Of a stretch of 36,359 nt of DNA, positions 1 through 36,359 are shown piece by piece. The translations under genes and the position numbers were made by a program. Each line of letters opens with the position of its first letter. The stretch's first letter is position 1. This DNA is from Muribaculaceae bacterium. GTDB lineage: Bacteria > Bacteroidota > Bacteroidia > Bacteroidales > Muribaculaceae. The notes under the pieces were generated by a model. It had not been told where the DNA came from, searched no databases, and saw only the letters and a program-made list of their open reading frames with translations. Location: assembly GCA_003979155.1 (NCBI GenBank), contig RYWL01000013.1, forward strand, positions 1 to 36,359, written 5' to 3'.

Positions 1-112
1 TTATTTCTCTCCGAAAACTCACTTCTGTTAACAATCGTTTTTAAACAAGCTCTAAAAACACCACAGCTATTTGTCGTTTTAATCGATTTTTGATTAAAAT
101 TGATGAAAATAC

Positions 113-143
113 TTGTATAAGCCGTGAAAAATGATTAACTTTG
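113..143 (+). promoter_or_regulatory. Bacteroides-type promoter for the sugar operon
   Basis: TTG at 113-115 is followed after 20 bp by TAACTTTG at 136-143, an exact match to the Bacteroidota -7 consensus TAnnTTTG with the usual spacing to the -33 TTG/TTTG element. Transcription should start near 150. The longest reading frame of the next gene begins at 131, inside this promoter, which argues that translation starts at the ATG at 182. The rest of 1-112 is AT-rich and I see no gene in it. Confidence 0.7.
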
Positions 144-181
144 AGCGAAATCTAAAAACTGCAGAACCTCCCTATTTTGCA

Positions 182-1261
182 ATGGAAAAACTAAAAGTAG
201 GAATCATAGGACTTGGCCGCATGGGCGGTTTCTTCCTTAATGAATTCCTGAAGAGCCCCCGTTGGACAGTGTCGTCGATATGTGAGATGAACACTGCCGT
301 TCATGATGAGATTCACAACCGAGTGCCTGAAGCCACCATCGTGACAGACGAGGACGAGATTTTCAATAATCCTGAAATAGATGCTGTTGTGCTTACGGCC
401 CTTGCCGATTCGCGCCTGAGGCAGATTCGCAAAGCTGTAGCAGCCGGCAAATCAATAATATCCGAAAAGCCGATTGCCGATACTCCCGAAAACGAAAGAG
501 CGGCCTGTGAACTGGTGAAAAACGCCAAAATAGTCTCAACCGTAAACCTTTATATCCGCAACTCGTGGTATTTCAAAGAAATCGACGACTGCATACGCTC
601 GGGCGAGCTCGGCGAGCTCGGCATTATCCGCATCTGCCATATGACACCCGGTCTTTCGCCCGGCGAAGGTCATGAGGCCGAAGGCCCGTCGTTCCACGAC
701 TGCGGCATGCACTATGTCGATGTGGCCCGTCAGCTGGCTCGCTCGGAGTACAAGACAGTCCACGGACAGGCTGTGCGAATGTGGGCCTATAAAGACCCCT
801 GGTGGCTGCAGTGCCACGGCACCTTTGAGAACGGCGTGGTGTTTGATATCACTCAGGGCCACAACTATGGACAGCTCTCCGACAAACAGACACATAACTC
901 CTATATGGATATCATAGGCTCGAAAGGCATAGTGCGAATGACTCACGACTTCAAGACAGCCGTTGTGGAGGTTCATGGAGTCACACGCACCGAGCGCATA
1001 GAGCGTCCCTACGGAGGCAAGAACATTGACAAGCTCATAGAGCACTTCGCCGACTCAATAGAAAGAGGCGAGCCCGACTCTATGCTGCCTTCTTTCGACG
1101 ATGCTGCCGTTGCCTCGGAACTTGCCTGGAAAGCGATTGAGAGCGCCCTTCAGAGCGACTTGCCTGTGTGCGGTACGAGTGAAGAGCTGGAGCAAATCCA
1201 TGAGCGCCGCCGCACAATGAAAGACGGATATGGTCTTTTGAGAAGGCAGACTACCCGATAA
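182..1261 (+). CDS. Gfo/Idh/MocA family oxidoreductase, cytosolic
   Basis: A 359-residue NAD(P)-dependent sugar or inositol dehydrogenase-like protein. The Rossmann fold starts at once with GLGRMGG at residues 10-16, and the family motif EKP lies at 95-97, followed by the C-terminal α/β domain with a GMHYVDVA segment typical of the sugar-binding site. There is no signal peptide, so it acts in the cytoplasm. The start at 182 is preferred over 131 because 131 lies in the promoter and the extra 17 residues do not belong to the fold. It is first of four co-directional genes with another oxidoreductase, a DUF1080 protein and a TIM-barrel isomerase. By context it may reduce or oxidise a keto-sugar made by the exported partners. 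Family certain, substrate unknown. Confidence 0.85.
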   Translation: MEKLKVGIIGLGRMGGFFLNEFLKSPRWTVSSICEMNTAVHDEIHNRVPEATIVTDEDEIFNNPEIDAVVLTALADSRLRQIRKAVAAGKSIISEKPIADTPENERAACELVKNAKIVSTVNLYIRNSWYFKEIDDCIRSGELGELGIIRICHMTPGLSPGEGHEAEGPSFHDCGMHYVDVARQLARSEYKTVHGQAVRMWAYKDPWWLQCHGTFENGVVFDITQGHNYGQLSDKQTHNSYMDIIGSKGIVRMTHDFKTAVVEVHGVTRTERIERPYGGKNIDKLIEHFADSIERGEPDSMLPSFDDAAVASELAWKAIESALQSDLPVCGTSEELEQIHERRRTMKDGYGLLRRQTTR

Positions 1262-1319
1262 ACCTCTTTTTTGATTCCCGAAAATTCATCATTTTTTTTC
1301 AACACTAATACCTAAAACC

Positions 1320-2795
1320 ATGTCAGTAGATTTAACAAGGAGACAGTTCCTCAAAACCGGTGCAATGGCCTCGCTTGCAATGGCCGTGATGCCCAGTTCT
1401 GTTCTTGGTAAGAGCTTCAGCGGAGTCACAGCTCCCAGCGACAAACTCAATATTCTCGGCGTAGGCATCGGTGGTCGCGGTGCTTCCGTGCTCAATGACG
1501 TTAGTCAGGAAAACATCATCGGCCTCTGCGACGTAGACTGGAAGTATGCCGACCACATCTTCCGCAGATATCCCAACGCAAAACGTTACAACGACTACCG
1601 TCGTATGTACGACGAAATGCTCAAGGATGCAGATGCTGTTGTAGTAGCTACTGCCGACCACACCCATGCAATCATCTCTGCCGACGCTCTTGTAGCCGGC
1701 AAACATGTATACTGCGAGAAGCCTCTCACACATACCGTTTACGAGTCGCGTCTGCTCACCCGTCTTGCCGACAAACACAAAGTAGCCACCCAGATGGGTA
1801 ACCAGGGCGCTTCGGGCGACGGTGTGCGCAAAATCTGCGACTGGATTTGGAACGGCGAAATCGGTGAAGTGACCCGTGTCGACGCATTCACCGACCGTCC
1901 TATCTGGCCTCAGGGCCTTTCGCGTCCTGTAAAATCGGAGAAAATACCTTCGACACTCAACTGGGATGCTTTCCTCGGTCCGGCCCCCGAACGTCCGTAT
2001 CACAGCTGCTACCACCCCTGGAACTTCCGCGGCTGGTGGGATTTCGGCACCGGCGCACTCGGCGATATGGCCTGCCATATTCTCCACCCCGCCTTCAAGG
2101 CTCTCAACCTCAGATACCCCACACATGTCGAAGGCAGCTCGACTCTGCTCCTCACCGAATCGGCTCCCAACGCACAGCGTATCAAATACACCTTCCCACG
2201 TCGCGACAACATGCCTAAGGTAGGTATGCCCGAAGTAGAAATCACATGGTATGACGGCGGTATCCTTCCCGAACGTCCCGCAGGCCTTCCCGATGGCAAA
2301 GACCTCAACGACCAGGGTGGCGCCCTCATCTTCTACGGCACCAAAGACACCCTTATCTGCGGTTGCTACGGCGTAAATCCCTATCTGCTTTCGGGTCGTG
2401 TTCCCGAAGCACCCTCGATTGCCCGCAAAGTTGAACTCAGCCACGGCAAAGACTGGGTGCGTGCCTGCAAGGAAGATTATGCACACCGCACACCTTCGGC
2501 ATCGGACTTCTCCGAAGCCGGCCCGTTCAACGAAATGGTTGTAATGGGTGTGCTCGCCGCACGTCTTCAGGGTCTCAACCAGGTGCTCGACTGGGATGGC
2601 GAGAACATGCGTTTCACCAACATCCCCGAGGATGCCACAATCCGCACTTGCATCGCCGACGGATTCCACATCAAAGACGGTCATCCCACATTTGATAAGA
2701 CGTGGTCCGACCCCGTAAACGCCCGTCAGTATGCCGAGTCTCTTATCCGCAAGCAGTATCGCGACGGTTGGAAACTTCCCGAAATGCCCGCATAA
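1320..2795 (+). CDS. Tat-exported Gfo/Idh/MocA oxidoreductase
   Basis: A 491-residue oxidoreductase with a twin-arginine signal: RRQFLK at residues 7-12, then a hydrophobic stretch ending near VLG at 30. The mature protein has the Rossmann glycine motif (GVGIGGRG), the EKP motif within YCEKPLTH, and the long bacterial C-terminal domain with the hallmark FRGWWDFGTGALGDMACH. Tat export implies folding with bound NAD(P) in the cytoplasm before delivery to the periplasm, as known for other exported members. It sits 58 bp after the cytosolic oxidoreductase and 28 bp before the DUF1080 lipoprotein. A role as glycoside or sugar 3-dehydrogenase is inferred from this company. Substrate and electron acceptor are unknown. 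Confidence 0.88.
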   Translation: MSVDLTRRQFLKTGAMASLAMAVMPSSVLGKSFSGVTAPSDKLNILGVGIGGRGASVLNDVSQENIIGLCDVDWKYADHIFRRYPNAKRYNDYRRMYDEMLKDADAVVVATADHTHAIISADALVAGKHVYCEKPLTHTVYESRLLTRLADKHKVATQMGNQGASGDGVRKICDWIWNGEIGEVTRVDAFTDRPIWPQGLSRPVKSEKIPSTLNWDAFLGPAPERPYHSCYHPWNFRGWWDFGTGALGDMACHILHPAFKALNLRYPTHVEGSSTLLLTESAPNAQRIKYTFPRRDNMPKVGMPEVEITWYDGGILPERPAGLPDGKDLNDQGGALIFYGTKDTLICGCYGVNPYLLSGRVPEAPSIARKVELSHGKDWVRACKEDYAHRTPSASDFSEAGPFNEMVVMGVLAARLQGLNQVLDWDGENMRFTNIPEDATIRTCIADGFHIKDGHPTFDKTWSDPVNARQYAESLIRKQYRDGWKLPEMPA

Positions 2796-2823
2796 CAGCA
2801 AAAAACACATATATAAATATAAA

Positions 2824-3687
2824 ATGAAAAAGATTCTTTTCTTCGCATCAGCTCTCGCTGTTGTAGCCGCTACCGCTTGCGGCAGCAAGAATGCTTCACA
2901 GGAATGTGAGGCAACAGACTCAGTTCCCGCAGGTCCCCAGTACACCGTTCTCCAGAACGAGCAGATAGACCTCACATCTTTCCCCGTTGACGAAGAAGGT
3001 TACTATACCATCTTCAACGGCAAAGACTTCACCGGTTGGCGTGGCTACGGTAAAGACACCGTACCTTCGCGCTGGACAATAGAAGACGGCGCTATCAAAT
3101 TCAATGGCTCGGGTACAGGCGAAGGCCAGACCCTCCAGGGGGGCGACATCATCTTTGGCAAGCAGCTCGGCAACTTCGAACTCGAACTCGAATGGAAAGT
3201 CGACAAAGGCAGCAACTCCGGTATCTTCTACCTCGCTCAGGAAGTTGAGACTACAAAAGAAGACGGCAGCAAGCAGCTCGAGCCAATCTATATCTCGGCT
3301 CCCGAATATCAGGTGCTCGACAATGCAAACCACCCTGATGCCAAGCTCGGTGTCGACGGCAACCGCATGTCGGCTTCTCTCTACGACATGATTCCCGCCA
3401 AGCCCCAGAACCAGAAACCTTACGGCGAATGGAACAAGGCTAAGATTCTCGTTTACAAAGGCACTGTAGTTCACTCGCAGAACGGTGAGAATGTGGTTGA
3501 ATACCACCTCTGGACTCCTCAGTGGACAGAACTGCTCCAGAACAGCAAGTTCAGCCAGGAAAAATGGCCCCTCGCATTCGAGCTCCTCAACAACTGCGGC
3601 GGTGAGAATCACGAAGGCTATATCGGCTTCCAGGACCACGGCGACAACGTTTGGTTCCGCAACATCCGCGTTAAACCCCTCGATTAA
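2824..3687 (+). CDS. DUF1080 (3-keto-disaccharide hydrolase-like) lipoprotein
   Basis: A 287-residue lipoprotein: signal peptide with lipobox ending at Cys19 (VAATAC), then one DUF1080 jelly-roll domain starting with the typical YYTIFNGKDFTGW around residues 57-70 and continuing with GNFELELEWKV and SNSGIFYLAQE. Members of this family have been characterised as 3-keto-glycoside hydrolases/lyases that cleave a glycosidic bond after C3 oxidation. The start at 2824 is chosen because it gives a clean lipoprotein signal; the frame also extends upstream into the previous gene. It lies 28 bp behind the Tat oxidoreductase that could make its keto substrate. The domain call is firm; the exact bond cleaved is inference. 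Confidence 0.85.
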   Translation: MKKILFFASALAVVAATACGSKNASQECEATDSVPAGPQYTVLQNEQIDLTSFPVDEEGYYTIFNGKDFTGWRGYGKDTVPSRWTIEDGAIKFNGSGTGEGQTLQGGDIIFGKQLGNFELELEWKVDKGSNSGIFYLAQEVETTKEDGSKQLEPIYISAPEYQVLDNANHPDAKLGVDGNRMSASLYDMIPAKPQNQKPYGEWNKAKILVYKGTVVHSQNGENVVEYHLWTPQWTELLQNSKFSQEKWPLAFELLNNCGGENHEGYIGFQDHGDNVWFRNIRVKPLD

Positions 3688-3706
3688 TAAATCGATAATC
3701 TGATAC

Positions 3707-3744
3707 GGGGTGTCATTGCTCGGTTCGGCCGGCTGTGACACCCC
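3707..3744 (+). terminator. Intercistronic hairpin in the sugar operon
   Basis: A perfect 9-bp inverted repeat, GGGGTGTCA at 3707-3715 and TGACACCCC at 3736-3744, with a 20-nt loop that is itself GC-rich, followed by TTTAAAATTA. It stands between the DUF1080 gene and the isomerase gene. With only three T's after the stem it may be a partial terminator or mRNA stabiliser rather than a full stop. Confidence 0.55.
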
Positions 3745-3767
3745 TTTAAAATTAATCAATCTAAACT

Positions 3768-4670
3768 ATGAAACTTAAGACAATACTCTTTGCTGTGTCG
3801 GCCTTATTGCTCGGCGGCGCAGTTGCCTGCACCAACGCACAGACAGATGCTCCTAAAAAAGATAAGGGCATTCAGCTCTATTCTGTGCGCCATCTGCTCG
3901 ACGAGGGACAGAAATATCACGACAATCTTCCCGGACTTCTCAAATCGGTATCGGATAACGGCTACACACATGTGGAGGCTGCAAACTACGATAATGGCAA
4001 GGGACTTTTCTATGGCCTTACTCCCGAAGAATTTGCCAAAGCTTGTGAGGAAGCCGGTCTCAAGGCCACATCGTCGCACACCGGCCGCAGCCTTTCGGCC
4101 GACGAAATGAAATCGGGCGACTATAGCGAATTCTATAAGTGGTGGGACAAGACCATCGCCGACCACAAGGCCGCCGGCATGGAATATATCGTGATGCCGT
4201 GGATGAATGTGCCCGACTCGCTGGCCGACCTTAAGAAGCAGTGCGAGGCTCTGAGCGAGGTAACACGCCGCTGTGAGGCCCAGGGCCTTAAATTCGGCTA
4301 TCACAACCACTCGCACGAGTTCAAGGAGGTAGAAGGTGTGAAAATGCTCGATTATATGATTGAGAACACCAACCCCGAGATGCTCTATGAGATGGACGTG
4401 TACTGGACTATGTATGGTCATGCAGCTCCTGTTGATTATTTCAAGAAGTATCCCGGCCGCTTCAAGCTTCTCCATATCAAAGACCTCCGCGAGATTGGTC
4501 AGAGCGGTATGGTAGGTTTCGACGCTATCTTCAATAATGCCGACACCGCAGGTGTGGAGAACTTTTATGTTGAAATCGAAGAATTTACCGGCGACCCCGA
4601 AGAAGGCATCCGCCAGAGCGCAGAATATCTCGATAATGCGCCTTTCGTAAGAGAGTCGTATAAGAAATAA
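3768..4670 (+). CDS. Sugar phosphate isomerase/epimerase-like TIM-barrel lipoprotein
   Basis: A 300-residue protein of the xylose isomerase-like TIM-barrel family (AP endonuclease 2 superfamily). It has a lipoprotein signal ending at Cys21 (GGAVAC), then the family start KGIQLYSVR. Likely metal and acid/base positions are in GYHNHSHEF, DVYWTMYGH, LLHIKDL and YVEIEEF. Being lipid-anchored, it works outside the cytoplasm, which is unusual for an enzyme named after sugar phosphates; related exported proteins of Bacteroidota act on free or keto sugars. It is fourth in the operon, behind the hairpin at 3707-3744. Epimerase, keto-sugar lyase or hydratase are all possible roles. Confidence 0.82.
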   Translation: MKLKTILFAVSALLLGGAVACTNAQTDAPKKDKGIQLYSVRHLLDEGQKYHDNLPGLLKSVSDNGYTHVEAANYDNGKGLFYGLTPEEFAKACEEAGLKATSSHTGRSLSADEMKSGDYSEFYKWWDKTIADHKAAGMEYIVMPWMNVPDSLADLKKQCEALSEVTRRCEAQGLKFGYHNHSHEFKEVEGVKMLDYMIENTNPEMLYEMDVYWTMYGHAAPVDYFKKYPGRFKLLHIKDLREIGQSGMVGFDAIFNNADTAGVENFYVEIEEFTGDPEEGIRQSAEYLDNAPFVRESYKK

Positions 4671-4692
4671 TATTACTCCAACTCAGAAATGA

Positions 4693-4726
4693 CAGAGGCC
4701 GTCTAACCGCGGTTAGACAGCCTCTG
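4693..4726. terminator. Bidirectional terminator hairpin
   Basis: A 34-base hairpin: CAGAGGC at 4693-4699 pairs with GCCTCTG at 4720-4726, and the inner GTCTAACC/GGTTAGAC halves (4701-4718) form a perfect palindrome around CCGCGG. One mismatch (C4700/A4719) separates the two stems. It lies in the 77-bp gap between convergent genes and can serve both strands, although U-tracts are weak. Confidence 0.75.
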
Positions 4727-4747
4727 CTCAGTTGATTGAGCGGAGAG

Positions 4748-5785
4748 TCAGATGAAGAGTGGCGAGATGTATTTAGCAAGCAGCCATCCACCGGCGATGA
4801 GCCATATAAAAAGGATGAATGCAAGTATAAACGGCTTTGCTCCCGCTTTTTTGAATTTGTCGATGCTCGTTTCGGCACCAAGGGCCACCATAGCCATAGT
4901 GAGCAGGAATGTGTCGATGTAGTTGATAATGTCGACAACAGACTGCGGCAATAAGCTGAATGAATTGAATCCGATGACTGCGAGAAAGCCGAGAGCAAAC
5001 CATGGAATTGTCACTTTGCCTTTTGTGGCGTTGCCCGCATTGCCGTGTTTTACGGCAGAGACAGCCGTCCAGTAGCCGAGAATGAGAAGCACGGGCACGA
5101 GCAGCATGACGCGTATCATCTTTACAATCACGGCCACATCGGAGATTTCCGGGCCCATGGCATTGCCGGCACCTACGGCGTGAGCCACTTCATGAAGTGT
5201 GGACCCGGCGTAAATACCCATTTCTTCGGGCGACAGGTTGAGAATGCCTGCACGGTAGGCAATTGGATAAAGGAACATTGATATTGTTCCGAAAATCACC
5301 ACTGTGGCCACGGCTACGGCCGTTTTGTAGGGCTTTGTCTGAATTGTAGACTCTGCGCCGAGCACGGCTGCCGCACCGCATATGCCGCTGCCTATTGAAG
5401 TGAGCAGGGCTATGTCGCGGTCCATTTTGAGGGCTTTGCCAAGCCAGTAACCGCCTATGACAGTGACAGTGACAACGATAACATCGATGATGATGCCCGG
5501 CAGACCTACAGCGACAACGTCCATGAATGTGAGGCGGAAGCCATACAGGATGATGCCGAGTCTGAGCAGCTTTTTGGAACAGAACTGTATGCCCGGCACC
5601 CATGTCTCAGGCAGATTGTTGCGTAAGCTGTTGGCATATAGCATGCCGAGAATTATGCCTATGATCATGGGGCTGAACGACAGCTCGGTGAATATCTGTG
5701 CCGAACCTATGTAGAATGCCGCGCATGAAAAGAGGCCGATGAGAAGGACTCCATGGAGCATGCTGCTCCGTTTTTCTGTAAACAT
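4748..5785 (-). CDS. YeiH-family putative sulfate exporter
   Basis: A 345-residue polytopic inner-membrane protein of the YeiH/Cons_hypoth698 family, annotated elsewhere as a putative sulfate exporter. Around ten hydrophobic segments are visible, with family-typical stretches such as LLRLGIILYGFRLTF (about 73-87), GSGICGAAAVLG and AGSTLHEVAHAVGAG. Length fits the family. It is last in the dnaX-hydrolase-YeiH run, starting 45 bp after the hydrolase stop, and is closed by the shared hairpin at 4693-4726. The transported substrate has weak experimental support in the family, so 'sulfate' should be read as a label. Confidence 0.88.
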   Translation of the reverse strand: MFTEKRSSMLHGVLLIGLFSCAAFYIGSAQIFTELSFSPMIIGIILGMLYANSLRNNLPETWVPGIQFCSKKLLRLGIILYGFRLTFMDVVAVGLPGIIIDVIVVTVTVIGGYWLGKALKMDRDIALLTSIGSGICGAAAVLGAESTIQTKPYKTAVAVATVVIFGTISMFLYPIAYRAGILNLSPEEMGIYAGSTLHEVAHAVGAGNAMGPEISDVAVIVKMIRVMLLVPVLLILGYWTAVSAVKHGNAGNATKGKVTIPWFALGFLAVIGFNSFSLLPQSVVDIINYIDTFLLTMAMVALGAETSIDKFKKAGAKPFILAFILFIWLIAGGWLLAKYISPLFI

Positions 5786-5830
5786 TTTATTTTGAATTTT
5801 GATAGATTGTGAACTGTATTATATAACAAT

Positions 5831-7021
5831 TCAAATGAGCTTTTCGGCGACAAGAATGCTGTCGACAGCCGCCACAGTCGCCGGACGGTCCCAGTCGGGA
5901 CGGTTTGCAAAAATTATTACCGACACCTCGCTCCCTGGAAAATATGCGGCGTAGGTGTAGAACCCGCCGTTGTCGCCTGTGTGGAATATTTTCAGAGGGA
6001 AACCCTCTCGCCGGTATGAGTATAGGCCGAGGCCATAGTAGGTGTCGGGCTCGTCGGTGAGTACGATTGGCTCTACGGTCTGCTTCAGAGATTCTTCGTT
6101 AATTATGCGATTTCTGTAAAGGGCGCGCTGCCAGCGAAGGAAGTCGCGCGAGGTGGTGTAGAGGCCACCGTCGGCTTTCGTGGGAAAGAAATTTGCCTCG
6201 CCGTAGTCCGATTCCTCCCAGCGGCCGTCTTTGCTGCGTGATGCTGTTCCGGCCTCGCCTTCGGCGGGAATATATCCGTGCGCGTAGTTGTTCATGGGCA
6301 CATCGGGCTGGAAATATACAGTGTGTTTCATGCCGGCTCCGGCAAATATATTGGTGTGCATCCACGAAGTGAACTCTGAGTCGGTGAGGCGTTCAACTAT
6401 AGGCAGCACAAGCTGAAAGGTAGGATTCTGATACTCATATTGAGTGCCGGGCGTGAATGCGAGTGAGTCGAGATCGTCGAGATACTGTGTCGACTCTTTC
6501 CACAGAGCGTAGTGCTTGTAGTCGTTTACATTGGCGTAGATGCTTTTGTGTTTCTTGAGGTATTCCTGCCACTGCTGCTCGGTGCGCGGACGTGTGTCGG
6601 GAATTCCCGATGTGTGCGACATCATCTGCCTGAGGGTGATTTGCCTCAGCAGAGGCGAGTGGAATTCGGGAAAATACTGCGACACGGTGTCGCTCATCGA
6701 GAGTGCGCCGCGTTCCTGAAGTATGAGCAGTGCAACCGAAGAGAATTGCTTTGATATAGAGCAGATATTGAAAAGCGTCGTGCTGTCGATTGGAGTGTTT
6801 TCGTCGAGCCGTGCTTTTCCGAAACCTTGCTCGTAGATTACGGTGTCTCCTTTGGCTATCAGTACAATAGCGCCGGGTTCTGAATCGGCAAACATCGCGC
6901 CGAAGAGGCTGTCGATGTCGGCTGTAAGAGTTGTGTATCTTGTGTCGCAGCAGTGTCGCGGGCTGCAGGCGACAAAAATAGTAAGGGCTATTGCAAATAA
7001 TAGAAGTGAAATGTTGCGCAT
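5831..7021 (-). CDS. Beta-lactamase-fold serine hydrolase lipoprotein
   Basis: A 396-residue class C beta-lactamase/penicillin-binding-like hydrolase (PF00144). The signal peptide ends in a lipobox at Cys19 (IFVAC). The three active-site motifs are all present: SxxK as S88-I-S-K91, YxN as Y197-Q-N199 and HTG at 347-349. Such proteins are typically D-alanyl-D-alanine peptidases, esterases or peptidases rather than resistance enzymes. It begins 9 bp after dnaX stops, so it is probably co-transcribed from the dnaX promoter. Location would be the periplasm or outer membrane through the lipid anchor. Substrate unknown. Confidence 0.87.
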   Translation of the reverse strand: MRNISLLLFAIALTIFVACSPRHCCDTRYTTLTADIDSLFGAMFADSEPGAIVLIAKGDTVIYEQGFGKARLDENTPIDSTTLFNICSISKQFSSVALLILQERGALSMSDTVSQYFPEFHSPLLRQITLRQMMSHTSGIPDTRPRTEQQWQEYLKKHKSIYANVNDYKHYALWKESTQYLDDLDSLAFTPGTQYEYQNPTFQLVLPIVERLTDSEFTSWMHTNIFAGAGMKHTVYFQPDVPMNNYAHGYIPAEGEAGTASRSKDGRWEESDYGEANFFPTKADGGLYTTSRDFLRWQRALYRNRIINEESLKQTVEPIVLTDEPDTYYGLGLYSYRREGFPLKIFHTGDNGGFYTYAAYFPGSEVSVIIFANRPDWDRPATVAAVDSILVAEKLI

Positions 7022-7030
7022 TGAAAATTT

Positions 7031-8788
7031 TTAGATGAGGTGCATCTTGAATTTTGTCATCATCTCCGATAGTGCGGGATGCGACTTGAGCAAGTAGTCG
7101 AGCACCTGTTGTTCGGTCCAGAAAGCCGGCGGAATGTCGCCTTGACATACCTGTGGCTCGAGGGTGATTGCGTCGTTCGACAGACGGTCGCGGATTTGCC
7201 TGGTGATAGAGCCGAGAGATTTCTGGACTATGTCGGCCTGCATGGCGTTCCACACCTTTATTTCGAAGGTGTGTTCGGCCGTACGCAGTGGCTCGCTTGC
7301 GGAGAGCACGCTTTTGAGCAGCGGCTCGGCATCGAACGACGAAGCAAGCGCATGCCATGCCGTTGCAAAATCGGCATCGCTGTAAGGCTTGTTTCTGAAT
7401 TCCGGCTCTGGCTCCGAGGCTTGCTGCACCTGCTGTGGCTGCGCCTCGGGTTTGGGTGTGGTGCTATTGAGCGACAGAGTGCCTGAGGTGTACGACTTGT
7501 GCGTCATTTCGGGCAATGGTTTCGATGCCACTACATGCGGCACCGAAGGTCGTGTCGGAGTCTGAACCGTAGCCGTAGCGTGAGGCACAGTAGTTGCAGG
7601 GGTTGCGCCAATTGCTTGCGGGGCCGGCGAGGAGGTTGCGAAGCTCTCCAGCGGTCTCAGTTGCCCCCCGTCGCTTCCGCTTTCATCGGGCGAGGGGCTG
7701 AGTAATTGGCATAGTTTAATGAGCGTCAGCTCTATAAGGAATTGTTTGTTGCCTGCGGTTCGGAAATTGAAGTCGGCCTCATTGCAGAGGTCCATTGCTT
7801 TGTAAAGGAATGTTGGGTGCAGTTTTGCTCCTTTTTCGGCCATTGTCTGGCGCACGTCGTCGGTCGCTTCTAGAAGGCAAAGAGTTGCCGGATTCATCGC
7901 CACCATAAGGTCGCGGAGATATCGTGCAAGACCGTTGATGAAGAAGAGTGAGTCGAAGCCTTTTTCGCGCACCTCTTTATATATTAGGAGCGAAGTGGCC
8001 ACATCCTGGGCGACGAATGCGTCGACGAGACGTTCGTAGTAGCTGTTGTCGAGCTCGTTCAGATTGTCGATTGTCGACTGATAGGTGATGTTTCCGCGAG
8101 AGCTTGCCGCCACCTGGTCGAATATCGAGAGAGCGTCGCGCATGGCACCGTCGGCCTTACGTGCTATGATATTCAATGCGGCCGGTTCGGCTGCAATGCC
8201 TTCGTTGGCGGCGATGCGTTGCATCTGTGCCACCATGTCGGCGATTGTTATGCGGTTGAAATCGTAAATCTGGCAGCGCGACAGGATTGTCGGTATGATT
8301 TTGTGCTTTTCGGTCGTGGCAAGTATGAAAATAACATACGACGGCGGCTCTTCGAGCGTTTTGAGAAACGCGTTGAACGCAGCCGCCGTGAGCATATGCA
8401 CCTCGTCGATGATGAATACGCGGTACTTTCCGGATGCCGGGGGCACCATCACCTGTTCGATGAGTTGTCGCATGTCGTCGACACCGTTGTTTGAGGCGGC
8501 GTCGAGCTCAAGAATGTTGAGTGAACGGTTTTCGTTGAATTGCCGGCATGAATCGCACTGGTTGCAAGCCTCGCCGTCGGAAGTGCGCGAGGAGCAGTTG
8601 ATAGTTTTGGCGAAAATACGGGCACACGAAGTCTTACCCACGCCTCGCGACCCACAGAATAGGTAGGCGTGAGCCAGACGGTCGGTGGCGATGGCGTTTT
8701 TAAGCGTCGCCGTCAGCGCCGGTTGCCCGACCACCGACGCAAAGGTCGAGGGTCTGTATTTTCTGGCCGATACGATGTATTGTTCCAT
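7031..8788 (-). CDS. dnaX: DNA polymerase III subunit gamma/tau
   Basis: A 585-residue clamp-loader ATPase. From the N-terminus: RKYRP near residue 9, Walker A GSRGVGKTS at 46-54, four zinc cysteines C65, C75, C78 and C81, Walker B IIDEVHML at about 127-134, and sensor motif SRC. A Pro/Ala/Thr-rich linker (about 370-480) leads to a tau-like C-terminal domain. The start at 8788 (MEQYIV) is chosen because a consensus promoter lies just upstream at 8829-8859; the longer frame reaching 8881 would run through that promoter. I saw no obvious slippery site for a gamma product. The serine hydrolase follows after 9 bp. Confidence 0.95.
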   Translation of the reverse strand: MEQYIVSARKYRPSTFASVVGQPALTATLKNAIATDRLAHAYLFCGSRGVGKTSCARIFAKTINCSSRTSDGEACNQCDSCRQFNENRSLNILELDAASNNGVDDMRQLIEQVMVPPASGKYRVFIIDEVHMLTAAAFNAFLKTLEEPPSYVIFILATTEKHKIIPTILSRCQIYDFNRITIADMVAQMQRIAANEGIAAEPAALNIIARKADGAMRDALSIFDQVAASSRGNITYQSTIDNLNELDNSYYERLVDAFVAQDVATSLLIYKEVREKGFDSLFFINGLARYLRDLMVAMNPATLCLLEATDDVRQTMAEKGAKLHPTFLYKAMDLCNEADFNFRTAGNKQFLIELTLIKLCQLLSPSPDESGSDGGQLRPLESFATSSPAPQAIGATPATTVPHATATVQTPTRPSVPHVVASKPLPEMTHKSYTSGTLSLNSTTPKPEAQPQQVQQASEPEPEFRNKPYSDADFATAWHALASSFDAEPLLKSVLSASEPLRTAEHTFEIKVWNAMQADIVQKSLGSITRQIRDRLSNDAITLEPQVCQGDIPPAFWTEQQVLDYLLKSHPALSEMMTKFKMHLI

Positions 8789-8828
8789 GTCGAATAAATA
8801 AAAGCTGCGGTGCTTTTCCGCAGCTGTG

Positions 8829-8859
8829 CAAAAGTAGCGAAAAGTTGTCGCAGGGCAAA
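8829..8859 (-). promoter_or_regulatory. Bacteroides-type promoter of dnaX
   Basis: On the minus strand TTTG (complement of 8856-8859) is followed after 19 bp by TACTTTTG (complement of 8829-8836), matching both -33 and -7 Bacteroidota elements exactly. Transcription would start near 8822, about 34 nt ahead of the dnaX ATG at 8788. It lies in the divergent dnaX/acpP intergenic region (8789-9044). Confidence 0.8.
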
Positions 8860-8967
8860 CCGACTTAACAATTTTTGACATTGAGTGCTAATTGTAGTTA
8901 AGGTGCGGTGTATTAGTGCATTATGTGATAAAAGGCGCATCGGATGCAAGAGATAGATAAATAAAAA

Positions 8968-9000
8968 TTTCTGTAATTGGATATTTTTTACTTACTTTGC
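8968..9000 (+). promoter_or_regulatory. Probable acpP promoter
   Basis: TTACTTTGC at 8992-9000 matches the -7 element TAnnTTTG at all but one base. The upstream element is poor: TTTCTG at 8968-8973 has suitable spacing, while TTG at 8977 is too close. Its position about 45 nt before the acpP ATG fits a short leader. The call rests mainly on the -7 match. Confidence 0.45.
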
Positions 9001-9044
9001 ATCGCTAAAACGCAAATTATTAATCACAAAATAATCTCACTATT

Positions 9045-9281
9045 ATGTCTGAAGTAGCAGATCGCGTTAAAAGCATCGTAGTTGATAAACTCGGTGTTCA
9101 GCCCGACCAGGTAACAGAAACCGCATCTTTCATCACCGACCTCGGTGCAGATTCGCTCGATACCGTTGAACTCATCATGGACTTCGAGAAAGAATTCGGC
9201 GTAACCATCCCCGACGAAGAAGCAGAAAAAATCAAAACTGTCGGCGACGCAATAGCATTCGTAGAAGCTAACGCGAAGTAA
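9045..9281 (+). CDS. acpP: Acyl carrier protein
   Basis: A 78-residue acidic four-helix carrier protein of fatty acid synthesis. The phosphopantetheine attachment site is GADSLDTVE with Ser37 as the modified residue. Length and sequence are typical. It is the first gene of the acpP-fabF pair, transcribed away from dnaX. A stable hairpin follows at 9309-9350, which may give acpP a higher transcript level than fabF. Confidence 0.97.
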
Positions 9282-9308
9282 GCAGCGATATTTCAACGCC
9301 ACTTAATA

Positions 9309-9350
9309 AACCGCCGCGAAATTTCGCAGAAGCGAAATGAAACGGCGGTT
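9309..9350 (+). terminator. Nested hairpin between acpP and fabF
   Basis: AACCGCCG at 9309-9316 pairs with CGGCGGTT at 9343-9350, enclosing a second stem of ATTTCGC (9321-9327) with GCGAAAT (9332-9338) around a four-base loop. The stem is followed by AAATTTTGA, a weak U-tract. It lies in the 167-bp acpP-fabF spacer, which holds no other gene, and looks like a leaky terminator or a stabiliser of the acpP 3' end. Confidence 0.6.
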
Positions 9351-9448
9351 AAATTTTGACAGTCCCTTTAACAAGGACGCATCTCTTTACTCAGTGGGCC
9401 GAAAGTGCGCATGCAATGCGGCAGCCCTCAACAACCAACCATAACACA

Positions 9449-10723
9449 ATGGAACTTAAACGAGTAGTAGTCACCGGCATGGGTGCTATCACACCTCTTG
9501 GCAACGACGTGGAGACCACATGGGAAAATGCCAAAGCAGGCGTTAGCGGAGCCGGCCCAATCACACACTTCGATGCAAGTCTTTTCAAGACGCAGTTTGC
9601 CTGCGAGGTAAAAGGCTTCAATGCAGAGGACCATTTCGACCGTAAGAAAACCCGTCAGCTCGACCTATATGCTCAGTATGCACTTGTAGCGGCTCGTCAG
9701 GCCATTGCAGATGCGGCGCTTGAAGCAGCAGCCGAAGAAGGCAAAGTGGACAAGAACCGCGTAGGTGTGATTGTCGCTGCCGGTATCGGTGGTCTTCATA
9801 CCTTTGAGGAAGAAGCCGGATACTATGCCCTCAATTCCGACAAAGGCCCTAAATACAATCCTTTCTTTATTCCTAAGATGATTGCCGACATCGCGTCGGG
9901 CCACATCTCAATGGAATATGGCTACCATGGCCCCAACTACGGCGTGGTTTCGGCCTGCGCGTCGTCGAACAACGCAATCATCGACGCATTCAATCTCATA
10001 CGTCTCGGCAAAGCCGATGCAATTCTCACAGGTGGTGCTGAAGCTGCTATTTTCCCCGCAGGTGTAGGCGGCTTCAACTCTATGCATGCTTTGTCGACCC
10101 GCAACGACAGTCCCGAGACAGCTTCTCGTCCGTTCAGCAAGAGTCGCGATGGCTTTGTTATTGGCGAAGGTTCGGCAGTGCTCGTTCTTGAAGAACTTGA
10201 GCACGCTCTTGCCCGCGGTGCTAAAATTTACTGCGAGATTGCCGGCGGCGGTCTCTCGGCCGATGCTTACCACATCACTGCAACACATCCCGAAGGCCTT
10301 GGCGCTATTCTTGCCATGCAGAACGCTCTTGAAGACGCCGGCATGAAGCCCGAGGATATCGACTATATAAATGTTCACGGCACGTCGACTCCCGTAGGCG
10401 ATCGCTCGGAGGTGAAAGCTATCGAGCAGCTTTTCGGCGAACACGCCCACAAGCTCAACATTTCGTCGACTAAATCGATGACAGGCCACCTGCTCGGTGC
10501 CACCGGCGCTATCGAGGCAGTGTTCTCAATCAAGGCAGTGACCGACGGCATCATCCCTCCCACAATCAACCACGAAGAGGGCGACGAGGACGAAGAAATC
10601 GATTACTCGCTCAATTTCACATTCAACAAGGCTCAGAAGCGTGAAGTACGCGCCGCGCTGTCGAACTCGTTCGGCTTCGGCGGTCACAACGCCACACTGA
10701 TTGTGAAGAAATTCGAGAAGTAA
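9449..10723 (+). CDS. fabF: Beta-ketoacyl-ACP synthase II
   Basis: A 424-residue condensing enzyme of fatty acid elongation that acts on acyl-ACP. The Cys-His-His triad is present: C170 in VVSACASS, H310 in NVHGTSTPVGD and H347 in KSMTGHLLGATG, with conserved K342. The start at 9449 (MELKRVVVTG) is the normal FabF start; the frame extends 31 codons upstream through poorly coding sequence. It follows acpP after 167 bp and is closed by a strong terminator. The rnc gene that often follows fabF in Bacteroidales is not here. Confidence 0.96.
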   Translation: MELKRVVVTGMGAITPLGNDVETTWENAKAGVSGAGPITHFDASLFKTQFACEVKGFNAEDHFDRKKTRQLDLYAQYALVAARQAIADAALEAAAEEGKVDKNRVGVIVAAGIGGLHTFEEEAGYYALNSDKGPKYNPFFIPKMIADIASGHISMEYGYHGPNYGVVSACASSNNAIIDAFNLIRLGKADAILTGGAEAAIFPAGVGGFNSMHALSTRNDSPETASRPFSKSRDGFVIGEGSAVLVLEELEHALARGAKIYCEIAGGGLSADAYHITATHPEGLGAILAMQNALEDAGMKPEDIDYINVHGTSTPVGDRSEVKAIEQLFGEHAHKLNISSTKSMTGHLLGATGAIEAVFSIKAVTDGIIPPTINHEEGDEDEEIDYSLNFTFNKAQKREVRAALSNSFGFGGHNATLIVKKFEK

Positions 10724-10745
10724 GACATTTATTATCATATAGAAG

Positions 10746-10784
10746 GGTGTGCCTGTTTTGTTATAGACCGGGCACACCTTTTTT
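10746..10784 (+). terminator. Rho-independent terminator of acpP-fabF
   Basis: GGTGTGCC at 10746-10753 pairs with GGCACACC at 10771-10778, followed directly by six T's (10779-10784). The loop is 17 nt. It lies 22 bp after the fabF stop. Confidence 0.88.
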
Positions 10785-10810
10785 CTACCAACCGAATATA
10801 CGAGAGTTTT

Positions 10811-11488
10811 ATGAAAATTGGCATAATAGTGGCCATGGATAAGGAGCTGGCGCTTCTGCTGCCTCTTATGGCCGATGTGAGCGAGATTAGCGTAAACGGC
10901 TTTGCCTTTCATACCGGCAAGCTCGCCGGACATGATATCGTGGCCTGTAAATGCGGCATTGGCAAAGTCAACGCCGCCGTGGGAGCGCTTACGCTGATAG
11001 AGAATTTTCATCCGATGATGATTATCAATACCGGAGTTGCCGGAGGCACAGGTGCTACCTCTGAACCTGCACGTGTGCTCGATGTTGTGCTGGCCTCAGA
11101 GATTGCATACCACGACGTGTGGTGTGGCCCCGGCACTGTTAAGGGCGAGGCGGCCGGATGTCCGGCACGCTTCACATGTCCGCTGCCGGAAGATATACGC
11201 AGGCAGCTCAGCGTAAAAGAAGGCCTTCTTGCTTCGGGCGATATATTTGTCGACAATCCCGACGATTTGCGCCGTATTCTCGATTTGTATCCCGACGCAA
11301 AGGCCGTAGATATGGAGTCGGCAGCAATAGCGCAGGTATGCTATATAAAAAATGTGCCGTTTGTGTGCATTCGCGTTGTGAGCGACACTCCCGGCGACGG
11401 AGGCAATGCCGCAGCTTATGAGAATTTCTGGCAGGCAGCTCCCGAGCGGACTTTCGACGAAGTGGAGAAATTGCTCGGATTGCTCTGA
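10811..11488 (+). CDS. mtnN: 5'-methylthioadenosine/S-adenosylhomocysteine nucleosidase
   Basis: A 225-residue nucleoside hydrolase that removes adenine from methylthioadenosine and S-adenosylhomocysteine, recycling by-products of polyamine synthesis and methylation. The catalytic Glu12 lies in VAMDKE, the ribose-binding motif MESAA has E169, and the catalytic base is D192 in VVSDTPG; these match E12, E174 and D197 of the E. coli enzyme. NTGVAGG at 73-79 is also typical. It starts 27 bp after the fabF terminator, so it should have its own promoter, though I found no clear one. The AlbA_2 gene follows after 49 bp. Confidence 0.93.
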   Translation: MKIGIIVAMDKELALLLPLMADVSEISVNGFAFHTGKLAGHDIVACKCGIGKVNAAVGALTLIENFHPMMIINTGVAGGTGATSEPARVLDVVLASEIAYHDVWCGPGTVKGEAAGCPARFTCPLPEDIRRQLSVKEGLLASGDIFVDNPDDLRRILDLYPDAKAVDMESAAIAQVCYIKNVPFVCIRVVSDTPGDGGNAAAYENFWQAAPERTFDEVEKLLGLL

Positions 11489-11537
11489 CGACTGCCCTTG
11501 CCGAGTGCAGACTTAGCAGTCTAATTGGATAGAAAAG

Positions 11538-12185
11538 ATGAAAGACCTTAAAGCCATACGCGGTGCTTCGTTGCTGCGCGAGTGGATGGCCGAGGGCGAG
11601 CACGAGCATCAGGATTTCAAATTCACTATCTCCGATGCCCGTAAGATTGCCCGTTCGGTATCGGCCTTTGCCAATAACGGCGGAGGACGGTTGCTCATCG
11701 GCGTAAAAGACAATGGAGTCATTGCCGGAGTACGCAACGAAGAGGATATTTATGTGGTGGAGCAGGCTGCAGAGAGGTATTGTGTCCCGCCACAGATGCC
11801 GGCATTCATGGCATATCGCGTCGAAGACAATATACGTGTTATCGTAGCCGAAATTTCGCCTGCCGCCTGCCGGCCTGTGTATGTGGCAGAGGAGGGCGGA
11901 GCCCGTAAGGCCTACTATCGTGTGGCCGACGAGAATATTGCCGCGCATCCTCTTATGGTGCGAGCCTGGGAACTCGACGACAGCACTGCTCCGGCGCTCA
12001 CGCAGCGACATTACGAGCTGGCGGCGCTCTACAGCGGCGGTGTGGCAATGAGTGAGCGTCGGGCGGCACTCGCGCTGCACATATCGCTGACTGAGGCCGA
12101 AGACATCATTGTACGTCTTGCGGCTGCCAGGCTGATTGGTTTCACTTTCGACGGCACGCGTTTTATACCCAAAGGAATAGAATGA
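11538..12185 (+). CDS. AlbA_2 (Schlafen-type) domain protein with C-terminal winged helix
   Basis: A 215-residue protein with an AlbA_2 domain (PF04326) at about residues 10-125. Visible motifs are HQDFKF (the family's E...FK region) and [19 protein letters not shown]. The last ~60 residues look like a winged helix-turn-helix ([10 protein letters not shown] through GTRFIPKG). AlbA_2 proteins bind nucleic acid and are often labelled transcriptional regulators or ATP-binding proteins, usually without proof. Its TGA overlaps the recQ start in an ATGA arrangement, so the two are translationally coupled and likely work together or at matched levels. Function unproven. Confidence 0.82.
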
Positions 12186-14311
12186 ACAAGCAGTTGTATG
12201 AACGGGCGCTTAGCCTGCTGACACGATTTTATGGTTATCGCTCCTTCCGCCCCGGACAATACGAGGTGATAGAGGCTGTGGCTTGTAGTCGCGACTCGGT
12301 GGTGCTTCTGCCCACAGGTGGCGGAAAATCGCTGTGTTTCCAGATGCCGGCATTGCTCGCAGAGCATGGTGTGGCCATTGTTGTGTCGCCCCTCATAGCC
12401 CTTATGCAGGACCAGACGGCGGCGCTTGTTGCCAACGGCATACCGGCGGCCTCGCTCAATTCCAGCCAGGATGAGGCCTACAACCGCAGTGTGATGCAGG
12501 CTGCCGTCGACGGCAAGTTGAAATTGCTATATACGTCGCCCGAGCGCCTTCTACAGGGAATTGACTGGTTCAGCCGGCTCGACATCAGTCTGTTTGCCAT
12601 CGACGAGGCTCACTGCATATCGCAGTGGGGACATGATTTCCGCCCCGACTACACACAGCTTGCGGTCATCAAGGAGCAATTTCCCACTGTACCCGTTGTG
12701 GCGCTGACTGCGACTGCCGACAAACTTACGCGCGACGATATAATAAACCAGCTGAATCTTTACAAGCCCTATTGTCTTCTGGGTTCGTTCGACCGGCCGA
12801 ATATCAGCCTGAGAGCCTACTCCAATCCGGGTGCCAAAGAGCGTTTGCGCTATATCGCAAATCTTGTCCGCAAATATCCACAGGATTCGGGCATTGCTTA
12901 TTGTCTCTCGCGTACCGGTGCCGAAAATCTGAACAAGGCTTTGTGCGCCCAGGGCATACGCTCGGTGTGCTATCATGCCGGAATGAGTGCCGACAGCCGC
13001 AACGAATCGATGCGCCGTTTTCTCGAAGGCACAGCCCAAGTTGTGTGTGCCACAGTGGCTTTCGGCATGGGTATCGACAAGAGCAATATCCGCTGGGTGG
13101 TGCATAACAATATGCCCGGAAACATTGAGAGTTATTATCAGGAAATAGGCAGAGCCGGTCGTGACGGACTCCCTGCCGAGGCCACGCTCTTCTACTCCTA
13201 TGCCGATGTGATTACGCTTCAGAAATTCGCTTCAGAGTCGGGTCGCACGGCTGTGAATATGGAAAAATTGGCGCGTATGCAGGCCTACGCCGAGGGCCGT
13301 GTATGCCGTCGGCGTGTGCTGCTGAGTTATTTCAGCGAAGAACGCAGCTGCGACTGCGGCAATTGTGACATATGTCTCAACCCTCCTGTGAGGTTTGACG
13401 GTACGATCCTTGCCCAAAAGGCTCTCAGCGCCGTTATGCGTACGGGTGGCACTGCTGTGGGAGTCTTCACGCTCGTGAATATTCTCCGCGGACAGCGTAC
13501 GTCGGATATCGTCCGTGCAGGGTTCGACCGTATACGCACTTTCGGAGCCGGTGCCGACCTTCGCAAGGAAGAGTGGACCGACTATGTATCGCAGATGATA
13601 CAGCTTGGTGTTTTCGAAATTGCCTACGACGATGCCAATCATCTCCGCGTGACGCCTTACGGCATGCGTATTCTCCGCGGACAGGATGTGCTTGAACTGA
13701 GCAACTATGTGCCACCGACAGCGAAAGGCGATGGCCGCAAGAAGAAAAAGATCGGGTCGGAAGAAGTGGCTGTCACCGACCCCGTGCAGCAGCTTTTCGC
13801 GCAGCTCAAAGCCGTCAGACTCGATGTCGCGCGCAAAGAGCACATACCTCCATATCTTGTTTTCAGCGATGCCACGTTGCTCGACATGGCGGTGCGCCGT
13901 CCGTCGAATATCGACGAATTCGTGCAGGTGAACGGTGTCGGAGAGAAAAAGGCTGTCCGTTTCGGTCGCCAGTTTATAAGCGCGGTGCGTAAATTCGAAA
14001 ACCTTCCGGCGACACTTCCGTCGGGAACAAGCCTCAAAGAAACTCTTATTCTGTTCAATGCAGGCGAAAGCCTCGGCGATATTGCGCGACTCAAAGGCGT
14101 GAAAATAGGCACCATTCAGTCGCACGTGGCGCAACTGATTACGGCCGGCTTCATCACCGACTTCGGAAAATTCATATCGCGAGCCGAGTATGAAAGAATA
14201 ATCGGTGAACTCGATGCGCATCCCGATACAGCTTACGAAACGCTCAAAGAGATTTTTGAGCCGGGTCTGATAAGCATTGCCAGGGCAATACGCGATATAA
14301 GGAAGTCGTGA
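12182..14311 (+). CDS. recQ: ATP-dependent DNA helicase RecQ
   Basis: A 709-residue superfamily 2 helicase for recombinational repair. Walker A is LLPTGGGKS at about 42-50, the DEAH box is at 141-144 followed by [10 protein letters not shown], and motif VI is [10 protein letters not shown]. The zinc-binding region with CDCGNCDIC spans about 374-399, then the RQC winged helix, an HRDC domain at about 536-603 ([22 protein letters not shown]) and a C-terminal helix-turn-helix-like segment at about 616-672. This is the long Bacteroidota form with the extra C-terminal domain. Coupled by ATGA overlap to the AlbA_2 gene. It ends 13 bp from the convergent DUF3943 gene. Confidence 0.95.
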
Positions 14312-14324
14312 TTTCCTATCTCGT

Positions 14325-15194
14325 TCAGAAAGTGCAGGTGATGCTGAAGCCGAATTTGTCGTTGCTTATATAAGGCATTAGCGTCGACGATACGGCCGGC
14401 CGCTTTAGAGTTTTGGCGTATTTTCGTGCAGGATTGCCGTCGAAGATGCCGAGAACCTCGTTTACGGGGTCGATTAGAAACGCCACTATATTTCCCAGTA
14501 CTGGCGAGCCCCAGAGGGTGTAGCCGTTGTTGACTATGTGGTGCTTAAGCTGATAGAAACATTCGCCCATGATTGAGCCGGCTAAAGGAGTGATAAATAT
14601 ATCCTGATACGAAGGCCGCTCCATGCAGCCTTCGATGCCGAACTCCCATAAAACAGTGGATATTAAAGTTGTGTAAAGCAGCGACTGATAATAGTTGAAG
14701 CCGCACGAACGGGCAGCCATGAAGTAGGCAGCTCCGGCATAGGGATGCAGCACGTAGTTGAAAATGAATTTGTCGCCGTCCCATTCGGGCCCGCGTTTGA
14801 GCACATTACGTACCCAGCGTGTTCCGGGCGAGTATTGCTGAATGGATGCGCGGTTCCAGTTAGTGGCATCTTCGGGCAGCAGTTCGAGAACGAAGAGCGT
14901 GCCGACGAAGGCGCCGCCGAGGGTAGCGGTGTTTATCCAGAGCCGGTGCCAGTCGTGCGACTGGGTGGTAGATGAAATCGGCAGCTCATAGATGCAGATA
15001 GGCTTGGGTTTTGAGCAGTGTGGCCGCATGGCAATGATGGGAGACATGTCGATACTGTCGGGAGGCGTGTGAACGTTATCGATTTTTACAAGGCGCGCGG
15101 CTTGTGTGCCCACTGTTTCTTCGGCCCGGCTCCGCGGAATTGCAGCCAGCAGGGCTACTATAATGATGATGAAATATGTTATAGGTAGGCGCAT
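14325..15194 (-). CDS. DUF3943 family exported protein
   Basis: A 289-residue protein with a signal peptide (hydrophobic residues 5-19, likely cleavage after SRA near 24). Its middle carries the conserved DUF3943 run: FIFNYVLHPYAGAAYFMAARS, LWEFGIEGCMERPSYQDIFITPLAG, and GNIVAFLIDPVNEVLG near the end. The family is common in Bacteroidota envelopes and has no known function; it may be an outer-membrane or periplasmic protein. The start at 15194 is chosen over 15236 because it gives a normal signal peptide. It converges with recQ and diverges from the amidase gene. Confidence 0.75.
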   Translation of the reverse strand: MRLPITYFIIIIVALLAAIPRSRAEETVGTQAARLVKIDNVHTPPDSIDMSPIIAMRPHCSKPKPICIYELPISSTTQSHDWHRLWINTATLGGAFVGTLFVLELLPEDATNWNRASIQQYSPGTRWVRNVLKRGPEWDGDKFIFNYVLHPYAGAAYFMAARSCGFNYYQSLLYTTLISTVLWEFGIEGCMERPSYQDIFITPLAGSIMGECFYQLKHHIVNNGYTLWGSPVLGNIVAFLIDPVNEVLGIFDGNPARKYAKTLKRPAVSSTLMPYISNDKFGFSITCTF

Positions 15195-15309
15195 GATGCA
15201 ATTGAATTGGAGATAGTGGAACGTAGTCTTTATCATAAAACAACTCCGGGCAGGTTTTTGATTTTATGAAGAAAAGTAAAAAATGACAAGTGACGAAACG
15301 CGGCCATGC

Positions 15310-15317
15310 TACTTTTG
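15310..15317 (+). promoter_or_regulatory. Probable -7 element of the amidase gene
   Basis: TACTTTTG exactly matches TAnnTTTG and lies 29 bp before the ATG at 15347. No good TTG/TTTG was found about 20 bp further upstream, so the promoter may be weak or activator-dependent. Confidence 0.5.
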
Positions 15318-15346
15318 CGGCATTGTTTACTTTTAATAATGGATTT

Positions 15347-15937
15347 ATGAAGCAAAATCTGGTTATTGTCGACAACGGTCATGGTCGTGAGACCGCGGGA
15401 AAACGCAGCCCCGACGGAAGTCTGCGTGAATGGGAGTGGTGCAGGCACATGGCACGCGAAATACGGCATCGGCTGCAACTGCATGGCATAGAGTGCGTGC
15501 TGCTTGTGCCTGAAGACAGCGACGTGCCATTGAGAGAGCGTTGTCGCCGTGCAAACACACTTGCCACAGGGCGACGGGCTGTGCTTGTGTCGGTGCATAA
15601 CAATGCCGCCGGCAATGGGCTTGAGTGGAATGGCGCGCGTGGATTTTGCGCATTTGTGGCTCCGGCGGCCTCTCAGGAGTCAAAGACGCTTGCTCGGCTC
15701 ATGCAGGCCGAGGCGCTTGCATGCGGGCTCGGCGGTAACAGAGCCTTGCCGCATGAGGGCTACCTGACGGGTAATTTCGCAATCTGTCGCGACACGTCGT
15801 GTCCGGCCGTGCTCAGCGAAAATCTCTTTATGGATAATGCCGACGATCTGTCGCTGCTGCTTTCTGATGCCGGCTTCGACAAGATTGCCGCGGTGCATGT
15901 CAATTCATTATTGAAATATTTCAATCTCCTGTCATGA
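15347..15937 (+). CDS. N-acetylmuramoyl-L-alanine amidase, Amidase_3-like, no signal peptide
   Basis: A 196-residue zinc amidase that would cut the bond between MurNAc and L-Ala in peptidoglycan. Probable zinc ligands are H12 in VDNGHG, a Glu at 28 or 30 in LREWEW, and H84 in SVHNNAAG; the catalytic Glu is E158 in VLSENLFMDN. It has no signal peptide, unlike cell-division amidases, and resembles phage endolysins in size. The start at 15347 is supported by the -7 element at 15310 and the normal domain start. Its stop overlaps the next gene (ATGA). A domesticated phage lysis enzyme is the likely origin. Confidence 0.8.
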   Translation: MKQNLVIVDNGHGRETAGKRSPDGSLREWEWCRHMAREIRHRLQLHGIECVLLVPEDSDVPLRERCRRANTLATGRRAVLVSVHNNAAGNGLEWNGARGFCAFVAPAASQESKTLARLMQAEALACGLGGNRALPHEGYLTGNFAICRDTSCPAVLSENLFMDNADDLSLLLSDAGFDKIAAVHVNSLLKYFNLLS

Positions 15938-16368
15938 AAGTGTTGTTTGCCATCTTGTTGGGTTTCGGAGTCGGCTATATGCTTGCTCCGCGGCCAAAAG
16001 CGGTAGCTCCCGATGTTAAAGTGCTCACCCGTGTCGACACGCTCCGTGTCACCGTGCCCGAAATTGTTGTTGTCAGGGCTAAAGAGAGTGTGTGCGAGCG
16101 TCTGGCACTCGCAAGTGACACTACCGACAGCGTTGAGGTACATGTGCCTCTAACTCAGACGGTTTACCGAGGAGATGCCTATCGTGCGGTGCTGAGCGGA
16201 CATATGGCTGTGCTTGATACGATTGAAATTTTTCAACAGCATAGCACTCTGGTGTGTACAAAAACAGTTAGACGGCGTGTAAGTATCGGATTACAAGGAG
16301 GCTACGGCCTTACTCCCAAAGGTTTTCAGCCTTATATCGGGGTAGGTGTGAGTGTGAGAATTCTGTAA
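15934..16368 (+). CDS. Single-TM protein resembling DUF6808
   Basis: A 144-residue protein with one N-terminal membrane segment (residues 3-18, VLFAILLGFGVGYMLA) and an extracytoplasmic remainder. The middle has a VDTLRVTVPEIVVV / VHVPLTQTVYRGDAYRAVLSG pattern and the end is Gly-rich (GLQGGYG, IGVGVSVRIL). From memory this pattern resembles DUF6808 proteins of Bacteroides prophages and mobile elements; I could not verify that. It is translationally coupled to the amidase by an ATGA overlap. An anchored protein spanning the envelope next to a leaderless amidase suggests a spanin- or holin-like role, which is inference only. Confidence 0.6.
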   Translation: MKVLFAILLGFGVGYMLAPRPKAVAPDVKVLTRVDTLRVTVPEIVVVRAKESVCERLALASDTTDSVEVHVPLTQTVYRGDAYRAVLSGHMAVLDTIEIFQQHSTLVCTKTVRRRVSIGLQGGYGLTPKGFQPYIGVGVSVRIL

Positions 16369-16404
16369 AAATTGACTTTATATCAATATAAATTGTGTTT
16401 TGTA

Positions 16405-16435
16405 TTGACAAATCAAAATTAATGTTGTAAATTTG
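16405..16435 (+). promoter_or_regulatory. Bacteroides-type promoter upstream of 16461
   Basis: TTG at 16405-16407, a 20-bp spacer, and TAAATTTG at 16428-16435 match the -33/-7 consensus fully. Transcription should start near 16442, giving a leader of about 20 nt before the ATG at 16461. It lies in a notably AT-rich 92-bp gap and gives the two following genes their own transcription. Confidence 0.8.
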
Positions 16436-16460
16436 CAGTGCTGATATAAACTACTACAAA

Positions 16461-16877
16461 ATGAAAAATCTCACAAAGAACCGCAATGCCGAGTATGCGA
16501 GGCGTTGCATCGAAATTTTTGAGCGCGACTACCGCAACGGGTGTGTGCGTCCGCTCGACGAAGTGCTTACTATGGCTCTTGCCATGCAGCCGCACTCGCA
16601 TTACTTGTCGTATGACACGGCATCGCGCAAGCTGCATGCCATAGAGCGCCACGGCATTGATTCGCTCGTCGCCGGCGAAAATACACGCGCTCTCTACACC
16701 GAACTCGGTGCCCAGGTGGCCGATGTGATGAGCAAGCGGCGCAAGCTAAGCTTCGACCAGGCGTTGTCGTTTGTACTCAATTTCTGCCGTCCTTCGCGCT
16801 TCCATATGAGCCTCGACACGGCACGACGTATAATAACACCTTATATCTCCTACAGCATCTGTCGCATCAGAGGCTGA
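16461..16877 (+). CDS. Small unrecognised protein with internal duplication
   Basis: A 138-residue basic protein without signal peptide or membrane segment. I do not recognise a named family. Residues 32-58 (LDEVLTMALA...SYDTASRKL) and 98-125 (FDQALSFVLN...SLDTARRII) are two copies of one ~28-residue helical motif, offset by 66-67 residues with a single-residue indel. From memory, short motifs of this kind occur in small proteins of Bacteroides mobile elements. It has its own consensus promoter and is followed after 4 nt by the next gene. Nucleic acid binding is possible given the charge, but unproven. Confidence 0.7.
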   Translation: MKNLTKNRNAEYARRCIEIFERDYRNGCVRPLDEVLTMALAMQPHSHYLSYDTASRKLHAIERHGIDSLVAGENTRALYTELGAQVADVMSKRRKLSFDQALSFVLNFCRPSRFHMSLDTARRIITPYISYSICRIRG

Positions 16878-16881
16878 GGTT

Positions 16882-17349
16882 ATGAACCAGAAACACACTA
16901 CAATGAAACAGACATTTGCAATATCGCTAAGCCGCGTACTCGAGAGCGTGTATGCCTTTGCGGCTCTGGATTATATCACAGTAAAGGAGCGTCCCGAAGT
17001 ACTCGGCCGCGGCCAGGCTCAGCTTCTGCGCAAGGTTATACTCCATTGTATGGCTACTATGATTGCCGAGCTGGCGCCTGTGGCCGTGGGGAGCTCGCTC
17101 ATCGACCATGTCGACGGCGACATAATAACGATTGACTTCGATTTGCCCGACAGCGGCAACCCGTGGACGCATCTTCGCAGCTCTTTCGAGTCGGCACTGG
17201 CCGCCGAGGTGATGCAGGTGGCATGGTCGGGCGCCAACACTATGCTTGCCGGTGTGTATGCCGAAATGGCCTCGCATTGCATGGGGGCTCTAAGAGCATC
17301 GATTCTCGGTGCTAAAGGTTTCCCGGGACGCATTAAGCCTGCGGCGTAG
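16882..17349 (+). CDS. Unrecognised cytosolic protein
   Basis: A 155-residue, mostly helical protein with no signal peptide and no family I recognise. Features are ALDYITVKERPEVLG near residues 28-42, a helix rich in Ala, Leu and Ile, and an acidic β-like stretch DGDIITIDFDLP near 78-89. The start at 16882 follows GAGG by two bases, a plausible Shine-Dalgarno; ATG at 16903 is an alternative that would drop seven residues. It starts 4 nt after its neighbour and shares that promoter. It ends 12 bp from the convergent truA, so the transcripts may overlap. Confidence 0.6.
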   Translation: MNQKHTTMKQTFAISLSRVLESVYAFAALDYITVKERPEVLGRGQAQLLRKVILHCMATMIAELAPVAVGSSLIDHVDGDIITIDFDLPDSGNPWTHLRSSFESALAAEVMQVAWSGANTMLAGVYAEMASHCMGALRASILGAKGFPGRIKPAA

Positions 17350-17360
17350 AATCGTTATGC

Positions 17361-18128
17361 TTATAAATACGGATATCTTACCGACCACAGAAAGAGTGCT
17401 TCGCCGGGCATTGAGGTTCCGGCGGCACAGCGGTCTTTGCGGTCGAGAATTGACAGAACATCGGAGGGTGATATTTTACCCCTGCCCACATCGATGAGGG
17501 TGCCGACAACCGCACGCACCATGTTGCGCAGAAAGCGGTCGGCTGCTATTTCGAAATACCAGCGGCCTTCAGATATGTCGATGCAGTGCCACTGAGCGCG
17601 CCGCAGGTCGCAGATATTGGTCTTTACGTCGGTATGAAGTTTTGAGAACGAGGTGAAGTCGCGGCTGCCAACGAGCAGGGCGGCTGCCTCGTTCATTTTT
17701 TTGAAGTCGGGCGGATTGGGGCAGTACCACGACAAATCGCCTGTGAAAGGCGATTTGCGGGTATGTATGAAATAGCGGTATGAGCGCTCAGTGGCATCGA
17801 AGCGTGCGTGTGCATCTGCGGCTACCGGCATGAACCGGTATATTGCAATGTCGCGGCCGCAAAGGCTGTTGAGGGCGCGGACGAAGCGGGGCTCTTCGGG
17901 GTTGAAATCGGCTGGCAAATCTACGTGTGCATACATCTGCCTGGCGTTTACGCCGGCATCGGTGCGGCCTGCCCCGGTGATTGCCACTGGAGTGCGCAGA
18001 ATGGTGGACATAGCGTCTTCGACGACACTCTGCACACTCACGTCGCCCGGCTGACGCTGCCATCCGTGGAACATGGCTCCCCGGTATGCGAGCTCCACGA
18101 ACCAACGGCGTACGGTGGCGCTTTCCAT
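17361..18128 (-). CDS. truA: tRNA pseudouridine(38-40) synthase
   Basis: A 255-residue enzyme that isomerises uridines 38-40 in the tRNA anticodon arm. The catalytic aspartate is D57 in GAGRTDAGVNARQ, the TruA signature. The N-terminal FHGWQRQPG and the C-terminal region rich in basic residues (RFLRNMVRAVVGTL) are normal for the family. It starts three bases after the speA stop and is the last gene of the pbp1A-speA-truA run. Confidence 0.95.
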   Translation of the reverse strand: MESATVRRWFVELAYRGAMFHGWQRQPGDVSVQSVVEDAMSTILRTPVAITGAGRTDAGVNARQMYAHVDLPADFNPEEPRFVRALNSLCGRDIAIYRFMPVAADAHARFDATERSYRYFIHTRKSPFTGDLSWYCPNPPDFKKMNEAAALLVGSRDFTSFSKLHTDVKTNICDLRRAQWHCIDISEGRWYFEIAADRFLRNMVRAVVGTLIDVGRGKISPSDVLSILDRKDRCAAGTSMPGEALFLWSVRYPYL

Positions 18129-18131
18129 ATC

Positions 18132-20027
18132 TTATTTTTCGAGATATGTGTAGCCGAAGAGTCCGGAGCGGTATGTGCTGATGAAATCGCGGCCCTCTTC
18201 GGGTGTGATAGAGCCCTCTTTCATCGATGCTGTTACCCACGACTCGAGGTTGCGGACAAGCTTTTTGGGGTTGTACTGCACGTAGTCGAGCACTTCGTCG
18301 ACAGTTTCGCCCTCGATAATCTGGTCAATCTCATAGCGGTCTTTGTATACGCTGATATGCACGGCATTAGTGTCGCCAAAGAGATTGTGCATGTCGCCGA
18401 GAATTTCCTGATAAGCGCCTACAAGGAAGACACCGATGTAGTATGGCTCGCCGGGCTTGAGGGCGTGTACGGGAAGTGCCGCCGAGGTGCCGCCGGGCGA
18501 TATGAAATTGGAGATTTTACCGTCGCTGTCGCAGGTGATGTCCTGAATGGTGCAGGTGCGGGTCGGTTTCTCGTCGAGTCGGGTTATAGGGATTATGGGG
18601 AAAATCTGGTCGATTGCCCATGAGTCGGGGAGTGACTGGAAGAGTGAAAAATTGCAGAAGTACTTGTCCGGCACCATTTTGGCTATTTTTCGCAGGTCTT
18701 CGGGCACATGCTTCATATTCATTGCGATCTCGCCTACTTCGCGTGTGATGCTCCAGAAGAGTTTCTCTACTTGTGCACGTGTCTGCAGGTCGAGCATGCC
18801 GAGGCTGAAGCGGTCGAGGGCTTCTTCGCGGATTTGTTGCGCGTCGTGCCAGCTTTCGAAGAGGTTGGCATTGTCGAGTTTGTCCCAAATCTGATACAGC
18901 TCAAGGGCGAGTTCGTCGGCTTCGGGATTTATTTCTTCTGAGTCTTTCCAGTATGGGAGCTGTGTGGTTTCGAGCACTTCGAAAATGAGCACCGAGTGAT
19001 GTGCTGTGAGCGAGCGGCCGCTCTCGTTGATTATGTTGGGCTGCGGAAGGTCGTTTTTAGCACAGGCATCGACGATTGCCGAAACGGCGTCGTTGGCATA
19101 CTCCTGAATAGAGTAGTTCATGGAGCTTTCGCTCGACGAGCTCCGGGTGCCGTCGTAGTCCACGCCGAGTCCGCCGCCTATGTCGATGAATTCGATTCCG
19201 AAGCCGAGTTTCGATAGCTGTACGTAGAACTGTGTTGCCTCGCGCAAGGCATTTTTTATTACGCGTATTTTGTTGATTTGGCTACCGATGTGGAAATGTA
19301 TCAGTTTGAGACAGTCTTTGAGGTCGCGACGCTCCATGATGTCGAGGGCTTCGAGGAGCTCCGACGAATTGAGTCCGAATTTGCTTTGGTCGCCGCCGCT
19401 CTCGCTCCACTTGCCGGAGCCGGTGCTCGAGAGTTTGATGCGTATGCCGATGTTGGGGCGCACCTTGATGCGCTTGGCCACGTCGGCAATCATACGCAGC
19501 TCGTTCAGTTTTTCAACGACCAGATATATGCGTCGGCCCATTTTCTGAGCGAGAAGAGCCAGCTCGATATACGACTCGTCTTTGTAGCCGTTGCAGATGA
19601 TGAGAGCGTTTTCGGCAATATTTGTTGCCAGTACAGCATGGAGCTCGGGTTTTGAGCCTGCTTCGAGGCCGATATTGAATTTTTTGCCGTACGACACAAT
19701 TTCTTCAACCACCTGACGCATCTGATTCACCTTGATGGGGTAAATCATGAAGTTGCTGGCCGAGTAGTTGTATTGGCGCGAAGCCTCTGCGAAGCATGTC
19801 GAGATTTTCTCGATGCGGTTGTCGAGAATATCGGGGAAGCGCAACAGCACCGGAGCGCATATGTCGCGAACCTGAAGCTCGTCGAGCACTTCTTTGAGGT
19901 CGACAGACGCACAGTTTTTGCGCGGAGTCACCACTACGTGGCCTTTTTCGTTTATAGAAAAATAGTTACGGCCCCAGCCGTTAATGTTGTACAGCTCTTC
20001 GCTGTCTTCGATGCGCCATTTTCTCAT
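18132..20027 (-). CDS. speA: Biosynthetic arginine decarboxylase
   Basis: A 631-residue PLP enzyme of fold III that decarboxylates arginine to agmatine for polyamine synthesis. PLP-binding Lys99 lies in YPIKVNQ; other conserved runs are LEAGSKPELHA, HFHIGSQ, GGGLGVDYDG and ESGRSLTAHHS, and the C-terminus ends GLFGYTYLEK. The start at 20027 (MRKWRIEDSEELYNINGWG) is the family's usual Bacteroidota start; an alternative ATG at 20081 would overlap the pbp1A end by 8 bp and add 18 residues. The gene is flanked closely by pbp1A and truA. mtnN at 10811 handles a by-product of downstream polyamine steps but is not in this operon. Confidence 0.95.
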   Translation of the reverse strand: MRKWRIEDSEELYNINGWGRNYFSINEKGHVVVTPRKNCASVDLKEVLDELQVRDICAPVLLRFPDILDNRIEKISTCFAEASRQYNYSASNFMIYPIKVNQMRQVVEEIVSYGKKFNIGLEAGSKPELHAVLATNIAENALIICNGYKDESYIELALLAQKMGRRIYLVVEKLNELRMIADVAKRIKVRPNIGIRIKLSSTGSGKWSESGGDQSKFGLNSSELLEALDIMERRDLKDCLKLIHFHIGSQINKIRVIKNALREATQFYVQLSKLGFGIEFIDIGGGLGVDYDGTRSSSSESSMNYSIQEYANDAVSAIVDACAKNDLPQPNIINESGRSLTAHHSVLIFEVLETTQLPYWKDSEEINPEADELALELYQIWDKLDNANLFESWHDAQQIREEALDRFSLGMLDLQTRAQVEKLFWSITREVGEIAMNMKHVPEDLRKIAKMVPDKYFCNFSLFQSLPDSWAIDQIFPIIPITRLDEKPTRTCTIQDITCDSDGKISNFISPGGTSAALPVHALKPGEPYYIGVFLVGAYQEILGDMHNLFGDTNAVHISVYKDRYEIDQIIEGETVDEVLDYVQYNPKKLVRNLESWVTASMKEGSITPEEGRDFISTYRSGLFGYTYLEK

Positions 20028-20073
20028 CGGCTTATTTTGTGAATTTTTTATGCTGTAAAAAAGTTTGGGAATA

Positions 20074-22464
20074 TCAGTCAAATGCTCCGCTCATAGCTTC
20101 TTCTACGGTCTCTTCGGTTTCTTCGTAGCCTATTGTGTTTTCGCACAGATTCAGGTTTGCGGGGAAGTCGAATACGGTTTTCTGCGAGTAGGGGAGCGTG
20201 GGGTCGGCGTATACTTTCGAAATGAATTTGCCGTATATAGGCAGAGCCATTGAAGCTCCTTGACCCTGAGCCATGTTGTTGAAGTGAATGTAGCGGTCTT
20301 CGCCGCCAACCCATGTGCCCGATACGAGGTCGGGGGTGAATGCCATGAACCAGCCGTCGGCGTTGTCGTTGGTTGTGCCGGTCTTGCCACCCATCTGCGC
20401 AGTGATGTTGAACGGCGGACGGCGCAGGCGGTTGCCCGTACCGCTGTCGACAACGTTGAGCAGCACGGAGAGTATGCGCCAATAACCGCGTTGGGTTATA
20501 ACTTCGGTGAGATTGGGCTGGAAGTCGGTGATGATGTTTCCGTTGGCATCGGCGATAGCAGTGACATATATGGGGTCGGCGCGCATGCCTTTGTCGGCGA
20601 AGGCACTGTAGGCTGTCACCATTTCTTTGACCGATACTTCGGACGGTCCGAGACACAGCGATTTAACGGCCGGGAGCTGGTTGGTGATGCCGTAGGAATG
20701 CATTCGTTTTACAAGTTCGGCAGGACTGAGACGGTCCATGATGCGTGCCGATATCCAGTTGTTAGAGTTGGTGAGCGCCCAGCGGAGGTCTACCATTTCG
20801 CCCACGCGAGCCTTGCCTGTATTGCGCGGCTGCCATATGCGGCCGTTTTCGTCATACAGTGTCGGCTGCTCGTTGAGCATCTCGGTGCATGGGGTGAAGT
20901 CGGTCTCGAAGGCGTAGGTGTAGAGGAAAGGCTTGATAGTGGAGCCTACCTGACGGCGGCCGGTCGAAACCATGTCGTACTGGAAAAAGCGGAAGTCGGG
21001 GCCTCCCACATATGCTTTGACGAATCCGGTAGAGGGGTCCATCGACATGAATCCTGTACGCAGGAACGACTTGGAGTAGAGCATCGAGTCGCGTGGTGTC
21101 ATGACGGTGTCGACAGGGCCGTCGTAGCTGAAGACGGTCATTTCGAACGGCTGGTTGAATTCGGCCTGCAGCTCTTCGTCGCTGAGACCGCGCAGGCGTG
21201 CTATGCGTCCGCGCTCGCTCTGCTTCATGGCGTTGAGTATGAGTTTCTGACGCATGTTGTCGGAGAGTTCGTTGCGGTTTGTCGTATAGGGCGCTGTCGA
21301 CTGTCCGCGCTTTTCGCGGAAGAACTGAGTCTGAAGCGACTGCATGTGCTCGTGCACGGCCTCTTCGGCATACTGCTGCATGCGTGAGTCTATGGTCGTG
21401 TAAATCTTGAGGCCGTCGTTGTATATGTCGTATTTTGTGCCGTCGGGCTTGCGTGTTTTTTCAATCCAGCCGAAGAGGGGATTAGTTGCCCATGCTATAG
21501 AGTCGTCAACAAAGCGCTGCTTGTCCCACGACGGATAATTGTCGCGCACCGGCTTTTTGGCCGACAGCATGCGTCGCAGTTCTTCGCGGAAGTAGGGTGC
21601 GAGACCGTCTTTGTGGTCTACGCGCTGAAAATTGAGTGTGAGCGGTTGCTCTTTGAGCCGCTGGAGCTCTTCTTTAGAGAGCATGTCGGCCTTGTACATC
21701 TGTTCGAGCACCACATTGCGGCGTTGGCGTGTGCGCTCGGGCTGGCGGACGGGGTTGAAATACGACGGGTTTTTCACCATGCCCACAAGGGTAGCCGATT
21801 CGAGCACGTCGAGGTCGGCGGCCGATTTGTCGAAGTAGACTTTTGCGGCGCTTTTGATGCCCACGGCGTTATAGAGAAAGTCGAACTGGTTGAGATACAT
21901 CTTCAGAATCTCTTCTTTGGAGTAGAAGCGTTCGAGTTTGATAGCAATCATCCATTCGATGGGTTTCTGCACGGCGCGAGAGAGCAGACCGTTCGACGGG
22001 GGAGTGTAGAGCTGTTTTGCGAGCTGCTGCGTGATAGTGGAGCCGCCGCCGGCATTTTTCTGGCCCATGGCCAGGGTCTTCACAATGGCGCGGAAGACAG
22101 CCTTGATGTCGATGCCCGAGTGGTCGTTGAAGCGTGCGTCTTCTGTGGCGATGAGAGCGTCGACCACGGCCGGCGATATCTCGTCGAAGTCGGCGTAGAC
22201 ACGGTTGCCGGTATTGCGGAAGTAGCGGCCCATCTCCTTGCCGTCGCTCGTATAGATTACGGAGGCGAACTTATCCTGTGGATTCTTCAGCTCTTCGACA
22301 GGGGGCATGTAACCGATTTCGCCGTTGTAGACTAAGAAGAAGAAGCCGGCGCAGAATAGGACGAATGCCACGAAGGCAATCCACAATATTTTGATTATAC
22401 AACGATTGCGGGCCTGGCGTGCCGGGCTTTTGACCGTGGAGTTTTTATTTTCAGATTTTGCCAT
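20074..22464 (-). CDS. Penicillin-binding protein 1A, bifunctional glycosyltransferase/transpeptidase
   Basis: A 796-residue class A PBP. A membrane anchor spans about residues 23-46. The GT51 glycosyltransferase domain has E108 in TEDARFNDHSGID and GGGSTITQQLAKQL at about 139-152. The transpeptidase domain carries all three motifs: S508-T-I-K511, S567-N-N569 and K694-T-G696. It polymerises and cross-links peptidoglycan at the inner membrane. It is the first gene of the operon with speA and truA. The C-terminus is acidic (EETEETVEEAMSG). Confidence 0.95.
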   Translation of the reverse strand: MAKSENKNSTVKSPARQARNRCIIKILWIAFVAFVLFCAGFFFLVYNGEIGYMPPVEELKNPQDKFASVIYTSDGKEMGRYFRNTGNRVYADFDEISPAVVDALIATEDARFNDHSGIDIKAVFRAIVKTLAMGQKNAGGGSTITQQLAKQLYTPPSNGLLSRAVQKPIEWMIAIKLERFYSKEEILKMYLNQFDFLYNAVGIKSAAKVYFDKSAADLDVLESATLVGMVKNPSYFNPVRQPERTRQRRNVVLEQMYKADMLSKEELQRLKEQPLTLNFQRVDHKDGLAPYFREELRRMLSAKKPVRDNYPSWDKQRFVDDSIAWATNPLFGWIEKTRKPDGTKYDIYNDGLKIYTTIDSRMQQYAEEAVHEHMQSLQTQFFREKRGQSTAPYTTNRNELSDNMRQKLILNAMKQSERGRIARLRGLSDEELQAEFNQPFEMTVFSYDGPVDTVMTPRDSMLYSKSFLRTGFMSMDPSTGFVKAYVGGPDFRFFQYDMVSTGRRQVGSTIKPFLYTYAFETDFTPCTEMLNEQPTLYDENGRIWQPRNTGKARVGEMVDLRWALTNSNNWISARIMDRLSPAELVKRMHSYGITNQLPAVKSLCLGPSEVSVKEMVTAYSAFADKGMRADPIYVTAIADANGNIITDFQPNLTEVITQRGYWRILSVLLNVVDSGTGNRLRRPPFNITAQMGGKTGTTNDNADGWFMAFTPDLVSGTWVGGEDRYIHFNNMAQGQGASMALPIYGKFISKVYADPTLPYSQKTVFDFPANLNLCENTIGYEETEETVEEAMSGAFD

Positions 22465-22490
22465 ATGTATTTACAATGTGGGAGAGTGCG

Positions 22491-22498
22491 CAAAATTA
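22491..22498 (-). promoter_or_regulatory. Probable -7 element of pbp1A
   Basis: On the minus strand the complement of 22491-22498 reads TAATTTTG, an exact TAnnTTTG match 26 bp ahead of the pbp1A ATG at 22464. No TTG was seen at the expected distance upstream, so only the -7 element is supported. Confidence 0.45.
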
Positions 22499-22596
22499 CG
22501 CAAAATCTTGCTAATAGCCGAATAAAATATGACAAAACTCCAAAATACAGAGTTTTAGAAGAATCCCTTGCTCAGGTTTTCGTTGCAAAAGCAAAT

Positions 22597-22630
22597 ATCG
22601 TCCAATGCAGTATATTCGACATTGGACGAT
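22597..22630 (-). terminator. Terminator hairpin after the serpin gene
   Basis: ATCGTCCAATG at 22597-22607 and CATTGGACGAT at 22620-22630 form a perfect 11-bp stem with a 12-nt loop. On the minus strand it follows the serpin stop by 37 bp and is trailed by ATTTGCTTTTGC, a moderate U-tract. The 203-bp gap between the serpin and pbp1A holds no gene. Confidence 0.7.
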
Positions 22631-22667
22631 GCTGGCCGTGGCAAGCCGTGGCCGGTGATGTAAACTG

Positions 22668-23861
22668 TTATTTGAATTTTGAAATGCGTCCCGTAAGAAT
22701 GCAGGCGTTGGTCGAAGTTTCGTTTATCATGAAGATAAACGAGCGGTTGAGTTCAAAACGATGTTTATTCGGATCTAATGGTGAAAGAACAACCTTGTCA
22801 CCTGTTGTGGCTGCTACTTCCGCTCCGTTTTCGTCAAGTTTTATATAGGATTCTTGTTTTACTTGTATTGTCATGTTTTTGGAATCCACATCCAGGGGAG
22901 TATCGAGACCATAAATGCCAAGAGAGGCGAATATGTTGATACAATCATCTATGGTTTTGGAAAGTTCAAATTTAGGAACGAAAAGGTCGCATTTCACCTT
23001 GTTGAATTCTATGTCTGCCAAGTCTTCATAACTAAGATTTGCGATATAATCGTTGATATCACACCCTTCATCGGGAAGAATAAATGTGCACGTGAAAGCT
23101 CCGTTGCCGAATTCACGTCGGCACGCTGTGAAGTTTTCGCCGCCGTACAAATATTCATATCCGTCGAGGCGTTTCATCATATCCACCATATAGATTTTTT
23201 CACCGACATGGAATTTTTCCTTCGTCGTGTTTCTTTCTGAGAATTTGTCTTTCCATTCGCTGTTGAAATACATAGCATTGAGCACCATGCTGTCAAAGGG
23301 TTTTCCGTCATAAAATTGCGTGATTTTCCCTTCGGTATTTTCCTTTATCCAATTGTTTACTAAAATTTTAGTTTCGGGTTTATTGTGGTCGCATGGGAAA
23401 AATTCAGTGCTGAAATGATTTGAAAGATTTTCTTTTGCAGCCGCTTTGAGTGAATATTTGTGGTCGTACCACACAGAGTTTGCAAGTGTCAATGTTGTTG
23501 ACTTATCGAGAGAGCCGAGGCTTGCAAGCATTTTGGCGTTGAAGGAATTAAGCGCGTCAATATTCGATGAACCGAGCGCTTTGAAAATCTGTGACTGAGT
23601 ATTCTCGGAGCAGTAGTTTGCCTGCATTGACAGATACATCGCCGCGCTCAGAGGCGATATGATAAGATTCTCATTCTTATCCTCTTGTGCCACAAGAGCT
23701 TTGAATATATCGGTGTTGAATTCGCCCATGTCCTCGCTCACCACCAGTTCAGCGGTGCTCAGTCCGACACGGGTATTGTCTACAATCGGCTCTTCGCTCG
23801 AGCAAGCGGTTATAAAGGATATGGCCGCGACAACTGCTATTATTAAATACCATTGTTTCAT
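22668..23861 (-). CDS. Serpin-family protease inhibitor, lipoprotein
   Basis: A 397-residue complete serpin. The signal peptide ends in a lipobox at Cys20 (ISFITAC), followed by SSEE, an acidic start like the surface-export signals of Bacteroidota lipoproteins. Family motifs include NLIISPLSAAMYLSMQ, LTLANSVWYD, NNWIKENTEGKI, LNAMYFNSEWKDKF and, at the end, FELNRSFIFMINE. The reactive-loop hinge ENGAEVAATTG is rich in small residues, as in inhibitory serpins; the scissile bond probably lies in VVLSPLDP but I cannot fix P1. Upstream, only 4 nt away, is a collapsed C10 protease gene. The gene is far more AT-rich than its neighbours. Confidence 0.93.
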   Translation of the reverse strand: MKQWYLIIAVVAAISFITACSSEEPIVDNTRVGLSTAELVVSEDMGEFNTDIFKALVAQEDKNENLIISPLSAAMYLSMQANYCSENTQSQIFKALGSSNIDALNSFNAKMLASLGSLDKSTTLTLANSVWYDHKYSLKAAAKENLSNHFSTEFFPCDHNKPETKILVNNWIKENTEGKITQFYDGKPFDSMVLNAMYFNSEWKDKFSERNTTKEKFHVGEKIYMVDMMKRLDGYEYLYGGENFTACRREFGNGAFTCTFILPDEGCDINDYIANLSYEDLADIEFNKVKCDLFVPKFELSKTIDDCINIFASLGIYGLDTPLDVDSKNMTIQVKQESYIKLDENGAEVAATTGDKVVLSPLDPNKHRFELNRSFIFMINETSTNACILTGRISKFK

Positions 23862-23865
23862 AAGA

Positions 23866-24217
23866 TTATTTTTTAAGGATGATATACATATTTAGAGTGC
23901 CAAAATCGGTATTGGTATGGAATCTGTCTGGTTCATCATATTCTTTCCCTTTGGAAGGATTTAATATGTCGGACAGGAAGTATCCATTATCCAATCCACC
24001 CCATCCCCAATTATAATGTAGATAGACATAGCCTGCAATTTTTGTATGCTATAGCCCAGGCTATCGCATCTTCTGGTGAGTGTTTGACCGTTTCGTTTTG
24101 GATTTTTTTTGGAACAGATACACAATCGTTGTCTATGGCATTCTGACAAGATGCTAAAAATAGTATTGCGGCAGCCGCCAATACTACAGTTCGTGATTTA
24201 ATTAGTTGTTTTCGCAA
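23866..24217 (-). pseudogene. Collapsed C10 (streptopain-like) cysteine protease gene
   Basis: Two fragments in different frames meet near an AAAAA run at about 24040. The upstream one starts with TTG at 24217 and encodes a lipoprotein-like signal (ILFLASC) and a propeptide-like stretch ending SPEDAIAWAIAY. The other encodes YLHYNWGWGGLDNGYFL, the C-terminal block of C10 peptidases (compare SpeB's YHVNWGWGG), and runs to a TAA at 23866-23868. A one-base shift in the A-run would join them into about 115 residues. The central catalytic part with the active-site Cys and His is missing, about 250 residues in typical members. It therefore looks like an internal deletion plus frameshift. The stop lies 4 nt before the serpin ATG. 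Confidence 0.75.
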
Positions 24218-24510
24218 GTTGTATGTTAATTAGGTGTTAGATTAAGAAAATAGTAGTTGTTGTTCCGGAGTTTATTAAATTAGTAGTAATGGCTGTTTTT
24301 TATTTCTTTCAATTCGGTATTCAACGGCCGGTATTTAATGAAAAATTTTATAAACAACAAATAGTTGATGTGAAATAATGTTAAATTGCTCCGGCGCTTA
24401 TCCGGGAATTTGCACGCCTGAGCGCCCCAATGTCATGAAAGAATAAGCATTGGAGTCGGGGCGCGAACATGCCGACGCAGAAAGTTGCCGGATATGTTAA
24501 TATATAAACA
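24218..24510. other. AT-rich intergenic region with nested inverted repeat
   Basis: I see no credible gene here. The part nearest the C10 relic (24218-24400) is very AT-rich and should hold the promoter of the relic-serpin unit, but no clean -33/-7 pair was found. At 24422-24464 there is a nested inverted repeat: GCGCCCC (24422-24428) with GGGGCGC (24458-24464), and CCAATG (24427-24432) with CATTGG (24448-24453). Confidence 0.5.
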
Positions 24511-24545
24511 AAAAAACGGGCGACACCTCTGCGGGGCCGCCCGTT
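24511..24545 (-). terminator. Rho-independent terminator of the atp-nuo run
   Basis: AACGGGCG at 24515-24522 pairs with CGCCCGTT at 24538-24545. On the minus strand the stem is followed by a run of T's (complement of the A's at 24511-24516, continuing upstream), giving a strong terminator about 20 bp after the nuoN stop. Confidence 0.85.
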
Positions 24546-24564
24546 GTATTGGTTGAGATTTTTA

Positions 24565-26043
24565 TCAGCCGATGAAGTACATGTTGATTGCGGATACTTC
24601 GCTGAGTTCGAGCAGGCTGCTGTAGAAGAAGCTGACGATACCGAGGGCGAGGATGCCGGCAACGGTGAGCCAGAGTCCGATACGCTCGCTGCATGTGCTG
24701 CGGAAGTTGGGTATCTGGCAATCTTCGTCGCTGATGAACATCGCTTTCACTACAAGGAGGTAGTAGTAGAGTGATACAATTGTGTTAATCAAGGCGATGA
24801 GCACAAGCACGTAGATTGCTACGCTGCCCTGGTTGATAGCTCCGGTGAAGATGAAGAACTTGGAGAAGAATCCTGCGAAAGGCGGGATGCCTGCCAGTGA
24901 GAACATGGCCAGCATCATTGCTACCGACAGACGGGGGTTGGTGCGGTAAAGGCCGTTGTAATCGTCCATTGATACTTTGCCCGTGGCGCGCTCGATTGCG
25001 CCGATTACGCCGAATGCTGCGAGGTTGGAGAAGATGTAGACGAGGATGTAGTACATCATTGCTGCCATACCCATAGCGTTGTAGGCAATCACGCCGAGCA
25101 TGATGTAGCCTGCCTGCGAGATTGACGAGAAGGCGAGGAAGCGCTTCATGTTGCGCTGGCGGATGGCGAAGAGGTTGCCTACGGTGATTGTGATAATAAT
25201 CAGTGCGTAGAGCATCCACTCCCATACCTGGCTGTAGAGCGAGCCGAATACCTGGCAGAGAATTACCAGGAAGGCGAAGGCAGCCGCGCCTTTGGAGATT
25301 ACAGAGAGGTAAGAAGTCACCGATGTGGGTGCTCCCTGGTAAACGTCGGCTGTCCAGAGGTGGAAGGGAACAAGCGAGAGTTTGAAGCCTATACCTGCGA
25401 TGACGAATGCAAGCGCCATGACGAGCATGATGCTCATCTGGCCGGTGAGAGCAAAGTATATTTTCTCGAAGTAGAGTGAGCCGGTGAGGCCATAGACGAA
25501 GGAGAGGCCCATCATGAAGATTGCCGATGAGAATACGGCGGTGAGCATGTATTTCACGGCTGCCTCGTGGCTCTCATAGCGGTTTTTGTCAAGAGCCACC
25601 ATTGCTGCGAGGGGCAGAGATGCGCTTTCGAGGCCGATGATGAAGAGCAGGAAGTGGCGCGCCGATATCATAAGGTACATGCCGAAGAGTGTGACGAGCA
25701 GAAGCTCGTAGAACTCGCCGCGGCGCATGTTCATCTGTTCACCGTTGGCCCACGATATCGACTGGAGCAGTACGATGACTACACCGATGTTGAGAATTCC
25801 TTTGATTGCAGCGATAACAGCCGAGGTCTCGTACATGCCGGCAAAAGCTGTTGTTGTGCAGCTTGAGCCGAAGCACTGGCTGCAGAAGCCGGCTGCCGTG
25901 GCGGCGAGCATGAGTATGGTCGCTACTGCCGGAAGGCCTTTCTGCGTCGACTTAGGCATGAAGGTATCATAGAGGAATACCAGCAAGAACACCACCAGAA
26001 GGGTGATTTCCTGCTTCATAGCTAAAAATTGTGAGTAATCCAT
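24565..26043 (-). CDS. nuoN: NADH-quinone oxidoreductase subunit N
   Basis: A 492-residue antiporter-like membrane subunit of Complex I. About fourteen hydrophobic segments are visible. The conserved glutamate is E139 in FIIGLES, and the antiporter core GFKLSLVPFHLWTADVYQGAPT with its Lys is intact. It is one of three homologous proton-pumping subunits with NuoL and NuoM in this operon. It starts 21 bp after the nuoM stop and is the last gene before the terminator. Confidence 0.95.
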   Translation of the reverse strand: MDYSQFLAMKQEITLLVVFLLVFLYDTFMPKSTQKGLPAVATILMLAATAAGFCSQCFGSSCTTTAFAGMYETSAVIAAIKGILNIGVVIVLLQSISWANGEQMNMRRGEFYELLLVTLFGMYLMISARHFLLFIIGLESASLPLAAMVALDKNRYESHEAAVKYMLTAVFSSAIFMMGLSFVYGLTGSLYFEKIYFALTGQMSIMLVMALAFVIAGIGFKLSLVPFHLWTADVYQGAPTSVTSYLSVISKGAAAFAFLVILCQVFGSLYSQVWEWMLYALIIITITVGNLFAIRQRNMKRFLAFSSISQAGYIMLGVIAYNAMGMAAMMYYILVYIFSNLAAFGVIGAIERATGKVSMDDYNGLYRTNPRLSVAMMLAMFSLAGIPPFAGFFSKFFIFTGAINQGSVAIYVLVLIALINTIVSLYYYLLVVKAMFISDEDCQIPNFRSTCSERIGLWLTVAGILALGIVSFFYSSLLELSEVSAINMYFIG

Positions 26044-26064
26044 TGCGTTTTATTCCTTATTGGT

Positions 26065-27591
26065 TTACATGCCGAGTACGGCGAATATCTCGGGAGTGAA
26101 GGTTGTTTTGATGAGGTTCTCGAAGAAATTGGGGAAGCAGCCGATAGCAGCCACGCACACGATGAGAGTGGCAGTGGAGAGGCGTTCCCACCATGTGGCG
26201 TCGGTGAGGGTGCGGTGATGCTCGTCGAGCACCGGGCCGAAGAGGAGCTTGCCCACAACGCGGAGGATGTAGACTGCGGTGATAACAATCGAGCAGCAGG
26301 CCACGAGGGTGAATACCAGACGGAGCGAGCCTTCGCCCGAGAGGTAGTCGGCCATGCCGGCCTGGAAGGAGCCTATGAAGATTGTCATTTCAGCCACGAA
26401 GCCCGAGAGGCCGGGAAGGCCGAGCGAGGCAAAACCGGCGATTACATATCCTACGGAGAGGTAAGGCATAATCTGCATCAGGCCGCCCATCTGGGTGATT
26501 TCGCGTGTGTGTGTACGGCCGTAAATCATACCGATGAGCGCGAAGAAGAGGGCTGTCATGAGGCCGTGCGAGAGCATCTGCATGATAGCACCTGTCATCG
26601 CTGTGGTGTTGAGCATGAGAATGGCGAAGAGCACGAGGCCGCAGTGCGATACCGACGAGTAAGCGTTGATGTACTTGAGGTCGGTCTTGACGCAGGCGCA
26701 GAAGGCGCCGTAGACTACCGATGTGCCGGTGAGGATAAGGAATATCCATGCGAGCTCAGTAGCAGCCCAGGGCATGAGGTAGATAGCCACACGGAAGCAG
26801 CCGTAGCCACCGAGTTTCATAAGCACGCCGGCGTGTAGCATCGAAACGGCAGTAGGTGCCGAAGCATGGCCGTCGGGACTCCATGTGTGGAAGGGGAACA
26901 TTGCGCCGAGAACGCCGAAACCTACGAAAGTCATGGGGAAGAGGAAGCTCTGCCAGCCGTGGGGTATGGCATCGTTGGCGGCGATAGCCAGCAGATTCCA
27001 TGTGAGGGGCTGGCCTTCGGGTGCCGAGTGGTAGTAGATGCCTATGAGGCCGAGCATGAGGAATGCCGAGCCGCCCATGAGCATGAGGGTGAGTTTCATT
27101 GCGGAGTAGTTCTTGCGTCCCGAACCCCAGACACCGATGAGAAGGTACATGGGAATGAGTGCTACCTCATAGAACATGAACATGGTGAAGAGGTCGATGG
27201 TGATGAAGAAACCGAATACACCAGTGGAGAGCAGAATGAGCCAGAGGAAGAATTCCTTGGGCTGGGGAATTGCCCACGAGGCCAGAGAGCCTGTGAGAAG
27301 AATGAACGACGAGAGGATGAGCATGGCGATTGATATGCCGTCGACACCTACAGCGAGGTTGATGTTGAGCGGTGCGAACCATGTCCATGAATCGGTGAAG
27401 AGCATGGGCTCTGTTGCGCCGGCCTGACGGAGGCCAAGATACTCTACCAGAGTGTAGATTGACAGTGCAATCAGGGCCAACGAGCCCGTAATGGCAACGG
27501 CGCGTATCTGGCGTATGTTGCGGCACAAGCCGGTTCCCGCGAGCATAAGCAGCGGAATCACGACAAAGTATATTAATATATTCGAAAACAT
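26065..27591 (-). CDS. nuoM: NADH-quinone oxidoreductase subunit M
   Basis: A 508-residue antiporter-like subunit of Complex I. The essential glutamate is E142 in FMFYEVALIPMYLLIGVWG, and the segment MFPFHTWSPDGHASAPTAVSMLHAGVLMKLGGYG holds the conserved His/Lys of the proton path. Length and hydropathy are normal for NuoM. It lies between nuoL (36 bp) and nuoN (21 bp). Confidence 0.95.
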   Translation of the reverse strand: MFSNILIYFVVIPLLMLAGTGLCRNIRQIRAVAITGSLALIALSIYTLVEYLGLRQAGATEPMLFTDSWTWFAPLNINLAVGVDGISIAMLILSSFILLTGSLASWAIPQPKEFFLWLILLSTGVFGFFITIDLFTMFMFYEVALIPMYLLIGVWGSGRKNYSAMKLTLMLMGGSAFLMLGLIGIYYHSAPEGQPLTWNLLAIAANDAIPHGWQSFLFPMTFVGFGVLGAMFPFHTWSPDGHASAPTAVSMLHAGVLMKLGGYGCFRVAIYLMPWAATELAWIFLILTGTSVVYGAFCACVKTDLKYINAYSSVSHCGLVLFAILMLNTTAMTGAIMQMLSHGLMTALFFALIGMIYGRTHTREITQMGGLMQIMPYLSVGYVIAGFASLGLPGLSGFVAEMTIFIGSFQAGMADYLSGEGSLRLVFTLVACCSIVITAVYILRVVGKLLFGPVLDEHHRTLTDATWWERLSTATLIVCVAAIGCFPNFFENLIKTTFTPEIFAVLGM

Positions 27592-27627
27592 CTTTTAATA
27601 CTGATTTTATGTGTTAGCACCGTTACT

Positions 27628-29637
27628 TCAGATAAGGCATATTACTGTGATTGTGCCGAGTGCGAGTGCACCGATAAGATAGTACCAAACGTACATCTGT
27701 ATCTGGCCAGACTGGAGAGGTTTAATAGCGTCGGATGCCTTGTTGGTGACTGTGGCAAACGAATCCATAGTGCCGTCGATGATGTGGCGGTCGAACCATG
27801 CCAGAGGACGGCAGATGCTGCCGAAGATGATTTTGTGGGTGATGAACTGATAGAGCTCATCCCAGTAGAAGCGGTGGTAGCTCCATGTCCACAGGGCAGG
27901 TACGGCTTTGCGGAATTTCTCCGGCAGGCTGTTTTCTTTGCGATACATCACTGTGGCCAGACCGATGCCGAGGATTGCCACGATAAGGCTTATTGTGGCG
28001 ACGTTCCAGTCGAAGTGTGCCATAAAGTCGTAGGGATGGCCGTTCCAGCTCACGAAGTTGCCGAAGGGAATAAAACCTGCGACGCACGAAATGGCAGCGA
28101 GGATAACCAGAGGCAGAGTCATGGTCCAGGGCTGGTCGTGGGGTGCGTGGTGGCCTTCGTGGGTCTTGTGCTCTTTCCACCAGAAGATGAGGTAGTAGAG
28201 GCGGAACATGTAGAAGGCTGTGAGGAATGCTACAAACGACATCCACAGGTAAGCAACCCAGCTGTAGCCGAGGCATGAGCTGAGGATTTCGTCTTTGGAG
28301 AAGAAGCCCGAGAAGGGTATGATACCGGCGATTGCGAGACAGCCGATGAGGAATGTCCAGTGTGTGACGGGCATGTATTTGCGCAGGCCGTGCATCTCGG
28401 TGTAGTCGTTTGAGCCGATGGCGTGGATGAGTGCGCCGGCACCGAGGAAGAGGAGGGCTTTGAACATGGCGTGTGTGAAGAGGTGGAACATCGATGCCAT
28501 GTAGCCGAGGCCTTCGTGGAACTCGGGACGTGCGACGCCGAGTGATACCATCATGAATGCAATCTGCGATATTGTCGAGAAGGCGAGCACTCGCTTGATG
28601 TCAATCTGTGTGCAGGCTACAATGGCGGCGTAGAGAGCCGTGATTGCACCTACTACGGTGATGATTTCGAGCGATGTGGTCTCCATAAGGTAGAGCGGGA
28701 AGAGGCGGGCTACCAGATATACACCGGCCACAACCATGGTGGCGGCGTGGATAAGGGCCGACACGGGTGTGGGGCCTTCCATTGCGTCGGGGAGCCAGAT
28801 GTGCAGCGGGAGCATGGCCGATTTACCCATGCCACCCATGAATATAAGCACGAGAGCCCAGGTAAGTACAGAGCCGCCCATGAACAGCGGAGCAGCGCTT
28901 GTGCTGAAAATGTTGCGAACGCCTTCTGCCGTGCCGAGGTCGACCTGGCTTACATTTGCGAGGCCGTCGACGGGTACAGATGTGAATTCAATGAAGTTGA
29001 AGGTCTCTGTGTAGAACGACAGGATAAGGATGCCGATGAGGAATCCGAGGTCGGCGAAACGTGTTACGATAAATGCTTTCTTCGATGCCGATACTGCCGA
29101 CGGACGTGTGTAGTAGAAGCCGATGAGCAGGTACGATGAAGCGCCCACAAGTTCCCAGAAGATATACATCTGGAAGATGTTTGTTGCCACGACGAGACCC
29201 AGCATAGAGAAGCTGAAGAGCGACAGGAAAGCGTAGAAGCGCTGGAAGCCGTGCTCAAACACACCGTGGTGGTCGCGCATGTAGCCCATAGAGTAGAGGT
29301 GCACCATGAAAGAGATGGTGGGGATTACTATGAGCATCATAGCGGAGATGGGGTCGAGCAGGAAGCCCAGACGGATTTCGAGAGGGTTGTAGAGCGTGAG
29401 CCAGCTTTGGTCGAAGACTATGTACTGGAGGCGCTCGCCGGCGGCGTTTACAAATTCGGGTGCGCCGCTGAAGAAGTAGGCGTATGCCGTGTAGTAGGAG
29501 AGCACAAGCACTGTGCCCATGCCAAGGCATCCGAGCGTTCCGGCAAGTTTATGCGACATCTTCATTCCCAGCAGACCCAGGAGGAAGAACATAAACAGGG
29601 GAATGGTAAGTATCAGTATAGGTAATGTGATATCCAT
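27628..29637 (-). CDS. nuoL: NADH-quinone oxidoreductase subunit L
   Basis: A 669-residue subunit, the largest antiporter-like pump of Complex I. Conserved points are E162 in FWELVGASSYLLIGFYY and the block GGMGKSAMLPLHIWLPDAMEGPTPVSALIHAATMV. The long C-terminus contains the region that forms the lateral helix in other NuoL proteins. It starts 5 bp after nuoK stops. Confidence 0.96.
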   Translation of the reverse strand: MDITLPILILTIPLFMFFLLGLLGMKMSHKLAGTLGCLGMGTVLVLSYYTAYAYFFSGAPEFVNAAGERLQYIVFDQSWLTLYNPLEIRLGFLLDPISAMMLIVIPTISFMVHLYSMGYMRDHHGVFEHGFQRFYAFLSLFSFSMLGLVVATNIFQMYIFWELVGASSYLLIGFYYTRPSAVSASKKAFIVTRFADLGFLIGILILSFYTETFNFIEFTSVPVDGLANVSQVDLGTAEGVRNIFSTSAAPLFMGGSVLTWALVLIFMGGMGKSAMLPLHIWLPDAMEGPTPVSALIHAATMVVAGVYLVARLFPLYLMETTSLEIITVVGAITALYAAIVACTQIDIKRVLAFSTISQIAFMMVSLGVARPEFHEGLGYMASMFHLFTHAMFKALLFLGAGALIHAIGSNDYTEMHGLRKYMPVTHWTFLIGCLAIAGIIPFSGFFSKDEILSSCLGYSWVAYLWMSFVAFLTAFYMFRLYYLIFWWKEHKTHEGHHAPHDQPWTMTLPLVILAAISCVAGFIPFGNFVSWNGHPYDFMAHFDWNVATISLIVAILGIGLATVMYRKENSLPEKFRKAVPALWTWSYHRFYWDELYQFITHKIIFGSICRPLAWFDRHIIDGTMDSFATVTNKASDAIKPLQSGQIQMYVWYYLIGALALGTITVICLI

Positions 29638-29642
29638 GGCCC

Positions 29643-29954
29643 TTAGAATTTCATTTCGTTAAGTGAGCGTACGTCGATGTTGCGCACAGCTCGGAAAATA
29701 TTGATGATAATAGCAATCGCAAGCGCTGTCTCGGCAGCCGCAATGGCTATGGCAAAGAGGGTGAAGAACATACCCTCGGTTTGCTCGGGATAGAGAAAAC
29801 GGTTGAATACCACAAAGTTGATGTCGACGGCATTGAGCATGAGCTCGAGCGACACCAGCATAGCAATCATATTTTTGCGTGTGATGAAGCCGTAGACTCC
29901 GCAGCAGAACATAATCAGCGCGGGCAAAAGATAGTATATAGCTGTAATTTCCAT
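29643..29954 (-). CDS. nuoK: NADH-quinone oxidoreductase subunit K
   Basis: A 103-residue subunit with three transmembrane helices. The two proton-path glutamates are E37 in SLELMLNAVDINFVVF and E75 in AAAETALAIAI. The ATG at 29954 (MEITAIYY) is chosen; a TTG at 29963 would add three residues and overlap the nuoJ stop. It lies 5 bp after nuoJ. Confidence 0.94.
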   Translation of the reverse strand: MEITAIYYLLPALIMFCCGVYGFITRKNMIAMLVSLELMLNAVDINFVVFNRFLYPEQTEGMFFTLFAIAIAAAETALAIAIIINIFRAVRNIDVRSLNEMKF

Positions 29955-29959
29955 AGCAA

Positions 29960-30475
29960 TCAACGTTTACGGGCTACAACGACGCCACCGATTATACATG
30001 CGAGCAACAGAACCGACACGGCTTCGAACGGCAGCAGATACTGGCCGTCGCCCGTACCCATGAGGGTAGAGCCCAGCTGCTGCATGTCGAGGGCCTGCAT
30101 TTCGGGCTTAGGAGCAAGAGCCACCGACACACGGCTGATGAGTGCATAGCCGGTAATCACAAGTGTGGCAATGGCGGCTACTGCGCCAAGCACACGTGAT
30201 TTTGATGTCAGACGCTCGCTGTTGTCGCCCGGACGGCTCGTAAGAAGGATGGCGAAGACAAATAGCACCACTATACCGCCGGCGTACACCGCAATCTGCA
30301 CGGCACCAAGAAATTCGTAGTCGAGCATGAAGTAGACTACGGCGCCGGCGAAGAGGGTGAACAGCAGGTAGGTGGCTGCGCGCAAAATTTTGCGTGTCGT
30401 TACGGCCATCGCTGAGAAGACTATCATCGACAGTGCGACGATAAAATACAAGATTATACTTCCTACTGATTCCAT
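29960..30475 (-). CDS. nuoJ: NADH-quinone oxidoreductase subunit J
   Basis: A 171-residue membrane subunit with five hydrophobic helices. The conserved third-helix region is recognisable as EFLGAVQIAVYAGGIVVLFVFAILL at about residues 53-77. It starts 8 bp after the nuoI stop. Confidence 0.93.
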   Translation of the reverse strand: MESVGSIILYFIVALSMIVFSAMAVTTRKILRAATYLLFTLFAGAVVYFMLDYEFLGAVQIAVYAGGIVVLFVFAILLTSRPGDNSERLTSKSRVLGAVAAIATLVITGYALISRVSVALAPKPEMQALDMQQLGSTLMGTGDGQYLLPFEAVSVLLLACIIGGVVVARKR

Positions 30476-30483
30476 ATATTGGT

Positions 30484-31092
30484 TTATTTATTTTCGTTGT
30501 TGTCAGCTGCGGGAGCTTCTTTTGCAGCGGCTTCTTTTGCAGCTTTGAGTGCGGCGGCTTTGGCTTTTGCCTCGGCTATTTTGGCTTCGCGCTCAGCGGC
30601 AAGCTTTGCTTTCTGCTCCTCGGTGAGCTCAGGTTCGGGTTTCTCGGGGAGATAGTTGAGCTGTTTTACGAGTTTTCCGCGGGTGAATACAGCTTGTTCG
30701 AAGTCGTTGTCGAATTCGATGGCGTTGGTCGGACAGCTTGTCACGCAGAGCTGGCAGAAGGTGCAGGAGCCGAGGTCGTAGAGATACTTTTCGAGCTTCT
30801 TTTTCTTTGTGCCCTGGGGGGTGTCGACCATTTTCGACTGAATCGAGATTGTACCGTTGGGGCAGGCGCGTTCGCAAGAGCCGCAGGCGATGCATTTGTG
30901 GTTGCCTTCGGCGTCGTAGATAAAGTGGAGTTCGGCGCGGAATCGCTCGGCCGGATGGTTGGTAAGACGGTTCTCGGGATAGCACTCCGTTATTTTAGGT
31001 GTAATGAATTCTTTGCCGGTTACTTTCATGCCTTTTACGAGGCTTGCGATGCCGGTGCCCAGTGTTGAGAAATATTCTTTTACACTACCCAT
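30484..31092 (-). CDS. nuoI: NADH-quinone oxidoreductase subunit I
   Basis: A 202-residue peripheral subunit with two 4Fe-4S clusters. The first Cys set is C67, C70, C73 and C77 (CIACGSCERACP); the second is C110, C113, C116 and C120 (CTFCQLCVTSCP). After about residue 150 there is an extra Ala/Lys/Glu-rich tail, probably a long charged helix, ending NNENK. It is the first nuo gene here: upstream is atpG, 54 bp away, not nuoH. The upstream Complex I genes must be elsewhere. Confidence 0.95.
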   Translation of the reverse strand: MGSVKEYFSTLGTGIASLVKGMKVTGKEFITPKITECYPENRLTNHPAERFRAELHFIYDAEGNHKCIACGSCERACPNGTISIQSKMVDTPQGTKKKKLEKYLYDLGSCTFCQLCVTSCPTNAIEFDNDFEQAVFTRGKLVKQLNYLPEKPEPELTEEQKAKLAAEREAKIAEAKAKAAALKAAKEAAAKEAPAADNNENK

Positions 31093-31146
31093 GAATGTGA
31101 AATTGTCGGTTTAGTGAATGTTGTTTTCGTTATATGTTGTGAAGCG

Positions 31147-32043
31147 TCAGTCGCGTGTCTGTCCGCCGACGATGTCGAGCAGCTCGGTGGTGATGCTTTG
31201 CTGACGCAGCTTGTTGTATTCGAGTTGTAATTGCTCAAGGAGTTTCTGAGCGTTGTCGTTTGCACTCTGCATGGCCATTACTCGTGCGGCTTGTTCGCTG
31301 GCACGGTTTTCGGCAAAAGCTTCTTGCATCACCGAGAGGAGATACATGGGCAGCACGGTGCCGAATATTGTGTGTGCGTCGGGCTCGAAGAGATAGGGAC
31401 GTCCTGTGGCTTTCTTCTCTCCGGTGGCAACGAGCGTGTCTTGCGACAGCGGCAGATAGGTGTCGCATGTCTGGCGTTGTTTGCCGGCCGATATGTAGTG
31501 CACATATTGCAGGAGAACTTTGTCGAGGCTGCCTTCGAGGAATCGCTGCTCAAGGCCTGCGGCGAGACTTTTCACTGAGTCTCCATCGCTTTTCGAGTCG
31601 ATACCTTCGACGGGCGCGAGAGTGATGCAGGGGTCGGAAGCGCATATTTTCGATACGGCGGCGGCCATTTTCTTGCCCACAGGTATTATGTCGATTTTTA
31701 TGCTGTCGCCGGCCTGTGAGCGCAGCTCGGCAATTGTCTGGAGAAGAGATTTGAATATGTTTACATTGTAGGCGCCGCAGAGACCGTCGTCGCTGCCGAG
31801 CACTACAATGGCGGCGTGGCTTACTGTGGCACGGGCGGCAGTAAGCGGCGAGCTCACGGCAGCGTCGGACGACAGAAGATTGCCGATAATAGTCTCCACG
31901 CAGTGTCGGAATGGCTGTAGACGACGGAGAACTCCCTCGGCTTTATGCATTTTGGCTGAGGAAATCATCTTCATCGCTCCGGTAATTTTCTCGGAGGAGG
32001 CTACTGTGCCTATTCGGCTTTTGAGTTCGCGTAATGTTGCCAT
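31147..32043 (-). CDS. atpG: ATP synthase F1 subunit gamma
   Basis: A 298-residue central-stalk subunit. The N-terminal coiled-coil MATLRELKSRIGTV...KITGAMKMISSAKM and the C-terminal ASEQAARVMAMQSANDNA...NKLRQQSITTELLDIVGG are both canonical. It follows atpA after 62 bp, with an intercistronic hairpin between, and is the last atp gene before nuoI. Confidence 0.96.
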   Translation of the reverse strand: MATLRELKSRIGTVASSEKITGAMKMISSAKMHKAEGVLRRLQPFRHCVETIIGNLLSSDAAVSSPLTAARATVSHAAIVVLGSDDGLCGAYNVNIFKSLLQTIAELRSQAGDSIKIDIIPVGKKMAAAVSKICASDPCITLAPVEGIDSKSDGDSVKSLAAGLEQRFLEGSLDKVLLQYVHYISAGKQRQTCDTYLPLSQDTLVATGEKKATGRPYLFEPDAHTIFGTVLPMYLLSVMQEAFAENRASEQAARVMAMQSANDNAQKLLEQLQLEYNKLRQQSITTELLDIVGGQTRD

Positions 32044-32064
32044 TTGCGGTTTTTATTGAATATC

Positions 32065-32088
32065 GGGGCGACCCTTGCGGGCCGCTCC
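32065..32088 (-). promoter_or_regulatory. Intercistronic GNRA-loop hairpin between atpA and atpG
   Basis: On the minus strand GCGGCCC, a GCAA tetraloop, and GGGTCGC form a 7-bp stem with one G-U pair, extended by two more G-C pairs past one mismatch. No U-tract follows, so it is more likely an mRNA processing or stability element than a terminator. Confidence 0.45.
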
Positions 32089-32105
32089 GTATATAGTATT
32101 AAGAA

Positions 32106-33680
32106 TTAGAATCGCGCTGCCACGTCGTTTGCTGCGGCGCTGAGCTTCTGAGCTATCTCGTCGGTGAGCTGACTGCCGGCAGCCAGGGGGGCGAGAACGT
32201 CGTCGGCGTGTTTGGCCTGAAGAAGCTGCAGATACTGTTGCTCGAACTCGGCTACCTTGTCGAGGGGCACGTTGCCGAGGAGTCCGTTTACGCCGGCGTA
32301 GATTATGGCGATTTCCTGCTCTACGGGCATGGGGTGATACTGGGGCTGGATGAGCAGACGCTCGTTTTTGCGGCCTTTGTCGATGACGCGGGCGGTAACG
32401 GCGTCCATGTCGCCGCCGAACTTGGTGAATGCCTCGAGCTCGCGGAACTGTGCCTGGTCGATTTTCAGTGTGCCGGCCACTTTTTTCATTGCTTTTACCT
32501 GAGCCGAACCACCTACACGCGAAACGGAGATGCCCACGTTGATGGCCGGGCGAATGCCTCGGTTGAAGAGTGCGGTCTCAAGGAATATCTGGCCGTCGGT
32601 GATAGAAATCACGTTTGTGGGGATGTATGCCGATACGTCGCCTGCCTGAGTCTCGATGATAGGGAGGGCAGTGAGCGAGCCGCCGGCTTTGAAGAGAGGC
32701 TTCAGAGGTGTGGGAAGGTCGTTCATCTGCGATGCTACCTGCTGGTTGTCGATGATTTTGGCGGCACGTTCGAGCAGACGCGAGTGGAGGTAGAAGATAT
32801 CGCCGGGATATGCTTCGCGTCCAGAAGGACGTTTGAGGATGAGCGATACCTCGCGGTATGCAACGGCCTGCTTCGAGAGGTCGTCGTAGATGATGAGGGC
32901 GTCGCGGCCGGTGTCGCGGAAGTATTCGCCGATTGCGACGCCTGCAAAGGGTGCGAAGTAGCGCATAGCGGCTGATTCGGATGCTGTGGCGGCTACGACT
33001 ACGGTGTAGTCGAGAGCGCCGTGCTCGCGCAGGGTCTGCACAAGAGCGGCTACAGACGATGCTTTCTGGCCGATTGCCACATAGATGCAGTATACGGGCT
33101 TGCCGGCCTCGTAGTTCTTGCGCTGGTTGATGATTGTGTCGATTGCAATTGCGGTCTTGCCTATCTGACGGTCGCCGATGATGAGCTCGCGCTGGCCTCG
33201 ACCTATGGGAACCATCGAGTCGATGGCCTTGATACCGGTCTGGAGGGGCTGCTTCACAGGCTGACGATATATAACGCCGGGAGCCTTTCGCTCGAGGGGG
33301 AGGCGGATTAGGTTGCCTGCGATAGGACCGTTACCGTCGATTGGTTCGCCGAGTACGTTAATCACACGTCCGAGCAAGCCTTCGCCCACGGGAATGGAAG
33401 CGATTTGGCCGGTGAGGCGCACGGTCATGTTCTCGGTCACTTTATTGACGTCGTTGAGCAGAACGACACCGACGTTGCTTTCCTCGAGGTTCATGGCTAC
33501 GCCTTTTACGCCGTTTTCGAACTCTATAAGTTCGTTGGCGCCGACATTGTCGAGGCCGTAGACGTGGGCAACGCCGTCGCCTACCTCCAGAACGGTACCG
33601 ACTTCTTCGAAGGTAATCTTGGAGTTGACGTTCTCGAGCTGCTGCTTCAATACTTCAGAAATCTCGCTGGGATTTATCAT
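32106..33680 (-). CDS. atpA: ATP synthase F1 subunit alpha
   Basis: A 524-residue nucleotide-binding subunit of the F1 head. Walker A is GDRQIGKT at 169-176, preceded by [14 protein letters not shown], and the arginine-finger region [10 protein letters not shown] is present. Length is normal. It follows atpH after 66 bp with no gene between. Confidence 0.97.
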
Positions 33681-33746
33681 TTATGCTGTGAGCTTGCTGG
33701 TTGATAAAGTGTGATAATAAAGAGGAATAAAAGACGGATGCCGCGT

Positions 33747-34295
33747 TCAGTTGAGGAGCTGTAGTTTCAGTTCTTCAAGCTGGTGGCGTACGGAGGCATC
33801 GAGGCGTTCGGAATTGACTGTTACAATGAAGCCGCCAATGAGGTCGGGGTCGACAGAGTAGTCATACTCCATGGTGCCGTGGCCTATGTGGCCCGAAATT
33901 ACTCTCTGCAGTCTGAGACGTTCTTCGTCGCCCATAGGGGCGGCGCTTTGCACTGCCACACGGTATATTTCGTGGCGGCTGCGGTAGAGGTCAATGAAGG
34001 CGAGAGCTATGTCCCGTGCCATGTCGAGTCGTCCGTTCTCTTTGAGGAGTTTGAGGAAGTCGGTGTATGTAGCATCGGCTCCGGCCTCTTTTTCACCGGC
34101 AGCGAGCGTGAGGAGCGACAATTTCTCGTCGGCTGCCACAAACGGGTTTGCCAGTGTTTTGGCCAGCAACGGCTGTGAGGCGAATGTGCCGGCGAGAGAC
34201 TGCATAAGGGCATACAGGCTGTCGTTTGCGTTTCGTTCTTCGCCTACTTCGTATAGAGCCTTTGCGTATCGGCGCGGGATAAGTCCTTTGTCCAT
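33747..34295 (-). CDS. atpH: ATP synthase F1 subunit delta
   Basis: A 182-residue stator subunit that joins the F1 head to the b-subunits. The N-terminal helical domain starts IPRRYAKALYEVG and the C-terminal VDPDLIGGFIVTVNSERLDASVRHQLEEL is the OSCP/delta signature. It starts 3 bp after the atpF stop. Confidence 0.94.
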   Translation of the reverse strand: MDKGLIPRRYAKALYEVGEERNANDSLYALMQSLAGTFASQPLLAKTLANPFVAADEKLSLLTLAAGEKEAGADATYTDFLKLLKENGRLDMARDIALAFIDLYRSRHEIYRVAVQSAAPMGDEERLRLQRVISGHIGHGTMEYDYSVDPDLIGGFIVTVNSERLDASVRHQLEELKLQLLN

Positions 34296-34298
34296 GGG

Positions 34299-34799
34299 TT
34301 AGTTCTTGTTCTGTTCGATTTGGTCAAGCATTGAGTCGACGAGCTTGTTTTGAGCTTCGTCGTCTTTCATCTGGTTTTTGACGATTTTGCCTGCAATCTG
34401 GATTGCAAACTCGCTGACCTGGTTGCGGAATTGTTGCTGGGCCTCTTTCTGCTGCTGCTGAATCTGCAGTTTAGCATTGTCCATCACCTTTTGGGCTTCG
34501 GTCTGAGCTGCCACGCGTGCCTGTTCGATGATTTGAGTTTTCATCTTGTCGGCGTCGCGAAGAATCTGAGCCTGTTCCTTTCGGGCGGTGTTGAGATACT
34601 CCTCTGCCTCGGAGCGGGCGTTGTCAAGTTGAATTTTAGCCTCCTGAGCATATTCCACACCCTTGTCGATCAGGTCGGCTCGTTGGTCGACACTCTTGAG
34701 TATTACCGGCCAGGCGAACTTCCACAGAATGAGGAAGAGCACGCCAAAGGCGATAAACATCCAGAATATCAAGCCGTAATCGGGAGTGAAGAGTTCCAT
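34299..34799 (-). CDS. atpF: ATP synthase F0 subunit b
   Basis: A 166-residue peripheral-stalk subunit: one N-terminal membrane helix (about residues 9-30, IFWMFIAFGVLFLILWKFAW) followed by a long charged coiled coil rich in Gln, Glu and Lys. The start MELFTPDYGLIFW is typical of Bacteroidota. It lies between atpE (22 bp) and atpH (3 bp). Confidence 0.94.
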   Translation of the reverse strand: MELFTPDYGLIFWMFIAFGVLFLILWKFAWPVILKSVDQRADLIDKGVEYAQEAKIQLDNARSEAEEYLNTARKEQAQILRDADKMKTQIIEQARVAAQTEAQKVMDNAKLQIQQQQKEAQQQFRNQVSEFAIQIAGKIVKNQMKDDEAQNKLVDSMLDQIEQNKN

Positions 34800-34821
34800 T
34801 TATCGGAAGTGGAGGGGTAAA

Positions 34822-36229
<1,408 letters not shown>

Positions 36230-36243
36230 GGCGCAAAATACGT

Positions 36244-36359
36244 TCAATATACACAAACCGATATCACGTTGTTGTCGACATCGGCGATGCCGCCTGTAAT
36301 TTCGGCCGAGCCGTCAGCTCCCGCCGCATCGGTGTACCGCACGATGCCTGCAGAGAGGG
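36244..36359 (-). CDS. atpC: ATP synthase F1 subunit epsilon, C-terminal part
   Basis: The last 38 codons of a gene that continues beyond the window edge. The readable part is LSAGIVRYTD near the start and ITGGIADVDNNVISVCVY at the end, closing with TGA at 36244-36246. This fits the end of the short β-sandwich-only epsilon subunit of Bacteroidota, without the C-terminal helical hairpin found in E. coli. Its position directly before atpB matches the usual order atpD-atpC-atpB, so atpD probably lies just outside. Confidence 0.85.
   Translation of the reverse strand, partial: LSAGIVRYTDAAGADGSAEITGGIADVDNNVISVCVY

Follow-up and report, generated by a model that had tools for sequence, protein, structure and literature searches.

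A lipoprotein serpin behind a degenerate C10 cysteine protease gene in a Muribaculaceae genome, recurrence of the C10-serpin pair in relatives, and a putative inhibitor role

C10 cysteine proteases of Bacteroides are co-transcribed with adjacent staphostatin-like proteins, most of them lipoproteins, that are predicted to be inhibitors, as described in the available portions of two reports (PMC2873492, PMC3462683). According to the accessible text of the former, the zymogens are predicted to be anchored to lipid via the propeptide, and maturation would free the enzyme; the latter, in its available part, states that Spi and the staphostatins are thought to be cytoplasmic. The role of prokaryotic serpins has been termed enigmatic or still to be elucidated, and in the available sections of PMC8233489 and PMC8201313 they are mostly discussed against host proteases, which the characterized serpins of gut and oral bacteria inhibit. 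Miropin was reported to inhibit gingipain K and a calpain-like peptidase (accessible part of a review, PMC8201313), and papain-like cysteine proteases can be inhibited by serpins (PMC7863939, available text). C10-inhibitor operons and bacterial serpins are each known separately, and their pairing appears to be new: the two never occurred together in the literature covered, and no report of a C10-serpin operon was found among the titles and abstract openings searched, a coverage that most subscription journals fall outside.

In the present study, we analyzed a stretch of 36,359 nucleotides from a Muribaculaceae genome (hereafter, the window), in which a serpin gene is preceded by two pieces of a C10 gene (Table 1). 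The serpin matched Pfam Serpin (PF00079) with an E-value of 7.3e-64, residues 46-394 covering profile positions 4-368 of 370, and its AlphaFold2 model (pLDDT 82.6, pTM 0.81) retrieved conserpin as the top Foldseek match (E 2.2e-31) and miropin (5ncs) at E 1.3e-28; the protein has a full-length serpin domain and the serpin fold. Its hinge, ENGAEVAAT, is of the inhibitory type, as defined by P17 Glu, P15 Gly, and small residues at P12-P9: P17 Glu and P15 Gly are kept, with Ala at P14 and Val at P12 in place of the Thr and Ala of the consensus (available part of PMC8233489). Counting 17 residues from the hinge places a Pro at P1', and, thus, the bait bond must sit elsewhere in the loop, which contains a low-pLDDT stretch at residues 356-368. 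Since the serpin was modeled as complete with a low-confidence and probably flexible loop, it may still be inhibitory toward some target. A scan of the window for RNA families and tRNAs returned none. A terminator-like GC-rich hairpin with a T run, recognized by eye only, lies at 24497-24560 and separates an NADH-dehydrogenase-like gene (24565-26043) from the serpin operon.

Table 1. Coordinates of the serpin gene, its parts, and the C10 remnants in the window
Feature	Position	Strand	Basis
Lipoprotein serpin, 397 aa, complete frame	22668..23861	-	Pfam Serpin, AlphaFold2, and Foldseek
Reactive center loop, inhibitory-type hinge ENGAEVAAT..., predicted P1 region VVLSP	22746..22832	-	Hinge listing
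Signal peptide and lipobox Cys20 of the serpin lipoprotein	23802..23861	-	C20 invariant across a 21-sequence alignment
Spacer, 4 nt, from the stop of the C10 remnant to the serpin ATG	23862..23865	-	Sequence
C-terminal C10 remnant, HYNWGWGG...GYFLSDILNPSK (HYNWGWGG...GYFL block)	23866..24048	-	C10 profile 379-431; streptopain match
N-terminal C10 remnant: lipobox leader and start of I69 propeptide, TTG start	24011..24217	-	C10 profile 5-60

The original prediction held that the frame ending 4 nt before the serpin ATG carries the HYNWGWGG...GYFL block of C10 peptidases and that the fragment upstream combines a lipoprotein leader with a propeptide-like stretch, the catalytic core being absent; both statements were borne out. 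Against a 440-position profile built from 22 C10 ORFs of relatives (21 upstream of serpins and one long C10), the C-terminal remnant scored an E-value of 8.8e-17 among the frames of its region and 1e-14 when searched among all collected ORFs. Scored on its own against Pfam Peptidase_C10, it reached 16.1 bits (E 0.014), under the cut-off of 26, and among PDB chains its best match was streptopain (E 4.6e-5), with interpain A at 0.012. The N-terminal remnant carries a lipobox and matched the profile at E 3.5e-5. The two remnants lie in separate frames with a junction near 24040 and between them lack approximately 318 model positions (61-378), among which are the catalytic Cys and His; what survives is the leader with the beginning of the propeptide and some 50 C-terminal residues that carry the H-x-N-W-G-W block. 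Judged from its sequence, the window C10 gene is a pseudogene that encodes no working family member. Another family for the HYNWGWGG piece was also considered and ruled out: Pfam and NCBIfam gave no match to a different family, the top PDB matches were C10 proteases, and the weaker ones were unrelated, such that the C10 assignment stands.

Six serpin loci were found in the genome that contains the window (1.76 Mb, 76% complete). Its C10 matches number four without counting the remnant, and three of them are immediately upstream of serpins (contigs C27, C63, and C114). After the removal of fragments matching fewer than 150 profile positions, the serpin searches in 37 genomes of the genus left 70 distinct serpin ORFs, of which 60 were scorable. 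A C10 was present upstream of 33 (21 in one frame and 12 in pieces) and absent at 27, one of the latter being an 81-aa fragment. This scoring slightly favors pairs, because three of the 12 loci with pieces were kept despite little upstream DNA, whereas ten hitless loci with little upstream DNA were set aside; without the three, the ratio is 30/57. The same 12 include a locus in which another lipoprotein lies between the serpin and an intact C10 (L009), a locus cut by a contig end (L039), and a leader-like match only (L088). Hand arithmetic from 128 C10 matches in approximately 91 Mb (rounded sizes) of the 37 genomes gives approximately 0.01 same-strand C10s expected by chance within 250 nt upstream of 60 serpins, and the observed adjacency is, therefore, far above chance.

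One-frame C10-serpin pairs were also present in eight other genera of the family. Full C10 genes directly upstream of serpins in relatives, which the original prediction had proposed to look for, thus exist, and their wide occurrence lends support to its suggestion that the C10 of the window was later lost. Outside the family, no C10 was found upstream of the serpins from other Bacteroidales families in the same retrieval (0/14; one matching serpin, from genome G060, was excluded and one fragment dropped) or in a second sample from 26 such families (0/30 loci), which comprised the best-scoring match from 30 of 103 matching genomes with 368-1419 nt upstream per locus and had three loci in common with the first. 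Searches starting from C10 returned matches in 25 of 49 genomes of the genus (E <=1e-20; a few were I69-only or in long frames), in 53 of 297 genomes and 14 of 30 genera of the family (E <=1e-25), and in six of 393 genomes of the order, three of which were outside the family. A serpin was immediately downstream in seven of the eight contigs recovered by the C10 query, which appear to duplicate loci of the genome sample and are, hence, not independent cases. Other proteases upstream of C10-free serpins were also considered, and a Pfam scan of 20 ORFs upstream of serpins revealed none that recurred; its peptidase matches were a diverged C10 (L068) and, both in other-family loci, an M24 aminopeptidase and an S24-like regulator. 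That the adjacency is accidental or that the fragment was misread and is not C10 at all would be in keeping with its score under the Pfam cut-off; however, the match to the relatives' profile and the recurrence in the genus and the eight further genera refute this explanation, which we regard as extremely improbable.

The intact C10s from serpin loci share a domain order of leader, I69, and C10. In a Pfam scan of ten C10-side proteins, I69 (Spi-type inhibitor/propeptide) was detected in all ten and Peptidase_C10 over the cut-off in eight; the remaining two were free-standing I69 ORFs, and each of the eight catalytic-domain proteins, which are one-frame relatives upstream of serpins, carried both the C10 domain and the I69 propeptide. 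The catalytic residues, which we take to be those of the known C10 motifs, were conserved in an alignment of 21 serpin-linked C10s to the extent of 21/21 for Cys, 20/21 for His, and 17/21 for Asn of H-x-N-W-G-W. In 78 of the 89 cases with a following ORF, the partner frame opened upstream of the C10 stop or no more than 60 nt past it; this distance was taken to the opening of the stop-to-stop frame and underestimates that to the start codon. Several loci depart from the simple pair. Two mutually unlike I69 lipoproteins, free-standing and in frames of 160 and 164 aa, directly precede serpins at L059:4169-5923 and L045:4423-6278, where the C10 catalytic domain is absent; these are possible double-inhibitor operons. 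A compound cluster in the order serpin-C10-serpin occupies L135:2-3989, and L095:1744-6568 has two C10 genes in succession, with an outer-membrane-like ORF behind the first and a serpin behind the second. At L113:1-2844 (genome G030, contig C2), a C10 is followed by a 260-aa frame with a lipoprotein and then by a serpin, i.e., two partners in one operon.

By a simple rule, a lipobox was present in 34 of the 45 serpins that follow a C10 and in 48 of 78 C10s, and, with lipoprotein leaders on many of both, the two proteins would share a compartment. This is also in line with a different proposal, in which the serpin is no inhibitor of the C10 lipoprotease but either protects it, or its product, against other proteases or serves it as a substrate or activator element, and the serpin-linked C10s already own an inhibitor in the form of the I69 propeptide. 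However, Spi and the staphostatins, which are the partners in this kind of slot, are regarded as inhibitors, and so, by resemblance, are Bfi/Bti (available parts of PMC2873492 and PMC3462683); in addition, the hinge of the window serpin is of the inhibitory type. We consider a shielding or substrate role to be doubtful.

The position behind the C10 is also used by other genes, most of which encode lipoproteins. Following 90 distinct short C10s or C-terminal pieces, the next ORF was a serpin in 45 cases and another ORF in 44, with none within 500 nt in one (L136); this sample is biased toward serpins, since searches for serpins supplied part of it and serpin-linked C10s were the seed of the profile. 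Of the 44 non-serpin partners, 25 formed ten small groups and 19 were singletons; by the simple rule, 31 of the 44 had a lipobox versus 46 of 517 control ORFs. The three C10s found outside the family were likewise followed by non-serpin frames, each with a lipoprotein-like leader. Among eight non-serpin partners scanned in Pfam, L138 matched BACON over the cut-off, and a weak match to BACON was the only other notable result; an NCBIfam scan of the same eight gave nothing over the cut-offs. Structure prediction for a partner family of four members gave five models with pLDDT values from 36 to a best of 73, and the fold showed a weak likeness to lipocalins (best E 4.6e-3; no listed match with a TM above 0.45), which hints at a staphostatin-like barrel. 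Partner type was clustered on a quick tree of 78 C10s, 38 of them with a serpin, and changed 13 times, at least seven of which were forced by supported branches, versus a shuffled mean of 26. As read from these neighborhoods, the C10 partner slot is a general one, and the serpin is one occupant among several. Several groups of unannotated small proteins, mostly lipoproteins, lie immediately downstream of C10 lipoproteases (L175:2018-2728, L133:2715-3326, L097:5324-6241, L160:96-965, and others) and are candidates for new cysteine-protease inhibitors, to which the slot, thus, offers a route.

Regarding the fate of the two genes, a broken or truncated C10 was present beside the serpin at 12 loci (the window, C27, C63, C120, G006:C248, G005:C12, G023:C11, the first copy in G018:C29, G033:C74, G034:C18, G070:C118, and G128:C88). 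Large parts were missing in seven, and a single stop or frame change was present in five, which could be assembly errors. G077:C86 and G247:C127, with stops inside the match in the C10 search yet one frame on re-reading, were left out. The serpin frame was complete in 11 of the 12, the serpin at C27 being without an in-frame leader. Conversely, a scan behind the 44 C10s that have no full serpin detected leader-like matches but no broken serpin body; the one other match, at L095, was the serpin of the next operon, clipped by the scan window. Some C10s beside non-serpin partners were fragmentary as well. If the downstream gene serves as protection from the upstream one, the protease is expected to be lost first. 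In the window's own genome, a serpin that is 61% identical to that of the window (L035:4008-5235, contig C52) is split into two frames, with no C10 found upstream, and this split serpin counts against a one-sided decay of the protease.

The reactive loops did not set the paired serpins apart. The hinge was located in 39 paired and 27 unpaired serpins and could not be placed in 14 and 16, respectively, and, among those located, the paired serpins had mostly inhibitory-type hinges and small P1 residues. P1 was Ala, Ser, or Thr in 26/39 paired versus 14/27 unpaired serpins and Lys or Arg in 0/39 versus 4/27; no loop signature peculiar to C10-paired serpins was found in this comparison of 39 with 27, which showed no clear difference. 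Small P1 residues fit elastase-like proteases. The mostly small P1 residues would, therefore, also suit a model in which the C10 and serpin are co-expressed but have separate targets, the serpin acting against serine proteases of the host or neighbors in the manner of miropin and the siropins, and the C10 degrading host or dietary protein. The known gut and oral bacterial serpins inhibit host proteases (available parts of PMC8201313 and PMC8233489), and this model is also favored by the C10-free serpins, i.e., all 30 of the second other-family sample and 27 of the 60 in the genus. However, it leaves unexplained why, behind C10s of the same subfamily, the place of the serpin is taken by other lipoproteins and why the loss of the protease is one-sided, and we regard separate targets as possible, albeit unlikely.

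The distances among C10s and among serpins correlated with r 0.595 over all 38 pairs (0/5000 shuffles as high) and with r 0.20 in the 30 pairs that were left after close pairs had been removed (82/5000 as high), which points to a weak co-divergence once close pairs are removed. At L030 and L034, the C10s are 88% identical and the adjacent serpins 41%. Based on this mismatch and the weak distance correlation, the serpin may be exchanged or may diverge more quickly than its C10. A broader proposal is that C10 lipoprotease cassettes form a modular system, used as a weapon or for processing, whose single exchangeable slot can hold a serpin, a free I69 domain, a lipocalin-like barrel, or a lipoprotein of the BACON-like or another kind, and in which the partner is a fast-diverging cognate inhibitor of the immunity type that is kept as an orphan after protease loss. 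If so, the serpins of this gut family would be immunity proteins against their own and their neighbors' C10 proteases; we consider this proposal to be improbable.

Taken together, we favor, with a probability of approximately 0.62, the reading that the window serpin is a self-protection inhibitor of the C10 of its operon and has outlived the protease here. The putative inhibitor role is suggested by analogy: C10-inhibitor operons are laid out in the same way, other lipoproteins replace the serpin in the slot, and decay is one-sided, affecting the protease. The ancestral locus would have been a two-gene operon encoding a C10 cysteine lipoprotease of the outer-membrane type, with a Spi-like (I69) propeptide, and then the lipoprotein serpin, the latter occupying the operon position of the Bacteroides staphostatin-like proteins. 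The two genes would presumably be co-transcribed and both products located at the cell's own envelope, where the serpin would trap C10 molecules that are activated too early or wrongly or that remain there; as a suicide inhibitor, its reactive loop would be cleaved and the enzyme held covalently. In the window, the protease would have been lost through an internal deletion, and the harmless inhibitor would have stayed behind the 5' end of the remnant. The absence of a loop feature in paired serpins, the weak co-divergence, and the 27 C10-free serpins in the genus argue against the inhibition of C10, as does the cytoplasmic location assumed for Spi and the staphostatins, unlike that of an exported serpin. 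The recurrent C10-serpin operon names a specific endogenous candidate target for bacterial serpins, and, if the favored reading is correct, the theme of the C10-inhibitor operon extends to serpins, with one slot taking a metastable suicide inhibitor or other small proteins.

Among the described systems, miropin of Tannerella forsythia is likewise a Bacteroidales serpin with the same fold, although no C10 partner was mentioned for it in the portions of the literature covered. The small lipoproteins beside the KLIKK proteases of the same species are inhibitors called potempins. In the available text of PMC4404884, each secreted KLIKK protease is located beside a dissimilar small putative lipoprotein, as in the C10 slot; however, the lipoprotein there precedes the protease and is not a serpin, and the term C10 occurs zero times in that text. 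SpeB-Spi of Streptococcus pyogenes and the staphopain-staphostatin pairs also have a protease gene adjoining an inhibitor gene, which is dedicated and co-transcribed in those systems (accessible parts of PMC2873492 and PMC3462683), whereas Spi is a propeptide analogue, staphostatin is lipocalin-like, and the serpin is unrelated to both and exported, although two relatives, L059 and L045, carry a free-standing I69 lipoprotein before the serpin. In the bfp-bfi and btp-bti loci of B. fragilis and B. thetaiotaomicron, the partner is small and within 35 bp of the protease, and co-transcription was demonstrated for several pairs; in the available text of the two reports (PMC2873492, PMC3462683), the word serpin occurs zero times. 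The loci described herein resemble them in that a C10 lipoprotease with a propeptide directly adjoins an exported, mostly lipoprotein partner, and differ in that this partner is a serpin of approximately 400 aa instead of a staphostatin-like protein of 116-138 aa, some of which are encoded upstream of the protease.
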